A stretch of DNA of 64,000 nt from Acholeplasma laidlawii (GTDB lineage: Bacteria; Bacillota_I; Bacilli_A; Acholeplasmatales; Acholeplasmataceae): assembly GCF_015709225.1 (NCBI RefSeq), contig NZ_JADNRS010000053.1:1-64000 (forward strand), in the 5' to 3' direction. Shown in pieces: positions 1-64,000 of the stretch. A program made the position numbers and the translations under genes. Each line of letters opens with the position of its first letter. Position 1 is the first letter of the stretch. The notes below the pieces were generated by a model that ran no database searches, was not told the DNA's origin, and was given only the letters and a program-made list of their open reading frames with translations.

Positions 1-178
1 TTGAACCAGTATATACCGGCATCTCTCCATATGAAAATTCCTCTACCTTTAGTACAGTTCCATCTTCATCTTTAAATGTTATTTCATATTTGTTTGTGGT
101 TGTATTATTGCAGGCAACCAACACCAATGCAAAAATACTTAATATAATTAAGTTTAATATCCTTTTTCTTATTTTCAT
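1..178 (-). CDS. Lipoprotein, N-terminal part only (cut by window edge)
   Basis: Read on the minus strand from ATG at 178, the frame stays open to the window edge (59 residues). It starts with a charged MKIRKR segment, then a hydrophobic stretch ending in the lipobox LVAC (Cys about residue 23), so it is predicted to be exported, lipid-anchored and surface exposed. The next residues (KYEITFKDEDGTVL, then a YG..P.Y pattern) look like a Listeria-Bacteroides/InlB-type repeat domain, resembling the N-terminal domain of the substrate-binding lipoprotein at 20984-22183. A short GGGGA precedes the start. The rest of the protein and its function are not visible. Confidence 0.7.
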   Translation of the reverse strand, partial: MKIRKRILNLIILSIFALVLVACNNTTTNKYEITFKDEDGTVLKVEEFSYGEMPVYTGS

Positions 179-354
179 AATTTTTCCCCATTTCGTTATA
201 AATAATAAAAATGTTATTTCTATAATAAAATTATAGCATTTTATTACCAAAAACTACAACATTATATTATTAATATAAAAAATTAATGTAATAGCTTGCA
301 TTGAATTTCTTATAGAAGTAGCCATTCACATACATTATCGCCCAATAAGTTTGA

Positions 355-552
355 TTATTTTATAGTTGAGTTATCAACTATGTTTTTAGATAGAAATTCA
401 TCAAAGAACTCTTTAGGAATTCTAAACTCTCTACCTATTCTTACAGCTTTGATTAAGCCTTTATCAATCCATTTGTGGATCGTTGTTCTTTTAACGTTTA
501 GCATCTCCATTACATCTGTTACAGTGTAAATGATTTTTTTTGTGCCATTCAT
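355..552 (-). CDS. Excisionase-like helix-turn-helix protein
   Basis: 65-residue protein made almost entirely of one MerR/excisionase-type winged helix: TVTDVMEMLNVKRTTIHKWI followed by a short wing with RIGREFRIPKEFF. Such proteins bind DNA as excisionases (recombination directionality factors) or small regulators in integrative elements. Its ATG overlaps the TGA of the upstream antirepressor-like gene (ATGA), so the two are translationally coupled, and the integrase lies just upstream on the same strand. An excisionase partner for that integrase is the natural inference; a simple transcription factor cannot be excluded. Confidence 0.75.
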   Translation of the reverse strand: MNGTKKIIYTVTDVMEMLNVKRTTIHKWIDKGLIKAVRIGREFRIPKEFFDEFLSKNIVDNSTIK

Positions 553-1292
553 TTTCTACCAACTTTCTTTCTTATTAAATCTTCTATTAAGGTAATACCT
601 TTTTTATAAACTAAGACTTTTGTAGCAATTACTTCTGTTGTTTTTACATTTGTAGTAACTGTCACTAAGCGAAAGTGAAGGCTATCAATGTATGATTGAT
701 GAGGTAGATTTCTTTCATTAAACACTCCGGATGTTCTAAGTATTTCAAGCATAGTAAGTAATGAAATATTTCGGTATTTAATCCTAGTTGGAACAAGTGT
801 CAAATCAATTGGCCCTTTCTTTCCAAAGATACCATCATATAAATGTACCTTTTCCATATTTTCTTCTATCTTGACATTTTGAACGGATACAAGCGTTGAC
901 AACTCGTTTAACTTATTTAATATAAAACTCGCTGTATCCTTATTTTTTAAATCATCAACTGTATAGTTATTAAATGTTATTGACATCTTTTCTTTTACAT
1001 CTAATAACCATTCATAAATCATATCTGCCTTCTCATCTTGACTTAGTGTTAAACATTCAGTTAACCCAATCTTATTAGTAAATAATGTTTTGGACTCACT
1101 ATCTTTTTTGATTATAGGTATTTCATAGATATTCTTATTACCAATCTTAACTCTAGCTGTTTGAAGATTTATACTAAATAACTTACAAATATCTTTTAAG
1201 CAATATAAAAACTCTTTTCCCATCGTGGATGCAATTTTTATTTTCCCAAAATTTGCTTTTTTAACTTCTTTAACTTTAAAAGTGCTTTGCAT
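549..1292 (-). CDS. BRO-N/antirepressor-like phage protein
   Basis: 247 residues. The N-terminal ~105 residues (FCLKDICKLF-like helix entry, then YEIPIIKKDSESKTLFTNKIG-type region, then a YEWL.DV helix) have the look of the BRO-N/antirepressor fold found in phage Bro, Ant and Rha proteins. The C-terminal part (from about residue 165, GPIDLTLVPTRIKYRNISLL) could be a KilA-C-like second domain, but I cannot identify it firmly. An AGGAGA ribosome site lies just before the ATG. It sits between the tyrosine integrase (13 bp gap) and the excisionase-like gene (ATGA overlap), so it is part of the mobile module. Likely role: DNA binding or antirepression of the element's regulators. Confidence 0.6.
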   Translation of the reverse strand: MQSTFKVKEVKKANFGKIKIASTMGKEFLYCLKDICKLFSINLQTARVKIGNKNIYEIPIIKKDSESKTLFTNKIGLTECLTLSQDEKADMIYEWLLDVKEKMSITFNNYTVDDLKNKDTASFILNKLNELSTLVSVQNVKIEENMEKVHLYDGIFGKKGPIDLTLVPTRIKYRNISLLTMLEILRTSGVFNERNLPHQSYIDSLHFRLVTVTTNVKTTEVIATKVLVYKKGITLIEDLIRKKVGRK

Positions 1293-1305
1293 AAATTATC
1301 TCCTG

Positions 1306-2214
1306 TTATTTCTTTGATTTAAAGAGTGCATCGCTTACCTTTTGATATGTATTAGATTTTAACTTTTCAACTAAATGTGCGTAAATTTGTGTAGTAGATA
1401 CATCACTATGTCTTAGTGCTTCTTTTGTTTCTAGTAGTGATGCACCTTCAATTAATGCAGTTGTTGCAAATGTATGTCTTAAGCTATGAACCGAATATGC
1501 TTTAGAATCATAACCAATACTAATCAAAAGTTCTTTTACAGCACTCCTGATTACTTTAGTACTTAGTCTTCTACTCTGATTTTTTGAATGATGCGTCAAG
1601 AATAAAGCTTCATTCTCATCATTTCTTGCGATTAAGTAGTCTTGTATAATTTCATATACTTCATTTGATAGTTTGACAAATGCATCCTTTGAATCACGAC
1701 CCTTCCCCATTATAAATAAGACATGGTCTCCATCGATAATATCTAGATCGAACACGTCTGCTCTTTCAATTTCAATTGATCTAAGTCCTGTAGTTAAAAG
1801 TAATGCGACTATGGCATAGTTACGCTTACCTAAGACATCTTTAGCTCTTTGTTTGGCTTTTTGAAGTAATCTTTTTGAATCTTCAATCGATAGGGCTTGT
1901 CTTTTAAATGTTGGTTGAATCTTCATCCCTCTTACTTCATATGTAATATCATCATAATAATTATTTAGTTTGCAGTATCTATAAAAGCCACGAAGCACAA
2001 CTATGTGCTTTTGTACTGACGCTGAGCCAAGATTTTTTAAAAGATATTCTTTATATTTTAATACATCATTACGCCTTGGATTTGAAATTGCTAAGGTTGT
2101 AATGTAGTCATCATATTTATAGAGTATTCTTTTATAAGAGTCCTTTGTAATTTGCTTCCTATCCATATAATCGATATACTCATCAATCATGGTTTTCAGA
2201 TCTCTTTGTTGCAT
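1306..2214 (-). CDS. Tyrosine recombinase / integrase (XerC/D-like)
   Basis: 302 residues with the two-domain architecture of phage and ICE integrases: an N-terminal SAM-like core-binding domain (residues ~5-85) and a C-terminal catalytic domain. Catalytic residues are visible: Arg in TTGLRSIEIER, Lys in MGKGRDSKDAF, His-x-x-Arg in HSLRHTFATT, a second His in LRHSDVSTT and the nucleophilic Tyr in TQIYAHL. It would catalyse site-specific integration/excision of the element through a covalent 3'-phosphotyrosine. Neighbours are an XRE regulator upstream (11 bp) and antirepressor- and excisionase-like genes downstream. A role as host dif/Xer recombinase is less likely because of this phage-like context. 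Confidence 0.88.
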   Translation of the reverse strand: MQQRDLKTMIDEYIDYMDRKQITKDSYKRILYKYDDYITTLAISNPRRNDVLKYKEYLLKNLGSASVQKHIVVLRGFYRYCKLNNYYDDITYEVRGMKIQPTFKRQALSIEDSKRLLQKAKQRAKDVLGKRNYAIVALLLTTGLRSIEIERADVFDLDIIDGDHVLFIMGKGRDSKDAFVKLSNEVYEIIQDYLIARNDENEALFLTHHSKNQSRRLSTKVIRSAVKELLISIGYDSKAYSVHSLRHTFATTALIEGASLLETKEALRHSDVSTTQIYAHLVEKLKSNTYQKVSDALFKSKK

Positions 2215-2225
2215 TTAATCTTCCT

Positions 2226-2519
2226 TTAATATTTGATTTTTCGTTTGTCTTTTAAGAACAGTTTCCGTTCTTTTAGATATCTAACTTCGTTTTCTAGCAT
2301 TTCTTTTGCATCGACATCTAAGCAAGCAATTATCTTTGCAAATAATAATACGGTTAATTTATTTCCCCTACTACCATTTTCTAAAGCGTAATAATAACCT
2401 TTGGTTACATCTAGTCTTCTAGATAACTCCTCACCTGATATGCCTTTTTTCATTCTTGCCATTGTTAGATAAACTCGTGGATAACTAGGTTCTTTATGTC
2501 TTGAATCTTTTATTGCCAA
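2226..2519 (-). CDS. XRE-family HTH regulator
   Basis: 97-residue Cro/CI-type DNA-binding protein: RVYLTMARMKKGISGEELSR, recognition helix VTKGYYYALENG, and the following NKLTVLLFAKIIACLDV helices. There is no dimerisation or peptidase domain beyond the HTH. The start is a TTG at 2519, supported by a GGGAG ribosome site; no better ATG exists. It is the first gene of the minus-strand module (XRE, integrase, antirepressor, excisionase) and is divergent from a second XRE gene, the classic arrangement of a phage/ICE switch. Confidence 0.8.
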   Translation of the reverse strand: MAIKDSRHKEPSYPRVYLTMARMKKGISGEELSRRLDVTKGYYYALENGSRGNKLTVLLFAKIIACLDVDAKEMLENEVRYLKERKLFLKDKRKIKY

Positions 2520-2612
2520 CCTATCTACTCCCTTCTAAATTAAAAAGCCCTATCATTAAAGCCCCTTAATTGTATATAATATCGAACTTTAAATAAATGA
2601 CTTTAGTAATCA

Positions 2613-2630
2613 TTGTTAGGCAAGCAACAA
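2613..2630. promoter_or_regulatory. Possible operator between divergent XRE genes
   Basis: The 225-bp gap between the divergent XRE genes contains the inverted repeat TTGTT-aggcaagc-AACAA. About 30 bp further right are two TATAAT hexamers on the plus strand (2658-2663, preceded by TGC as an extended -10, and 2669-2674) that could drive the rightward XRE gene. Neither has a convincing -35 box, which suits an activated or repressed switch promoter. The operator role is inferred from position and symmetry only. Confidence 0.35.
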
Positions 2631-2744
2631 ATAGTAGCAATTCTTACCATATTTTGCTATAATTACGCTATAATAATCATAAACAGAAAAATGCCCGCAA
2701 CATTTTGAAGCAGGCAATAAAACTTAGTCTAAGGAGGTTCTGTT

Positions 2745-3320
2745 ATGGAATTTAAAGAAATAGTCATGAAAAATTTACAATATTTAAGAAAACAAAAGAA
2801 TTTATCCTCTGAAAAGGTAGCAAGTGTTTTAAATCTATCTAGACAAGCTTATTCAAACTATGAAAATGGCACTAGAGAAATTAGTGCCGAGTCACTAAAA
2901 ATACTTGCTAGTTTTTATGGAACAACACTTGATTTAATTACCTCATCCAATTTAATTGATGCGGTGCAACCAGTAGTTAGTTTCCAGACTGTCACGAATA
3001 TAGATGGTAATTTAGAATTCATTTCTCATCCAACAAATATAGCAAACATTAGTTCTACTTTTATTGTGGTTAAGCTTAGGGATAATTTAACTAAAGTGTT
3101 TGAAACCAACATGAGTCATGTGAATGATCATGAAATGTTATTTGAGTATCATCATAAGCTTTACATATCTAAAGTTCACTTCTTTGATAAAGGTGATGGC
3201 TTTTTCTATTATAATGATAAACCCATTTACTTTTCAAAGGAACAAAGTAAATCATTGATTTTTATTGGCATGCTACTTGCCAAAATAGAAAAGGAATACG
3301 ATAATAATTATTTCTTTTAA
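2745..3320 (+). CDS. XRE-family regulator with C-terminal sensor-like domain
   Basis: 191 residues. Residues ~5-68 are a canonical HTH_3 domain (LRKQKNLSSEKVASVLNLSR then QAYSNYENGTREIS). The C-terminal ~110 residues are beta-rich and weakly recall the S24/LexA-type domain of CI-like repressors, but no Ser-Lys dyad can be assigned, so autocleavage is not supported. A strong AAGGAGG lies 8 bp before the ATG. An imperfect inverted repeat (TGCCCGC...GCAGGCA, 2692-2717) lies in its leader. It is divergent from the integrase module and upstream of the serine recombinases, so it is a candidate control gene of the element. Confidence 0.75.
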   Translation: MEFKEIVMKNLQYLRKQKNLSSEKVASVLNLSRQAYSNYENGTREISAESLKILASFYGTTLDLITSSNLIDAVQPVVSFQTVTNIDGNLEFISHPTNIANISSTFIVVKLRDNLTKVFETNMSHVNDHEMLFEYHHKLYISKVHFFDKGDGFFYYNDKPIYFSKEQSKSLIFIGMLLAKIEKEYDNNYFF

Positions 3321-3431
3321 TTTGTACGCTGCTGGTCTATCTACAAATAGTTTTTAATTTAGTATAATAGCAAGTGAAATTGTTAAGGGTTGTATAAGGG
3401 ACTTTTATATAGTCTTTTAAAAGAGCACGTA

Positions 3432-3470
3432 AAAACGGCTTTTATGTAGTTAATACATAAAGGTCGTTTT
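3432..3470 (+). terminator. Rho-independent terminator / attenuator hairpin
   Basis: A 17-bp stem (two G-U pairs) with loop GTTAA: the AAAACGGCTTTTATGTA arm pairs with 3454-3470 and is followed by a T-rich run. It lies 110 bp after the XRE gene and just before the small gene at 3504, so it ends the XRE transcript or attenuates transcription into the recombinase operon. The symmetric A/T flanks allow bidirectional function. Confidence 0.75.
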
Positions 3471-3503
3471 TTATTTTGATACATCTTGAAAGAAAGGGTA
3501 AAT

Positions 3504-3641
3504 ATGCTAGATATTGAATGTATTTATATTAAACATATATTAAATGAATTATATAAAAATGATTTGATTTCATTTGAAGAATGGCAAAATGCTACTAACT
3601 ACTTAGTATCAAACAAACATCATAACAAAGCCATTTTATAA
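3504..3641 (+). CDS. Small SHOCT-like protein upstream of recombinases
   Basis: 45-residue frame (ATG 3504, TAA 3639-3641) preceded by AGAAAGGG at good spacing. The core, a helix IKHILNELYKNDLISFEEW then a helix with ATNYLVSNK, matches the short C-terminal SHOCT pattern (hLKxLhxxGlIsxEEfxxxK) often seen as tiny proteins beside site-specific recombinases in Firmicutes elements. No enzymatic residues are visible. It is probably co-transcribed with the serine recombinases (59 bp downstream). The family assignment rests on pattern only. Confidence 0.6.
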   Translation: MLDIECIYIKHILNELYKNDLISFEEWQNATNYLVSNKHHNKAIL

Positions 3642-3700
3642 CTTGCTATAAGGTTGAAGTAATTGTAATATGCTACTAAATAAAAAGGAGGTATAAACCG

Positions 3701-5404
3701 ATGAATAATAGAGTAAAGAAAATTAAAGTTATAGAGGCAATAAACCCTTTTGTTGTATCCTTTGATAATCCAGAAGCTAGAAAGTTAAGAGTATGTGCTT
3801 ATGCTAGAGTTTCAACAGATGAAGAGGATCAAGCAAATAGCTTTGAAAATCAAATTGAGGCTTACCAAACCCTAATAAATAATAATGAAGCATGGGAGTT
3901 TTCTGGTATGTATGCAGATAGGGGCATAACAGGAACTCAAATGAAAAGGCGTGAACAATTCATGCAAATGATAAGTGATGCTAAAAACGGCAAAATTGAT
4001 TTAATATTAACTAAATCGATATCAAGATTTGGCAGAAACACCGTTGAAGTATTGCAAACAGTTAGAGAGCTTCGTGAATTAGGAGTTGAAATCTTCTTTG
4101 AAAAAGAAAACCTTAATTCAAGTGATACAAAACTTGATTTTGTTCTAACAATAATGAGCAGTGTAGCTCAAGAAGAATCTAGAAGTATATCAGAAAATAT
4201 TAGGTGGAGTGTTACAAAAAGGTTTAAAGAAGGCAAAATTATTTTAAATACCAAAAACTTCTTAGGTTACACAAAAGATGAAAAAGGTAATCTAGTGATT
4301 ATTCCAGAGGAAGCAAAGATTATTGAAACTATTTTTGACCTATACTTAAAAGGGCATTCTGCCTATGATATATCAAAAATATTAATGAAAGAAAAAATTA
4401 AAACTGCTACCGGTAAAGATAAGTGGCAGACTTCTGCTGTTTTAAGGATACTACAAAATGAAAAGTATGCTGGAGATGCCATCTTGCAAAAGACCTATAC
4501 AGTTGATTACCTAACTCATAAAAGTGTCCCTAATGATAATATCGTTGATAAATATTATGTAGAGAATTCTCATCCAGGCATCATAAGTAAAGAAGATTTC
4601 AATATGGTTCAAGAAATGATTAAAAAAGAAACTGAAGATACTATTAATACACCAAAGAATTCAAAATATCCACTAACCAACTTAGTTTATTGCTCTACTT
4701 GTAAAAGACCAATGAAACGACATGTCCACAATCATAATCGTAAAAGTGAAAAGATTGTTCTAAACTGCAATCATGCACCTAAAAATCCAAATATTAAATG
4801 TGTAGAAAAACCAATCGATAACGAACTTATAATGTCTGTATTAAATGACGTAATATCCGGCTTTATTTCAAAGGATAGAGCTCATGCTAAAGTTATTAAG
4901 ACTTTAAAAGAAAACCCAAACAGGGCCGAATTAAGCGCCAAATTAAAGGAGTTAACCAAGGACAACGAATATATTATGACCGAATTGGATAGCTTTGTAA
5001 ATGAAAACCTAGCACTGGCCAAAGAGGACCCTAAGAGTTTTAACATGACTTATTCTAAATACAAAGACAAAATAGAAAAAAACAACCTTGATATATCAAG
5101 GATAAACTTAGAAATATCTAATAGTATAATTAGTGAATCCCGTAAAGAGATTATTAATAACTTCATTAAGAATAATTCATCCATTGCTGAAGGAATTTTG
5201 ATAAGAGCTGTTTTTAAATTAATTATAGTTACTCCAACTAATGATCTAGTAATTATTCTAAATGATAATAAGTATAGCCCAAGTGAAATTATTAATGATT
5301 TTACAATACTCAATGATACTGAATGCTTAATTGATAAGACACTATACGATAAAGACTTAAATAAAAATATTAGTTATAAGGTGGTGCAATTAAATGACCA
5401 ATAG
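3701..5404 (+). CDS. Large serine recombinase (first of tandem pair)
   Basis: 567 residues. The N-terminal resolvase domain (~28-180) has the nucleophile Ser38 in YARVSTDEEDQ and the conserved TKSISRFGRN and Q(E)EES segments. A Recombinase domain (~190-290, NEKYAGDAILQKTYTVDY) follows. A zinc ribbon (~330-372) shows YCSTCKRPM and later Cys residues in LNCNH and NIKCVEK. A long coiled-coil-like helical region occupies ~400-500. Large serine integrases cut both strands and rotate subunits to join attP/attB sites, usually without host factors. AAGGAGG precedes the ATG. The 3' end overlaps the next recombinase by 11 bp, indicating coupled translation and possibly a two-recombinase system, as in CcrA/CcrB of SCC elements. 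Confidence 0.88.
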   Translation: MNNRVKKIKVIEAINPFVVSFDNPEARKLRVCAYARVSTDEEDQANSFENQIEAYQTLINNNEAWEFSGMYADRGITGTQMKRREQFMQMISDAKNGKIDLILTKSISRFGRNTVEVLQTVRELRELGVEIFFEKENLNSSDTKLDFVLTIMSSVAQEESRSISENIRWSVTKRFKEGKIILNTKNFLGYTKDEKGNLVIIPEEAKIIETIFDLYLKGHSAYDISKILMKEKIKTATGKDKWQTSAVLRILQNEKYAGDAILQKTYTVDYLTHKSVPNDNIVDKYYVENSHPGIISKEDFNMVQEMIKKETEDTINTPKNSKYPLTNLVYCSTCKRPMKRHVHNHNRKSEKIVLNCNHAPKNPNIKCVEKPIDNELIMSVLNDVISGFISKDRAHAKVIKTLKENPNRAELSAKLKELTKDNEYIMTELDSFVNENLALAKEDPKSFNMTYSKYKDKIEKNNLDISRINLEISNSIISESRKEIINNFIKNNSSIAEGILIRAVFKLIIVTPTNDLVIILNDNKYSPSEIINDFTILNDTECLIDKTLYDKDLNKNISYKVVQLNDQ

Positions 5405-7049
5405 AGATATAGTTAAAATAGCTGCTAATGATACTTGCCTAATTAATATAGATGGTTCACTTAAAAAACAAAAAGTGGCAGTTTATGCTAGAGTTTCAAC
5501 CATGAAGGATCTACAAAAAACTTCATTTGAATTACAAGTATCAACTTATTATAAACAGGTTACTTCCAATCCGTTATGGGAGTTCGCTGGTGTATTTGCA
5601 GATTATGGAAAAAGCGGAACTAATATCACCCAAAGAACTGAGTTCAATAAAATGGTTGAACTTGCTAGACTTGGTGAAATAGATATCATTCTTACCAAAT
5701 CAATATCAAGGTTTACCAGAGATACTATAAGTGGTTTAAAGGCTATTCAAGAACTAAGAAAACTAGGCGTTGAGGTTCGATTTGAAAAGGAAAACATTAC
5801 AACCAATGATACATCTTTTGACTTCTTCTTAACTATATTCACATCTGTCGCCGAAGAGGAATCCAAAATTAATAGTTCCAATGTCTTATGGACATATAAA
5901 AAGAAAATGGAAAATGGTGGAAACACAACACCTAGAATCTACGGTTATACATTTGATAAAGAAGGTAACTTTATAATTAACCCTAAACAAGGACCAGCTG
6001 TAAAATTAATCTTTGATTTATACATCGAAGGTAAGACACTAAATGAAATAATTGAGACACTGCATAAAGAGGGATTTAAAACTTTAAATGGTAAAGATAG
6101 ATTTTCTATTGGTACACTTAATGGTATCTTAAGAAATGAAAAGTATGCCGGTGATATGTTACTTCAAAAAACAACCGTAAGTAAAATTGGATCAAGAGAC
6201 TCGAAACCAAATTTAACTAAACCAAAATATTATGTTTCAGATAATCATGAACCCATTGTATCTAAAGAAACATTTAATGCAGTTCAAGAGATAATAAAAA
6301 ATAGAGCGAACAGATTTTATACACCACCCAAAGTGAAAACAGACTTTGAATACGCTAATTATGTTTATTCTATAATCGGAGAGAAGTTTTACAAGAGTAA
6401 AATCAATCACCGTAATACCAAGCATGAGATTAAACTACTTGAAGTGCTTGATAATAATAGAAATAGAGTACTAGATGCTAAAAACATCTACTATGCACAA
6501 ATTGATAAATTATTAGATGAAGGTGCAAATGCATTACTTAAGTCCAAATTTATCAAAGATGAGATAAATGATTTATTAGAAAAGACAATCAAAGCATCTG
6601 GTGTAGATGATAAGATTAATGAATTAACCTTAGAAGCTGAATCATTAAGCAATGAGCTATCTAATCTAAATAGTCTAAAGATAGATACTTCTGCTAGAAA
6701 TCAAATCAAAGAAAAAATCAAGGTTGAGCTGAGTGAAGTAAATGAGCAGTTTCTAACTTTAAGATATAAAAAATTAATGAACTATACATATAAAAAAAAC
6801 ATCCCCTTATTCATGAGAAAGCTTAAGGATCTCAAAAACAAAAGGGATGTTGATTTAAAAGAAATATTTAATTTTGTAATAGCAGTCGATAGAGATAATC
6901 TTATTTTATGCATTCATTTATCAAATAGAAACATAAATGAAATCGACTTAAATGGTGAAATAGATAATATACCTTTTAAATCTGGAAACTTTAAATTCAT
7001 TCAAACAAGGCTTCAAATAGAGGTTAACTGGACAATTATCATCATATAA
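5394..7049 (+). CDS. Large serine recombinase lacking the zinc ribbon (second of pair)
   Basis: 551 residues, paralogous to its upstream neighbour: resolvase domain with nucleophile Ser35 (YARVSTMKDLQ), TKSISRFTRD, and Recombinase domain with RNEKYAGDMLLQKTTVSK. Where the first recombinase has its Cys-rich zinc ribbon, this one has a shorter stretch (NYVYSIIGEKFYKSKINHRN) with no cysteines, then a helical coiled-coil region. The catalytic serine and flanking arginines are kept, so it is probably active, but its DNA recognition should differ. The start overlaps the upstream gene by 11 bp. The stop codon is followed immediately by the first of four direct repeats, a common place for a serine-integrase attachment site. 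Confidence 0.87.
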   Translation: MTNRDIVKIAANDTCLINIDGSLKKQKVAVYARVSTMKDLQKTSFELQVSTYYKQVTSNPLWEFAGVFADYGKSGTNITQRTEFNKMVELARLGEIDIILTKSISRFTRDTISGLKAIQELRKLGVEVRFEKENITTNDTSFDFFLTIFTSVAEEESKINSSNVLWTYKKKMENGGNTTPRIYGYTFDKEGNFIINPKQGPAVKLIFDLYIEGKTLNEIIETLHKEGFKTLNGKDRFSIGTLNGILRNEKYAGDMLLQKTTVSKIGSRDSKPNLTKPKYYVSDNHEPIVSKETFNAVQEIIKNRANRFYTPPKVKTDFEYANYVYSIIGEKFYKSKINHRNTKHEIKLLEVLDNNRNRVLDAKNIYYAQIDKLLDEGANALLKSKFIKDEINDLLEKTIKASGVDDKINELTLEAESLSNELSNLNSLKIDTSARNQIKEKIKVELSEVNEQFLTLRYKKLMNYTYKKNIPLFMRKLKDLKNKRDVDLKEIFNFVIAVDRDNLILCIHLSNRNINEIDLNGEIDNIPFKSGNFKFIQTRLQIEVNWTIIII

Positions 7050-7192
7050 CTCGAATAGCCTTTATACTTGTTTTCAAAAAAGGCACGAAATCTCGAATAG
7101 CCTTTAAACATCTCGGGTTAAAAAGTCATAAAATCTCGAATAGCCTTTAATCAACCTACCTAAAAATAGACTGAAATCTCGAATAGCCTTTA
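7046..7192. repeat. Four 19-bp direct repeats, 42-43 bp period
   Basis: The core CTCGAATAGCCTTTA occurs without mismatch at 7050-7064, 7092-7106, 7135-7149 and 7178-7192. Copies 2-4 are preceded by AAAT. The 23-24 bp between copies differ from one another. The array starts right after the second recombinase stop codon and ends ~180 bp from the tRNA-Arg gene. The core shares AATAGCCTT with the anticodon arm of that tRNA (same sense, on the opposite strand) and CGAATAGC with its acceptor end. Recombinase-binding or attachment-site remnants are the most economical reading. The repeat is short for CRISPR and no cas genes are present. Confidence 0.85.
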
Positions 7193-7325
7193 ATCAACCC
7201 TAGTATTTTAGGATTAAAATCAATAATAAAAACATCATTTCATTCAAAAATATTAATTTATATAGAAAAACACCATATCGCTTCAACACTACTTCAAACA
7301 TACTTCAACAATACTTAAAAGATAT

Positions 7326-7353
7326 AAAAAAATGCTACCCATTACGGTAGCAT
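7326..7353 (-). terminator. Terminator of the tRNA-Arg transcript
   Basis: Minus-strand hairpin with an 8-bp stem (ATGCTACC / GGTAGCAT, 6-nt loop) followed by seven T residues, 16 bp after the encoded CCA end of the tRNA. It would end tRNA transcription and insulate it from the recombinase genes converging from the other strand. Confidence 0.8.
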
Positions 7354-7368
7354 TAATAAATATCAAAA

Positions 7369-7445
7369 TGGCGTCCGAAGAGGGATTCGAACCCCCGACC
7401 GATAGCTTAGAAGGCTATTGCTCTATCCAGCTGAGCTATTCGGAC
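7369..7445 (-). tRNA. tRNA-Arg (anticodon TCT)
   Basis: 77-nt tRNA with encoded CCA. The acceptor stem is GTCCGAA/TTCGGAC, followed by the D-arm GCTC...GAGC, an anticodon stem ATAGC/GCTAT with loop CTTCTAA (anticodon TCT, reading AGA), and a T-arm GGGGG-TTCGAAT-CCCTC. It reads AGA, expected to be a frequent arginine codon in an AT-rich genome. Its 3' end faces the mobile region, the usual geometry for integration at a tRNA 3' end. No second copy of the tRNA 3' end was found in the left part of the window. Confidence 0.97.
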
Positions 7446-7465
7446 ACACTTATTCAGCAATGACT

Positions 7466-7494
7466 ATTATAACCTATTCACTGCTGAATGTAAA
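7466..7494 (-). promoter_or_regulatory. Promoter of tRNA-Arg
   Basis: Minus strand: -35 TTTACA (7489-7494), 17-bp spacer, -10 TATAAT (7466-7471). The -10 ends 20 nt before the tRNA 5' end, leaving a very short leader. A match of this quality at this position is typical of stable-RNA genes. Confidence 0.75.
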
Positions 7495-7499
7495 GCCTT

Positions 7500-9311
7500 T
7501 TATGACTCAAATTGTGAATTATATAATTGAGCGTAAAAACCGTCTTTTTTTATAAGTTCTTCATGATTTCCCTGTTCAATTATGTTACCATTTTTTACCA
7601 CAAAAATAATATCCGCGTTACGAATCGTCGATAATCTGTGTGCAATAACAAACGCAGTTCTCCCCTTCATAAGATGATCCATTGCCTTTTGAATTAGAAC
7701 TTCAGTTCGAGTATCAACAGATGAGGTTGCCTCATCTAAGATAAGCATTGGTTTATCTGCTAACATTGCTCTTGAGATGGTTATGAGTTGACGTTGGCCT
7801 TGACTGATATTTAATCCATCTTCTGATAATCTAAAATTATAATTATCTGCCAAAGAATGAATAAAATGATCTGTTTGTGCAGCCTTTGCAGCTTGTTCAA
7901 CAGCTTCAAATGTTGCATCTTCATTACCATACTTAATGTTATCTAGTACAGTACCTTCAAATATCCATGAATCTTGCAAAACCATTCCAAAATAACTTCT
8001 AACTTCTTCTCGTTTCATGTCTTTAATATCTACACCATCAATTAAGATGGAACCACTATCTATCTCATAAAAACGCATCAGAAGATTAACAAGTGTAGTT
8101 TTACCAGCACCAGTAGGTCCTACAATTGCAACCATTTGACCTGGCTTTATTTCTGCAGATAAACCTTGTATTACAGGAGTATCTTCTACATACCTAAAAT
8201 GAACATTTTTAAATTCAACGTGACCCTTTACTTTAGTTAAAACATTAGGTTTATCAGATTCGTCTGGTTCTGAAGTTGCATCCATCATAAAGAAAATACG
8301 TTCTGCTGATGCAGCTGTTTGTTGTAATACGGATGCAGTTTGACCGATTGATTGAATAGGCATCGATACCTGTCTAGAATACATGATAAATGTCATAATA
8401 AACCCAACTTCGAAAGAAGGGTCTGTGATAAGTAAATAACCTCCAATAATTGCTATAGCAATAAATGAAAGATTTGTAAAGAAAAATTGAATAGGAATCA
8501 TAATAGATGATACAAATTGTGATTTCCATGAGGTTTCAAAAATTCGATCATTAATTTCATCAAACTCATGCTTAGCTTGAGTTTGGTGATTAAATACTTT
8601 AACAACTAAATGACCATGGTAGATTTCTTCAATATGTCCATTCATATCTCCTGTATTTTTAGCTGCTTGTCTAAAGTACTTTTGAGATAGTTTGACAAAC
8701 TTAGATGCTACAAATAAAGATAATATAACTGCTACAGTTGTAATAACTGCTAAATCCCAACGCATGATATACATAATAATTAAAATACTTATAACAAGTG
8801 TAAAGGATCTAAATATTTCTGAAATACTTTGAGTAAGTGTTTGGTTAATAATATCCACATCATTTGTTACTCTGGATAACACATCACCAGTTTTATGTTT
8901 ATCAAAAAAGTTTAGTGGTAATGTATTAATTTTATCGGCTAAATCTGCACGCATCTTATATGTTAGACGCTGTGTCACACCAATTAACATGTATCCTTGT
9001 GTTAAACCAAAAACAAATGATAAAGATGCTGTGAGTATAAGACCAATAAGTACTTCATTAAAATTAAGTGATATTCCAAATAAATCGATGATGCCTTGAG
9101 CATCTGTACCAGACCAAATTAATTCAATTGAAGTTAATAATTTACCCGATAAAATCGGAGTAAATACTGTAATTAATGCTGTAATAACTGAAAATAAAGC
9201 TGCAGATAATACTATCCACTTATCTTTACTCAAATATTTTAATAAACGCCCTAAAGTACCCCAAAAGTCATTGGCTTTAACGGGTTCATGTGCACTATGT
9301 CTTCTATTCAT
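7500..9311 (-). CDS. ABC exporter half, catalytic subunit (membrane + ATPase domains)
   Basis: 603 residues: six-helix exporter membrane domain (~35-330) and a nucleotide-binding domain with Walker A GPTGAGKTTL, signature ISQGQRQLITISRA, Walker B with catalytic Glu (MLILDEATSS) and switch His (VIAHRLST). It pairs with the gene just upstream, with which it shares an ATGA overlap. Together they form a heterodimeric type-IV (multidrug/lipid) exporter like LmrCD, TM287/288 or YheI/YheH, in which this subunit supplies the hydrolysis-competent residues. The substrate cannot be read from sequence: drugs, lipids or peptides are all possible. Confidence 0.9.
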   Translation of the reverse strand: MNRRHSAHEPVKANDFWGTLGRLLKYLSKDKWIVLSAALFSVITALITVFTPILSGKLLTSIELIWSGTDAQGIIDLFGISLNFNEVLIGLILTASLSFVFGLTQGYMLIGVTQRLTYKMRADLADKINTLPLNFFDKHKTGDVLSRVTNDVDIINQTLTQSISEIFRSFTLVISILIIMYIMRWDLAVITTVAVILSLFVASKFVKLSQKYFRQAAKNTGDMNGHIEEIYHGHLVVKVFNHQTQAKHEFDEINDRIFETSWKSQFVSSIMIPIQFFFTNLSFIAIAIIGGYLLITDPSFEVGFIMTFIMYSRQVSMPIQSIGQTASVLQQTAASAERIFFMMDATSEPDESDKPNVLTKVKGHVEFKNVHFRYVEDTPVIQGLSAEIKPGQMVAIVGPTGAGKTTLVNLLMRFYEIDSGSILIDGVDIKDMKREEVRSYFGMVLQDSWIFEGTVLDNIKYGNEDATFEAVEQAAKAAQTDHFIHSLADNYNFRLSEDGLNISQGQRQLITISRAMLADKPMLILDEATSSVDTRTEVLIQKAMDHLMKGRTAFVIAHRLSTIRNADIIFVVKNGNIIEQGNHEELIKKDGFYAQLYNSQFES

Positions 9312-11059
9312 CGTGAAAGCTCCTCCTGACTTAATTGAGATTCGGCAATTTCAAGATATACCTTCGAAGTTTTAATTAACTCCTCATGTGTTCCCATTCC
9401 AACTATTTTACCTTTATCAAGTACTACAATCTTATCAGCATTTTTAATACTATTAATACGTTGCGCGACGATGATAATGGTTGCATCTACATGCTTTTTA
9501 AGTGCATTTCTTAAATTAATGTCTGTTTTATAATCAAGTGCAGAAAAAGAATCATCAAATATATAAATTTGGGGCTCTTTTGCTAGTGCTCTAGCAATCG
9601 ATAATCTTTGGCGTTGGCCACCACTAACATTGGTTCCACCTTGAGTAATTGGTGCATCATATTTACCATCCATTTGATCAATGAAATTAGATGCTTGAGC
9701 AATTTCAGCCGACTTTTTAACAACATCCATGTTGATCTCTTCTTGACCAAAAGAAATATTTGATGCAATGGTACCTTTAAATAAATTACCTTTTTGAGGT
9801 ACATAACCAATATATTTTAAGAATTCATTTTGATTAAAGGTCTTTATATCTTTACCATCTAATAAAATACGTCCTTCAGTAGGATCATAAAATCTAGGAA
9901 TTAAATTGATTAAGGTAGATTTACCACTACCTGTTGAACCAATAAATGCGGTCACTTGACCTGGATTTGCAGTAAGTGAGATATGACTTAATACTGGTTC
10001 ATCAGCTCCAGGATATTGAAAACTAACATTTTCAAATTCAATTTCACCTAATACATTATCTATCTGATCTGGATTCACTGGATCTTTAATTAAAACATCT
10101 GAATCTATGACATCCATGATACGTCTTGCTGATATTGCAGCACGTGGAATCATTGTTAAAATCATTGTAATAAACATAAAGTTCATGAGTGCTTGTGATG
10201 CATACTGTACAATAGCGGATATATCGCCCGGTTCAAATGCTGAACCTTGGCTAATCACTCCATTAGATACTGCAACATAATATAACATTGCAGTCGTTAA
10301 TTGCATCAAAAGTCCTAAAACCGGCCAAATTGTATTGAAAATACGTTGTACAAATATGTTTCTTTTCATTGAATCTCTGGCTACGTCTTTTGATTTTTGC
10401 GCTTGTAGTTTTTGTGTATTATAAGCACGTACGACACGTAATCCACTCAAGTTTTCACGTGTAACTAAGTTCATTTTATCAATTAGTCTTTGAATAATTT
10501 TAAATTTAGGCATTACAACTAATAAAAGTATTGTTAAGAATAATATAATAACTGCAACCGATATAAATAAGAATACGGTTAAATTCGGACTTAACACAAA
10601 CGCCATGATAATCCCGCCCAGTGCCATAATGGGCGCCATAATCACACTACGCATGAGCTGTGCTAGCATCATTTGTAGTGATTGAATATCATTAGTTGTA
10701 CGAGTAATTAGTGATGAGGTTGTAAACCTATCCATCTCATTTAAAGAAAATGTTTGAACCTTACTATATAAAGCATTTCTCAAATCTCTACCATATGCAC
10801 TAGATACTCTGGATTCTAGGTAGCCAGAAAATAAAATAGCTACAATCCCAATGATCGTTGATCCTAACATTAAAAGACCATTGGTCATTAGACTTTGGTA
10901 TTTTTCTGTTTCAGTTAAGCTAGAACTTGTAATATCATTAATTAGTTCACCCAAAAGTGCAGGTAGTGCTAAAGTCATAACTGCTCTTAAAGCTACTAAT
11001 ATAAAGATTAATATGACCCATCCAAAATAGGGTTTTAAAAATCGAAAAGATTTAATCAT
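9308..11059 (-). CDS. ABC exporter half, degenerate-site subunit
   Basis: 583 residues, first gene of the exporter pair. Membrane domain (~15-320), then ATPase domain with Walker A GSTGSGKSTL and signature VSGGQRQRLSIARA. The Walker B ends in Asp instead of Glu (IYIFDDSFSALD) and the switch His is replaced by Gln (IIVAQRINS). Those two substitutions mark the non-hydrolysing half of asymmetric exporters such as TM287 or LmrC. The 3' end overlaps the partner by 4 bp. An extended -10 (TGG-TATAAT, 11096-11104) lies ~36 bp before the start. Confidence 0.9.
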   Translation of the reverse strand: MIKSFRFLKPYFGWVILIFILVALRAVMTLALPALLGELINDITSSSLTETEKYQSLMTNGLLMLGSTIIGIVAILFSGYLESRVSSAYGRDLRNALYSKVQTFSLNEMDRFTTSSLITRTTNDIQSLQMMLAQLMRSVIMAPIMALGGIIMAFVLSPNLTVFLFISVAVIILFLTILLLVVMPKFKIIQRLIDKMNLVTRENLSGLRVVRAYNTQKLQAQKSKDVARDSMKRNIFVQRIFNTIWPVLGLLMQLTTAMLYYVAVSNGVISQGSAFEPGDISAIVQYASQALMNFMFITMILTMIPRAAISARRIMDVIDSDVLIKDPVNPDQIDNVLGEIEFENVSFQYPGADEPVLSHISLTANPGQVTAFIGSTGSGKSTLINLIPRFYDPTEGRILLDGKDIKTFNQNEFLKYIGYVPQKGNLFKGTIASNISFGQEEINMDVVKKSAEIAQASNFIDQMDGKYDAPITQGGTNVSGGQRQRLSIARALAKEPQIYIFDDSFSALDYKTDINLRNALKKHVDATIIIVAQRINSIKNADKIVVLDKGKIVGMGTHEELIKTSKVYLEIAESQLSQEELSR

Positions 11060-11095
11060 AAATTATGCATCTACTTTCTATATGTCTTGAAGAAC

Positions 11096-11104
11096 ATTAT
11101 ACCA
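11096..11104 (-). promoter_or_regulatory. Extended -10 promoter of the ABC exporter operon
   Basis: TGG-TATAAT on the minus strand, about 36 bp upstream of the exporter ATG. No good -35 hexamer sits 17 bp further up, which is tolerated by TGn-extended promoters. The upstream hairpin at 11104-11129 abuts it, so termination of the trmK operon and initiation of the exporter operon are tightly packed. Confidence 0.5.
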
Positions 11105-11129
11105 AAAATCTATAAGGTTATACCTTATA
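11104..11129 (-). terminator. Terminator of the dnaG-rpoD-trmK operon
   Basis: Minus-strand stem TATAAGG / CCTTATA with 5-nt loop, then GATTTTT, located just after the trmK stop. The perfect 7-bp symmetry just upstream of the exporter -10 means an operator function is an alternative reading. Confidence 0.6.
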
Positions 11130-11135
11130 AGACTT

Positions 11136-11756
11136 TTATTTTATAACGTTAGAAAAAAGTTGTAGTGTTTTTTCAATCTCAACTAACTTTTCACCCTTAG
11201 CTTTTTTCGATAAATCTAAATAATGGTTGTATTTATGCTTAAAATAAGCCTGTGCTTCCTTTTTTGTTTTAAGTTTAGGTCCTAGGTATATGTCTTCTTC
11301 AGTTAACGACATATTACCTTTAACAACCTTTAAGAAGACGTAGTAAAAACCATCAAAAATTACATACTCATCTACAATAATAAATCCGTTATGACTTAAC
11401 CAATTTCGAAGCACCTCAATTTTTTCATTGGCGCCTAGAATATAGGTTTTGTCCTCTAAGTGCATAACTTCTTTTAGTATATCGATAATTAAATGTGGAC
11501 CCATACCGGTTATCACAGCAAGATTATAGTCTTTATCTACACTTTTAAATCCGTCAGATAAATAAAACCTAACAGGATAACCTGCTAGATTTTTTTTTGC
11601 GTGATTAAGTGGACCCTTATTAATATCAGAGGCTACTGCATGTTTTATATATTTATGATCTAGAGCATACTTTAAGACAAGACCATGGTCACTACCTATA
11701 TCAATAACAGTTTCATAACCTTTTGTAAGCTCACCAATAAATGCTATACGATTCAT
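11136..11756 (-). CDS. trmK: tRNA (adenine22-N1)-methyltransferase TrmK
   Basis: 206 residues. The N-terminal Rossmann SAM-binding domain has [32 protein letters not shown], and a catalytic-site-like [10 protein letters not shown]; the C-terminal ~70 residues are helical (coiled-coil cap), as in TrmK/YqfN. It methylates N1 of A22 in the D-loop of tRNA Ser/Tyr-type substrates with SAM. The ATG overlaps the rpoD stop codon (ATGA), and the dnaG-rpoD-trmK order is conserved in low-GC Gram-positives. The usual next gene, a Nif3-like protein, is absent here. Confidence 0.92.
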
Positions 11757-13012
11757 TTTCTTGTAATATAAAATTCTTTTAATTTATTTTGACGTTGAGG
11801 ACTACGTAATTTTCTTAATGCTTTAGCTTCAATTTGACGAATACGTTCACGTGTAACACCAAACTCACGCCCTACTTCTTCAAGTGTGTGTGTTTTACCA
11901 TCTAGTAGCCCATAACGTAATCTTAGGACCTTTTCTTCTCTATCAGTTAATGTTTCTAAAACTTCATCTAAGGTTTTCTTAACCATTTCTTGCATCATAT
12001 AATCATGAGGATTTAATGCATTTGGATCGCTAATAAAATCCCCTAATGAAGAATCTTCTTCTTCACCAACTGGTGCTTCAAGTGAGATTGGTTCTTTTGC
12101 AATTCTTTGGATGTTTTGAACTTTTTCAGGCGTGATGTCCATCTTTTCAGCGATTTCTTCAATCGTTGCATCCCGTCCTAATTCTTGAACTAATTGACGT
12201 TGAATACGAATCATTTTATTAATTGTTTCAACCATATGTACAGGAATACGGATTGTTCTTGCCTGATCGGCAACTGCTCTAGTAATCGCTTGGCGAATCC
12301 ACCAAGTAGCGTATGTTGAGAATTTAAATCCTTTTTCATAATCAAATTTATCCACAGCACGCATAAGACCCATATTACCTTCTTGAATAAGGTCTAGAAA
12401 TAGTAAACCACGTTGTGTATATTTTTTAGCAATACTTACAACTAAACGGTAGTTAGCTTCAACTAATTTTTCTTTAGCATAATGACCTTTTCTAATTGTA
12501 TCTTCTAATGATTGCACATCTTCATCAGATAAATCTACTTCACCATTTCTTACTGCCTCAAGTTGTTCTAAAGCTACACGACCTTGGTATACCATGATTG
12601 CATATTTTCTTTCATCATCAATATTTAGTAATGGAATTTGACCAATTTCTTTTAAGTACATACGTACAGGATCATCCACTTTAATACTTGAAGGAATCGT
12701 GTCAATGTTTAATAGTTCTTCTTCTTCAACTTCCTCAACTTCTAAACTAGATAGTGAAAACTCGTCCGGTTCATCTTCAACTTCTAATTCCACTTCAATG
12801 TCTTCATCATCAAAAAGGGGATTTTCTTGAACATCAACCTCTTCTTCTTCATCATCCAGTAATACATCAATTTCTAAATCTGATAATTCTTTTTCTATTT
12901 CATAATATTCAGGGGAATTTAAATCAGCAAACTCAATTAAATCGGATTGCACCAGTGATTTTTTCTTACCTGCTTTTTTAACTAATTTTTTTATTATATC
13001 TTTTTGACTCAT
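11753..13012 (-). CDS. rpoD: RNA polymerase primary sigma factor RpoD/SigA
   Basis: 419 residues: Lys-rich N-terminus, an acidic 1.1-like segment (~45-105), region 1.2 ([17 protein letters not shown]), region 2 with the -10 recognition helix ([20 protein letters not shown]), region 3 ([12 protein letters not shown]) and region 4 HTH ([20 protein letters not shown]). It directs RNA polymerase to housekeeping promoters, and near-consensus TTGACA/TATAAT promoters occur in this window. The chosen start overlaps the end of dnaG by 35 bp; no other Met gives a complete N-terminus. Confidence 0.97.
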
Positions 13013-14735
13013 TTGTTTTTACCTGCTTTCTGAGTTCATCGATCGCTTTTAATGTGCGATTCATCTCAACATCGTCTGTTATAGATTCAGTTTTCTTTAT
13101 TAAGGTTTGAATTTCTAATTGCTTTTTGTAAAGATCAAAATGCTTTAACATCTCATGTAACGTGTTGTCATTTTGAATTAGTAAATTGTTACAATAATCT
13201 GTCGTTTTGCAATATGCATCAACTAATTCTAGTTCTTTTGTATAACCCATTTTAAATGCTTCTAGATTCAATGTAGTATCTGAATTTATCTCATAATAAT
13301 TCAATAAATCTCTATAAAGTTCACGTTTTTTAGGGTCTGTAATATCTGTTAGTAAGATACTCTCTCTTATCTTATCTAGATATGTACGTTGCTTAAGTAA
13401 GTCCATAATAATGATATCAATAGAACGTTCAGCACGGCTTACTACTGTCCTATCAATTGGTTTTTGTTTGATTGGAAGTGATGAAGTGTGCTCATTAATA
13501 AGTAGTTGTATGCCTAACTCATCAAATGATCTACGTTCGTATAAATCAATAATTGTTGGATCACTTCCAACTAACAACTGTTTCATTTCTTGTTTAAACT
13601 TTGTAATATCATCCGACTTTTTAAAGTCTTTATCTTTTTGATAATATATATATCCAAATTGGAATGGGTCAAGAAGTTTATTAAACAGTGCTTGATATTT
13701 ATCTACACCATGTTTTAAAACAAAGTCATCAGGGTCCATTTTATTTGGTAAACTTAATATAGAAATACTTAATCCATGGCGTTTTAATATTGGTATTGCA
13801 TGTAGTGTTGCTTTAATACCAGGATTATCACCATCATACGCAATCACTACATGATCTGTTATACGTCGAATCAGTTTTGCTTGATCACTTGTAATTGCAG
13901 TCCCCATAGTTGCAACACTTGCTTCAAAACCTGCTTTATAGGATGCAAAAACATCAAAGAACCCTTCATGCAAAATCACATGCTTTTGCTTAACTGCTGG
14001 TCGAATACTTTCAAAATAGTGATAGAGTGTTAACCCTTTTTTAAAGATCGGTGTTTCAGTCGAGTTAATGTATTTAGCTTTCTCGTTTTTATTTAAAGTT
14101 CTTCCTGAAAAGGCAATAATTTGACCATGTTCATCTTTAATCGGAAAAGTAATACGATTTCTAAATACATCATAATAGTGACCTTCTTCATTTTGTTTCA
14201 CTAAACCTAAACTCATCATGTCACTAACGCTATGATTTTTAGATCTTAGCATTTTATATAAACTATCTATTTGATCTGGTGCATAACCTACTTCAAAGTG
14301 ATGAATTAACTCATCACTTAACGCTCTATTTGTTAAATAGTCATAGGCTAATTTACCAGATTCAGAGTTCTTAAGTGCAAACTGATAAAAACTAGCAGCA
14401 TCATTCATGACATCGTGTAAATGTTTAAACGGATTGTGCTGTTGTTTAGTTTCACCAAATTCAATGCCAAGTTCTTGGGCTAATTCCTTTGCAGCATCTA
14501 CATTACTTATGTTTTTAATTTGAGCTAAGAATGTAATCGGTGCACCACCTTTTTTACAGCCAAAACAAAAAGCTATATTTTTTTCTGGTGTTACAGAAAA
14601 TGAAGGTGTTTTTTCATCATGAAAAGGACAAAGTCCCATATAGTTTTTACCACGTTTGGTTAAATCTACATATTTAGAGACTAATGCAACGATATCTGTT
14701 TGTTCATTAATTTTTTGAAAGATATTATCTTGCAT
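12978..14735 (-). CDS. dnaG: DNA primase DnaG
   Basis: 585 residues. CHC2 zinc-binding domain at the N-terminus ([13 protein letters not shown] then FCFGCKKGG), catalytic core with the TOPRIM motifs ([22 protein letters not shown]) and a helical C-terminal helicase-binding region. It synthesises RNA primers at replication forks together with DnaB. It is located between glyQS and rpoD as in Bacillus-type macromolecular-synthesis operons. The last 35 bp are shared with the rpoD start in another frame, an unusually long overlap for this pair. Confidence 0.96.
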
Positions 14736-14759
14736 ATGGATGTCCTTTCAGTTTACGAA

Positions 14760-16130
14760 TTAAAATTTAGTTGCTTTTAAAATAAACGCTTCAATATCTT
14801 TAATTGCAATACGAGATTGTTCCATAGAATCACGGTGTCTAATTGTAACAGTATCATCATCCATTGTTTGATGATCTACTGTAATACAAAATGGCGTACC
14901 AATCGCGTCTTGACGACGATATCTTTTACCTATATTTTGTGTTTCATCATAAACAACATCTAGATTTTCACTTAGCATTTCATGAATTTCTCTAGCTTTA
15001 TTACTATGTTCTTTACGTACAAGTGGTAAAATTGCTGCTTTATATGGTGCAAGTTTTGGATGAAGTTTTAAAACTTGTCTTACATCACCATTTTCTAATG
15101 TCTCTTCTTCTAAGCCATTTAATAAGAATACTAATAATAGTCTTTCAACACCAACAGATGGTTCTACAACATAAGGAATGTATCTTTCATTCGTTTCAGG
15201 ATCTAAGTAAGACATATCTTCTTTACTTAAATCTTGATGGCTCTTAAGGTCAAAGTTTGTACGACTTGCAATACCCCATAATTCATCGTAACCCCATGGA
15301 TATTTAAATTCAATATCTGTGGTAGCATTTGAATAGTGACTTAATGCTTCTTTAGCGTGTGGTTCAGCACGCAGATTTTCTTCTTTTACACCAAGAGATG
15401 TTAAGAATTTAAGCATTCTGTCTAACCAGTAATCAAACCACTGGATTTCAGTACCCGGTTTACAGAAAAACTCTAATTCCATTTGTTCAAATTCTCTCGT
15501 TCTAAATGTGAAGTTACCTGGTGTAATTTCATTTCTAAAACTCTTACCAATTTGAGCAACACCAAATGGCACCTTAAGGCGTTGTGCACGTTGAATATTT
15601 TTAAAGTTAATAAAGATGCCTTGAGCTGTTTCTGGGCGCAGATACACTTCATTTGCAGTTTCTTCCACCACCCCTTGGAAAGTTTTAAACATCATATTAA
15701 ACTTTCTAATTGGTAACCAATCACTTGTTTTAGACACTGGGTCTTTAATTTTATGATCGATAATATATTGATACATTTTCTCATCACTCCAGCCATCTGG
15801 ATTTTGAGTAGGATCATGCTCTAAAATTAATTTATCAGCACGATATCTTTGGTTCGATGTTTTATTTTCTATTAATGGATCTGAAAAACCACTTAAGTGA
15901 CCACTAGCTTGCCATACTAATGGGTTTAATAGAATAGAAGAATCTAGTTGAACCACATTAGGCGCTTGACGGATAAACTTTTGTGTCCAAGCTTCTTTAA
16001 TGTTTTTCTTTAATAATGAACCTAGTGGACCGTAATCCCAAGTATTTGCTAGCCCACCATAGATTTCAGAGCCTTGAAAGATGTAACCTGTTTGTTTTGC
16101 GTATTGTACTAAATACTCTAATGTAACCAT
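14760..16130 (-). CDS. glyS: Glycyl-tRNA synthetase (single-chain GlyQS/GRS1 type)
   Basis: 456-residue class II synthetase of the homodimeric eukaryote/archaeal-like type used by mycoplasmas, not the bacterial alpha2beta2 type. Visible: motif 1 region YGPLGSLLKKNIKEAW, motif 2 VAQIGKSFRNEITPGNFTFR with REFEQMELEFF, motif 3 PSVGVERLLLVFLL, and a C-terminal anticodon-binding domain (LAPYKAAILPL). It charges tRNA-Gly with glycine and is essential. Only 12 bp separate it from recO, so there is no room for a T-box leader. Confidence 0.96.
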   Translation of the reverse strand: MVTLEYLVQYAKQTGYIFQGSEIYGGLANTWDYGPLGSLLKKNIKEAWTQKFIRQAPNVVQLDSSILLNPLVWQASGHLSGFSDPLIENKTSNQRYRADKLILEHDPTQNPDGWSDEKMYQYIIDHKIKDPVSKTSDWLPIRKFNMMFKTFQGVVEETANEVYLRPETAQGIFINFKNIQRAQRLKVPFGVAQIGKSFRNEITPGNFTFRTREFEQMELEFFCKPGTEIQWFDYWLDRMLKFLTSLGVKEENLRAEPHAKEALSHYSNATTDIEFKYPWGYDELWGIASRTNFDLKSHQDLSKEDMSYLDPETNERYIPYVVEPSVGVERLLLVFLLNGLEEETLENGDVRQVLKLHPKLAPYKAAILPLVRKEHSNKAREIHEMLSENLDVVYDETQNIGKRYRRQDAIGTPFCITVDHQTMDDDTVTIRHRDSMEQSRIAIKDIEAFILKATKF

Positions 16131-16142
16131 ATGACATACTCC

Positions 16143-16790
16143 TTATTTGCGCGTTAATTTGTGATCTGTATGGTATTCATAATACGCATACATAAATTCT
16201 TTTAATTCTCTATAATTTATTTCATCAATTGCATCTATTTTATCATATTCCAGATAAGTTAATCGAACTAATAATGTTGTTTGATGAACATCAATATTTG
16301 CAACATACGGTTCTTTTTCATAAACAATTGAAGCTGTTTTTATGTTGACACCTTTAACTCTTCTACCATCAGGTTTTAAAGATATTTGGTACCCCAGATA
16401 ACTAAGTAGTTTAAATCCAAATGAAAGTATAGATTCTTTTGAAAAATGCAATAAAGCACCTTCTAATAATGTATAAATCGATTCATGATCATCATTGTCG
16501 GCAACAAACCCTATTAAATCAAATAAGATGCTTGCTTGAGTCATCAAATCAAAGTTTGATTTGATGTTTTGAAAATCATTTAAGGTTTTACCTTCAATGA
16601 GTGCATACATGTTTTTTTGGGGTACTTCTTTAAAATAAATAAGATTTAAATATTGTGCAACATTACGTATATTTGAAGTCATTTTTTGACTTCCTTTTGC
16701 TACTAATGTTATACGTCCAAGTTTCGTATATACAAATAATAACCTGTCATTTTCTAAATAACTTTGTTGTTTGTATACGATGCCTTCCAT
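16143..16790 (-). CDS. recO: DNA repair protein RecO
   Basis: 215 residues: N-terminal OB fold (MEGIVYKQQSYLENDRLLFV, TLVAKGSQKM) and a helical C-terminal domain. RecO loads RecA onto SSB-coated ssDNA with RecR. It is shorter than typical Bacillus RecO (~250) and contains no cysteine: the position of the usual CxxC zinc finger after LLSYLGYQISL reads KPDGRRVKG. The zinc site has therefore been lost. Sandwiched between era and glyS, the normal Firmicutes location. Confidence 0.88.
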   Translation of the reverse strand: MEGIVYKQQSYLENDRLLFVYTKLGRITLVAKGSQKMTSNIRNVAQYLNLIYFKEVPQKNMYALIEGKTLNDFQNIKSNFDLMTQASILFDLIGFVADNDDHESIYTLLEGALLHFSKESILSFGFKLLSYLGYQISLKPDGRRVKGVNIKTASIVYEKEPYVANIDVHQTTLLVRLTYLEYDKIDAIDEINYRELKEFMYAYYEYHTDHKLTRK

Positions 16791-16792
16791 AC

Positions 16793-17680
16793 TTATTTAC
16801 CATAACCATAACGTGATACAGTAGTCGGGTCATTACGCCAATCTTTTTTAACCTTAACCCATAAAGAAAGATGTATCTTCATGTCAAAGATTTTATTAAT
16901 TTCTTTTCTAGCTTCTGTACCAATACGTTTTAATTTTTCACCATTTTTACCGATTAAAATACCTTTTTGACTATCACGTTCTACAATGATTAAAGCATCA
17001 ATATCCATCGTGTTAAGTTCTTCATTAAACTTAAATGATTCAAGCATAACAGCAACACTATGTGGTACTTCTTGTTCAGTATAGTATAAGATACGTTCTC
17101 TTATGATTTCCGTCATACGAGATTCATCAGTTTGGTCTGTGACATAATCATCTGGATAGTAATGTGGACCTTCAACTAAGTACTCAACTAATGTTTCTTT
17201 TAACTGTGTTAAATGGGTTTGGTCTTTCGCTGAAATAGGTACGATATGCTTAAATTCATGTACTTTTAAAAATGAAATAATAATTTTATCAATCTCTGCT
17301 TTGTTTTCTAATGTATCAATCTTATTGATTACTAAGATAACAGGTAAATGGCTATATTTGATGCGCTCTAGAATAACCTCATCAGTTCTTCTATATGTTT
17401 GATCAACAACCCACATAATGGCATCTGCATCCATTAATGCATCCGTTGCAGACTTATCCATAGATTTCCCTAAACCGTGATAAGGTTTATGCATGCCTGG
17501 TGTATCAATAAAAACAAATTGATTTTCACCCTCATTTAAAATACCTGTAATTCTAAAACGAGTAGTTTGAACCTTAGGTGATGTAATGGCTATTTTTTCG
17601 CCAATAAGTGCGTTGATTAATGTTGATTTACCAACATTAGGTTTGCCTATAATGGCAACAAATCCAGATTTTGATGCCAT
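16793..17680 (-). CDS. era: GTPase Era
   Basis: 295 residues: Ras-like GTPase with G1 GKPNVGKST, G3 DTPGMH, G4 NKID and G5 SAK, followed by a C-terminal KH domain (GILIGKNGEKLKRIGTEAR). Era binds the 3' end of 16S rRNA and assists 30S subunit maturation. It is directly adjacent to cdd (1-bp overlap) and 2 bp from recO. The gene neighbourhood with ybeY and phoH links it to 16S rRNA processing. Confidence 0.97.
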   Translation of the reverse strand: MASKSGFVAIIGKPNVGKSTLINALIGEKIAITSPKVQTTRFRITGILNEGENQFVFIDTPGMHKPYHGLGKSMDKSATDALMDADAIMWVVDQTYRRTDEVILERIKYSHLPVILVINKIDTLENKAEIDKIIISFLKVHEFKHIVPISAKDQTHLTQLKETLVEYLVEGPHYYPDDYVTDQTDESRMTEIIRERILYYTEQEVPHSVAVMLESFKFNEELNTMDIDALIIVERDSQKGILIGKNGEKLKRIGTEARKEINKIFDMKIHLSLWVKVKKDWRNDPTTVSRYGYGK

Positions 17681-18072
17681 TAGACGCGGTCTTTATCTAA
17701 ATCAAACCCGAAAGGTAATAATTCACTTACTGATGTTTCATAAATTTCTTCTTCTAAGTTTGCTAAATAGATTTTTGTATTTTTAGGAACAAGTTCACTC
17801 ATGACTTGTCTGCATGCGCCACAAGGGGAGATTGGTCCCTTGGATCCACCAATAATTGTAATTTCTTTAATTTCTTTTGGATCATAACCTTGTGAGATTA
17901 ATGAAAATAATGCATTTCTTTCAGCACAGGAAGTTAATCCAAAACTACTGTTTTCAATGTTTGCTCCGTGGATGATTGTGCCATCGTTTAAGACGATTGC
18001 TGCACCTACTTTAAATTTTGAGTATGGTACATAGGCTTTAAGTCTAGCTTGTTTTGCTGCTTCTAAGTTCAT
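17680..18072 (-). CDS. cdd: Cytidine deaminase
   Basis: 130 residues, the normal length for the tetrameric class. Zinc-site motifs: SCAERNALFS, containing the catalytic Glu, and PCGACRQVMSEL. It converts cytidine and deoxycytidine to uridine and deoxyuridine for pyrimidine salvage. Part of the phoH-ybeY-cdd-era operon. The diacylglycerol kinase gene that often precedes it in Firmicutes is missing. Confidence 0.96.
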   Translation of the reverse strand: MNLEAAKQARLKAYVPYSKFKVGAAIVLNDGTIIHGANIENSSFGLTSCAERNALFSLISQGYDPKEIKEITIIGGSKGPISPCGACRQVMSELVPKNTKIYLANLEEEIYETSVSELLPFGFDLDKDRV

Positions 18073-18094
18073 AAATTGGCCTTCTTTCTATTAT

Positions 18095-18517
18095 TTATCT
18101 TTTCAAATTTGCTTTATTCAGTATTTCTTCTTGAAGCGTGAACATTTCTTTTTCATCTGCTTCGGTATGATGATCATATCCAAGTAGATGTAGGTAACCA
18201 TGAACTGCTAAAAATCCGATTTCACGTTCTAATGTGTGACCATAATCAAGTGCTTGAATTTTAGCTTGATCAATACTTATGAAGATATCTCCTAATGAGT
18301 CATCTTTTTCATCATCATTTGGAAATGAAATAACATCAGTTGGTTTATCGATATTTCTATAAGTTTTATTGATATCTGTAATTTGTTTGTTATCAACAAA
18401 AATAACTTGCATTGATTTTTCTTCTTTGATGTCTTTAAAAACAGTTTCTAATATAGCTTCAAATTGTGTTGTTTCTTCTTTATATTGGTTAAAATAATTA
18501 ACTTCCATTTTGTTCAT
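18095..18517 (-). CDS. ybeY: Endoribonuclease YbeY
   Basis: 140 residues with the metal-binding signature HGYLHLLGYDHH near the C-terminus and the DVISFPNDD substrate-side motif. YbeY is a metal-dependent single-strand RNase involved in 16S rRNA 3'-end maturation and ribosome quality control. Its start overlaps the end of phoH by 20 bp, so the two are translationally linked. Followed by cdd and era. Confidence 0.95.
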   Translation of the reverse strand: MNKMEVNYFNQYKEETTQFEAILETVFKDIKEEKSMQVIFVDNKQITDINKTYRNIDKPTDVISFPNDDEKDDSLGDIFISIDQAKIQALDYGHTLEREIGFLAVHGYLHLLGYDHHTEADEKEMFTLQEEILNKANLKR

Positions 18518-19451
18518 ATCTTTCTAGTATTTTTTGTACTAATGGGTGACGTATGACGTCAACCTTTTCAAATTGAATGATTTTTGCATCATCTATATCA
18601 TTTAGTATTTCCAATGCTTGTTTAAGGCCAGATTTGTTTCTATACCCTAAATCGACTTGCGATGGATCTCCTGTTACAACCATATAGCTTGAAAACCCTA
18701 ATCTTGTTAGAAACATTTTCATTTGAGTTTCCGTAGTGTTTTGCGCCTCGTCTAGTATAACAAATGCATTTTCAAGTGTACGCCCTCGCATATATGCAAG
18801 TGGTGCAACTTCAATGATACCTCGCTCCATTAAACTATTGGTAGTCGCTATACCTAAAAAGTCATATAATGCATCATATAGTGGTATTAAATAAGGATCG
18901 ACCTTTTCTTTTAAATCACCTGGTAAAAATCCGAGAGATTCACCTGCTTCAACTGCTGGTCTTGTTAATACTAACTTTTTAACCAAACCTTTTTTGAGTG
19001 CAGCAACAGCATGAGCAACCGCTAAATACGTTTTACCAGTACCAGCAGGTCCCACGCCAAATACCAGTGGATATTTTAAAAGTGCATCACTATAAGCTCT
19101 TTGGTTAAATGTTTTAGGAACAATGGATTTACCTTGATCAGAAATTAATATTTTCTTTTGAGACTTATAAAGATCTAAGATGTTTTCTAATCTGTCTTGT
19201 TCAGCCATCTTAATAATATATAAGACATCTCTTTCAGTTAAGATAATTTTATGCTCAGCAAGTAAAATAAGCGTTCTAAATATATTTTCTAGTAATACAC
19301 GGTCAGACGCTTTAGCGTCTACGACAATTTGACCATCATGAATGGATACATCGAAACCATAATGAGATTTAAAAACTTTTAAGTTTTTATCTTCAATTCC
19401 AACTAAAAGTTGTAGAGTTTCAACGTGATGGACATTCAGGTTTAATTTCAT
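18498..19451 (-). CDS. phoH: PhoH-like ATPase
   Basis: 317 residues: N-terminal KH-like segment, then a P-loop ATPase domain with Walker A GPAGTGKTYLA and Walker B FVILDEAQNTT, plus a helicase-like GDPSQVD. Its biochemical role is poorly defined, but the constant partnership with ybeY points to RNA metabolism. GGAGG precedes the ATG at suitable distance. It is the first gene of the housekeeping operon; the membrane HD-hydrolase gene that usually follows phoH is absent. Confidence 0.94.
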   Translation of the reverse strand: MKLNLNVHHVETLQLLVGIEDKNLKVFKSHYGFDVSIHDGQIVVDAKASDRVLLENIFRTLILLAEHKIILTERDVLYIIKMAEQDRLENILDLYKSQKKILISDQGKSIVPKTFNQRAYSDALLKYPLVFGVGPAGTGKTYLAVAHAVAALKKGLVKKLVLTRPAVEAGESLGFLPGDLKEKVDPYLIPLYDALYDFLGIATTNSLMERGIIEVAPLAYMRGRTLENAFVILDEAQNTTETQMKMFLTRLGFSSYMVVTGDPSQVDLGYRNKSGLKQALEILNDIDDAKIIQFEKVDVIRHPLVQKILERYEQNGS

Positions 19452-19601
19452 GCATAATCCTCCATTTTTGTCTATATATATTTTACCTTAAATGTGCATA
19501 AATTGCACTTACAAGTAGCCAAATACCATAAAAAACATCTCTTTTAAGTTAAATAAACATAAATTTATAGTGAAATATCCTTATTTGGGTCTAGGGGTCA
19601 A

Positions 19602-19628
19602 AAAAACACCTCGATTTAAGGTGTTTTT
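19602..19628 (-). terminator. Terminator of rpsU
   Basis: Perfect 10-bp stem (AAAAACACCT / AGGTGTTTTT, 7-nt loop) followed on the minus strand by a T run, 15 bp after the rpsU stop. It separates rpsU from the phoH operon. Confidence 0.85.
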
Positions 19629-19642
19629 AAAGGAATTTTAGC

Positions 19643-19822
19643 TTATCTTTTTTTCTTCTTTGTTTTAGCTGCTTTAGCTTTCATACGACGATCAACGCCT
19701 GGTTTAATATAATATTCGCGTTTACGAGCCTCTACGAGAGTTCCTTCTTTACTTACGGTGCGCTTAAAACGACGTAGTGTATCTTCTATCGTCTCACCTT
19801 TACGTACTTCTGTTTTAGACAT
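19643..19822 (-). CDS. rpsU: 30S ribosomal protein S21
   Basis: 59-residue basic protein: [19 protein letters not shown], then [20 protein letters not shown] and a Lys-rich tail, matching S21 over its full length. It is a late-assembling 30S protein near the platform that helps Shine-Dalgarno-dependent initiation. A strong GGGAGGAGGG lies upstream of the ATG. It has its own consensus promoter, a 16-bp palindrome between promoter and ribosome site, and its own terminator, so it is a monocistronic unit. Confidence 0.97.
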
Positions 19823-19843
19823 AATCTGCCCTCCTCCCGTTAT

Positions 19844-19859
19844 GTTTGATTCATCAAAC
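19844..19859. promoter_or_regulatory. Palindrome in the rpsU leader (possible operator)
   Basis: GTTTGAT-tc-ATCAAAC, a perfect 7-bp inverted repeat positioned where transcription from the adjacent -10 box should start. It could be a protein operator or a small 5' hairpin in the S21 mRNA. Only the symmetry and position are observed. Confidence 0.45.
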
Positions 19860-19866
19860 CTTTATT

Positions 19867-19895
19867 ATTATAATTCATTTCTCTATAGATGTCAA
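19867..19895 (-). promoter_or_regulatory. Consensus promoter of rpsU
   Basis: Minus strand TTGACA (19890-19895), 17-bp spacer, TATAAT (19867-19872): a perfect sigma-A promoter, overlapping the region just after the rsmE stop. Confidence 0.88.
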
Positions 19896-19902
19896 AAGGT
19901 TT

Positions 19903-20586
19903 TTATAATTTTGTTAATAAACATGCATTTAATATTGGAATATGTGCTAATTCAGTAGGTAAGATGGACTGTCCTAAACTTACAGTGATTGCTCCACACT
20001 CAACTAATGCATTTCTTTCCATTTCATCAATACCACCTTCAGGTCCTATAATGACAATTAAGTCTTTAGTACCATGGTCTTTGGTGAAATCTTTTATATT
20101 ATAAACTCTTTCTAATTCATCTAGTAAAACAAGTTGTTTACCATCAGTGTTTATATCTTTTAAACTTTCAAGTAATTGAATATGAGGTAAGGTACTTCTT
20201 TTGGATAGTTCTGCTGCCTCTTTTGCAATCTTATTCAACCTTGATAGTTTATGATCAACGTTAGAGAGTTTAGCAATACTTCTTTTCATAGCAACAAATA
20301 TAATCGACTTTGCTTGAAAGAGTGTAGCATACTTTGTAACAGTATCCATCTTATCACCCTTAGGTAGACCTTGAACAATGGTTACGTTAAGTGGTGGGTT
20401 ATCTTCTAACTTTTCCGTTGTAGAAAAACCTACTTCTTTATGTTGAATTTCTAGAGTAGCTAAGTAACATCCTGTTGTCCCACAAACTTCAACAACTGTG
20501 CCAGATTTAAAACGCATCACATTTAATATATGATGCACATCGTCTTTATCTATTTTATTTTCATGATCTAAAAAATATCTTTGCAT
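19903..20586 (-). CDS. rsmE: 16S rRNA (uracil1498-N3)-methyltransferase RsmE
   Basis: 227 residues: N-terminal PUA-like domain and C-terminal SPOUT (trefoil-knot) SAM domain with VIIGPEGGIDEMER. The usual knot motif LGxRILRxETA appears as LGQSILPTELA, a divergent version with both arginines replaced. The enzyme methylates U1498 of 16S rRNA. It lies next to rpsU, as in many Firmicutes. Only a short gap containing a terminator separates it from secG, so it is probably expressed by read-through or from a weak promoter. Confidence 0.9.
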   Translation of the reverse strand: MQRYFLDHENKIDKDDVHHILNVMRFKSGTVVEVCGTTGCYLATLEIQHKEVGFSTTEKLEDNPPLNVTIVQGLPKGDKMDTVTKYATLFQAKSIIFVAMKRSIAKLSNVDHKLSRLNKIAKEAAELSKRSTLPHIQLLESLKDINTDGKQLVLLDELERVYNIKDFTKDHGTKDLIVIIGPEGGIDEMERNALVECGAITVSLGQSILPTELAHIPILNACLLTKL

Positions 20587-20608
20587 AAACTACCCTCTTA
20601 AATAAAAA

Positions 20609-20632
20609 TAGGTATTCCGTTTGGAATACCTA
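20609..20632 (-). terminator. Terminator after secG
   Basis: Stem TAGGTATTCC / GGAATACCTA with GTTT loop (10 bp), followed on the minus strand by ATTTTTATTT, just past the secG stop codon. Confidence 0.8.
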
Positions 20633-20640
20633 ATTTATAA

Positions 20641-20877
20641 TTACATAAAGAATCTATCGATATTGTTACTCCAAAGAATCATAGCAAAAAATAATATACT
20701 TATAATTAACATTGCTCTATTGAAGAACACATCAGGACCTTGTACTTTTTTATTTCTGAATAATTCAGAATTATTACCTGTAAAAGCACTCATTACATCG
20801 TCTTTTGAACTTTGTAGTGCAGATATACCAATCATTAGTATACTTGCTATAAATATTACCCAGTCTGGAAATTGCAT
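20641..20877 (-). CDS. secG: Protein translocase subunit SecG
   Basis: 78 residues with two membrane helices (WVIFIASILMIGISAL and FFNRAMLIISILFFAMIL) joined by a polar loop starting QSSKDDVMSAFTG, the SecG hallmark. It is the accessory subunit of the SecYEG channel in the plasma membrane. AGGAG precedes the ATG, and a near-perfect promoter lies upstream. Monocistronic or weakly linked to rsmE. Confidence 0.92.
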   Translation of the reverse strand: MQFPDWVIFIASILMIGISALQSSKDDVMSAFTGNNSELFRNKKVQGPDVFFNRAMLIISILFFAMILWSNNIDRFFM

Positions 20878-20907
20878 ATTACATACTCCTTTTAATAAAC
20901 CCTAATT

Positions 20908-20937
20908 ATTATAACAAACTTAGAGCACATATGTCAA
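20908..20937 (-). promoter_or_regulatory. Promoter of secG
   Basis: Minus strand TTGACA (20932-20937), 18-bp spacer, TATAAT (20908-20913), about 30 bp before the secG start. Confidence 0.85.
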
Positions 20938-20983
20938 TAAGCTTTTGTTCTATAATTATAACACAATTCATACAAAAACAAAC

Positions 20984-22183
20984 CTATTCATTAAACATTT
21001 GTTCAATATCCTCTATCATCTTTAGCGTAGATTCTACACCACCTGGTAGGATATACCAACTCATCGGATCTAATACATAAATATCACTGTTTTTACCAGC
21101 AGTTGTATTTTTTATAAGTGCATTATTCATGATTTGGTCAAGTGCTCCAGTTGAACCAATTGCAGCAGATCTATCCATTAAAAATATAACTTGAGGATTG
21201 ACTTGTGAAACATATTCAAAACTTACTACATTTCCATGTGTTTCAAGTGTTTGTAAGCCTGGATCACTTGGTATAAATTTAAATTCGTTATATAAAACAC
21301 CATATCTAGAACCACTACCGAAGACAGATATTTGATCACCATTTATTTGAAGAAATAATACATTTTGTCCATTGACCTTAGATTGTAGCGTGCTTAACCT
21401 AGCATCAATTAAAATCTGTTTGGTTGTAAGCTCTTCACTAATATTTGGGAAAATTAATTTAAGTGTGTTTATTACTTCAGTTAGTTTTTCAAAACTGAAT
21501 GTTGAGTTGGATACATCGATGATATCTGTATTAGGATACTTTTCTTTAAGTGACGTATAAAGATTAGCACTTCTTCCACCAAGTATAATTAAGTCAGGCA
21601 TCATAAGATCTAATGTATCATAATTAGGTTCAAATAATGTGCCTGTATTTGGATATTTATTAGATTCAAATGCGCTAATTGATGCTGGTAGGTTAGATTT
21701 AGGTAGACCAAAGAATGTAATCCCAGTCTTATCAAACCCTACAGATTGAAAAATATCTACAACTTCTAATGCAAATGTTACAACCACTTTGGGATTCACA
21801 TTTACTTTGGATAAAGTGACTTGTTTTTCATAAACTGGTTCATTTGAACTATCAAAGCCTATTTGAATAGAGACTGTTTGTGTGATTGTAGTTAACCACT
21901 TAGCATAGAGTTTTGTATCCTTTTTAACTGTATTCGTTTCAAAGTTCCACGGTTTTGAATATCTTGAATCTTCATACCATCCATCAAACTCATAATCTAA
22001 GTATGTAGGTGTTTCAGGTGCTTCTAGTTTACTACCATATTCTACTGTATAAGATTCAACAGGCGTATCTCCACTATCGATAAACTCAATAGTTTTGATA
22101 CCACTGCCCTCAGATAACGGGTTGCAAGCAGTAAGTGTAGTAATCATTACAATAAGTAATGTGATATTTATTATTTTTTTCAT
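20984..22183 (-). CDS. Iron-complex/haem-binding lipoprotein with N-terminal InlB-type repeat
   Basis: 399 residues. Signal peptide with lipobox LTAC (Cys ~20), so it is lipid-anchored outside the membrane. Residues ~30-95 form a Listeria-Bacteroides (InlB B-like) repeat: VEYGSKLEAPETPTYL, then FDGWYEDS and LYAKW. The rest is a class III substrate-binding domain (Peripla_BP_2): PKVVVTFALEVVDIFQSVG, DLIILGGRSAN and QVIFLMDRSAA. It is the receptor for the downstream-acting permeases and ATPase of the same operon. The ligand could be a siderophore or haem; the IsdG-like gene in the operon favours haem. Confidence 0.85.
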   Translation of the reverse strand: MKKIINITLLIVMITTLTACNPLSEGSGIKTIEFIDSGDTPVESYTVEYGSKLEAPETPTYLDYEFDGWYEDSRYSKPWNFETNTVKKDTKLYAKWLTTITQTVSIQIGFDSSNEPVYEKQVTLSKVNVNPKVVVTFALEVVDIFQSVGFDKTGITFFGLPKSNLPASISAFESNKYPNTGTLFEPNYDTLDLMMPDLIILGGRSANLYTSLKEKYPNTDIIDVSNSTFSFEKLTEVINTLKLIFPNISEELTTKQILIDARLSTLQSKVNGQNVLFLQINGDQISVFGSGSRYGVLYNEFKFIPSDPGLQTLETHGNVVSFEYVSQVNPQVIFLMDRSAAIGSTGALDQIMNNALIKNTTAGKNSDIYVLDPMSWYILPGGVESTLKMIEDIEQMFNE

Positions 22184-22185
22184 TA

Positions 22186-22974
22186 TTATTCGCCTTCTTC
22201 TTCACTAAATATTAGTTCATTCTTATGGTAGATACATATACGTTTACCATCAACTTCTCTAATACAAAAATTAGAATCATAAATACTGTTTAAAGTTTTT
22301 TCTACCATTAGATTTTCTGATGGTCCTTCAAAATAGATTTCACCATCTTTGATTGCTACTACGTGTTCACAAAATGTAGATGCAATATTAATGTCATGCA
22401 TCACTACAACAATTGTTTTACCTAATTCATCAACAAACTTTTGTAGTAATAACATCATCTCAACGCCATGTTTCATATCTAGGTTATTCAGCGGCTCATC
22501 TAACATGATATATTTAGTATCTTGTACCAATACCATAGCTAGTAATACACGTTGTAGTTGACCACCACTTAAGGTATCAATATGTTGATATTTTATCTCT
22601 TCTAAACTTAAGTAAGAAATCATTTGATCAATAATCTTCTTATCTTCTTTAGTAATTTTACCTTTAGAATGTGGATATCTACCAAAAGAGATGAGTTCAT
22701 AACTTGTAAGTTTTAGATTAAAGTGATTCGCTTGTTTAAGTACGGCTATTTGTTTAGATAAATTCATTTTACTGTCTAAGATATCTACACCATCTATTTG
22801 TATTTTTCCAGATTTAGATTGAATAACCCTACTAATAACATTAAAAAGCGTTGTTTTACCAGCACCATTTGGTCCAATAATACCTGTTATTTTACCTTCA
22901 GGAATGGTGAGACTGATATTTTTTAAGACTTCTTTATTACCATAGCTTTGGTGAATATTTTCTAATATAATCAT
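22186..22974 (-). CDS. ABC transporter ATP-binding protein, iron-complex type
   Basis: 262 residues, single ATPase domain of the FecE/YclP family: Walker A GPNGAGKTTLF, signature LSGGQLQRVLLAM, Walker B YIMLDEPLNNLD, switch His VVVMHDINIAS. It energises uptake through the two adjacent permeases and lies on the cytoplasmic face. Its start overlaps the permease stop by 4 bp, and it is 2 bp from the lipoprotein gene. Confidence 0.93.
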   Translation of the reverse strand: MIILENIHQSYGNKEVLKNISLTIPEGKITGIIGPNGAGKTTLFNVISRVIQSKSGKIQIDGVDILDSKMNLSKQIAVLKQANHFNLKLTSYELISFGRYPHSKGKITKEDKKIIDQMISYLSLEEIKYQHIDTLSGGQLQRVLLAMVLVQDTKYIMLDEPLNNLDMKHGVEMMLLLQKFVDELGKTIVVVMHDINIASTFCEHVVAIKDGEIYFEGPSENLMVEKTLNSIYDSNFCIREVDGKRICIYHKNELIFSEEEGE

Positions 22975-23966
22975 ATTTTGTGCTCCTTTACGATGAGATA
23001 AATCATGTAGATACCACCAAATAAACTAATAAAGGTGGTGACCACTGTTTTAAAGCCAATTAATTCTACAATCGATTGACCTAGGATTAATACTACGACT
23101 GCAATTAAACTAGATAAGATAAATATGTGTTTATGGTGATATTTATCATAAAGTTCTTTTGCTATATTTACAGCGATGAGTCCTAGAAAAGATAGTGGAC
23201 CGACAAGTGCTGTTGTAAGTGCAATCGCAATAGAGATAAATATTAAATCGATGTGGGTTTGTCTTTTATAATCAATACCTAAATTCATCGCATGACTCAT
23301 ACCCAGTGCCATGACATCATATACATGTGCCTTACGATAAAAATAAATTGTTGTTACTACTGCAACCGGTAGTGCGATGAGCGTCAGGGTTGAATTAATA
23401 TTGACAACTGATACATTGGTTAAACTTGTAATAACTTGAAACTCTGTTGGATTCATAAGTATTTGTAAGAATGATGCATAGTTTGATGCAAGTGTTGAAA
23501 TTACCATCCCCACTAATAATAATAGTAAAATATTATTTCTGTGTTTTCTTAAAATCGTTTTGTACATTAAAAGTGTTATACCAACCATGAGTAAAACTGT
23601 AATTAGAAAGTTAAGTATAGGGTTTACTACAAATTTCGACATACTTGCAAAATATACAAGGGTTGTTTGTGTGACCACAAAAATACTATCAAACCCCAAT
23701 AAACTTGGTGTAATAATTCTATTTTGTGTAAGTGTTTGAAATACAGTAGTCGATAAAGAAATAAGTATTGCTGCAATTAAAAGTGCAACAACTTGAACTG
23801 TTCTTCTTTGAAAGATAGTGAGCATTGTTTTTAAAAATAAGGGTGCTCTATCTGGATCATTTAAACTAAAGACAATCACATCATATTGAGAAACCATCCA
23901 AACACTTAAATATATCAAGATAGCTACAAGGGTTACCATAACCCAAAATTTATATGTTTTAAGCAT
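22971..23966 (-). CDS. Iron-complex ABC permease (FecCD family), second subunit
   Basis: 331 residues, about nine to ten hydrophobic helices, with the FecCD signature around VGPLSFLGLIAVNIAKELYD facing the ATPase. It forms the type II importer channel with the permease encoded just upstream (8-bp overlap). Similar in organisation to YclO of Bacillus. Confidence 0.9.
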   Translation of the reverse strand: MLKTYKFWVMVTLVAILIYLSVWMVSQYDVIVFSLNDPDRAPLFLKTMLTIFQRRTVQVVALLIAAILISLSTTVFQTLTQNRIITPSLLGFDSIFVVTQTTLVYFASMSKFVVNPILNFLITVLLMVGITLLMYKTILRKHRNNILLLLLVGMVISTLASNYASFLQILMNPTEFQVITSLTNVSVVNINSTLTLIALPVAVVTTIYFYRKAHVYDVMALGMSHAMNLGIDYKRQTHIDLIFISIAIALTTALVGPLSFLGLIAVNIAKELYDKYHHKHIFILSSLIAVVVLILGQSIVELIGFKTVVTTFISLFGGIYMIYLIVKEHKI

Positions 23967-24936
23967 GTTTTGTCTTCCTTAATAGTAGATATAGGAAAAT
24001 CACAGAGCCAACAATGCCCATCACAAAACCTACAGCAACTTCAAAGTTGTATCCAGTAAGTATAAATAACACAACACGGGCTAAGATATCACAAACTAAG
24101 ACAAAGATACTTCCAAAAATCATTAAATCAAAAACACTTTTCTTTAAGTGATCACCATAATATAAAGATACTAAATTAGGAATAATCAAACCTAAGAAAG
24201 GTAATGGACCTACTACAATAAATGTAGATGCTGTAATTACTGCTACAATAACGATCCCTAAAGTTATCACTTTATTATAGTTAACACCTAAGTTATTCGC
24301 AAAATCTTTACCTAAAGAGACAATATTAAACTCACTCGCATAAACAATAGCAACAACAAGTGCTGGTACAACAAAATAAACCATCTCATATGTGCCAATG
24401 GTTTTATTCGTAAAACTACCCACCCCAATACTATTTAAGAATTGAAGTGTGCCCGTAGACTGTGCTACAACAATAGAAAAGGAACTGATTAAAGCACCAA
24501 ACATCATCCCTATTAAAGGCACATAAACTTCGTTTTTAAACTGTATTTTGCTTAAGAATGTAATAAATATTAAACTTGCAATAAGTGATGTTAGAAATGA
24601 AAAAATAAACTGTACCCAAAGTGCTAAACCAGGGAAAAACAGGTATGCTACTAATACACCTAAAGTAGCTGCTTGGGTTGTTCCAATAACTCCAGGGGAA
24701 ACAAACTTATTTTTTGCAACAGATTGCATGATTAAACCTGCAACACTTAATGCTGATGCACTTAAAATAATCGTTAAAGTTCTAGGTATTCTAGAAATAA
24801 GTAAAATTTCAATTGTTTCGGGTGTGAACTTAAACAAAGTCCATAAGTTCACATCTTTCCTTGCATCAATACTTAAAGATAATACAATCAATATAATTAA
24901 GACAAATACACTTACTGTACGTCTTAGTTTAATCAT
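23959..24936 (-). CDS. Iron-complex ABC permease (FecCD family), first subunit
   Basis: 325 residues, multi-spanning, with RIPRTLTIILSASALSVAGL near the N-terminus and the coupling-helix region VVGPLPFLGLIIPNLVSLYY typical of FecCD/BtuC permeases. It overlaps the monooxygenase-like gene by 4 bp at its start and the second permease by 8 bp at its end, so the operon is read as one unit. Similar in organisation to YclN. Confidence 0.9.
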   Translation of the reverse strand: MIKLRRTVSVFVLIILIVLSLSIDARKDVNLWTLFKFTPETIEILLISRIPRTLTIILSASALSVAGLIMQSVAKNKFVSPGVIGTTQAATLGVLVAYLFFPGLALWVQFIFSFLTSLIASLIFITFLSKIQFKNEVYVPLIGMMFGALISSFSIVVAQSTGTLQFLNSIGVGSFTNKTIGTYEMVYFVVPALVVAIVYASEFNIVSLGKDFANNLGVNYNKVITLGIVIVAVITASTFIVVGPLPFLGLIIPNLVSLYYGDHLKKSVFDLMIFGSIFVLVCDILARVVLFILTGYNFEVAVGFVMGIVGSVIFLYLLLRKTKHA

Positions 24937-25256
24937 ATTTCCCCTACAACCTCGTAGGTTTCACGAGTTACTTCAAGTATCTCTTCTGGTCTTTCATGAC
25001 CTGATTCTTTTTTAGCTTTATGCATCGCTATATGTTCTGGAGAACCCTCCCAAACAAAAAAAGCGCGTTTATCTTTCCAATAAATCTCTTGTCTAAAAAA
25101 GTCATAATCCTTATGTTTACTATCTAACAATAAATAAGATTTCACATAACCTTCCGACTTAGACATTAGGGTTCGTTTTGAAAAGCGCTCAACGACATCT
25201 TCCTGGTGACCTTTTTTCACCTTCATGGTACGTACAACTACATACATAATATTCAA
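24933..25256 (-). CDS. IsdG/HmoA-like (haem-degrading?) monooxygenase
   Basis: 107-residue ferredoxin-like (ABM) fold protein. The EDVVERFSKR helix and the pair Trp69 (FFVW) and His79 (IAMHKA), spaced ten apart, match Trp67 and the haem ligand His77 of Staphylococcus IsdG. The position matching the catalytic Asn7 appears to be Arg9, so the chemistry may differ. In the family, such enzymes open the haem ring to free iron. It is the first gene of the iron-uptake operon (4-bp overlap with the permease), which supports intracellular haem processing. A general antibiotic-biosynthesis-monooxygenase-fold protein is the alternative. Confidence 0.72.
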   Translation of the reverse strand: MNIMYVVVRTMKVKKGHQEDVVERFSKRTLMSKSEGYVKSYLLLDSKHKDYDFFRQEIYWKDKRAFFVWEGSPEHIAMHKAKKESGHERPEEILEVTRETYEVVGEI

Positions 25257-25287
25257 TTTCCTTTCGTTCTACAAGTGTTCTTATTTA

Positions 25288-25316
25288 AGTATATAATAAA
25301 TCATTAATTGAATCAA
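25288..25316 (-). promoter_or_regulatory. Promoter of the iron/haem operon with overlapping dyad
   Basis: Minus strand TTGATT (25311-25316), 17-bp spacer, TATACT (25288-25293). The 11-bp palindrome ATTGA-a-TCAAT (25307-25317) overlaps the -35 box, a plausible repressor site. It does not match a Fur box well enough to name the regulator. Confidence 0.6.
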
Positions 25317-25372
25317 TCGTTTTTATTTATAATCTTTATAAATACTACAATATGTAAATATAATCGAAGTAT

Positions 25373-25401
25373 TTGTTAAAATCATAAAACTAGTGTATAA
25401 T
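25373..25401 (+). promoter_or_regulatory. Promoter of the MBL-fold hydrolase gene
   Basis: Plus strand TTGTTA (25373-25378), 17-bp spacer, TATAAT (25396-25401). The start codon follows 16 bp after the -10 box, so the leader is very short and only a weak ribosome site (AGGTG) is available. Confidence 0.75.
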
Positions 25402-25417
25402 CTCTACAGGTGAAATT

Positions 25418-26014
25418 ATGGAAATCATTGGATTAAAATTGGGAGAAGCTCGATCGAATGCGTATGTAGTTTCAGAAAATAAACAATGCTTTATTATTGA
25501 CCCTGGTTATGAGGGTTCTGAAATTATCGAATACATCAAGTCAAGAAAGCTTGATCCACAATTTATTTACATTACACATGGCCATCATGATCATACCGGC
25601 GGTGTAAAACAATTAAAGGAACATTATCATATCCCAGTGTATGCGCCACTAAAGGATAAAGTTTGGATGACAGATACTGTCTATAACTATTTTGCATACG
25701 ATGTACCTGTGGATCAATATGTAGTTGAAGGCGATAAAATAGATTTTGGTCGCCACGTTTTTAAAGTTATCGAAACACCTGGTCACTCAGAAGGTTCTAC
25801 TGCTTTATATAATGAACCATTTCTATTTTGTGGTGACACGTTATTTTTCGAATCTATCGGCCGTACAGATAAACCTTTTGGCGATGAGAAAGTTTTAATG
25901 GATACCATTAGAACTAAACTACTAACATTACCTGATAAAACTGTTGTTTATCCAGGACATGGTAAACCAACTACAATTGGATATGAAAAAGAAAATAATC
26001 CCTTCCTAAAATGA
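25418..26014 (+). CDS. MBL-fold metallo-hydrolase (YqgX/glyoxalase II-like)
   Basis: 198 residues with the metallo-beta-lactamase signature THGHHDHTGG, the downstream metal ligands in ETPGHSEGST and FCGDTLF, and a final PGHGKPTTIG. The size and motif spacing match the small YqgX/GloB-like group, which hydrolyses thioesters such as hydroxyacyl-thiols or serves related detoxification roles. The real substrate is unknown. Monocistronic, between its own promoter and a bidirectional terminator. Confidence 0.88.
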   Translation: MEIIGLKLGEARSNAYVVSENKQCFIIDPGYEGSEIIEYIKSRKLDPQFIYITHGHHDHTGGVKQLKEHYHIPVYAPLKDKVWMTDTVYNYFAYDVPVDQYVVEGDKIDFGRHVFKVIETPGHSEGSTALYNEPFLFCGDTLFFESIGRTDKPFGDEKVLMDTIRTKLLTLPDKTVVYPGHGKPTTIGYEKENNPFLK

Positions 26015-26047
26015 AAAACAGATGCTTGAATAGCATCTGTTTTTTTT
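26014..26047. terminator. Bidirectional terminator between convergent genes
   Basis: Stem AAAAACAGATGC / GCATCTGTTTTT with 7-nt loop, flanked by A and T runs on both sides. It serves the hydrolase gene on the plus strand and the carboxypeptidase gene, whose stop codon touches the T run, on the minus strand. Confidence 0.88.
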
Positions 26048-27533
26048 AACTTGAAAACTTTCTTTTTAAGTATTCAATGTAATATTTTGAATTAAAAGGC
26101 TCACCTGTTGCCATCAACATCAACTCTTTTGGTGACTTGCTTTGACCATATTGATGTATATGTTCTTTTAACCATGCATTAATTTTTTCAATTTTATTGT
26201 CAGAAATCGCATTTTCAACATTAAAATCTTTGTTCATTGCATAGTAAATTTGTGCTGCATACGCACTACCTAGCGCATAGGTTGGGAAATAACCAAATGA
26301 TCCTGCTGCCCAATGGATGTCTTGTAAAACACCATCTTTATCATCTTTAGGACGTACACCAACGTATTGTTGGTAAAGTCTCTTCCATCTTTTAGCAACA
26401 TCTTTTGCTTTGAGTTTACCGCTAATTAGTAATTTTTCTATTTCATAACGAACCATAATGTGAAGTGGATAGGTAAGTTCATCAGCTTCTGTTCGTACAA
26501 GTGATCTTTCAGCACGGTTAATATATTGATAGAACTCTAGTAGTGTTACATTCTTAAGTTCCTTATCAAATATTTCTTTTAAGTGATCAAAATGTGCTTC
26601 CCAAAATGCATAGGAACGACCAATCATATTTTCATACATTCTTGATTGAGATTCATGAATCCCCATAGAACTACCTGTTGCAAGATTTGTATCTTTTAAT
26701 TCCGGACTAATATTTTGTTCATAGATTCCATGTCCCATTTCGTGAATTGTTGAAAAGATAGCTGATTCAATGGAGTTTTCGATGTATCTTGTTGTAATTC
26801 TTACATCAAAACTTGAAAAATTTGATGTAAACGGATGTGCACTTGTTCGAAGTACACCATGTGTTAAATCAAATTTAAATACATCTGTTAAATACATGTT
26901 GAATTGTTTTTGTTTGTATAAAGGAAATAAATTTTTAGTTAATTTTCTAGATAAGGGCTTTTTACCACTGGTTGCAGTTAAGACAAATGGTACAAGTTCA
27001 TTTCTTAAATCTTCAAAAAATACATCATATTCCTTTGTTGTCATACCTTCTTCAAATAAATCAAGTAAGACATCATAACCTTTAAGTTCAGGAGTTTGTA
27101 GGTAACGTACAATTTTTCTTTGGTATGCAACTATTTTTTCTAGTACCGGTAAAAACATTTCAAAATCATCATTTTCTCTAGCTTTTGACCAAATAGAAGT
27201 AGATTTAGATAGTAATACTTGATAATCTATATATTCATCTTTCGGCATCTTCTTGATTAAACGATGTTCTTTTTCAACCTTTTTTATTTCTCTTTTTAGC
27301 AAATCATCAAGTTTATCAATATTTTCATATAAATAATCAATTGCTTTATTGTATTTTTTATCAGTTTCTAAAGCATAGATTTCATTACTTAAGACTTCAA
27401 TTTGTTCGGCTCTATAATCTACAGCGCCCGTGGGGTGATCCGTTTCTAAATCCCACTCTAAAACCCACATCGCATAGCCATATGCATTGAGGCGTTTACG
27501 CATGTTTTTGTAGGTATCTATATACGTTTGCAT
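26046..27533 (-). CDS. M32-family metallocarboxypeptidase
   Basis: 495 residues, all-helical M32 (Taq carboxypeptidase) family. Zinc motif HEMGHGIYEQ with the third ligand in HESQSRMYEN, plus family motifs DVRITTRY and GVLQDIHWAAGSFGYFPTYALG. It removes C-terminal residues from peptides in the cytoplasm. Monocistronic. An extended -10 and a cre-like dyad lie upstream, suggesting control by nutrient status. Confidence 0.93.
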   Translation of the reverse strand: MQTYIDTYKNMRKRLNAYGYAMWVLEWDLETDHPTGAVDYRAEQIEVLSNEIYALETDKKYNKAIDYLYENIDKLDDLLKREIKKVEKEHRLIKKMPKDEYIDYQVLLSKSTSIWSKARENDDFEMFLPVLEKIVAYQRKIVRYLQTPELKGYDVLLDLFEEGMTTKEYDVFFEDLRNELVPFVLTATSGKKPLSRKLTKNLFPLYKQKQFNMYLTDVFKFDLTHGVLRTSAHPFTSNFSSFDVRITTRYIENSIESAIFSTIHEMGHGIYEQNISPELKDTNLATGSSMGIHESQSRMYENMIGRSYAFWEAHFDHLKEIFDKELKNVTLLEFYQYINRAERSLVRTEADELTYPLHIMVRYEIEKLLISGKLKAKDVAKRWKRLYQQYVGVRPKDDKDGVLQDIHWAAGSFGYFPTYALGSAYAAQIYYAMNKDFNVENAISDNKIEKINAWLKEHIHQYGQSKSPKELMLMATGEPFNSKYYIEYLKRKFSS

Positions 27534-27565
27534 AGTGTACTCCTTTAGGTATTTAATTCTTTTCT

Positions 27566-27574
27566 ATTATAGCA
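27566..27574 (-). promoter_or_regulatory. Extended -10 promoter of the M32 carboxypeptidase gene
   Basis: TGC-TATAAT on the minus strand, 33 bp before the ATG; no consensus -35 is seen, as is usual for TGn promoters. Confidence 0.6.
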
Positions 27575-27617
27575 TTAATATGTTGTTATATCGTCTTTTT
27601 GTACATATATTCTACTA

Positions 27618-27641
27618 AAACGCTATAGAAAGCGTTTCCAA
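27618..27641. promoter_or_regulatory. cre-like dyad upstream of the M32 gene
   Basis: An inverted repeat AAACGC...GCGTTT with an 8-bp centre; its right half reads AGAAAGCGTTTCCA, which differs at about two positions from the CcpA catabolite-responsive element. It lies ~45 bp upstream of the carboxypeptidase -10 and ~45 bp past the zwf stop. Regulation by CcpA is inferred; no ccpA gene is in the window. Confidence 0.35.
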
Positions 27642-27653
27642 ATGGACAAATAT

Positions 27654-27680
27654 AAAACACTTATATTGAATAAGTGTTTT
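27654..27680 (-). terminator. Terminator after zwf
   Basis: Perfect 11-bp stem AAAACACTTAT / ATAAGTGTTTT with 5-nt loop, 6 bp past the zwf stop. On the minus strand the stem itself ends in TTTT followed by ATATTTG. Confidence 0.75.
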
Positions 27681-27686
27681 ATATTT

Positions 27687-29036
27687 TTATTTTTTATGAA
27701 TATGACTCATGATTTCTTTTTCATCTTCATAGACGATTACACAGTTCGTACACTTTTTGATTTGATCAATGAAATGCCAACTTGCATCAATTTCATCCCA
27801 TCTCGTAAATAGTGTCTTATGTCCGGTAACAATATCTAAAATGAGTTTTTCATAGGCTTCCGGAATATTCCCCTCAACGGATTCTGAGGTGTTAAAGGAT
27901 AGTGTAACTTCTTCTAAATTTTCTTTTAATCCAGGTTTTTTAGAGTTTATATTAAGTGCTACACCATCATTTGGTTGAATATGAATTGTTAGTTTATTTG
28001 GTAAAATATCTAAATGCCAGTTTTCTTGTTCATCGGTTGGGTAATAAAGTATTTCAATATAAGATTCTTTTTTAGCCAACTTCTTACCAGTTAATATTTC
28101 AAACGGAATACCTCTAAAACGTGGTGTATTCACATACGTTTTAAAGTAGACAAATGTTTCAGTATTCGAGTCACTTGGTATATTTTCTTCATCTAAATAG
28201 CCTTTGTATTGACCAAATACGACACTTTCTTGATCTATTTCAAGACTTCTTAATACTTTCACTTTTTCATCTTTGATGTAATCTGATTGATATTTTTTAG
28301 GTGCATCCATAGCAACTAAAGATAATATTTGTAGAAGGTGAGATTGAACCATATCTTTTAAGGCACCAGATGTATCATAATATCCAGCTCTTGATAAAAT
28401 ACCTTCTTCTTCTTTTACATGAATTTTAACTGACTGAATAGATTTAGAATCCCAAGTATCTTTTAATATTCTATTAGCAAACCTGACTGTCATTAGATTT
28501 TGAATCATCTCTTTACCTAAGTAATGATCAATTCTAAATATTTGAGATTCATCAAAGTAGTTCCATAGCATATCGTTAACTGCCATCGCCGAATCCAGAT
28601 CATGACCAAATGGTTTTTCAAACACTAAGACTTGGTTTGGATTTTTATATTCTATCAGTTTAGATTGAGATACGTTTTTAGAAACAGTTTTTAATATTTC
28701 CGGCCCTATAGCCATGTAATAAATTTCTTTAGTATCTGGTTTTAACATCGGTTCAATAAATTTTTGAAGGTTTACATAGTCTTGAGGTTCTGTAATTTGA
28801 ATTTCATAATACGTTAAAATCTTATTTAAAGTCACTATATCTAATTTCTTAGTTGTATGCTTTTGAATATATTCTAAATAAGCCTTTGTATCAAAATCAC
28901 GACGACCTAATGCTATGACTTGTACATTTTGTGTAATATTATTTGATTTATATAGTGAAGTAATTGCAGGCAATAACTTTCTTGCAGTTAAATCACCTGT
29001 AGAACCAAATATAACAATAATTAAATCTTTTTTCAT
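27687..29036 (-). CDS. zwf: Glucose-6-phosphate 1-dehydrogenase
   Basis: 449 residues. N-terminal NAD(P)-binding site IFGSTGDLTARKLLPA, active-site signature RIDHYLGKEMIQ with the catalytic His neighbourhood, and KDMVQSHLLQI in the C-terminal domain. It oxidises glucose-6-phosphate to 6-phosphogluconolactone, giving NADPH in the oxidative pentose phosphate pathway. Its start overlaps the gnd stop by 4 bp (ATGA). No 6-phosphogluconolactonase gene is nearby. It is slightly shorter than the ~490-residue norm. Confidence 0.95.
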   Translation of the reverse strand: MKKDLIIVIFGSTGDLTARKLLPAITSLYKSNNITQNVQVIALGRRDFDTKAYLEYIQKHTTKKLDIVTLNKILTYYEIQITEPQDYVNLQKFIEPMLKPDTKEIYYMAIGPEILKTVSKNVSQSKLIEYKNPNQVLVFEKPFGHDLDSAMAVNDMLWNYFDESQIFRIDHYLGKEMIQNLMTVRFANRILKDTWDSKSIQSVKIHVKEEEGILSRAGYYDTSGALKDMVQSHLLQILSLVAMDAPKKYQSDYIKDEKVKVLRSLEIDQESVVFGQYKGYLDEENIPSDSNTETFVYFKTYVNTPRFRGIPFEILTGKKLAKKESYIEILYYPTDEQENWHLDILPNKLTIHIQPNDGVALNINSKKPGLKENLEEVTLSFNTSESVEGNIPEAYEKLILDIVTGHKTLFTRWDEIDASWHFIDQIKKCTNCVIVYEDEKEIMSHIHKK

Positions 29037-29935
29037 TTTTTCTTCTTATATACTGCATGCCCACCAAATTCATTACGCATTGCAGCTACCACTTTCTCGC
29101 TAAATTTGTGCTCATCTCTTGATTTGTATCTTGTAAATAAGGATTGTGCAATGACTGGAATAGCTACTTCTAAATTAAGTGCTTCTTCAACCATCCATTT
29201 ACCTTCACCACTATCATCAATACGACCTTGTATTTCACTTAATTTAGCATCTTTACTAAATGCACTGCCAATATAACCTACAAGTGCAGATTCAATGATA
29301 GATCCACTATTCCATACTTGAGTTAGACGTTCATAATCCACATCAAAATTAGAGGCTTCAATTAATTCAAAACCTTCACCAATAGCTTGCATCATACCGT
29401 ATTCTATACCATTATGAACCATCTTAACAAAGTGACCACTACCTGGACCACCCATATAGCCATAACCGTCTTTAGCAGATACATCATGATATACCGGTTT
29501 TAAATATTCAAATACTTCTTTAGTTCCACCAACCATTAAACAAGCACCATGTCTAGCACCTTCAGTACCACCTGAGGTACCAACATCCACAAAATCGATG
29601 TCTAACTCTTTAAGTCTGTTATAACGTTCAATAGATTTATTAAAGTTAGAGTTTCCACCATCAATAATAATGTCTTTTTCATTTAAATAAGGAATCACTT
29701 GTTCAATGACTTGATCAACCAAGCCGTTTGGTATCATAAGCCAAACAACAAATCTTGCATGATCTTTTCTAACTAAAAAACTAGATAGTTCATCATGCGT
29801 TTCAATACCAGCCTTATTTAATTGTGCTCTAGCTTGATCGTTTAAATCAAACCCAATCACTTCATGTTTCTTATCTTTTAAGTTTAATGCCAAATTTGCA
29901 CCCATTTTTCCTAAACCAATTAAATGAATTCTCAT
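29033..29935 (-). CDS. gnd: 6-phosphogluconate dehydrogenase, decarboxylating (short type)
   Basis: 300 residues, the short GndA/YqeC-like class with one Rossmann domain (GLGKMGANLALNLKD) and one helical domain. Substrate motifs: VDVGTSGGTEGARHGACLM and HFVKMVHNGIEYGM with the catalytic Lys. It converts 6-phosphogluconate to ribulose-5-phosphate and CO2; short forms often use NAD. GGAG lies 6 bp before the ATG. It is the first gene of the gnd-zwf operon, an inverse order to the pathway. Confidence 0.93.
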   Translation of the reverse strand: MRIHLIGLGKMGANLALNLKDKKHEVIGFDLNDQARAQLNKAGIETHDELSSFLVRKDHARFVVWLMIPNGLVDQVIEQVIPYLNEKDIIIDGGNSNFNKSIERYNRLKELDIDFVDVGTSGGTEGARHGACLMVGGTKEVFEYLKPVYHDVSAKDGYGYMGGPGSGHFVKMVHNGIEYGMMQAIGEGFELIEASNFDVDYERLTQVWNSGSIIESALVGYIGSAFSKDAKLSEIQGRIDDSGEGKWMVEEALNLEVAIPVIAQSLFTRYKSRDEHKFSEKVVAAMRNEFGGHAVYKKKK

Positions 29936-30009
29936 ATTTGACTCCTTTTTATTTTTATTCTATATGCTATTTTAACACATGATGTATCTTTATATTTTAT
30001 ATAAACTCT

Positions 30010-31332
30010 TTATGACAGTAAAATGATTGCTGCAATGACGAAGTAACTTCCAAGTGCAAAAAAGTCATTGATTGTGGTAATTAGTGGACCACTTGCTGCT
30101 TTTTCATCCAGATTAAACTTGCGCAGTACCATCGGAGTAAGTACACCAAATAATGCAGATAAAACCATAGATATAAATATAGATAATGATACAACCAGTG
30201 CAACCAAGTTCATATCTGTATAGGTATTAGGTAGGATGTTTAAAAATGCATAGACAAATCCACCACCTAAAACACCTGAAATCAAACCATTTAAGAAGCC
30301 AATCCCAAGTTCAAATAAGACATCTTTTTTAAATAATTGGGGTTGATTCTGTAGTTTTAAAATGGATACTGCAATACTTTGTGTACCAATATTACCAGCC
30401 ATCCCAAGTATGAGTGGTTGGAATAGAATTAATGCAACATTCATTTCTAGAACATTACTAAATCCAGAAAGAGCACTTACTATCACTATATTTAGTAAAG
30501 CACATATCACTAGCCAAGGTAAGCGGTTCATAGAGCGCTTTAAAGCAGAATCAGTATCACTTACTGTATGCGCTTTAACTAAACTCGTAATGGTTTCTGT
30601 ATGTAATTCATCCATAATTGTTAAGGCATCATCTAATAAGATAATACCAATTTGTTTATGGTCATGATCTAGTACTGGAATGATTTCTATATCATAGTCT
30701 CTAATCTTTTTAATAGCAAGTTCAATTGGGTCATCTGAATATACAAAAGGATATTGATCATTGATGAGTTTTTCTAGACTTTGATTTGCTCTTGCAATAA
30801 TGAGTTCTTGTAGAGGAATTGCACCCTTATATAAATCATCTTGATCATGGAAAAATATAACATCAAGTTCATCTTTTTCGGTGACTTCTGTTGTCACATA
30901 ATGCGTTGCTTCTTTTACAGTGAATGTACTTGGTAGATTTACAAAGTGAGGAGATGATAAGGCACCTGATGAATCTACTTCATAAGTAAATAACTGCATA
31001 ATTTCATTCTTAGTTTTTTCTTGCAATAATGAGATGATAAATATCTGTTTTTGAACCTCATGTAAATCAATAAATGCTTTAATATCTTCAGTATCCAAAA
31101 ACTTTAACATGGATTGTTTCTGTTCTTTTGAGAGTTCTTCAAAAAACTCTATTTGTACCGCTTCATCTAGTAATACAAATACATGTTTAAACATCTTAAC
31201 ACCGAGCGCTTGGAAGATTTTCATACGGTGGTCTTCATGATCTTCAAATACTGTAGCAATATCAGAAGCATGATACTTTTGAAGCTGTACTTTTAACTTT
31301 TGTACAGATGCATTTAAGTCAATATTACGCAT
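30010..31332 (-). CDS. MgtE-family Mg2+ transporter, second copy
   Basis: 440 residues: N-terminal superhelical Mg-sensor domain (~1-130), CBS pair (~130-255) and a C-terminal five-helix channel domain. The channel motifs GMAGNIGTQSIAVSI and SGPLITTINDFFALGS are present, with the Asp matching the selectivity-filter Asp of Thermus MgtE. It overlaps the preceding mgtE copy by 8 bp. The N-terminal domain is diverged from its neighbour, so the pair may form heterodimers with different sensing properties. Confidence 0.9.
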   Translation of the reverse strand: MRNIDLNASVQKLKVQLQKYHASDIATVFEDHEDHRMKIFQALGVKMFKHVFVLLDEAVQIEFFEELSKEQKQSMLKFLDTEDIKAFIDLHEVQKQIFIISLLQEKTKNEIMQLFTYEVDSSGALSSPHFVNLPSTFTVKEATHYVTTEVTEKDELDVIFFHDQDDLYKGAIPLQELIIARANQSLEKLINDQYPFVYSDDPIELAIKKIRDYDIEIIPVLDHDHKQIGIILLDDALTIMDELHTETITSLVKAHTVSDTDSALKRSMNRLPWLVICALLNIVIVSALSGFSNVLEMNVALILFQPLILGMAGNIGTQSIAVSILKLQNQPQLFKKDVLFELGIGFLNGLISGVLGGGFVYAFLNILPNTYTDMNLVALVVSLSIFISMVLSALFGVLTPMVLRKFNLDEKAASGPLITTINDFFALGSYFVIAAIILLS

Positions 31333-32656
31333 GGATTATCCCTCCTAGTAGTAAAGTAGCTAAACCAAAATAAATGACTAGGCATAAAACATCAATAATT
31401 GTAGTAATAAAAGGACCAGATGAGGAAGCAGGGTCAAAGTTAAGTTTGCTTAGTATAAAAGGAACTAAAAACCCTATAATAGGTGCGAGTATGACAATAA
31501 TCCAAATAGTTAAACTTACAACAATACTTACTAATAAAGGGGAATCCACCTTCATTAAATCACTTAAAATGTAAGCTGCAATAAATGCTAAAATACCTAG
31601 TGCAAAACCAATAATCATTCCTGATAATGCTTCTTTTAGGCCATCTTTAATCGATACACCTTCTTTACTTGTTAGTCCAACTAGTGTAACAGCAAGTGTT
31701 TGGTGGGCAACATTACCACCAGAATCTAATAGTAGTGGTTGGAATAAAGCAAGTATCACGACACTTGTTAAAATCTCTTCGTAATTTGAAGTAATTAGTG
31801 CAAGTGGAATACTTAAAATCATCATAATAATTAACCAAGGTAATCTTCTAAGTGCACTATTAAATACATTGGTCTTAACATCTGTATCAGGAAGAAGTGA
31901 TAGTTTTTCAATATCTTCTACTGCTTCATCACGGTAGATATCAAGTAAGTCATCGGTTGTAATTGCTCCAATGATCTTTTGTTCATCATTTAATACGGCA
32001 ACATCATAAGCACCATAATACTTCATATGTTTGATGATGACATCTACATCATCAAATACATTGAGTACTGGTTCTTTTTTGAGAATATCTTGGGCAGTTA
32101 AAGGACTTTTCGATCTAACTAAAGTCTTTAATGAAATTTGACCTAAATATTTCGATTCATTATCTGTTACAAATATCGTTTTAACACTCTTTAAGTCCGC
32201 TGCGCTTTTAATGAGCTTTTTAGTAATATCTTTGACATCATTTGTACCTTCTACAAACAATATGTCATTATTCATATAAGCACCAGCTGTATATTCCTTA
32301 TATTGGATTAAGTTTATTACAGGATCACTGGCGTCTAGTTCGTTAATAAGTTCTAATCTCTCTGATTTACCAAACTCGTTAATAATATCAGCAGCATCAT
32401 CAGGCTCAAGATTTTGAACAACTAATACTTGTTCATCTAAACTCTGGGTTTGGAGTAGTTCTGCTGCATGTTCTGGTTCAAGGTATGACAAAACATCAGC
32501 AAACTGCTCTGTAGGTAGAATTTGCTTCAATCTTTCTTGATATTCAGGCTTTAGTTCTTTGAAGATTTCTACAATATCAAAACTGTGCATTTCTTCTAAT
32601 GCTTGAAGGATATCCTTATCAGAAGCATCATTTAAAAGCATATCTTTAATATCCAT
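31325..32656 (-). CDS. mgtE: Mg2+ transporter MgtE
   Basis: 443 residues from the chosen ATG at 32656, which is preceded by AAAGGGTGG; a GTG 90 bp further up would add 30 residues but has no better ribosome site. Domains: MgtE_N (DIKDMLLNDASDKDIL, AAELLQTQSLDEQ), CBS pair, five helices. Channel motifs: DSGGNVAHQTLAVTL and SGPFITTIIDVLCLV with the ion-selecting Asp. It imports Mg2+ under CBS-domain gating by cytosolic Mg2+. First gene of the mgtE pair; no M-box-like leader was recognised. Confidence 0.93.
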   Translation of the reverse strand: MDIKDMLLNDASDKDILQALEEMHSFDIVEIFKELKPEYQERLKQILPTEQFADVLSYLEPEHAAELLQTQSLDEQVLVVQNLEPDDAADIINEFGKSERLELINELDASDPVINLIQYKEYTAGAYMNNDILFVEGTNDVKDITKKLIKSAADLKSVKTIFVTDNESKYLGQISLKTLVRSKSPLTAQDILKKEPVLNVFDDVDVIIKHMKYYGAYDVAVLNDEQKIIGAITTDDLLDIYRDEAVEDIEKLSLLPDTDVKTNVFNSALRRLPWLIIMMILSIPLALITSNYEEILTSVVILALFQPLLLDSGGNVAHQTLAVTLVGLTSKEGVSIKDGLKEALSGMIIGFALGILAFIAAYILSDLMKVDSPLLVSIVVSLTIWIIVILAPIIGFLVPFILSKLNFDPASSSGPFITTIIDVLCLVIYFGLATLLLGGIIHA

Positions 32657-32904
32657 ATTTACACCACCCTTTAATTCTTCATCCGTTATTTTTATTACTA
32701 AAATTTGGTAAAGTCTTCTATTATTAATGATATCATTTTTAAGCACCTTTTGTCCATTATGCTGTCTGATGTTATTTTTTTATTGTTACATCTAGTTCGG
32801 TTCTTCTTTGTTATACAAAGGTTTAATAAATCGAGTGTAAATTTACATATTTTTTCGTCTTATCATGTTAAAATAAATATAACAATACTTGAGAGGAAAT
32901 TAAA

Positions 32905-33852
32905 ATGAATAAATCACAACAAAGTAGAATTTTTGTTGCCAGCGCATTGTTCATATTATTGATAGCTGCTTCGTTTATTTTTGGAGCAACTGTTTTTATT
33001 GTGGGCGCAGCGGCAATACTCACGTCTTTCGTGGTAGAAATACTTAGCTCAAAAGCTAGAAAAGAAACTTTTGATTGGACAAGTTTCTGGATTACACCAC
33101 TTGTTATTACACTACTTACAACACCAACGATCATTGATCAAGTTTGGATGGTAAGTATTGCAACAGCATTTGGGGTATTCTTTGCAAAATCCATATGGGG
33201 TGGGCAAGACAAGAACGTATTTAATCCGGCAATGGTTGGATTAATCTTCATTGCACTTGCATTTCCAATTTATGTTAATAATTTTCTAGAACCAGTATCT
33301 GGTTTGGCTTCTCCTCAGACTTTAGCTACAATCTTTAAAAATAGTCCAGGACAAATCATGACTACCTATTCCTTATGGGATGTCTTACTAGGAAACTATG
33401 CTGGAGCAATTGGTACTACATTTAAGTTAGGTATCATTATATTAGGTTTACTCATGATGATTATTAGAATTTCTGATTGGCGTATTCCACTAACCTTTGT
33501 AGGTACATATTTTGTATTATCTCTCATAAATGGTTTCACTAAAACTGGTGTTAATCCATTTATGTATGCAACCTACTCTATTTTAATGGGGCACTTGATG
33601 TTTGCTGTTATGTTTGTTTCTACAGACCCACAAACTGCACCATTATACAATAAAGGTAAATTCATCTATGGCATTGGATTAGGATTTATAACTTGGATTA
33701 TTCAAAATATTTGGGTTTTCAATCCACTTGCACCTAATACTGAAGGTATTATCTATTCCGTAACGTTCATGAATGCTGTTGTAGGCTTAATTGATGTATG
33801 GACTGTACCTAAAGTAAAAGATATTCCTAACCTCGAGGAGGTTGCTATATGA
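32905..33852 (+). CDS. nqrB: NqrB/RnfD-like membrane subunit
   Basis: 315 residues, ~8-10 helices, shorter than NqrB (~410) and close to RnfD. Family landmarks: KNVFNPAMVGLIFIAL, GNYAGAIGTTFKLG, SDWRIPLTFVGTYF, MFVSTDPQTAPLYNKGKFIYG and the C-terminal NAVVGLIDVW. The SGAT flavinylation motif of NqrB/RnfD is changed: the aligned stretch reads SPQT (Thr139), so covalent FMN here is doubtful. In Nqr this subunit forms the Na+ path and passes electrons to the acceptor. First gene of the five-gene operon, with GAGAGGAA before its ATG. Confidence 0.88.
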   Translation: MNKSQQSRIFVASALFILLIAASFIFGATVFIVGAAAILTSFVVEILSSKARKETFDWTSFWITPLVITLLTTPTIIDQVWMVSIATAFGVFFAKSIWGGQDKNVFNPAMVGLIFIALAFPIYVNNFLEPVSGLASPQTLATIFKNSPGQIMTTYSLWDVLLGNYAGAIGTTFKLGIIILGLLMMIIRISDWRIPLTFVGTYFVLSLINGFTKTGVNPFMYATYSILMGHLMFAVMFVSTDPQTAPLYNKGKFIYGIGLGFITWIIQNIWVFNPLAPNTEGIIYSVTFMNAVVGLIDVWTVPKVKDIPNLEEVAI

Positions 33853-35819
33853 AAAAATATATTAGTATGTTAAGCTTTGTTCTTATCATGGGTATTTTAT
33901 CTTCTGTCATTTTAATGGGTGCAGATATGATCACACGTGATAGAATTGCTAAAAATGCAGAATATGCTTGGAAAACAGCTATATTAACGCATCATAATGT
34001 TGATTATACTGATGCGAACTTCGACGAAGTATTTCTAGAGACTTTTGAAGAAAGAACTGCTGAAGATACGAATGGTAATACTAGATACTTATATGTACAC
34101 AATCAAACTGGTGCAGTGAGTTATCAGTTCAGCGGTGGTGGCTTATGGGATACCATTGCGGGTGTTATTACATTAGAAAGTGATTTCCAAACAATTGTTC
34201 AAATTACCGTTACTAAACAAGGAGAAACTCCAGGTTTAGGTGGTATTGTCGCAGAAAAACCTTATCTAGATAATTATGCAGGTAAGAAATTTGATGAATC
34301 CCTTGGTTTAGTTGCTGTTAAGACAGAGCCTACTACAGATTATGAAGTAGATGCAATTACCGGTGCTACTGGTACTTCTAATGCTTTTGTTGGTCTACTA
34401 AGTGTTGAATACCGCACTATGTTAGGTTTATTCGGAGATGTGAATCCATTATCCGTTGCAATGAAAGCTATTATGACTCATAATGATGTCGAGTTTACTG
34501 GCGAAAACTTTGAAGATGTATTTGCTCAAAACTTCGAAACAACTACAATCGATGAATTAACACTATATACTCACAAAGTAAATGGCAACGCAAGTTTCAC
34601 ATTTACTGCTGGCGGATTCAATGGTCCAATTGATGCAGTTGTGACACTTGATCCACTATTTGAAACAATTTTAGGTATCAAAGTACTTTCTCAATCTGAA
34701 GGTTGGGGCGCAGTTATTCAAACTCACCCAGAAGTATTAGAGTACTTTGTTGGTAAGAAATTTGCACCTGACTTCGAATTATCTGATGATTTTGATGGTT
34801 TCGGTGGTGCTACTACTACTAGAAAGAATTTCGTATTAGGACTTAATGACGCAAGAGATTTATATTATTCAATCTTTATTGATGGTGTAGATCCAAACAT
34901 GGTTTGGAAACAAGCACTTCTGACAAATAATGGTATTCCTTCTACTGAAGAAGATTATAAGACATTATTTAATCAAACATTTACAGTTGAAACACAAGGT
35001 GATTTAACACTTTACAGAAATAACACAGATCAAAATATCAGTATGTTATTTGAAACAGATGGTTTTGGTGGAGTTATTAAAGGTGTACTAACACTTGAAA
35101 ATGATTTTTCAACGATTGTTTATATTACAATTTACCAACAATCAGAAACTTGGGGAGCTCGTATCCAAAATAATGCAGAATTCTTTGATGCTTATGTCGG
35201 TAAGAAGTTTGCTCCAATAATCTCATTTGTAGAAACACCAACAACTGATTCTGAAATCGTTGATGGATATGGTGGTGCTACTACAACTAAAGGCGCTATG
35301 CTTGAAATATTAAATTCAGTACGTGATTCATATTACACTGCGTTCTTCGATCCAAACATGGTTTGGAAAAAAGCAATGCTTGCAAATAACGGTGTTGAAT
35401 CTACTGACTTAAATTATGAAACATTATTTGATACAACATTTAATGTAGAAACTTCTGGTGACTTAACATTATATACAAATAAAACAAATCAAAATGTAAG
35501 TTTCACATATGAAACAACAGGTTTTGTAGGTGACATTAAAGGTGTTATAACACTAGCTAGCGATTTTGAAACAATTGTTCGTATCAGTGTTTATGAACAA
35601 CATGAAAAATGGGGTGCACGTATTCAAACAACCCTAACATTCTTTGATGATTATGTTGGTAAGAAATTCTCACCAACAATCTCATTTGTAGAAACACCAA
35701 CAACAGATTCTGAAATTGTTGATGGTTATGGTGGAGCTACTACAACTAAGGCTTCTATGTTAAACATTTTAAATGAAACTGTAGCAGCATATAAATTAGC
35801 ATTTGCGGAGGAGGCATAA
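33849..35819 (+). CDS. nqrC: NqrC/RnfG-like protein with four FMN-binding-type domains
   Basis: 656 residues, over twice the usual NqrC/RnfG length. One N-terminal membrane helix (~5-25) anchors it, and the rest should face outside. Four tandem units follow, each ending in a candidate flavinylation motif: TGAT (Thr174), then GGAT at Thr322, Thr478 and Thr631. Unit 1 is canonical (ETPGLGG, DAITGATGTS); units 2-4 have EGWG/ETWG/EKWG and D-G-(F/Y)-GGATTT. Units 3 and 4 are nearly identical, also at DNA level. It would carry up to four covalent FMNs as an outward electron wire. Overlaps nqrB by 4 bp. Confidence 0.88.
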   Translation: MKKYISMLSFVLIMGILSSVILMGADMITRDRIAKNAEYAWKTAILTHHNVDYTDANFDEVFLETFEERTAEDTNGNTRYLYVHNQTGAVSYQFSGGGLWDTIAGVITLESDFQTIVQITVTKQGETPGLGGIVAEKPYLDNYAGKKFDESLGLVAVKTEPTTDYEVDAITGATGTSNAFVGLLSVEYRTMLGLFGDVNPLSVAMKAIMTHNDVEFTGENFEDVFAQNFETTTIDELTLYTHKVNGNASFTFTAGGFNGPIDAVVTLDPLFETILGIKVLSQSEGWGAVIQTHPEVLEYFVGKKFAPDFELSDDFDGFGGATTTRKNFVLGLNDARDLYYSIFIDGVDPNMVWKQALLTNNGIPSTEEDYKTLFNQTFTVETQGDLTLYRNNTDQNISMLFETDGFGGVIKGVLTLENDFSTIVYITIYQQSETWGARIQNNAEFFDAYVGKKFAPIISFVETPTTDSEIVDGYGGATTTKGAMLEILNSVRDSYYTAFFDPNMVWKKAMLANNGVESTDLNYETLFDTTFNVETSGDLTLYTNKTNQNVSFTYETTGFVGDIKGVITLASDFETIVRISVYEQHEKWGARIQTTLTFFDDYVGKKFSPTISFVETPTTDSEIVDGYGGATTTKASMLNILNETVAAYKLAFAEEA

Positions 35820-35820
35820 T

Positions 35821-36480
35821 ATGGAAAACAATCAATCAATCTTACCTAAACCAAGTCGTTGGTTAAGACTCCAATATAAAAAATGGTTTCTAATACTTAA
35901 AAATGGTATTTCAGAAGAAAATCCAATTATTGTCTCAGTATTAGGTATCTGTTCAGCACTTGCTGTTACAAATAGAGTAGAAAATGCAATCGTCATGGGT
36001 ATTGGTGTTACATTCGTTATTATGGCTTCTTCTATGATGGTCTCTATGATGCGTAATCTCATCCCTTCTAAGGTACGTATGGTAGCTTTCATGGTTATTA
36101 TTTCAATGTTTACTATCGTAGTTCAAATGTTCTTACAAGCATTCTTACCTGTAGTTGCTGCAAACCTTGGTGCATATACTGGTTTAATAATTACAAACTG
36201 TATTGTTATGGGTAGAGCAGAAGCATTCGCTATCAAAAACCCTGTTAAATATACTATTATTGACGGTTTTGCTAACGGTATGGGTTATACCTTAGTATTA
36301 ATTGCAATCGCTGCAGTTCGTGAGCCTTTAGCATTTGGTACATTCCTTGGTATGAGCATTCCTGGTTTTGATAACTGGATCAACTGGAACGTTATGGCGT
36401 TAGCACCTGGTGGTTTCTTCGTATTAACCTTATTAGCATGGTTAGTGCGTACATTAACCAAGAAATATGAAGAAGCGTAG
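35821..36480 (+). CDS. nqrD: NqrD/RnfE-like membrane subunit
   Basis: 219 residues from the ATG at 35821, preceded by GGAGGAGG that lies inside the end of the previous gene; a TTG 18 bp upstream is rejected. Six helices. Cys44 (LGICSALAVTNRVENA) and Cys127 (ITNCIVMGRAEAFA) are the conserved residues that, with the paired subunit, hold the intramembrane iron centre in Nqr/Rnf. It relays electrons across the membrane as part of the ion pump. One base after the C-subunit stop. Confidence 0.94.
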   Translation: MENNQSILPKPSRWLRLQYKKWFLILKNGISEENPIIVSVLGICSALAVTNRVENAIVMGIGVTFVIMASSMMVSMMRNLIPSKVRMVAFMVIISMFTIVVQMFLQAFLPVVAANLGAYTGLIITNCIVMGRAEAFAIKNPVKYTIIDGFANGMGYTLVLIAIAAVREPLAFGTFLGMSIPGFDNWINWNVMALAPGGFFVLTLLAWLVRTLTKKYEEA

Positions 36481-36493
36481 GAGGAGATAAAAC

Positions 36494-37078
36494 ATGGAAT
36501 TAATTGAATTATTCTTAGCATCAATACTATCAAATAACATCGCCTTAATCTTCATTTTAGGGATGTGTTCATTAATCGCTGTCTCCACATCCATTAAAAA
36601 CTCAGTCAACATGGGTGTTGCAGTTATCTTTGTTGTTACAATAACGGCTGTAATTAACTGGCCAATCTATGAATTACTTAAAGCAACTGGTACAGAACAA
36701 TTAGCATTATTAGTATTTATTATTGTTATTGCAGCATTTGTACAATTCTTAGAAATGTTCTTAGCTAAATATTTTCCAAAGATTTACGAATCATTTGGTA
36801 TCTTCTTACCTCTGATTACTGTAAACTGTATCGTATTATCTGTATCATTATTTTTCCAACAAAGAAATTACGATTTCTTACAAACAACCGTATTCGCATT
36901 CGGTTCTTCAGTTGGTTGGACATTTGCAATGATCTTACTTGCAGGTGTTAGACAAAAAATGTACCGCGTATCTAACCTTCCAAGAGGTTTACGTGGTCGT
37001 GCGATTGCATTCTTAATTTTAGGGATCTTAGCATTAGCATTCATTGGCTTTACCGGTATCGGTAGAGTATCATTTTAG
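36494..37078 (+). CDS. nqrE: NqrE/RnfA-like membrane subunit
   Basis: 194 residues, six helices, inverted-topology partner of the D subunit. Cys25 (ILGMCSLIAVSTSIKNS) and Cys112 (LITVNCIVLSVSLFF) supply the other iron ligands; RNYDFLQTTVFAFGSSVGW is a clear NqrE/RnfA signature. GGAGG precedes the ATG. It forms the core of the pump with the D subunit. Confidence 0.94.
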   Translation: MELIELFLASILSNNIALIFILGMCSLIAVSTSIKNSVNMGVAVIFVVTITAVINWPIYELLKATGTEQLALLVFIIVIAAFVQFLEMFLAKYFPKIYESFGIFLPLITVNCIVLSVSLFFQQRNYDFLQTTVFAFGSSVGWTFAMILLAGVRQKMYRVSNLPRGLRGRAIAFLILGILALAFIGFTGIGRVSF

Positions 37079-37087
37079 GAGGAAACT

Positions 37088-38164
37088 ATGAACCCATTAT
37101 ATACACCTATAATTCTTATTGGTTTACTCATCGTTGTTACACTTGTAGTTATCTTAGTTGATAAATTACTCGGTGGTGGTGGTGAACGTAAAATCACTGT
37201 TAATAAAGATAATGTCATTACAATCTCTGGTAGAGAAACAGCATTAAATGCACTAACTAATAACAAGATTTTCTTACCATCTTCATGTGGTGGTAAAGCT
37301 ACTTGTGGTACATGTAAATTTAGACTAGTCGATTGGCATGAAGCACCAAAACCTACAGAATTACCATTCTTATCTAAAGATGAAATTAGCGAAGGTATTC
37401 GTTTATCTTGCCAAGTGGTAGTTAATGAGGATATGCAAGTTGAAGTCCCACCGTCCGTACTAAACGTTAAACCATTCTATGGTAAAGTCGTTGAAGTTGA
37501 ACAACTAACCCATGATATTAGACGAATCAAGTTTGAAATGAAAGAAGATTTCGTTTTCAAACCAGGACAATACTTACAAATCGAAGTACCTGGTATTGAA
37601 ACAACGAGAGCATACTCTATTGCATCAAATCCAAATGATTTAAGACACCCAGAAGTCATTATTCGTTTAGTACCAGGCGGTGTCGCAACTAAGTTTATTC
37701 ATAAAGCATTAGTTATTGGAGATACATTAAAAATTACTGGTCCATTTGGTGACTTCTTCTTACAAGAAGAGTCTACTCGTCCAATCATTATGATTGCTGG
37801 TGGTTCTGGTAAAGCTCCAATTCGTTCAATTATCTATAAATTAATTGAACAAAACATGCCAAGAAAAGCACAATATTTCTTTGGTGCAAGAACTAAAAAA
37901 GATTTATATTATACTAAAGAGTTCAAAGATGTTGAAAGAATGTACCCTAACTTCAAATATATTCCAGCTTTATCTACTCCACTTCCAGAAGATGAGTGGG
38001 ATCTAGATATCGGGCTTATCACTGAAGTTGTTGCAAGACACACTGGTGATCTAAGTGGTCACGAAGCATATCTTTGTGGATCTCCTGGTATGATCGATGC
38101 ATGTATTAAAGTATTAAGAGAAAAAGGTATGCCTGAAGAACATATCTACTTCGATAAATTCTAA
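37088..38164 (+). CDS. nqrF: NqrF-like NADH dehydrogenase subunit (2Fe-2S, FAD)
   Basis: 358 residues: one N-terminal helix (~8-27), a plant-type 2Fe-2S domain with Cys67, Cys73, Cys76 and Cys108 (SCGGKATCGTCKFRL ... LSCQ), a ferredoxin-reductase FAD domain (RAYSIAS) and an NAD domain (AGGSGKAPIRSI, YLCGSPGMIDACI). It is the cytosolic entry point that oxidises NADH and feeds electrons via FAD and 2Fe-2S into the membrane subunits. It identifies the operon as Nqr-type rather than Rnf-type. Last gene, followed by a strong terminator; nqrA is absent. Confidence 0.94.
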   Translation: MNPLYTPIILIGLLIVVTLVVILVDKLLGGGGERKITVNKDNVITISGRETALNALTNNKIFLPSSCGGKATCGTCKFRLVDWHEAPKPTELPFLSKDEISEGIRLSCQVVVNEDMQVEVPPSVLNVKPFYGKVVEVEQLTHDIRRIKFEMKEDFVFKPGQYLQIEVPGIETTRAYSIASNPNDLRHPEVIIRLVPGGVATKFIHKALVIGDTLKITGPFGDFFLQEESTRPIIMIAGGSGKAPIRSIIYKLIEQNMPRKAQYFFGARTKKDLYYTKEFKDVERMYPNFKYIPALSTPLPEDEWDLDIGLITEVVARHTGDLSGHEAYLCGSPGMIDACIKVLREKGMPEEHIYFDKF

Positions 38165-38167
38165 TTT

Positions 38168-38196
38168 TAAAGGTGAGCTTATTGCTCACCTTTTTC
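38168..38196 (+). terminator. Terminator of the Nqr-like operon
   Basis: Stem AAGGTGAGC / GCTCACCTT with loop TTATT followed by TTTCTTTATTT, starting 4 bp after the nqrF stop codon. Confidence 0.9.
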
Positions 38197-38211
38197 TTTA
38201 TTTCAACTAAA

Positions 38212-38246
38212 CATAATAAAAACTCACCAAAATTATGGTGAGTTTT
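38212..38246 (-). terminator. Terminator of the V-ATPase operon
   Basis: Stem AAAACTCACCA / TGGTGAGTTTT (11 bp, 6-nt loop); on the minus strand it is followed by TTATTATG. It lies 5 bp past the ntpD stop and faces the Nqr terminator. Confidence 0.85.
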
Positions 38247-38250
38247 ATAA

Positions 38251-38892
38251 TCATTTTTGACTATCTAATTGTTTTTTTAAGATAAGATCTTTAGATTTCA
38301 TAATACGGATTGTATTAGATAATTCTGCCTCATTGATTTTCATACGAACCACTTTAATATCTGCCATAATTTCAGGAATTAAAATATGTTCAATCGCGTT
38401 TACACGGCGCTTAGTCTTTTCTATTTCTCTAATCAAGATACGAACTCTTTTATCCATTGCAGCAAGTTCAATAAACTTATTTAAATTACTTGCTAGATTT
38501 AGGACAATATCATCTAATATCGGATGCGTACCATGAAATGAGTACGTGATTTGAGGCTTTATAGTTTCTTTAATCTCAATTTTAGGTACTGTAACACTCA
38601 TGACGGACTCTTTTTTATATTCCAGTTCTAGCGTTGTTGCAGGTACTAGAAATTTTTCACGTAATTCAGATTCATAATGAAACGCTTTAGCACTATCATA
38701 CTTATCTAAGGCATCCAACCATTTATCTTCAACAAGTGTGCGTAAGACTTTATATTGTTCAACCATGCTTAAAAATTGGCGCATCATCTCATCTTGTTTA
38801 TCTTTTAAAAGACGATGTCCTTTTCTTGTAGTAGCTAGTTGATTTTTTAATCTTGTAAGCTCCATTCTTGTTGCATTAGCGATATTTGGCAT
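38251..38892 (-). CDS. ntpD: V-type ATPase subunit D (central stalk)
   Basis: 213 residues forming long antiparallel helices with the start NATRMELTRLKNQLATTRKG and the end region EIEKTKRRVNAIEHILIPE, both diagnostic of subunit D. It is the rotor shaft inside the A3B3 head. Last gene of the nine-gene operon, 5 bp after ntpB. Confidence 0.95.
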   Translation of the reverse strand: MPNIANATRMELTRLKNQLATTRKGHRLLKDKQDEMMRQFLSMVEQYKVLRTLVEDKWLDALDKYDSAKAFHYESELREKFLVPATTLELEYKKESVMSVTVPKIEIKETIKPQITYSFHGTHPILDDIVLNLASNLNKFIELAAMDKRVRILIREIEKTKRRVNAIEHILIPEIMADIKVVRMKINEAELSNTIRIMKSKDLILKKQLDSQK

Positions 38893-38897
38893 TGAAA

Positions 38898-40277
38898 TTA
38901 CTCCTTAACTTTGTAGTATTTATCTAAGCGTTTATTAGAGATACGTTTTAATTCAGATCTCGGTAGAATATTTAATAACTTCCAACCTAGATCAAGTGTT
39001 TCTTCGATCGTTCTATTAGAATCATATCCTTGAGATAAGTATTCTTTTTCAAACTTATCTGCAAATACTGCATAGAGTTTATCAGTATCCGATAATGCAG
39101 ATTCACCAAGTACAGTTGCTAATTCTTTAGCTTCTTTACCACGCGCATAGCTTGCAAACAATTGGTTTAATGTATCAGAGTGATCATCTCTAGTTTTACC
39201 TTCACCAATACCTTTATCCTTTAGACGAGATAAAGATGGTAAGACATCCACTGGTGGTTGTATACCTTTTTGATGTAGGCTTCTAGATAAAATCACTTGA
39301 CCTTCTGTAATATATCCTGTTAAGTCAGGAATTGGATGAGTCTTATCATCTTCTGGCATGGTAAGGATTGGCAATTGGGTAATAGAGCCTTTTTTGCCCT
39401 TTACACGACCTGCACGCTCATATAAAGATGAAAGGTCAGTATACATATATCCTGGGTAACCACGACGTCCTGGCACTTCTTTTCTCGCTGCTGAAATTTC
39501 TCTTAAAGATTCTGCATAGTTTGTAATATCAGTCATGATAATTAAAACGTGCATATCTAATTCATAAGCTAAATACTCCGCTGCTGTAATTGCCATACGA
39601 GGGGTTGCAATACGCTCAACTGCTGGGTCATTTGCAAGGTTTACAAACATGACAGTTCTATCGATTGCACCTGACTTTTTAAATTCTTCAATAAAGAAGT
39701 TTGACTCTTCAAATGTGATACCAATTGCAGCAAATACTACCGCAAAATTATCCGTTGTACCGACAACTTTTGCATTTCTAGCAATCATTGCAGCAAGTTT
39801 ATTATGTGGTAAACCTGATCCTGAAAAGATTGGTAATTTTTGTCCACGAACAAGTGTATTTAATCCATCAATGGATGAAACACCTGTTTGAATAAACTCA
39901 GATGGATAGTCTCTTGCTACCGGGTTTAGTGGTATACCGTTAATATCCATTTTCATTTCTGGAATGATTTTACCTTTACCATCCTTAGGTTCACCCATAC
40001 CACTAAAGATACGGCCTAAGATGAGTGGAGATAAATCAAGTTCTAAACCATGACCTAAGAATACTGCTTTAGCATCTTCAATTTTTAGTCCTTGACTGGA
40101 TTCGAATAATTGAACTAACGCTTTATCTTGATCAATTTCTAGAACGCGTCCATATCTGGTTGTGCCATTAGCAAGTTTAACACGCACTGTTTCATCATAC
40201 TTAACATTTTCAGTATGTGTAACAAGCATTAGAGGTCCAACGACTTCTTTGATTGTTTTATATTCTTTAATTGCCAT
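38898..40277 (-). CDS. ntpB: V-type ATPase subunit B (non-catalytic)
   Basis: 459 residues, nucleotide-binding-fold protein lacking a Walker A loop, as expected for B. Motifs: [54 protein letters not shown]. It alternates with A in the hexameric head. 4 bp downstream of ntpA. Confidence 0.97.
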
Positions 40278-40281
40278 CGTT

Positions 40282-42042
40282 TTACTCCTTTCTTAAACCG
40301 CTAAATTGTTGATGCATCTGTTTAACGACTTCTTCATATGTGCTTAACATATCTTTTTCTTCAACATACTTAAAGCGTCCAATTTGTTCTTTCACAGCTA
40401 AGCGTTCAATATCTTTAAAAGACATTTCATGTTCAATTGCGTGAACTGCTAAGTCGTTAAATAAAATAATCATATCTAATAATCTAAATTGTTTATCTAA
40501 TGATGAATACGTATCAATTGGATCAAATGCATTTTGATGTAAATAGTCTTCACGAATCATTTGAGCTACTAATAATTTTAGACGATCTGATGCACCTAGT
40601 GAATCTACCCCAACAAGTCTTACAATTTCTTGGAGTGAAGCTTCTTCTTGTAATAGCGTTGAAACAAAACTTACATGGTGTGTCCAATTTTTATCTACAT
40701 TTGTATTAAAGAAGTCTCTAATTTGTTCATCATATAGTGAATAGGATTTTAACCAATCTATCGCAGGGAAGTGACGTCTATATGCAAGTGATGCTGATAA
40801 GCCCCAGAACACTTTAACAATTCTTAGTGTTGCTTGTGAAACCGGTTCTGATGTATCTCCACCTGGAGGAGAAACAGCTCCAATTGCGGTAATTGCACCA
40901 GTTCTTGCCTTTGAACCAAGTGTTTCAACCAAACCAGCACGTTCATAGAATTCTGCAATTCTTGAACCTAAATAAGCAGGATAACCTTCTTCACCTGGCA
41001 TTTCTTCTAATCTTGAGGACATTTCACGTAAGGCTTCAGCCCAACGCGATGTAGAGTCCGCCATAATCGCCACTTTATAGCCCATATCTCGATAGTATTC
41101 AGCAATTGTAATACCTGTATAGATACTAGCCTCTCTAGCGGCAACTGGCATGTTTGAGGTGTTTGCGATTAATACGGTACGTTTCATAAGTGGTTGACCA
41201 GTTCTAGGATCCTTTAATTCAGGGAATTCCATAAGTACGTCAGTCATCTCATTTCCACGTTCTCCACAACCAATATAAACAATAATATCTGCATCAGCCC
41301 ATTTAGCTAGTTGGTGTTGAACTACAGTTTTTCCACTACCAAAAGGTCCAGGGATTGCTGCAATACCACCGATAGCAATCGGAAACAATGTATCAATAAC
41401 ACGTTGTCCTGTAACCATTGGTTGGGTTGGTGCTATTTTTTTGTTATATGGTCTTTTAATACGTACTGGCCATGATTGCATCATCTTAAGTGGGATGATA
41501 TCACCATCATGATCTAGTTCACATACTGTATCTACTACTGTAAATTCACCAGATTTGATTGTTTTAACAGTACCACTTAGATTTGGTGGAACCATAACTT
41601 TATGTACAACGGATTCTGATTCATGAACGATACCAATAATATCGCCACCTTCTACAACATCGCCTACTTCAACTTGTGGAATAAATTGCCACAGTTTTTC
41701 TCTACTTAATTTTGGAATATCAACACCCAGTGGAATACCTTGTCCATGGATTTGATAAATATCATCTAGTGGTCTTTGAATACCATCAAAAATACCACCA
41801 ATTAAACCAGGTCCAAGCTCAACACTTAATGGTTCATTTGTTAAAAATACAGGTTCACCTGGTCCAATACCAGCAGTTTCTTCATAAACTTGAATCGATG
41901 CTAAATCACCACGTAATTCTAGGACTTCACCGATTAATCTTTTGTCAGAAACTCTAACAACGTCATAAACTTGAGCTGAACCCATGTTTTTAGCAACAAT
42001 TAATGGACCTGATACTTTAGTAATAATACCTTTATTTGTCAT
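40282..42042 (-). CDS. ntpA: V-type ATPase catalytic subunit A
   Basis: 586 residues from the ATG at 42042, which has AAGGAG 9 bp upstream; an ATG at 42060 overlapping the previous stop would add six residues. The bulge domain (~110-190, with [17 protein letters not shown]) and P-loop [13 protein letters not shown] distinguish it from F-type beta. [18 protein letters not shown] follows. It binds and hydrolyses (or makes) ATP. Confidence 0.97.
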
Positions 42043-42056
42043 TTTTTCATGCTCCT

Positions 42057-42362
42057 TCATATAATTGAAATCCCAATTGATTTTTCAACGAGTAATTTCA
42101 ATTCGGATAATGTATCTTCATGTTTTAAACCACTTGGTAGTTTTAAAAATATAGGATACATAGACTCTTCATATTTCTCTAATAAAGTTTGAACATAAGC
42201 TTCACTAACTGCATCATAGATAATAATTTTACTATCACTTGATGCATATTTGGCAATATGTTCTTCTACATTCTTCAAGTCATTATCAACATAGACGGTT
42301 ACGCCCACACTACGTAGAATAATGAATGACTCATTCGTACTACATGCAACTATTTCCGGCAT
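42057..42362 (-). CDS. ntpG: V-type ATPase subunit F
   Basis: 101 residues, a small Rossmann-like protein ([19 protein letters not shown]) matching subunit F (NtpG of Enterococcus). It sits with D on the central stalk. Located between subunits C and A, its conserved place. Confidence 0.87.
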
Positions 42363-42369
42363 AATTCAT

Positions 42370-43293
42370 CTACTCCTTAATTTGATAATACTTTTCTTTT
42401 AATACACGCATTTCATCTCTTTTTAAAATTGTAAAGTGAAGTACTGTTGCAAAACCTAAACTTTGGAAACTCAAATCTTCTAAAAGATTTTGTCTATATT
42501 CATTAAATGCATCATTTAATATATCTAAGAAGTTTGGCTTACCTACATATTTAAATGCATCAGTTAAAGTCACATCAAAGTGAAGACTTAAGTAATTTCC
42601 TATTTCAGTAAGTGATTTGTCAAACAATTCCATTAGAATATGTTTATCAATCATACCACCACTTAAGATATTCATTTCTAAATATTCTAGATTTTTATTG
42701 TATTTGATGCTTCTTATAAGTAACATTACATTTAAGATAGTCGTTTCTAGTTCAATATACTTTTTGATATAACTATCTGTTTTTTTGTTGAATGAAGATA
42801 TGATTCTATCATGTAATATTTTAATCACTCTATCAGAAATACCTTGTGCATCTAATTGACTTGTTTCTAATTGTATGTGATCTAAAAAAGAAATGTCTTC
42901 TAAATCAAGTAGACCAGATACTCCATTTAAAATATAATCTTCATATCTTTCTTCATTGAAGTTGCTTAGACTGTTTGTAAACTTATTATAAGTTAATCCT
43001 AGGTGATAGGATTTCATGAGGTTAGATAAAAACAGGTGATCAAATGTTAAATATAACACCTTAAAGATGAGATGATTTTTATCGATTAAAGACTCTAAGA
43101 ATTGACGATGTTTTAATTCTTCTTCTAACATGATGGTGTCAATATGAGATTCACTTGCACGACCATATTGGTGTGTTTTAAGCAAGCTTAAAAAATCTTT
43201 TCTAGATATGTTTTCAAAACTCTTTAAATGGCTTGGTGATAATAAGCGATCAATTGAACCACTCATAACACCACTAACAAATGAAATATCCAT
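42370..43293 (-). CDS. ntpC: V-type ATPase subunit C (rotor adapter)
   Basis: 307 residues, all-helical, with SFVSGVMSGSIDRLLSPSHL at the start and YVGKPNFLDILNDAFNEYRQ towards the end, as in the d/C subunit that joins the central stalk to the membrane ring. It is flanked by ntpE and ntpG. Divergent in sequence, so the call leans on context as well. Confidence 0.85.
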   Translation of the reverse strand: MDISFVSGVMSGSIDRLLSPSHLKSFENISRKDFLSLLKTHQYGRASESHIDTIMLEEELKHRQFLESLIDKNHLIFKVLYLTFDHLFLSNLMKSYHLGLTYNKFTNSLSNFNEERYEDYILNGVSGLLDLEDISFLDHIQLETSQLDAQGISDRVIKILHDRIISSFNKKTDSYIKKYIELETTILNVMLLIRSIKYNKNLEYLEMNILSGGMIDKHILMELFDKSLTEIGNYLSLHFDVTLTDAFKYVGKPNFLDILNDAFNEYRQNLLEDLSFQSLGFATVLHFTILKRDEMRVLKEKYYQIKE

Positions 43294-43295
43294 TA

Positions 43296-43901
43296 TTAAT
43301 TTAACGCCTCATATATAGTTTTTTCATACTTTTTAGTTAGACTCTCTAGTAGATTTTCTAGTGAAAAGTTTAAGTCATATAGTTTACCTACAAGCATAAA
43401 TCCAGATTCGATTTGGGCTGGTTTATTACTTAATTTTAACTGATAGTCTTTACCTAATTTTTGATTTAAAAGATCTGCTTCGACTAAGTCACCCTTCTTA
43501 GTTGTTAGAATACTTTGATACATTGCATATTCTTTTTTACTTACTTGAATTTCTTCCGTTTTATCAATAGCTTGATTTTGGATAGAACGCACTACATAAT
43601 TAAAGTAGTCTTCTTTGTTTAAGTGTTTTAATTCTGCTTTTAACTCTACAAAAATGGATTCAATTAGCTGTTGCTTAGATATTGCGACTTCATCTCTTAA
43701 TGCACGCATACCTTCTTGTTTAGCTTGTTCAACTTGTGCCTTAGCTTTCTGTTGTGCTTTATGAAGTTGAACTTCTAAATCAGCTTTTGCTTCTTCAATT
43801 AATCTATTTTTAAGTGCTTCAGATTCTTCTTTAGCGCTTAGATTAATAGCATCAATAATTGACTGTCCTTTTTGTATAATTTTTTCTTCTAATTTTGACA
43901 T
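43296..43901 (-). CDS. ntpE: V-type ATPase subunit E (peripheral stalk)
   Basis: 201 residues: N-terminal coiled coil rich in Lys, Glu, Ala and Gln (~1-75) and a C-terminal alpha/beta domain with KPAQIESGFMLVGKLYDLNF, the typical subunit E ending. Forms the peripheral stalk with the short coiled-coil subunit encoded first in the operon. Confidence 0.9.
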   Translation of the reverse strand: MSKLEEKIIQKGQSIIDAINLSAKEESEALKNRLIEEAKADLEVQLHKAQQKAKAQVEQAKQEGMRALRDEVAISKQQLIESIFVELKAELKHLNKEDYFNYVVRSIQNQAIDKTEEIQVSKKEYAMYQSILTTKKGDLVEADLLNQKLGKDYQLKLSNKPAQIESGFMLVGKLYDLNFSLENLLESLTKKYEKTIYEALN

Positions 43902-43911
43902 AATAGCCTCT

Positions 43912-44403
43912 TTAAGCAGGTAATTGTGTCCACATTAAGATGGATACAAGTAATGCTAAAATCGCATAAGTTTCTACTAAGGCTGTCATTGTAATCCCAC
44001 GTGTTGAGATCTCCGGTCTTTTACCTGTCATTAAAATAGATGAAGCTGCCATTTTACCTTGGTAAATTGCTGATACTAAACCAACAAGTGCAATTGGTAA
44101 TGCTGCTGCAAAATACATTTGACCTTGCATTTCTGTTAATGCGATTGGTGATCCTGTTAACCAACCCATTCTAACTAATAATAATACAGCAACTAAGAAT
44201 CCATAAATACCTTGTGTACCTGAAAGTGCTTGTAATACTAAGACTTTACCGAATAGATCTGGTTTTTCACTTAATACTCCTGTTGCTGCTCTACCAGCAA
44301 TAGAAACCCCCATTGCTGATCCAATACCTGCTAAACCTGCTGCTAAGGCAACTCCCATAAGTGCCCAAGTTAAACCGTCAAATGACATAAAAATGAATGG
44401 CAT
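43912..44403 (-). CDS. ntpK: V-type ATPase rotor subunit K, Na+-type
   Basis: 163 residues, a duplicated four-helix proteolipid. The ion site in the second hairpin has Glu144 (ALVETYAIL); Thr63-Gln64 (LSGTQGIYGF) and Gln115 (YQGKMA) match Thr64, Gln65 and Gln110 of Enterococcus hirae NtpK, which coordinate Na+. Only the second hairpin has the carboxylate, as is usual for V-type K. The ring therefore probably moves Na+ rather than H+. Confidence 0.94.
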   Translation of the reverse strand: MPFIFMSFDGLTWALMGVALAAGLAGIGSAMGVSIAGRAATGVLSEKPDLFGKVLVLQALSGTQGIYGFLVAVLLLVRMGWLTGSPIALTEMQGQMYFAAALPIALVGLVSAIYQGKMAASSILMTGKRPEISTRGITMTALVETYAILALLVSILMWTQLPA

Positions 44404-44408
44404 AATTT

Positions 44409-46316
44409 TTAATTCTCCTTATTAATTTCTTTATTTTCTTTTAAATTGACTTGATAAACATATTTTAATTGTAGGCTAAATGGTTCAAATAAGTAACCGC
44501 CGCCTTCAAAGAATTTTCCATAAAATTCTAGGTATTGTAAACGCCCTGCATGTACGTATGCAGAAAGCATACCCATAATAAAGTTAAACACATGCCCAAT
44601 TAAGTAAATTACAATACCAAGTAATATACCTAATACCGGTATAGAACCCCATACCATTTCTGCAAGTAAGTTCATTGTATAAGCAATAACTGCAGTAGAT
44701 AAAGATAATGCTAAGATTCTAGAATAACTTAAGATATCAGATAAGTAACTAGTTGAGTTATAAAGACCTGTAAATGCTGAAACCATTTTTCCAGCAATAG
44801 ATTTTTGCTCTCTACCATTTAATAAAATGATAATCAGTACACCTAATCCCATGAGTACATAAGATGTGTAAAGTAAAATATTTTGAATTAAGCTCTCTAG
44901 CGGGATAAACGTTGCTGTTATAAATAGACTTAATCCTACCAAGATGAATATCCACGAACCAGCATCATTGAGACCACCTAAAATATCCTTTTGTCTATAA
45001 CTGTTAACAAGTTTTAATAATAAACCATGTACTATATGGACAACACCTAAAATAAGTGAAATGATGAGCATTGGTACCGGATCATTAATAGGATCTAGTA
45101 ACGGAGTGAAGATGGTTGCTCCAAAGAAAGAACCAAATAATATACCTGCACCAATTGCAGTGACACCTGAATAACAAAATACTTTAACTAAATCTTTAGT
45201 TGCACCTCTCAATTTTCCAAACTTAAGTAGTAAACTAAATGCAACAATCATCACCAGTCCATAACCAATATCACCCATCATGATACCAAAGATTAACCAG
45301 TACCAGAAACTCATAGATGGGTTCGGGTCTACTTCTGAGGCAGACGGTGTAGAAAATTGATTTGTAATATATTCATAAGGTTTAACAAATCTATTATTCT
45401 TTAATGCTGTAGGCACTGATTCTTCTGGAAGAGCATCTCGAGCTTCCAATTCAAACACTAAATTTTTACGGTTGAGTATTTCGCTAATACCATCTACTTG
45501 ATCACGTCGCACCCAACCTTCTACATAAACTGTAGTTTCTGTACTTAGTAGATCAATCTGTAATTTTGATTCTTTACTTAAAAGTTGATCATGTAAGAGT
45601 TTTAGTGCTCCTAAATCTTTACTAGAATCGATAAAGAATTGTTCGGTTTCTTTCATTTCTTTTTCAATCGATTCTAATTCGGAATTTAAGTCAGTTATCA
45701 CTTCAATATTTGTCTTATCATAGTTTCTATTAGGCTCTATATTAAAATCCATAGATTCGAGTAAAGCTTCTAATTTGTCACTTTGGTCTTTATCGATTAG
45801 GATAGAAACATAATAATAATTATCATCATTACTCAAAACATCTAAAAATGCCCCTAAAGTATCCATATGACCTTTAAATGCATCATATTTTTCTTTTTGG
45901 ATAAACCCTAACACTACTTGTGTAAATCTTAAGGTTTCTATTCTTGATTGACTCACACTTAAATTCTTATATGGTAAAAGTTCCTCATATTTTTCTTTTA
46001 AGGATTTTTGAGTTTCTTGTAATTTATAATATGTATTTTGCAAATCTAAAATATTTGCTGTAAGTTCTAGGCTATGTTGATCCAAGAGTTCAAATTCAGA
46101 CTTAGTAACAATCGCGTTATTACCAGTAGATTTTTTTAGATATCTTTCGATAATTTCAATAGCTTTACCTACACGAATTAAATCTTCTGAAGGTGTAACT
46201 GATTTAAAATGCTTCTTATCAGGCATAAACAGGGCATGCATTTGAAGTTCATTCAAAATTTGCTCTTTATCACTTTCTAGAAAAATTAATTTTACTTTTT
46301 GCATTGAAACAATCAT
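44409..46316 (-). CDS. ntpI: V-type ATPase subunit I (membrane stator, a-type)
   Basis: 635 residues: a cytoplasmic N-terminal half with coiled coils (~1-320) and a C-terminal seven-to-eight-helix domain starting near SFWYWLIFGIMMGDIGYGL. The conserved SYSRILALSLSTAVIAY carries the essential Arg that faces the rotor Glu, and IGHVFNFIMGMLSAYVHAGR follows. Its start overlaps the previous gene (ATGA). Confidence 0.95.
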   Translation of the reverse strand: MIVSMQKVKLIFLESDKEQILNELQMHALFMPDKKHFKSVTPSEDLIRVGKAIEIIERYLKKSTGNNAIVTKSEFELLDQHSLELTANILDLQNTYYKLQETQKSLKEKYEELLPYKNLSVSQSRIETLRFTQVVLGFIQKEKYDAFKGHMDTLGAFLDVLSNDDNYYYVSILIDKDQSDKLEALLESMDFNIEPNRNYDKTNIEVITDLNSELESIEKEMKETEQFFIDSSKDLGALKLLHDQLLSKESKLQIDLLSTETTVYVEGWVRRDQVDGISEILNRKNLVFELEARDALPEESVPTALKNNRFVKPYEYITNQFSTPSASEVDPNPSMSFWYWLIFGIMMGDIGYGLVMIVAFSLLLKFGKLRGATKDLVKVFCYSGVTAIGAGILFGSFFGATIFTPLLDPINDPVPMLIISLILGVVHIVHGLLLKLVNSYRQKDILGGLNDAGSWIFILVGLSLFITATFIPLESLIQNILLYTSYVLMGLGVLIIILLNGREQKSIAGKMVSAFTGLYNSTSYLSDILSYSRILALSLSTAVIAYTMNLLAEMVWGSIPVLGILLGIVIYLIGHVFNFIMGMLSAYVHAGRLQYLEFYGKFFEGGGYLFEPFSLQLKYVYQVNLKENKEINKEN

Positions 46317-46621
46317 TTTGATATTACCTCTTTTTTAAGTAATTCCAAATATTTAGATGTTACATCTTTATAGTCGGTTTCAATTTTTTGACGTAGTTTC
46401 TCTTTAGCTACATCATTTTCTTTAGTAATTGCCTCCACTTCTAAATCAGCTTCTTTTTGTAAGTGATTTATCTTTTCAAGTTGTGCTTGTTTAAGTGTAT
46501 CAATTACTTGTTTTACTTCTAATCTAGCTTTTTCTAGCATAGCTTCTTTTTCTTTTTTTGCATTTTCAATGTTTTGTTCCACTTGATTTTCTAATGCAAT
46601 AATCGCTTCTAACTTGCTCAA
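46313..46621 (-). CDS. ntpF: V-type ATPase short coiled-coil stalk subunit (G/H type)
   Basis: 102 residues, almost wholly a Glu/Lys/Ala-rich coiled coil (ENQVEQNIENAKKEKEAMLE). It begins with TTG at 46621, supported by AGGAGG 7 bp upstream. It is the small partner of subunit E in the peripheral stalk, and the first gene of the operon, so the whole order matches ntpFIKECGABD. Confidence 0.85.
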   Translation of the reverse strand: MSKLEAIIALENQVEQNIENAKKEKEAMLEKARLEVKQVIDTLKQAQLEKINHLQKEADLEVEAITKENDVAKEKLRQKIETDYKDVTSKYLELLKKEVISK

Positions 46622-47172
46622 ATGCCGTCCTCCTTTATGTATGTTTCTCTTTTTAATTATTTTAAAATCACTTCAAATGTCTGCAATAAATCAAATATCA
46701 ATTTTAATCCATTATTATTGCAGATATTTTGTTCTAATGTATATCCTTAAACCTGTTCTATGTATAATTTGATAAGTAAGTCTAATTAGATATTTTATTT
46801 AAGTCCATATAACATATATTTTAACTAAATATTTTTATCAAAATACACTTAATAAATAGCATATGATCAATCACTATTAACATATTAAAAAATTGCCTCA
46901 TATGATTTATATTTATAGATGAAGTTTTTGGAATTGTTGATGCTTAGATTATTGTACCACTTGTTTAATAAAATGATCTTTATAATGCAATTACATAAAT
47001 ATCAAATATAATTTACACATATCCTTGTTCACCGTTAAAAAGTTAGTTATTTCCCTTTTATCTTGACTAGTTGATTGTGTGAATTGCATTCGTTATCTAC
47101 AAGTGCATATATTTCATATCACCTATTTATACACTATAACTATTTTAACATATTTTTAGGTAATTAACGACA
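46622..47172. other. Long AT-rich gap between the two ATPase operons
   Basis: About 550 bp without a credible coding frame or tRNA. It holds an inverted repeat TCTGCAATAA (46680-46689) ... TTATTGCAGA (46715-46724) about 60-100 bp upstream of the V-ATPase start, and a weak candidate promoter on the minus strand (TTGATA 46836-46841, 17 bp, TATATG 46813-46818). The gap is much larger than others in this compact region, so a leader RNA or regulatory sites are plausible, but I recognise no known riboswitch. Confidence 0.5.
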
Positions 47173-47221
47173 AAAAATACCCTTAAAACTGATGTTCTTA
47201 TCAATATTTAATGGGTATTTT
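47173..47221 (-). terminator. Terminator of the F-ATP synthase operon
   Basis: Arms AAAATACCCTTAAA and TTTAATGGGTATTTT pair (one bulge) across a ~20-nt loop, followed on the minus strand by TTTTTTG, immediately after atpC. Confidence 0.75.
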
Positions 47222-47225
47222 GTTA

Positions 47226-49852
<2,627 letters not shown>

Positions 49853-49853
<1 letters not shown>

Positions 49854-51358
49854 TAGATAAATCTCCTTACGTGATCTATAAATGTTTCAATTAATGCCTT
49901 ATCTTTAATTGCTTTATGTTCAATTAATTCTTTCTTGAGTTTTTTACCGGTTTCATTTAAAGATAAGCCTTGTTCAATTTCAGCCATTAAAGACCTGATT
50001 TGTTTTAGGTTTAAATCATCCATAAAGCCATTTTCAAGTGCATAGAATGTTACTATTTGACTTGGCATATCAATAAGTTCATGTACATCTTGCTTTAATA
50101 TTTCAACCGTTTTACGTCCACGGTCTAAGCGACGTTTAGAACTTGGGTCTAAGTCTGAACCAAATTGTGCAAAACTTTCTAATTCTCTAAAGTTAGCAAG
50201 CGAAATACGCAAGGTTCCAGCTACTTGTTTCATTGCTTTCCACTGTGCACTCCCGCCCACACGAGAAACAGATAGTCCTGCATTAATTGCAGGTCTTACG
50301 CCTTGGTAGAAAAGTTTTTGTTCTAAGTATAACTGACCATCTGTAATACTAATAATATTGGTTGGAATGTAGGCACTAATATCTCCTGCTTGTGTTTCAA
50401 CAATTGGTAGTGCAGTAATTGAACCACCACCATGTTCTTTATTTAATTTTCCTGCACGTTCTAGTAATCTAGAGTGTAGATAGAAAATATCGCCAGGATA
50501 TGCCTCACGTCCACTTGGACGTTTCATTAATAATGATAATTCTCTATAGGCTACTGCATGTTTTGATAAATCATCATAAATGATTAATACATCTTTACCT
50601 TGTTCCATGAAGTATTCAGCAATTGATGAACCTGTATATGGCGCAATGTAGAGTAATGTTGCTTCTTTTGAAGCACCAGCATTTACAATCACTGTATAAT
50701 CTAAAGCATCTTTAATTTGTAATAATTTGACTAGATTGGCAATCGTTGAGTCTTTTTGTCCAATAGCAACATACACACAAATCACGTCTTTACCACGTTG
50801 ATTAATGATAGTGTCTACAGCAATCGTAGATTTCCCAGTTTGTCTATCCCCAATAATTAATTCTCTTTGTCCTTTTCCAATTGGAACAAGTGCATCGATT
50901 ACTTTGATGCCTGTATGAAGTGGTTCATTAATAAATCCACGGTGCATTAAGTCTTTTGCAGGGCGTTCAATCGGATAGTATTTATCAGCATTAATAGTTC
51001 CTTTAAGGTCCAGTGGACTGCCTAGTGGATCTACAACTCTTCCAAGTAAATCGTCTCCTACTGGTACTTCAAATATCTTTTTAGTGGCACGAACATTATC
51101 TCCTTCTTTAATGAGATCAGTACGTCCAAATAAGATAATACCTACATGAAACTGTTCTAAGTTAAACACGAGTCCTTTTACATCATGAGGTAGTTCTACG
51201 AGTTCACCAAGTATGGCTTGGCTTAAACCATAAACTGTTGCAATACCATCTGCTACACTTAAAACTTTACCAATACTTTCTAGTCGGACGTCAGCTTTAT
51301 AGTCTTCAATTTGTTTTTGTATGAGTGCACCAATTTGGTCAATATCAATTTTAGCCAT
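49853..51358 (-). CDS. atpA: F-type ATP synthase alpha subunit
   Basis: 501 residues of normal length: P-loop [13 protein letters not shown], the [14 protein letters not shown] segment, [20 protein letters not shown], and the arginine-finger region [15 protein letters not shown]. It is the non-catalytic nucleotide-binding partner of beta. Confidence 0.98.
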
Positions 51359-51372
51359 GTGATCATCCTTTC

Positions 51373-51888
51373 CTAGATATTTGAGCGCATATCATCTAAA
51401 GCTTTCTTTAGTGAGCGCTCAATACTACGTCCTTGGTAAGTCATCTTTACACCTTCTATTAATGTTGAATCAATATGTTGGTTGAATTCGATTTCTAGAC
51501 CAGGTAGGTAGTCTTGAATTTCTTCTTTTAATTGTTTTAATCTTTTTTTGCTAAGTGGCTTAGCTGAATATAATTGTACATAAGCAATTTTTTGGTTTAG
51601 TCTGGATTTAGCTATCCATTGTTCGTATATGTCTTCGTATAGTCGCACTTGATGATGACGAACAAGTAGCATTAAAAAATTCATGAATAAATCATCAAAT
51701 ATGCCAAGTTCCGTTAACATTTTATTTTTGACTCTATTTCTAATCATTGGAGAGTCTAATAAAACGATCCAGTCCGGGTAATCTCTTGCGACTGCAACAA
51801 ATGTTTCAAACTGTTCAATAATAGATTCGATGGCATCTTCCTTAAGCGCAAGCTTAAAGAGTGCATCAGAATAAATAGTTGATGTCAT
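51373..51888 (-). CDS. atpH: F-type ATP synthase delta subunit
   Basis: 171 residues: N-terminal six-helix bundle and C-terminal domain with [20 protein letters not shown], the OSCP/delta signature. It fixes the b-dimer to the top of F1. The start overlaps atpF by 4 bp. Confidence 0.9.
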
Positions 51889-52412
51889 AATTTCTCATCA
51901 AGCATTTCATCGATAACTTCATCGATGTTATCATCGGTAACTTGGTGGGATACAATCTTTTCTGCTACATCAAATGCAATATTTTTAATATTTTCACGTA
52001 TTTTTTCACTCTGAAGGCGTAACTCTTGTTGAACATCTCTATCCACTTGTTGAATACGTCTTTTTGCTTCATTACGTGCTTCACTAATGATGCGCTCTTT
52101 TTCAAGTTGCGCCTCACTCATTAATGTATCTTTCATTTGACGAGCTTCTTTTCTCATATCTTCATATTCAGTTTGTAGTTCATATCTGATTTGTGCGACA
52201 CGTTCACGTTCATGAGCTGCTTCATAAAGTTCTTTAGAAAGCGCTTCTTGACGTTGTTCTAAGTATCTTGTAATAGGTTTCCATAGAAAGATACGTACAA
52301 CAATAATTAGAATAACAGTTGCAGCTATTTGCCATAAGACTAAATCCCATCGCTCGAAGATAGAATTTAAACCTTCTTGGATCGCATCAGATATTTCTTT
52401 GAAAATATCCAT
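51885..52412 (-). CDS. atpF: F-type ATP synthase b subunit
   Basis: 175 residues: one N-terminal membrane helix (~25-43, LWQIAATVILIIVVRIF) followed by KPITRYLEQRQEAL and a long charged coiled coil. It is the peripheral stalk dimer. Confidence 0.95.
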   Translation of the reverse strand: MDIFKEISDAIQEGLNSIFERWDLVLWQIAATVILIIVVRIFLWKPITRYLEQRQEALSKELYEAAHERERVAQIRYELQTEYEDMRKEARQMKDTLMSEAQLEKERIISEARNEAKRRIQQVDRDVQQELRLQSEKIRENIKNIAFDVAEKIVSHQVTDDNIDEVIDEMLDEKL

Positions 52413-52423
52413 AATTTATCCTT

Positions 52424-52684
52424 TTACTTACTTGATAATATAAATGCAATAATTAATGCATAAATACCAGAAGTTTCTACCATCGCTTGACCTAAGATCA
52501 TGGTCACTGTAATTTTACCACTTGCTTCTGGTTGGCGACCTACAGCCTCAACCGCACGTGCAGCAGCTAGCCCTTGTCCAATACCTGCTAAACCAGCAGC
52601 TAAAATGGAAATACCAGCACCTAAGTATGCTAAACCGTTAGCAAAGAATTCTGTTTGTGTCATTATTTGAAAAAATGTATTCAT
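52424..52684 (-). CDS. atpE: F-type ATP synthase c subunit, Na+-type
   Basis: 86 residues, helical hairpin with GRQPEASGK in the loop. Ion-site residues are those of Na+-translocating rings: Gln37 (GIGQG), Glu70-Thr71-Ser72 and Tyr75 (AMVETSGIYAL), parallel to Gln32, Glu65-Ser66-Thr67 and Tyr70 in Ilyobacter tartaricus. Proton-type rings lack this Q...E(S/T)(T/S)..Y set. The ring should therefore couple to Na+. Confidence 0.95.
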   Translation of the reverse strand: MNTFFQIMTQTEFFANGLAYLGAGISILAAGLAGIGQGLAAARAVEAVGRQPEASGKITVTMILGQAMVETSGIYALIIAFILSSK

Positions 52685-52685
52685 G

Positions 52686-53381
52686 TCATATGCCTCCTTT
52701 GATTTCTAAATCACTTTCTTCTATTTTATTTGATGAAAATACAGTTGTAAGTAATACAAATACGATGGTTTGAATGAGTCCAAATCCTATATCGAATATT
52801 GCGTGAGCAACTGGTCCTGCAATCACAGTTGCTGGTCCAGATACTGCATATATGAGCATAAGTACTGCTGCTCCGGATGCGATATTCCCAAATAGACGCA
52901 TCGTCATGGAGATTAACGGGGTTAAGTCACTTAATATATTTAAAGGAATCATAACTGGTGAAAACCACCACATGGGTCCCATTAAAGTCTTAAAGTGTTT
53001 AATTCCTTTTGATCTTAATCCAACTGATTGAATTGTTATAACACTTACAATTGCAAATGCTAAGGTTACTGTTGCATATTTGGTTGGTGTATCAAGCAAG
53101 AATAATCCGGATATATTGGATAAAAAGATAAAGATAGCAAGACTTAGTATAATCGGTGCCAGCATCTTCCAGTGTTTACCAATGTTATTCTTAGCATAAT
53201 TATTCATAAACTGAACAAATGTAATAATACCTGTCATAACTTTGCCCGGGTTATCACCAATCTTTAATTTATTGACTTTATGCCTGATAATTAGTGAACA
53301 TATCATTACAACAAAGACAATAATAAAACTTGACCATATATAGTAGGGAATAGTTAATAAATATCTAATGACTTGTTCCAT
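52686..53381 (-). CDS. atpB: F-type ATP synthase a subunit
   Basis: 231 residues from the ATG at 53381, which overlaps the atpI stop (TGATG); a GTG one codon earlier is possible. Five or six helices. The essential stator Arg is in TPLISMTMRLFGNIASGA, and the last helix has FGLIQTIVFVLLTTVF. It forms the ion half-channels with the c-ring. Confidence 0.95.
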   Translation of the reverse strand: MEQVIRYLLTIPYYIWSSFIIVFVVMICSLIIRHKVNKLKIGDNPGKVMTGIITFVQFMNNYAKNNIGKHWKMLAPIILSLAIFIFLSNISGLFLLDTPTKYATVTLAFAIVSVITIQSVGLRSKGIKHFKTLMGPMWWFSPVMIPLNILSDLTPLISMTMRLFGNIASGAAVLMLIYAVSGPATVIAGPVAHAIFDIGFGLIQTIVFVLLTTVFSSNKIEESDLEIKGGI

Positions 53382-53761
53382 CACTTTTTCACCCCACTTT
53401 TACTTGTTAATGCATTAATGATTGTTGCAATCTGTATAATAGAAAATCCTGTAACTAAACTAATACCTATAAACTCTAGATTAGCACTATCTTTATTTAG
53501 CCAAATAACTAAAAATGCAACAATTACATAAATCATATATCTAAGAAATAAGGTACTAAATACAGTAATTTGATTAATCTCTTTATAACGCTCTATACGC
53601 TCTAATAAAAAGTAATTACCAATAGTAATCACACCCGCGATTAAGAAATAAAGGAGTAAATCTAAAAATAAGGTACTATAAATAATTGTACCTATAAGTA
53701 GTAACATGCCTGCGTAAACATACGTTTTTTTTAAATTAATCGCTTTGTCCGTTTTCTTCAT
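53381..53761 (-). CDS. atpI: ATP synthase protein I (AtpI)
   Basis: 126 residues with four predicted membrane helices (VYAGMLLLIGTIIYSTLFL, LLLYFLIAGVITIGNYFLL, MIYVIVAFLVIWL and a final one), in the position before atpB where AtpI occurs. It assists c-ring assembly in other species. The sequence is poorly conserved, so the call depends on topology and location. Confidence 0.75.
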   Translation of the reverse strand: MKKTDKAINLKKTYVYAGMLLLIGTIIYSTLFLDLLLYFLIAGVITIGNYFLLERIERYKEINQITVFSTLFLRYMIYVIVAFLVIWLNKDSANLEFIGISLVTGFSIIQIATIINALTSKSGVKK

Positions 53762-53975
53762 TATCTACCTTGGTTAACCTTTCATTCCTAAAAAATTGAT
53801 ACAACAATAACATGCTAACAAATAAGCCTAGAATTAAGCCGATACCTGAATATAATGCTTCACTAGTACCTTCTGGATCTTGATATTTACCAAGCATGGC
53901 ACCTAATATGCCCCCCAGTATCATGTTGAATATAAACTGGGTTATTAACACATAAACTTTGGTTGCTCTTCTCAT
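53736..53975 (-). CDS. atpZ: AtpZ-like membrane protein
   Basis: 79 residues with two helices: QFIFNMILGGILGAMLGKY and LYSGIGLILGLFVSMLLLYQ, separated by an acidic loop, then a charged tail. Size and glycine-rich hairpin match AtpZ, which with AtpI heads many F-ATPase operons. The 3' end overlaps atpI by 26 bp. It is the first gene of the operon. Confidence 0.75.
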   Translation of the reverse strand: MRRATKVYVLITQFIFNMILGGILGAMLGKYQDPEGTSEALYSGIGLILGLFVSMLLLYQFFRNERLTKVDNEENGQSD

Positions 53976-54029
53976 GTTATCACCACTTGTTTAAGTCTTA
54001 TTTATAAAAAATAGTTATTTCTTATTTAA

Positions 54030-54058
54030 ATTATAACATAAAACAGCCCTAATCTAAA
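54030..54058 (-). promoter_or_regulatory. Promoter of the F-ATP synthase operon
   Basis: Minus strand TTTAGA (54053-54058), 17-bp spacer ending in TGT, TATAAT (54030-54035): an extended -10 promoter ~55 bp before the atpZ start. Confidence 0.65.
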
Positions 54059-54128
54059 ATAATTTGTCTAATATGTTATTAATCTTTAAATTGATACTAA
54101 ATGCGTTATAGTAAGCCATTAAACATAA

Positions 54129-54170
54129 CAAAAAATACACAGATATACCCTTATAAGTATGTCTGTGTAT
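54129..54170 (-). terminator. Terminator of the ABC-TldD-TldE operon
   Basis: 14-bp stem (ATACACAGATATAC with GTATGTCTGTGTAT, one G-U) and an 8-nt loop, followed on the minus strand by a TTTTTTG run, just after the TldE stop. Confidence 0.85.
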
Positions 54171-54176
54171 CTAGTA

Positions 54177-55490
54177 TTATTTTTCTTCACCTGAGACCAT
54201 AAGTTCACCAACGTGTACCGTTGGAGAACCAGTGCCTGAAACATCAAATGTAAGGTCTGAACCAATACCTTGAATATTCTTTAATACATCAAACCAGTTT
54301 CCCGATAAGACAACCATTTTAACTGGATGATCTAGTTTACCATCTTTGATGAATACGCCACCAGCTTGTAAACTAAAGCTTCCATTAGAATGGTTAACAC
54401 CTGCATGTAATCCAACAAGATCAGTGACATAGAAACCTTCTTTAATATCTTTAATTAATGCATTAAAGTCTTTTTTACCTGGTTCTAAGTACAATCCGGC
54501 AGGTCCAATGCCGCCTCCAAATGCGTTACCAGTTGGTGTTTCATTAAATAACTTAGCAGTCTTTAATGAATGTAAGAACCCTGTGAAAACACCATTATCA
54601 ATAATCTTTTTAGGATTTGATGCAACCCCTTCATCATCGAATGAGTTTTGGAATGGTGCTAGTTCATTTAACGGATCATCCCATAGATTAAAGCCTTCTA
54701 CTGCAATTTGCTGACCCTTCTTATCTTTAAGTGGTGTCATTTTACGATAAGCTGCCTCCCCTGAGAATAGTCCAGAGAATACACCTAACATATCACCAAA
54801 TCTTTTCGCTGAGAAAACTGTGTCATACTTTTTAGTTTTAATCGATTTACCATCTAATTTGGATAGACCATTATCAATTGTCTTTTGAGCGTCTTTTTGT
54901 GCATCAAAATCGCTAAATTTCTTAGCTAGCGTGATATCATAACCAGATTTTATATCACCATTTTTCTCAAATATACCCACTGCATATGCGTAAGAGAAAT
55001 TATGTTTTCTAGTTAGATTTAAACCCTTAGAGTTAATAATTGTTGTTTCACCATAACTTTCAGAGTAGCTTGTAGTATCTACTTGTTTGACAAATTCATT
55101 TGCTAAAACATTTTTTTCTAGTGCGATTAAGTAATCAATTTTATCTTTTACTGGAACACTGTCAAAATCAAATGTGTTTTCTTTAACTACAGGATAACTT
55201 GGTGAACCTTCAAAAATAATTGCAGGCTCTTTTACAGTTAGAGCTTCTGCATTTAATTTAAGTAAATCAAATGCTTTATGAACTGCTTCATCTGATAAGT
55301 CTTCTAAAACAAAACTGACTAGTTTTTCATCATATACTGCACGAATTTTAGCTTTTTCAACATCAGCTGTTGTTAGATTTTCAACTTTACCTTGGTAAAC
55401 TTCAATCGATAAACTCTTAGATCTGGTTGAAAATATTTCGACATCACTAAATCCTTTATTTAATCCTATTTCAATCCAATTTTTAAACAT
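54177..55490 (-). CDS. tldE: TldE/PmbA-like metalloprotease partner
   Basis: 437 residues of the PmbA/TldE family: SKSLSIEVYQGKVENLTTAD at the start, the GLNLTRKHNFSYAYAVG middle and GLHAGVNHSNGSFSLQAGG near the C-terminus. It lacks the HExxxH motif, as expected for the non-catalytic partner that forms the TldD/E heterodimer. That complex degrades unfolded peptides through its inner chamber and matures or destroys some ribosomal peptides. Shares one base with the tldD stop. Confidence 0.92.
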   Translation of the reverse strand: MFKNWIEIGLNKGFSDVEIFSTRSKSLSIEVYQGKVENLTTADVEKAKIRAVYDEKLVSFVLEDLSDEAVHKAFDLLKLNAEALTVKEPAIIFEGSPSYPVVKENTFDFDSVPVKDKIDYLIALEKNVLANEFVKQVDTTSYSESYGETTIINSKGLNLTRKHNFSYAYAVGIFEKNGDIKSGYDITLAKKFSDFDAQKDAQKTIDNGLSKLDGKSIKTKKYDTVFSAKRFGDMLGVFSGLFSGEAAYRKMTPLKDKKGQQIAVEGFNLWDDPLNELAPFQNSFDDEGVASNPKKIIDNGVFTGFLHSLKTAKLFNETPTGNAFGGGIGPAGLYLEPGKKDFNALIKDIKEGFYVTDLVGLHAGVNHSNGSFSLQAGGVFIKDGKLDHPVKMVVLSGNWFDVLKNIQGIGSDLTFDVSGTGSPTVHVGELMVSGEEK

Positions 55491-56875
55491 TAGTTGTTAC
55501 CTCCTTGTCCACCAACAAGCATTTTTGATACACGAATTGTCGGTTGACCTACGTCAGTAGGAATAGATCCTGATGCAGCACCACACATACCTTGGCCATA
55601 AGTTTTATTGTTTGCTACACGGTCAATTAATTGAATCGTTTCTGCGCCATGACCAATTAACATTGCACCTCTTACAGGTTTTGTTAATTTTCCATCTTCA
55701 ATCATAAAACCCTCCATAACAGCAAAGTTATATTCTCCGGTTGCAGGGTTTACTGTTCCACCACCTAACTTTTTAGCAAACAATCCATATTTTGTATCTT
55801 TGATGATATCCTCATAATCTTCAGTACCATTTTCAATATATGTAGTATTCATTCTAGCAGTTGGTGGGAACTTATAACTTTGTCTTCTACCAGAACCAGT
55901 AGATTCATAGTTCATACGTTTACCACTTCTATAGTCAGATAAGTAACCTTTTAAAATACCTTTTTCAATCAATAGGTTTTTACGTGTCTTGTTACCCTCA
56001 TCATCAAATGTTGTACGACCCCATTGACCCTCTTCATCACCATCATCATATGCAGTAACCACTTCACTAGCTACTTTTTGGCCAAGTTTACCTGCAAACG
56101 GTGATAAACCTTTAGATACTGCAGACGTTTCAAGTGGATGTCCAACAGCTTCATGGAAAATCACACCACCAAAACCGTTATGGATGACAACAGGCATTTC
56201 TTGTGGTTCCATATTATCAGCATAAAGGTAAGTCATTACAGAATGTCCTACATCTTTTGCTAGTGCTTTTAAATCTATTTCATCAAATATTTCAAAGCCC
56301 ATGTTTCTACCTGGTGCCTCATATGCGTCTTGCATAAGTTCACCATCTTGAGCAACTGCTGATAATACAACACGGGTATACGTTCTTACATCATCCTGAT
56401 AAATGCCATTTGAATTAGCAATGAGTACTTTTTGTTCCCATTCAACTAGTGTGGCACCAGCTTGAATAATTTTATCATCATGATCTTTAATGATATGTGA
56501 TAATTCAATTAACTTTTTAGATTTCTCTGTTGGCGTCACTGAACTCAGTGGGATTTTAATATTATTTATGTAAGGTTGTTTTTCACCTAATGGTTTTACC
56601 TTATTTGGTTTATCATTAAATGATCCTCTTAAGGTAGTCATTAATTTTTCAATAGAACGATAACTTGTATCATTTGAATAACCATATACCTCATCGATGC
56701 CCTTTAATAAACGAACACCCACGCCATATGTATTTCCACCACCTGCAGAAATAACATCACCATTGTTTACAGTAATTCTACCACTATAAGTATCTTCTAA
56801 AAATATTTCAGAAAAATCTGCACCTGTTTCTAGACCTAAACCTAATAATGTTTCTAATTCTTTTTTACTAAACAT
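55490..56875 (-). CDS. tldD: TldD metalloprotease
   Basis: 461 residues from the ATG at 56875, which has AAGGAAGGTG upstream; an upstream in-frame start at 56932 lies inside the ABC gene and is rejected. The zinc motif FHEAVGHPLE (HExxxH) and SVLIGHGAETIQ-like C-terminal segment are present, with CGAASGSIPTDVGQPTIRVS as the third-ligand Cys region. It is the catalytic half of TldD/E. Its start overlaps the end of the ABC exporter gene by 8 bp, so exporter and protease are translationally coupled. Confidence 0.93.
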   Translation of the reverse strand: MFSKKELETLLGLGLETGADFSEIFLEDTYSGRITVNNGDVISAGGGNTYGVGVRLLKGIDEVYGYSNDTSYRSIEKLMTTLRGSFNDKPNKVKPLGEKQPYINNIKIPLSSVTPTEKSKKLIELSHIIKDHDDKIIQAGATLVEWEQKVLIANSNGIYQDDVRTYTRVVLSAVAQDGELMQDAYEAPGRNMGFEIFDEIDLKALAKDVGHSVMTYLYADNMEPQEMPVVIHNGFGGVIFHEAVGHPLETSAVSKGLSPFAGKLGQKVASEVVTAYDDGDEEGQWGRTTFDDEGNKTRKNLLIEKGILKGYLSDYRSGKRMNYESTGSGRRQSYKFPPTARMNTTYIENGTEDYEDIIKDTKYGLFAKKLGGGTVNPATGEYNFAVMEGFMIEDGKLTKPVRGAMLIGHGAETIQLIDRVANNKTYGQGMCGAASGSIPTDVGQPTIRVSKMLVGGQGGNN

Positions 56876-58673
56876 GTGTTTCACCTTCCTTTTTATCATA
56901 TTGCAATTGATATAGGTTATAGTATAACCCATTTTGTTTTAAAAGTTCTTGATGTTTACCTGATTCTACAATTTCACCTTTACTCATGACAATAATTCTA
57001 TCACTATGTTGAATCGTTGATAGTCTATGTGCAACGATAAGCATTGTAGATATATTCATCATTTTATTTAAGGACTCCTGAATAATTGTTTCTGTTTCAG
57101 AGTCGATATTTGCTGTTGCCTCATCCAAAATCATAAGACTTGGATTATAAACAACCGCTCTAGCAAAACTAATTAATTGTCTCTCACCACTACTAAAGTT
57201 ATTACCACGTTCTTTAACAACGTGATCTAGCCCATCTGGTAGTTTATTTAATATGTAATCTAGACCGACATAATTACTTGCACGTTTGATATCTTCATCT
57301 GTAATATCTGGGTTACCTAGTGTGATGTTATCTCTAATGGTTCCACTAAATAAGAAGACATCCTGTAGCATTTGTCCTACAAATTTACGTAAGGATGAAC
57401 GTTTAATGGTTTTAATATCAATACCATCAATAAGGATTTGTCCCTTTTGAATGTCGTAGTTTCTAACAATTAATTGTAGAATTGTTGTTTTACCACTACC
57501 TGTGGCACCAACAAATGCAACCGTTTCATTTGGGTTTACCTTAAAGGAAACATCTTTTAAGATCCATTCACCTTCAATATAGCTAAACCAAACGTTTTTA
57601 AATTCAATTTGTCCATCGAACTTCTTCAAGTTTATTGCATCAACATCATCTACAATATCTGGTTTTGTATCTAAGACATCAAATATCTTTTCTGCTGAAC
57701 TAAAACCATTTTGAAGTGCATTAAATTGTTCAGATATTTGTTGGATAGGTTCGAAGAACTGTCCAACATAAATATAAAATGAAATAAATAACCCAACACT
57801 TAAGGCACCATCAATGACGGTTGTTACACCAAAGTATACTGTAAGGATTGTAGCTATCATGGAGATTAACCAAATAATTGGTCTATATATACCAAAGGTG
57901 TTGATTTCTCTATAATAACTTTTCTTCAACTTGTCATTGAGTACTTTAAAGTTTTGGACCTTCTTTTCTTCTTGGTTAAATATTTGAGTAATTTTCATAC
58001 CACTTAAGTTTTCGGATAAATAGCCATTGAGTTCTGAAATGTTTGTACGAACATTTCTATATGCTGTTCTTGAGTACTTTCTAAAGATAGAACTTGCTAA
58101 TAAGATAAGTGGTAGAGTTAAGAAAGTTAGGAGTGCCATTTGCCAATTTAGTATTAAAAGTACAACTGCAATAACGATCATCATCAGTACATTTCTTAAG
58201 AGGTTAACAATCGTGTTTGTAAACATATCAGAAATGTTACCTGGGTCATTTGTTGCACGCGTTACTAATTTGCCTACTGGTAATAAATTGATTTGACCAA
58301 TTGATAAGTTTTCTATGTGTTCAAATACTTCTTTTCTCATAACGTGTGTCACATCTTGACCGATTTCTTGTAAGATGCGTTGTTGGAAGAATCCAACAAC
58401 CACACTAATCATTAAGATGACTAATCCAATGAGTGTAGCGACTGCTAAAGCGAGCATCTTTTGATCATTTGTCACATCTGTTCTTGTCATATAGTCAATC
58501 GACCAACCAGTTGCTAGTGGTAAGACAAGGTTTGTAAATATCGTAATAAACATCATAAAGAATGCACCAATGAACTCGCCTCTATGTGGTTTTAAATATT
58601 TTAATAACCTTTTGATTAATGTTTTATCAGCATGTGCGGCATGGTTGTCTTGAAAATCACGCATGTTGTTCAC
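56868..58673 (-). CDS. ABC exporter half, catalytic subunit (second exporter)
   Basis: 601 residues: six-helix membrane domain (~35-335) and ATPase domain with Walker A GATGSGKTTI, signature FSSGERQLISFARA, Walker B LMILDEATANID with catalytic Glu and switch His LIVAHRLST. YheH-like. It overlaps its partner upstream by 17 bp and tldD downstream by 8 bp. Confidence 0.9.
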   Translation of the reverse strand: MNNMRDFQDNHAAHADKTLIKRLLKYLKPHRGEFIGAFFMMFITIFTNLVLPLATGWSIDYMTRTDVTNDQKMLALAVATLIGLVILMISVVVGFFQQRILQEIGQDVTHVMRKEVFEHIENLSIGQINLLPVGKLVTRATNDPGNISDMFTNTIVNLLRNVLMMIVIAVVLLILNWQMALLTFLTLPLILLASSIFRKYSRTAYRNVRTNISELNGYLSENLSGMKITQIFNQEEKKVQNFKVLNDKLKKSYYREINTFGIYRPIIWLISMIATILTVYFGVTTVIDGALSVGLFISFYIYVGQFFEPIQQISEQFNALQNGFSSAEKIFDVLDTKPDIVDDVDAINLKKFDGQIEFKNVWFSYIEGEWILKDVSFKVNPNETVAFVGATGSGKTTILQLIVRNYDIQKGQILIDGIDIKTIKRSSLRKFVGQMLQDVFLFSGTIRDNITLGNPDITDEDIKRASNYVGLDYILNKLPDGLDHVVKERGNNFSSGERQLISFARAVVYNPSLMILDEATANIDSETETIIQESLNKMMNISTMLIVAHRLSTIQHSDRIIVMSKGEIVESGKHQELLKQNGLYYNLYQLQYDKKEGETHV

Positions 58674-60420
58674 CTTCTTCCACTAATGCTTCTAATGTTT
58701 GCAGTTTCACCATTTCTTGATACGTAGTATTCGTTTTTAGTAATTCTTTATGGGTACCTAATCCAATGATTCTACCTGCTTCAATTAAGATAATCTTATC
58801 TAGATTTTTAACGGTTGAAATACGGTGTGCAATCATTAAAGTTGTTCGACCTTTTCTAATTTTTCTTAAGTTAGATATAATCGCTTCTTCTGTTTTAGTA
58901 TCTACTGCAGATACGGAATCATCAAGTATTAAAATTGTAGGATCCTTTGCGAGTGCTCTTGCAATAGAAATACGTTGTTTTTGACCACCTGAAACTGTTG
59001 TTCCACGTTCACCTAAAATCGTGTCATATTGTTCTTTAAAGGTCATGACGTTTTCATAGATATCAGATAGTTTAGATACTTCATGTAACCAGTCTTCATC
59101 AATTTGATCTTTAAATGAAAAACCTATGTTATTTCTAATGGTATCTGAATATAAGAAGTTATCTTGTGGCACGTAACCAATATGATCTCTTAATGCCTTA
59201 ATAGAGATATCTGTCATATCATGTCCACTATAACTAATCATATGTGGTTTTGGTTGATATACATGAAGTAGTAATTCTACTAAGGTAGATTTACCAGATC
59301 CTGTTTTACCTAAGATACCGACCATTTCACCAGCCTTGATTTCAAAGTTCATATCTTTTAATACATATTCTTCACTATCTGGATAATTAAAGTTTAAGTT
59401 TTCCACTTTAATATGACCATCAAGTTGAACTGCTTCTAATACACCTGGTTTATCAACAACATCCGGTTTTGATTCTAAGAATTCATAAATTCTTTTAGCA
59501 GATGCTTGAGCTTGCCCGTTAACCATCATAAACCAAGATAATGCGAATACCGGCCATAAAAGTGTAAAGAAGTAACTAATATATTCTGTTAAATCACCTG
59601 ATTTTAAATCGTTTTGAGCAATTAATACCGAACCATATACAATTACAGATAATATCACTAGTGTAATCATCACATCAATAATAATATTTACTACAATCGA
59701 GTACTTCACATGCGTCATCGTTGTATCATAAAGTTTTTTTGATTTTTGATCAAACGTTAGTGCTTCTTTCGCTTCTCTTACATAAGCTTTAATGACTTGT
59801 ATACCGGTAAAGGATTCTTGAGTAAAGTCGCTCATTTGTTCAAAAGATTCTTGGCGTATTTTAAATTTAGTTTGCATCTTTCTATTTAAGAAATATACTA
59901 AGATACCCATAAGTAGTATCGGTACACCTGCATAAAGGGTCATCACTAAGTTTAAGCTAAACATTCTAATTAAGACCATCGCACCTAAAAATATACCATC
60001 TATTAGCATTAATAGTCCAAAACCATATAATTCTTTAACAGAGTTTAAGTCATTAATAAAATAACTCATTAACCCACCAATTTTTTGGTTAGAATAGAAG
60101 TTTTGGGATAACTTGACTGCGTGTTCAAACATGTGTAATCTAATATCTGTTTCTACTTTTCTACCATTACCAAAAAGTAGCACACGCCATAAATAACGCC
60201 CTACAGTCATAAATAATACAATCCCTATGAGATAGTAAATAAGGTCTGTAATATCACTTACGTGTGTTACAGTGCCTTCTTCTACACCTGTAATGACTTG
60301 ATTAAATATTCTAGGTATTTCTAGTTGAAAGTAATCTAAACCTATAAGTAATAGAATACCTAGTAGAAATGACCATCCATATTTAATATAATAATGTCTA
60401 AAATGTTTTAATAATATCAT
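58657..60420 (-). CDS. ABC exporter half, degenerate-site subunit (second exporter)
   Basis: 587 residues: membrane domain (~15-300) and ATPase domain with Walker A GKTGSGKSTL, signature VSGGQKQRISIARA and a Walker B ending Asp instead of Glu (LILDDSVSAVD), as in YheI; the switch His is kept (MIAHRIST). It is the first gene of a four-gene operon (two ABC halves, tldD, tldE). The gene opens ~150 bp after a terminator; no clear promoter was found in that gap. Confidence 0.9.
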   Translation of the reverse strand: MILLKHFRHYYIKYGWSFLLGILLLIGLDYFQLEIPRIFNQVITGVEEGTVTHVSDITDLIYYLIGIVLFMTVGRYLWRVLLFGNGRKVETDIRLHMFEHAVKLSQNFYSNQKIGGLMSYFINDLNSVKELYGFGLLMLIDGIFLGAMVLIRMFSLNLVMTLYAGVPILLMGILVYFLNRKMQTKFKIRQESFEQMSDFTQESFTGIQVIKAYVREAKEALTFDQKSKKLYDTTMTHVKYSIVVNIIIDVMITLVILSVIVYGSVLIAQNDLKSGDLTEYISYFFTLLWPVFALSWFMMVNGQAQASAKRIYEFLESKPDVVDKPGVLEAVQLDGHIKVENLNFNYPDSEEYVLKDMNFEIKAGEMVGILGKTGSGKSTLVELLLHVYQPKPHMISYSGHDMTDISIKALRDHIGYVPQDNFLYSDTIRNNIGFSFKDQIDEDWLHEVSKLSDIYENVMTFKEQYDTILGERGTTVSGGQKQRISIARALAKDPTILILDDSVSAVDTKTEEAIISNLRKIRKGRTTLMIAHRISTVKNLDKIILIEAGRIIGLGTHKELLKTNTTYQEMVKLQTLEALVEEGEQHA

Positions 60421-60568
60421 CTTGTTTTATACCTCTAAACTATTCTATCAAAAATGTAGTAATTATTTGAATTTAAAACTTGCTTTTGTTCGTAATAGTT
60501 ATCTGTTTTAATTTTTCTTATGTATCCATCCTTATTTTATAAGAATGTTTATATTGAGGGTTACAAAT

Positions 60569-60604
60569 ATAAACTATCCGATTTTAATGAACCGGATAGT
60601 TTAT
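60569..60604 (-). terminator. Terminator of the DUF2089 operon
   Basis: Stem ATAAACTATCCG / CGGATAGTTTAT (12 bp) with a 12-nt loop and TTTATATTTG on the minus strand, 5 bp past the stop of the YvlB-like gene. Confidence 0.8.
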
Positions 60605-60608
60605 ACGC

Positions 60609-60989
60609 TTACTCAACAATAATTCTAACCTTATCGCCGTCTTCTGTATCAACGGTTAGTATCTCACCTAATACACCTTGATTCACCATCATAAGAATAG
60701 AATCTAAATCGATTTCATAATCATCTAGTTTCGCATTACCAAACTTGCCGTTTTTAAGAAGCTTTGCAAACTCAACTGGAATATTGATTCTAACCTTTTC
60801 GCCATCTGCTGTATCTACTATGATTTTCAACATTCTAAATGATTGCTTCTTCTCATTTGGTACAGTGATAAGTTCTTGTTCTGGTTTATCCATGAGTGCA
60901 GATAATAAATTTTCTGCTTCATCTGGTGTGATAATACCTGATCTTAATAATTCTAATATTTGAAGTCTTTCTTCTTTTAAGTTATCCAT
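60609..60989 (-). CDS. SHOCT-like/YvlB-type small protein
   Basis: 126 residues. The N-terminal SHOCT-like helix pair (ERLQILELLRSGIITPDEAE) is followed by two similar strands, VDTADGEKVRINIPVEFAKL and VDTEDGDKVRIIVE, a pattern seen in YvlB-like proteins that accompany DUF2089 regulators. No catalytic residues are seen; function unknown, perhaps envelope-stress signalling. Its start shares one base with the DUF2089 gene stop. Confidence 0.7.
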   Translation of the reverse strand: MDNLKEERLQILELLRSGIITPDEAENLLSALMDKPEQELITVPNEKKQSFRMLKIIVDTADGEKVRINIPVEFAKLLKNGKFGNAKLDDYEIDLDSILMMVNQGVLGEILTVDTEDGDKVRIIVE

Positions 60990-61429
60990 TATTCGGTTTC
61001 TCCTTTAACCTTTTTAATGATTTTAATCGCTTCTTCAACTTTGATTTCACCAGTCTTAATTTTATTTAAGATTTCTTGTTGTTTGTTTTTAATATATACT
61101 TCATCAATTTTAACTGGTTGAACCTTAACCCTTACAGGTTCTTCGTCATCTTCATCTACACTGTAACCAAGTGATGTGATTGCTTCATCTAAGTACTTTT
61201 TAACTGTAGGGTAGCTAATGTTCATCTCTTTTTCTACAGCTTTGATGTTACCTCTGTTTTTAACAAATACTTCAATAAAGTAAAGCGTTTCTTTATTAAT
61301 ATAGTTAAACTTTGAAAAACTAAATTCACCCTTTATTTCTGTGTGACAATGATCACACGCTAAATGTGTAATATGTAAATCTTTATTACATACGGGGCAA
61401 ATTGTAATCACGTTATGTTTATTTGACAT
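60989..61429 (-). CDS. DUF2089-like zinc-ribbon/HTH regulator
   Basis: 146 residues: N-terminal zinc ribbon (CPVCNKDLHI then ACDHCHTEI), a helix-turn-helix with GNIKAVEKEMNISYPTVKKY, and a short C-terminal SHOCT-like helix (LNKIKTGEIKVEEAIKIIK). It is probably a transcription factor controlling this operon. AGAGGA lies before the ATG, and the upstream frame ends 17 bp away. Confidence 0.8.
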   Translation of the reverse strand: MSNKHNVITICPVCNKDLHITHLACDHCHTEIKGEFSFSKFNYINKETLYFIEVFVKNRGNIKAVEKEMNISYPTVKKYLDEAITSLGYSVDEDDEEPVRVKVQPVKIDEVYIKNKQQEILNKIKTGEIKVEEAIKIIKKVKGETE

Positions 61430-61446
61430 TTATAATTCCTCTTTTC

Positions 61447-61770
61447 TTAAAGTGTTTTTATTTTTATATAAGCATCTTCTGAATCTACTTCAATGTAGAC
61501 GTGCTTTGATGTGATAAGTTTGATTAAATCTTTGTTTGTTATAAAGTCATTATCCACGGACTGCCTTTTGATAAAGAACTTAATGATTCCAGCAGGTATT
61601 GGAAGTATTGTAAATATGGAAAATATGCCTGTGAAGATTGGGTGTTTTCTAAAACGAAACTTTAATTTAATGAAGTGTGTTCTTTTTAATTTAACTTTTG
61701 GATTAAAAAGTAATTGATAAGCTTCTTCTACACTCAGTTTTTGGTTGTAAACTTTATTTAATGTTTTAAT
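61447..61770 (-). pseudogene. Small membrane protein frame with in-frame stop at codon 3
   Basis: An open frame of 107 codons encodes a SHOCT-like helix (KLSVEEAYQLLF), a basic patch (KLKRTHFIKLKFRFRKH), one hydrophobic segment (PIFTGIFSIFTILPIPAGII) and a charged tail ending in KIKTL. The only in-frame ATG (61777-61779) reads ATG-AAA-TAA, so translation stops after two residues. It therefore uses an unusual start such as ATT at 61770, or the gene is broken. It is the first frame after a strong promoter and is followed closely by the DUF2089 gene. No homologue is recognised. Confidence 0.5.
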
Positions 61771-61819
61771 TTATTTCATTTTTAAAGTATTTTTCTTAAT
61801 ATTTTTAATTTACACATTA

Positions 61820-61848
61820 ATTTTATTATTTACAATTAATATTGTCAA
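61820..61848 (-). promoter_or_regulatory. Consensus promoter of the DUF2089 operon
   Basis: Minus strand TTGACA (61843-61848), 17-bp spacer, TAAAAT (61820-61825). The expected transcript starts ~30 nt before the ATG-AAA-TAA of the frame at 61447-61779. Confidence 0.8.
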
Positions 61849-61895
61849 CACTTTTGATTAAAAAAATTAAAAATATTAATTTGGACGTTAATTTT

Positions 61896-61924
61896 TTGAA
61901 TATTTGAGTTTATTTTTGTATAAT
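61896..61924 (+). promoter_or_regulatory. Promoter of pepT
   Basis: Plus strand TTGAAT (61896-61901), 17-bp spacer, TATAAT (61919-61924). The ATG of pepT follows 21 bp after the -10, with GTGAGG as ribosome site. It is back to back with the DUF2089 operon promoter. Confidence 0.8.
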
Positions 61925-61945
61925 ATATATAAGTGAGGTATATAT

Positions 61946-63160
61946 ATGAAAAGATTACAAGAAAGATTTATACGTTATGTAAAAATAGATACACAATCAG
62001 ATCCAAATTCTACAACTTTCCCTTCTACTTTAAAACAACTTGATTTGTCTAAACTGTTAGTTGAAGAAATATTAGCGATGGGTTTTGATGCGAGATTAGA
62101 TAAAGACGGTTACGTTTACGCTAAAATTGATTCTAATGTCGATAAGAAAGTACCAAGTATTGGTTTTATTGCACACGTGGATACTTCTCCAGATGCACCA
62201 GGTAAAGGTGTAAATCCTAGAATTATTAAAAACTATGATGGTTCTTTAATTAAACTAAATGATACATTTCAAATGCATCCAGATAAATATCCTTCTTTAA
62301 AAAAGGTTATTGGTGAAGATATTATCGTTACTGATGGAAACACTTTGTTAGGCGCTGATGATAAAGCAGGGGTTGCAGAAATTATGGAGCTACTCCATAG
62401 AATAGCTGATGATAAAACAATCAAACATGGTGATATCTATATTTGTTTCACACCTGATGAAGAAATTGGACAAGGTGCCGACAGATTTGACTATGACTGG
62501 TTTAAAGCAGACTTTGCATATACTTTAGATGGCAGTGAAGTTGGTGGTATTGAATATGAAAACTTTAATGCTGCAAGTGCAGATGTTACATTCATTGGTA
62601 ACTCTATACACCCTGGTAGTGCTAAAAATAAAATGATTAACGCACTTCACCTACAAATGGAGTTCCATAGTATGTTACCTAAGTTTTTAGATCCAGCAAT
62701 TACTGAAGGTTACGAAGGCTTTAATCACTTATCCAATGTAGTTGGTCAAGTTGAAGAAGCTTTTGCTCACTATATTATTAGAAATCACCACATGACTAAG
62801 TTTTTAGAACAACAAAAAACTTTTGAAGTTATCAAAAACTATATGAATGAAAAGTATGGTTATGAAGCTGTTGTATTAAACATTAAAGAATCGTACCTAA
62901 ATATGTATGAAATCATAAAAGATCACATGTACGTGATTGATTATGCAGTAAAAGCCACAAAAGCTGCAGGCTTAACGCCTAAATTTGAAGCTATTCGTGG
63001 GGGTACAGATGGTGCTAGATTAACTTATGGAGGACTTATTTGTCCTAACCTTGGTACGGGTGCATATCACTTCCATGGTCGTTTAGAGTTTGCAAGTATT
63101 AACCAAATGGAAAAAGCTGTTGAAGTCATGTTCAACATTATAAAGGAAGTACAAAAATAA
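61946..63160 (+). CDS. pepT: Peptidase T (tripeptidase)
   Basis: 404 residues, M20 di-zinc aminotripeptidase. Metal/catalytic motifs: GFIAHVDTSPDAPG (His, catalytic Asp), LLGADDKAGVAEIME (Asp), FTPDEEIGQGAD (Glu-Glu), TLDGSEVGGIEYENFNAA and the final YHFHGRLEFAS. It releases the N-terminal residue of tripeptides in the cytoplasm. Followed after 16 bp by the aldo-keto reductase gene, probably one operon. Confidence 0.96.
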   Translation: MKRLQERFIRYVKIDTQSDPNSTTFPSTLKQLDLSKLLVEEILAMGFDARLDKDGYVYAKIDSNVDKKVPSIGFIAHVDTSPDAPGKGVNPRIIKNYDGSLIKLNDTFQMHPDKYPSLKKVIGEDIIVTDGNTLLGADDKAGVAEIMELLHRIADDKTIKHGDIYICFTPDEEIGQGADRFDYDWFKADFAYTLDGSEVGGIEYENFNAASADVTFIGNSIHPGSAKNKMINALHLQMEFHSMLPKFLDPAITEGYEGFNHLSNVVGQVEEAFAHYIIRNHHMTKFLEQQKTFEVIKNYMNEKYGYEAVVLNIKESYLNMYEIIKDHMYVIDYAVKATKAAGLTPKFEAIRGGTDGARLTYGGLICPNLGTGAYHFHGRLEFASINQMEKAVEVMFNIIKEVQK

Positions 63161-63176
63161 AAGGAGGTTTTATTTT

Positions 63177-64000
63177 ATGTATGTAGCAAACCCAGATAGA
63201 TACCAAAAGATGAAGTATCGTAGATTAGGTAACAGTGGTTTAGTGTTACCTGTGCTATCTTTTGGTATGTGGTATAACTTTGGTGAGCATAATGATTATG
63301 AAACATCCAAAGCAATGATATTAAAAGCATTTGATCATGGTATAACACACTTTGATCTTGCAAATAATTATGGTCCACCTCTGGGACATGCAGAGACTGT
63401 TATGGGTCGTATATTAAAAGACAGTCTTATAGCTTATAGAGATGAAATTATCATTTCTACTAAAGCAGGTTTTAGAATGCACGATGGTCCTTATCAAGAT
63501 GGTGGTTCAAGAAAGTATTTAATGTCTTCTCTTGATCAATCACTTAATAGATTAGGTATTCCTTATGTAGATATCTTCTACCATCATAGATATGATAGTC
63601 AAACAAGTTTAAGAGAAACAATGATTGCATTAAGAGACATTGTTTTAAGTGGTAAAGCCTTATATATAGGTTTATCCAACTATAATGCAGAACAACTAAA
63701 AAACGCTCACAAGATACTTGATGAGCTAAACGTTCCATATGTAATTACCCAACCAAGTTACTCAATGTTAAATCGTTGGCTTGAAAAAGATAATTTATTA
63801 GAAACTCAGTCTAAATTAGGTGGTGGTGTTATATGTTACTCAGCACTTCAACAAGGCTTACTTACTAATAAGTACATTACCGGTATCCCAAGTGATTCAC
63901 GTGCTAAAAATCCAGATGCACTTTGGTTTAAAGAAAAAGATGTCACACCTGAAGTTGTAGAAAAGTTAAAGAAACTCGACTTAATCGCATCCAAACGCGG
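63177..64000 (+). CDS. Aldo-keto reductase, YghZ/GpaR-like (3' end beyond window)
   Basis: 274 residues are visible from the ATG at 63177, preceded by AAGGAGG. TIM-barrel AKR with the catalytic set: Asp in THFDLANNYGPPLG, Tyr of the same motif, Lys in IISTKAGF and His in FYHHRYDS. The LANNYGPP segment is typical of the YghZ group (L-glyceraldehyde-3-phosphate reductase and relatives), which use NADPH to reduce toxic aldehydes. It lies 16 bp after pepT. The C-terminal ~50 residues, with the rest of the cofactor site, are missing. Confidence 0.9.
   Translation, partial: MYVANPDRYQKMKYRRLGNSGLVLPVLSFGMWYNFGEHNDYETSKAMILKAFDHGITHFDLANNYGPPLGHAETVMGRILKDSLIAYRDEIIISTKAGFRMHDGPYQDGGSRKYLMSSLDQSLNRLGIPYVDIFYHHRYDSQTSLRETMIALRDIVLSGKALYIGLSNYNAEQLKNAHKILDELNVPYVITQPSYSMLNRWLEKDNLLETQSKLGGGVICYSALQQGLLTNKYITGIPSDSRAKNPDALWFKEKDVTPEVVEKLKKLDLIASKR

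Follow-up and report, generated by a model that had tools for sequence, protein, structure and literature searches.

The DNA analyzed here, a stretch of 64,000 nucleotides referred to as the window, belongs to a wall-less Acholeplasma closely related to A. laidlawii and carries an operon with the gene order nqrBCDEF, in which nqrB, nqrD, nqrE, and nqrF are separate genes and nqrA is absent (Table 1). NqrB, -C, -D, -E, and -F of the operon all fall below the NCBI equivalog cutoffs, and no terminal acceptor gene is linked to it. A Pfam match to Chordopox_A15 in the window was below cutoff and was rejected.

Table 1. Features of the nqrBCDEF operon, in window coordinates
Feature	Position	Strand	Basis or remark
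nqrB/rnfD-like membrane subunit, 315 aa	32905..33852	+	Pfam PF03116, E 2.1e-55
nqrC-like subunit, 656 aa: membrane helix and four FMN_bind units	33849..35819	+	ORF translation, Pfam
NqrC N-terminal membrane anchor, about aa 2-30	33852..33938	+	hydrophobic N terminus; AF2 long helix, aa 2-48
NqrC unit 1, aa 37-196, canonical NqrC ectodomain, ETPGLG and DAITGAT, acceptor Thr174	33957..34436	+	
Codon of acceptor Thr174	34368..34370	+	
NqrC unit 2, aa 197-346, DGFGGAT, acceptor Thr322	34437..34886	+	
Codon of acceptor Thr322	34812..34814	+	
NqrC unit 3, aa 347-502, DGYGGAT, acceptor Thr478	34887..35354	+	
Codon of acceptor Thr478	35280..35282	+	
NqrC unit 4, aa 503-656, DGYGGAT, acceptor Thr631	35355..35816	+	modeled as NqrC fold
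Codon of acceptor Thr631	35739..35741	+	
nqrD-like membrane subunit	35803..36480	+	Cys50 and Cys133 align with [2Fe-2S] cysteines of V. cholerae NqrD
nqrE-like membrane subunit	36494..37078	+	Cys25 and Cys112 align with [2Fe-2S] cysteines of V. cholerae NqrE
nqrF-like NADH dehydrogenase subunit	37088..38164	+	FAD, NAD, and [2Fe-2S] domains; Pfam PF00175, PF00970, PF00111
Terminator-like hairpin directly 3' of nqrF	38169..38193	+	end of nqrBCDEF operon

The first-pass annotation had described NqrC as a membrane-anchored protein with four tandem units ending in TGAT, GGAT, GGAT, and GGAT, and both translation and Pfam bear this out. FMN_bind hits fall in four separate stretches (E 1.3e-37 for the whole protein); together with the N-terminal helix, they make NqrC an extracytosolic, membrane-anchored protein with several FMN_bind domains. 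In a genome-wide FMN_bind search, the four units are individually significant (E 4e-15, 2.2e-8, 7.3e-8, and 1.3e-6), and there are no matches in the genome beyond them. Each unit repeats the entire NqrC ectodomain, with 34-65% identity between units; units 2 to 4 have ETWG-type loops in place of ETPGLG, and their three sites retain the D, G, A, and T. That a single unit is usual in NqrC/RnfG proteins, as had been stated, holds for most of them, but multi-flavinylated RnfG had already been published (PMC8238504). A search for apbE-type flavin transferase genes found one ApbE in the genome.

Unit 4 modeled alone gives a high-confidence prediction of the NqrC fold (pLDDT 92.3), matching V. cholerae NqrC (4u9s) with a Z score of 17.1 and an rmsd of 2.2 over 156 residues. 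Lipoate ligases, polo-box proteins, and NADH peroxidases also appear in the VIA-align rows with Z scores under 8 and were treated as background. In the full-length model the order of elements is identical in all four units, while its pTM of 0.54 leaves the inter-domain geometry without a confident prediction.

Multi-unit NqrC is found in all eight Acholeplasma genomes examined, with 2 to 5 units where the gene is complete, and the nearest relative has the same four acceptor sites. As the gene occurs in all of these genomes and purifying selection acts on each extra unit (dN/dS 0.06-0.13, window versus nearest relative), the four-unit NqrC is not a product of chance. Every extra unit of the homologues has the acceptor Thr and a second Thr at position +2, and only 7 of the 154 alignment columns of the extra units are as conserved as these two. 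In V. harveyi NqrC, the latter Thr is the partner of flavin N3 (PMC4348036). Some extra units of relatives have eroded motifs (GVT, SAT, and STAT, with GVT or RVT in Haploplasma modicum), so flavin occupancy may be partial.

Such erosion is what would be expected if only unit 1 carried electrons and units 2 to 4, poor in flavin or free of it, acted as spacers, a docking surface, or a shield. The extra-unit motifs leave Dxx[ST]GA[ST] in several relatives, in another protein an A-to-V change within the motif roughly halved flavinylation (PMC12052999), and the loss of ETPGLG from units 2 to 4 and the variable unit number point the same way. However, the acceptor and +2 Thr stay constant while most other columns vary, the window's three extra sites keep their D, G, A, and T, and all units are under purifying selection, which makes this explanation quite unlikely.

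The Gly at position -3 of the extra sites, which the first-pass annotation took as a possible mark of a variant flavin transferase target, does not stand up as a special ApbE code. Among homologous sites of the lineage, this residue is G, A, S, T, or V; in a sample biased to relatives, 16 of 24 NqrB/RnfD sites have A there, NqrC/RnfG sites have T, A, S, V, or G, and the RnfD and RnfG sites of the same genome read AAGAT or NAGAT. As the position drifts, GGAT is better regarded as tolerated variation at a relaxed position than as a signal.

NqrF and NqrD/E keep all of their FeS cysteines, namely, the [2Fe-2S] ligands Cys67, Cys73, Cys76, and Cys108 of NqrF and the four NqrD/NqrE cysteines for the membrane [2Fe-2S] cluster. 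In alignments at the FMN-Thr site, the flavinylation consensus Dxx[ST]GAT is absent from the window NqrB and from all Acholeplasma NqrB homologues; a Thr persists at or beside the site, out of consensus, yet the RnfD of the same genome keeps the consensus. No NqrA_N match was found in the operon or anywhere in the genome, with a model that recovers just 4 of 14 controls. Recent NQR structures show an NqrA devoid of cofactor and a quinone bound within the membrane part (PMC12174285). Loss of NqrA alone is thus compatible with quinone reduction, and we rejected it as proof of a non-quinone function.

UbiA was detected in all 14 control genomes and in none of the eight Acholeplasma genomes, which thus show no evidence of quinone synthesis. 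Quinones are the usual electron carriers, and an exogenous quinone could serve as acceptor. An ordinary Na+-NQR, using quinone or a host or medium analogue and bearing a decorated C subunit with neutral extra units, would have subunits B to F and the cofactor ligands of NqrF, NqrD, and NqrE, as seen here, and a cofactor-free NqrA is consistent with it (PMC12174285). Against it stand the failure to detect UbiA across the genus, the loss of the NqrB consensus in all Acholeplasma sequences though RnfD retains it, and the scores of NqrB to NqrF below the equivalog cutoffs, and we consider it very improbable. The non-quinone acceptor proposed in the first-pass annotation fits this genomic setting of no NqrA, no UbiA, and an NqrB without the flavinylation consensus. 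Within the literature covered, searches for earlier studies of the A. laidlawii membrane NADH oxidase turned up nothing useful. An enzyme of this kind purified around 1981 was reportedly an FMN/iron-sulfur/copper protein with subunits of about 65, 40, and 19 kDa; the masses predicted here are 72.5 kDa for NqrC, 40.1 kDa for NqrF, and 21.5 kDa for NqrE.

Judging from the sequence, we favor, with a probability of roughly 0.6, a reading in which NqrC of this NqrA-less, NADH-oxidizing NQR-type complex feeds an external relay of predicted covalent flavins leading to a non-quinone acceptor. Given the amplified outer flavin subunit and a quinone-synthesis prenyltransferase that is undetectable in the genus, such a relay would be the most economical outlet. 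Tandem copying of the NqrC ectodomain would have given four extracytosolic domains, to which ApbE most likely attaches FMN covalently. NADH would be oxidized at NqrF (FAD, [2Fe-2S]), and electrons would cross the membrane via the NqrD/E [2Fe-2S] cluster to the FMN of unit 1, passing from there to the FMNs of the outside units 2 to 4 rather than back through NqrB to quinone. What we infer here concerns flavin occupancy, the direction of flow, ion pumping, and the acceptor. Candidate outlets are the multi-domain RnfG of a second half-complex, O2, ferric iron, or a soluble oxidant; cytochrome bd was rejected for this organism, as no Acholeplasma genome has CydA.

The second half-complex is encoded at an RNF locus (C1, L006). 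The ApbE gene lies at L006:8451-9533. Its RnfC has intact FMN/NADH and 4Fe-4S motifs, RnfD has the site DAAAGAT, and RnfG1 and RnfG2, both double-domain, have DGAAGAT. RnfE and RnfA of this locus have no Cys at all, and RnfB is absent, the sole rnfB-model match in the genome being the FeS domain of RnfC (G000:C1:38127-38321). The RNF-type complex mirrors NqrBCDEF, having lost precisely the half retained by NqrBCDEF. In all 20 informative loci, rnfB and the canonical RnfA/E cysteines are lost or kept together (lost in 11, kept in 9), although the Fisher p of 6e-6 overstates the association because the loci are related.

These losses, together with the retained RnfC, RnfD, and RnfG1/RnfG2 sites and the presence of both half-complexes in all eight Acholeplasma species, could reflect an out-and-back circuit in which NqrC flavins pass electrons to the two double-domain RnfG proteins, then to RnfD and cytosolic RnfC, with a flavin bridge instead of quinone. 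We regard this circuit as unlikely: should RnfC work with NAD(H), the overall reaction would run from NADH to NAD+ and would lack a driving force in the absence of a further cytosolic partner or an ion gradient, and the nqr and rnf loci are not linked in Acholeplasma.

Elsewhere in the family, Peloplasma aerotolerans has nqrBCDEF, and its quinones are undetectable (PMC11122141). CydA occurs in five genomes of the family, with UbiA found in none of the five; four have the operon order cydAB-[RnfD-FMN_bind fusion]-rnfE-rnfA-nqrBCDEF, and in the fifth a contig end falls inside the corresponding stretch. The cytochrome bd of these relatives has a deleted Q-loop. A tentative extension of the external flavin relay is a quinone-free respiration in Acholeplasmataceae, in which outer covalent flavins might replace the quinone pool between NQR- and RNF-derived half-complexes. 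The FeS-competent NqrBCDEF would load NADH electrons onto the outer flavin chain, and they would be taken off by RnfCDG with an FeS-dead RnfEA in Acholeplasma, or by the RnfD-multiFMN fusion, FeS-dead RnfEA, and Q-loop-deleted cytochrome bd in the relatives. If this is true, a quinone pool can be replaced by covalent flavins, and direct tests become possible on the respiratory chain of a cultivable, classical mollicute, namely, A. laidlawii or a near relative. The cofactor ligands kept in the NQR half versus those lost in the RNF half would make this a rare case of electron direction readable from sequence.

Multi-flavinylated RnfG (Meheust 2021) and NqrA-less NQR (Thermotoga, 2014) are already known. 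What looks new is that the two occur together, with complementary half-complexes and in a quinone-free setting. The Acholeplasma complex resembles Na+-NQR (NqrABCDEF, e.g., of Vibrio cholerae) in its homologous subunits B to F and their order, its NADH/FAD/[2Fe-2S] NqrF, its NqrD/E [2Fe-2S] cysteines, and a canonical unit 1 (ETPGLG, DxxTGAT). It differs in lacking NqrA, signs of quinone synthesis, and the NqrB flavinylation consensus, in having four NqrC ectodomains in the window, and in scoring below the NCBIfam equivalog cutoffs. NqrA-less NqrBCDEF complexes of Thermotoga thermarum, P. lettingae, and Clostridium ultunense (PMC4148951, PMC5924567) share the gene set and a coexisting RNF cluster. 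Compared by description, however, an amplified NqrC goes unmentioned in those two papers, and the Acholeplasma companion RNF is without RnfB and the RnfA/E FeS ligands.

Multi-flavinylated RnfG and multi-FMN_bind proteins have been predicted to offer electrons a second route to acceptors outside the cell (Meheust et al. 2021, PMC8238504), and the three- and four-domain proteins SaFMN3 and CbFMN4 were proven to carry 3 and 4 covalent FMN (PMC10339131). Tandem FMN_bind domains, in those systems partly on an RnfG-type subunit, are common to both, whereas the Acholeplasma repeats copy the whole NqrC ectodomain and not the short FMN_bind core alone, and belong to an NQR-type complex fed by NADH, in a genus that has neither NqrA nor UbiA. 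Finally, two-subunit Nqr/Rnf-like complexes, for which one-way electron flow from NAD(P)H to the outside was proposed (PMC11334425), likewise have an NqrB/RnfD relative without the FMN-Thr site; theirs, however, is an NqrB-like/NAD-binding fusion with no NqrD/E, while the complex described here has separate, FeS-competent D, E, and F subunits.

The NqrC-like protein contains four stretches that match Pfam FMN_bind, each significant singly, and a genome-wide profile search shows these to be the only FMN_bind matches in the genome. This confirms the four domains proposed in the first-pass annotation, and their acceptors, Thr174, Thr322, Thr478 and Thr631, lie where it had placed them. Each repeat is an entire NqrC ectodomain of ~150 residues, more than the short FMN_bind core. 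Units 3 and 4 share 65% identity, while other unit pairs share 34 to 43%.

Features of the two half-complexes, their surroundings and relatives
Feature	Location	Strand	Remarks
nqrB-nqrC-nqrD-nqrE-nqrF operon	window 32905-38164	+	intergenic overlaps/gaps ≤16 bases
NqrC-like ORF	window 33849-35819	+	translation, 656 residues
V-type ATPase operon	window 38251-44403	-	adjoins nqr operon
V-type ATPase K subunit	window 43912-44403	-	LSGTQ and ETYAIL segments
rnfC-rnfD-rnfG1-rnfG2-rnfE-rnfA-apbE-nusG-like	own-genome contig C1, L006:3075-10516		gene order
Haploplasma modicum NqrC	L059:4552-7095		847 aa, five units
CydA of relative G039	L061:3002-4171		

The extra units appear to be flavin domains. Modelled singly (38 sequences), unit 4 adopts the NqrC fold at high confidence, with a mean pLDDT of 92.3 and a match to Vibrio cholerae NqrC (4u9s) at Z 17.1 and an rmsd of 2.2 Å over 156 residues. 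The same elements recur four times in the full-length model (pLDDT 80, pTM 0.54), which is uncertain for the domain arrangement and the loop preceding the acceptor Thr. Most extra units have an E-x-W-G loop in place of the ETPGLG loop. That units 2 to 4 are structural spacers is improbable, a reading weakened by the acceptor Thr and the Thr at +2, which are invariant across 28 extra-unit rows (two are partial); just 7 of 154 alignment columns are equally conserved. In V. harveyi NqrC the two correspond to Thr229, which is flavinylated, and Thr231, the side chain of which bonds flavin N3 (PMC4348036). The suggestion that GGAT marks a variant flavin transferase target did not hold up. As the residue preceding GAT varies in RnfD and RnfG sites of the same genome (DAAAGAT, DGAAGAT, DGNAGAT) and the Peloplasma NqrB site is DIVGGAT, GGAT is, judging from these motifs (AAGAT, NAGAT, GGAT), one state of a relaxed position.

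All five nqr products fall below NCBIfam equivalog cut-offs, with the broader rnfG subfamily cut-off reached. On the electron input side, NqrF has kept the domains for NADH, FAD and [2Fe-2S], and all four cysteines of NqrD/E match V. cholerae cysteines in the alignment. On the return side, none of the Acholeplasma NqrB homologues has Dxx[ST]GAT; a Thr remains at or beside the site. A terminator-like hairpin lies immediately 3' of nqrF, and the opposite-strand gene upstream of the operon resembles an MgtE-type transporter. In the adjoining V-type ATPase, the two K-subunit segments are similar to the Na+-binding motif known from NtpK of Enterococcus hirae, which suggests that this neighbourhood may be Na+-driven.

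We favor, at a probability of about 0.6, a route in keeping with the flavin wire first proposed for this protein: electrons from NADH would pass through NqrF to the [2Fe-2S] of NqrD/E, then to the FMN of NqrC unit 1, the predicted FMNs of units 2 to 4 and an acceptor outside the cell; with no cell wall, the chain would be directly exposed to the medium. UbiA is required in the known ubiquinone and menaquinone routes. An ordinary quinone-dependent NQR is therefore very improbable, since UbiA was undetected in 8/8 Acholeplasma genomes by a search positive in 14/14 controls. Cytochrome bd is absent from the Acholeplasma genomes searched. In the same family, Peloplasma aerotolerans has nqrBCDEF, and no quinones were detected in it (PMC11122141). 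The operon has no nqrA, nor did a genome search detect one, with a model of limited sensitivity (4/14 controls detected); as recent structures show NqrA to be free of cofactors (PMC12174285), its loss by itself says little about quinone use.

The main rival, itself a special case of outward flow, has a second, RNF-type half-complex accept the electrons through its RnfG pair and return them to the cytosol; we consider this unlikely. The RnfC of this locus retains NADH/FMN and 4Fe-4S motifs, RnfD retains its DAAAGAT site, and RnfG1 and RnfG2 are each double-domain (sites AAGAT, NAGAT and one TGPT). RnfE and RnfA have no cysteines, the ligands missing from RnfE being present in Clostridium tetanomorphum RnfE, and rnfB is missing from the genome, the sole match to its model being the FeS domain of RnfC. 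By these residues and genes, the RNF remnant retains the half lost by the NQR remnant, and vice versa. Among family loci with a readable cluster, 11/11 without rnfB (L006, L068, L188-L195, L198) also lack canonical RnfA/E cysteines, and 9/9 with rnfB (L063, L064, L196, L197, L200-L202, L204, L207) keep them. A genome search for apbE, as the first-pass annotation had advised, found one gene, next to rnfA in this locus.

Eight Acholeplasma species were compared (the window genome is 1.33 Mb), and each has a multi-unit NqrC. There are four units in the window, G005, G002, G004 and MAG UBA4853, five in A. oculi and two in A. equifetale; A. granularum has three on one contig and more on another (C10/C11; L057, L058), its total not countable as contig ends split the array. 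The window and G005 proteins are 97% identical over their full length, with a dN/dS per unit of 0.03 to 0.13. The strongly diverged array of Haploplasma modicum, whose extra units have GVT/RVT motifs and still keep the acceptor Thr, is possibly an independent or old amplification; NqrC is single-unit in the remaining family members sampled. The unit tree places every first unit, and with them the units of single-unit relatives, in a single group (support 99/99) separate from the extra units. Units 4/5 of A. oculi and 3/4 of G002 are sister pairs, which implies, on this phylogeny, that the array has been repeatedly rebuilt and still is.

CydA occurs in 5/88 family genomes, none with a detected UbiA. 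In four (L060, L061, L062, L066) the operon reads cydA-cydB-[RnfD fusion carrying one to four FMN_bind domains]-rnfE-rnfA-nqrB-C-D-E-F; RnfE/A have no cysteines there, and NqrD/E are FeS-competent. The fifth (G085) has cydA beside a 507-aa DxxxGAT protein on L065, where the contig ends with a fragment of an Rnf/Nqr-type gene; the nqr genes are not on this piece. Where E. coli bd-II extends from residue 253 to 383, the aligned G039 CydA jumps from 251 to 267; by this alignment to the E. coli oxidases the quinol-binding Q-loop is nearly all missing, as expected if outer flavins instead of quinol feed the oxidase. Gene order and residues thus suggest that cytochrome bd in these four relatives is fed by outer covalent flavins.

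Our literature search, which covered neither subscription papers nor the supplementary tables of a 2021 survey (these may list NqrC), found neither the amplified Acholeplasma NqrC nor the complementary ligand losses and quinone-free reading. An Acholeplasma RNF complex is already on record. NqrBCDEF without NqrA is known in Thermotoga and Clostridium ultunense, with the acceptor undefined there (PMC4148951, PMC5924567), and is also recorded for an Izimaplasma genome. That survey, by Meheust et al., described multi-flavinylated proteins with up to 13 sites, RnfG included, and put forward a second route by which electrons would reach outside acceptors (PMC8238504).
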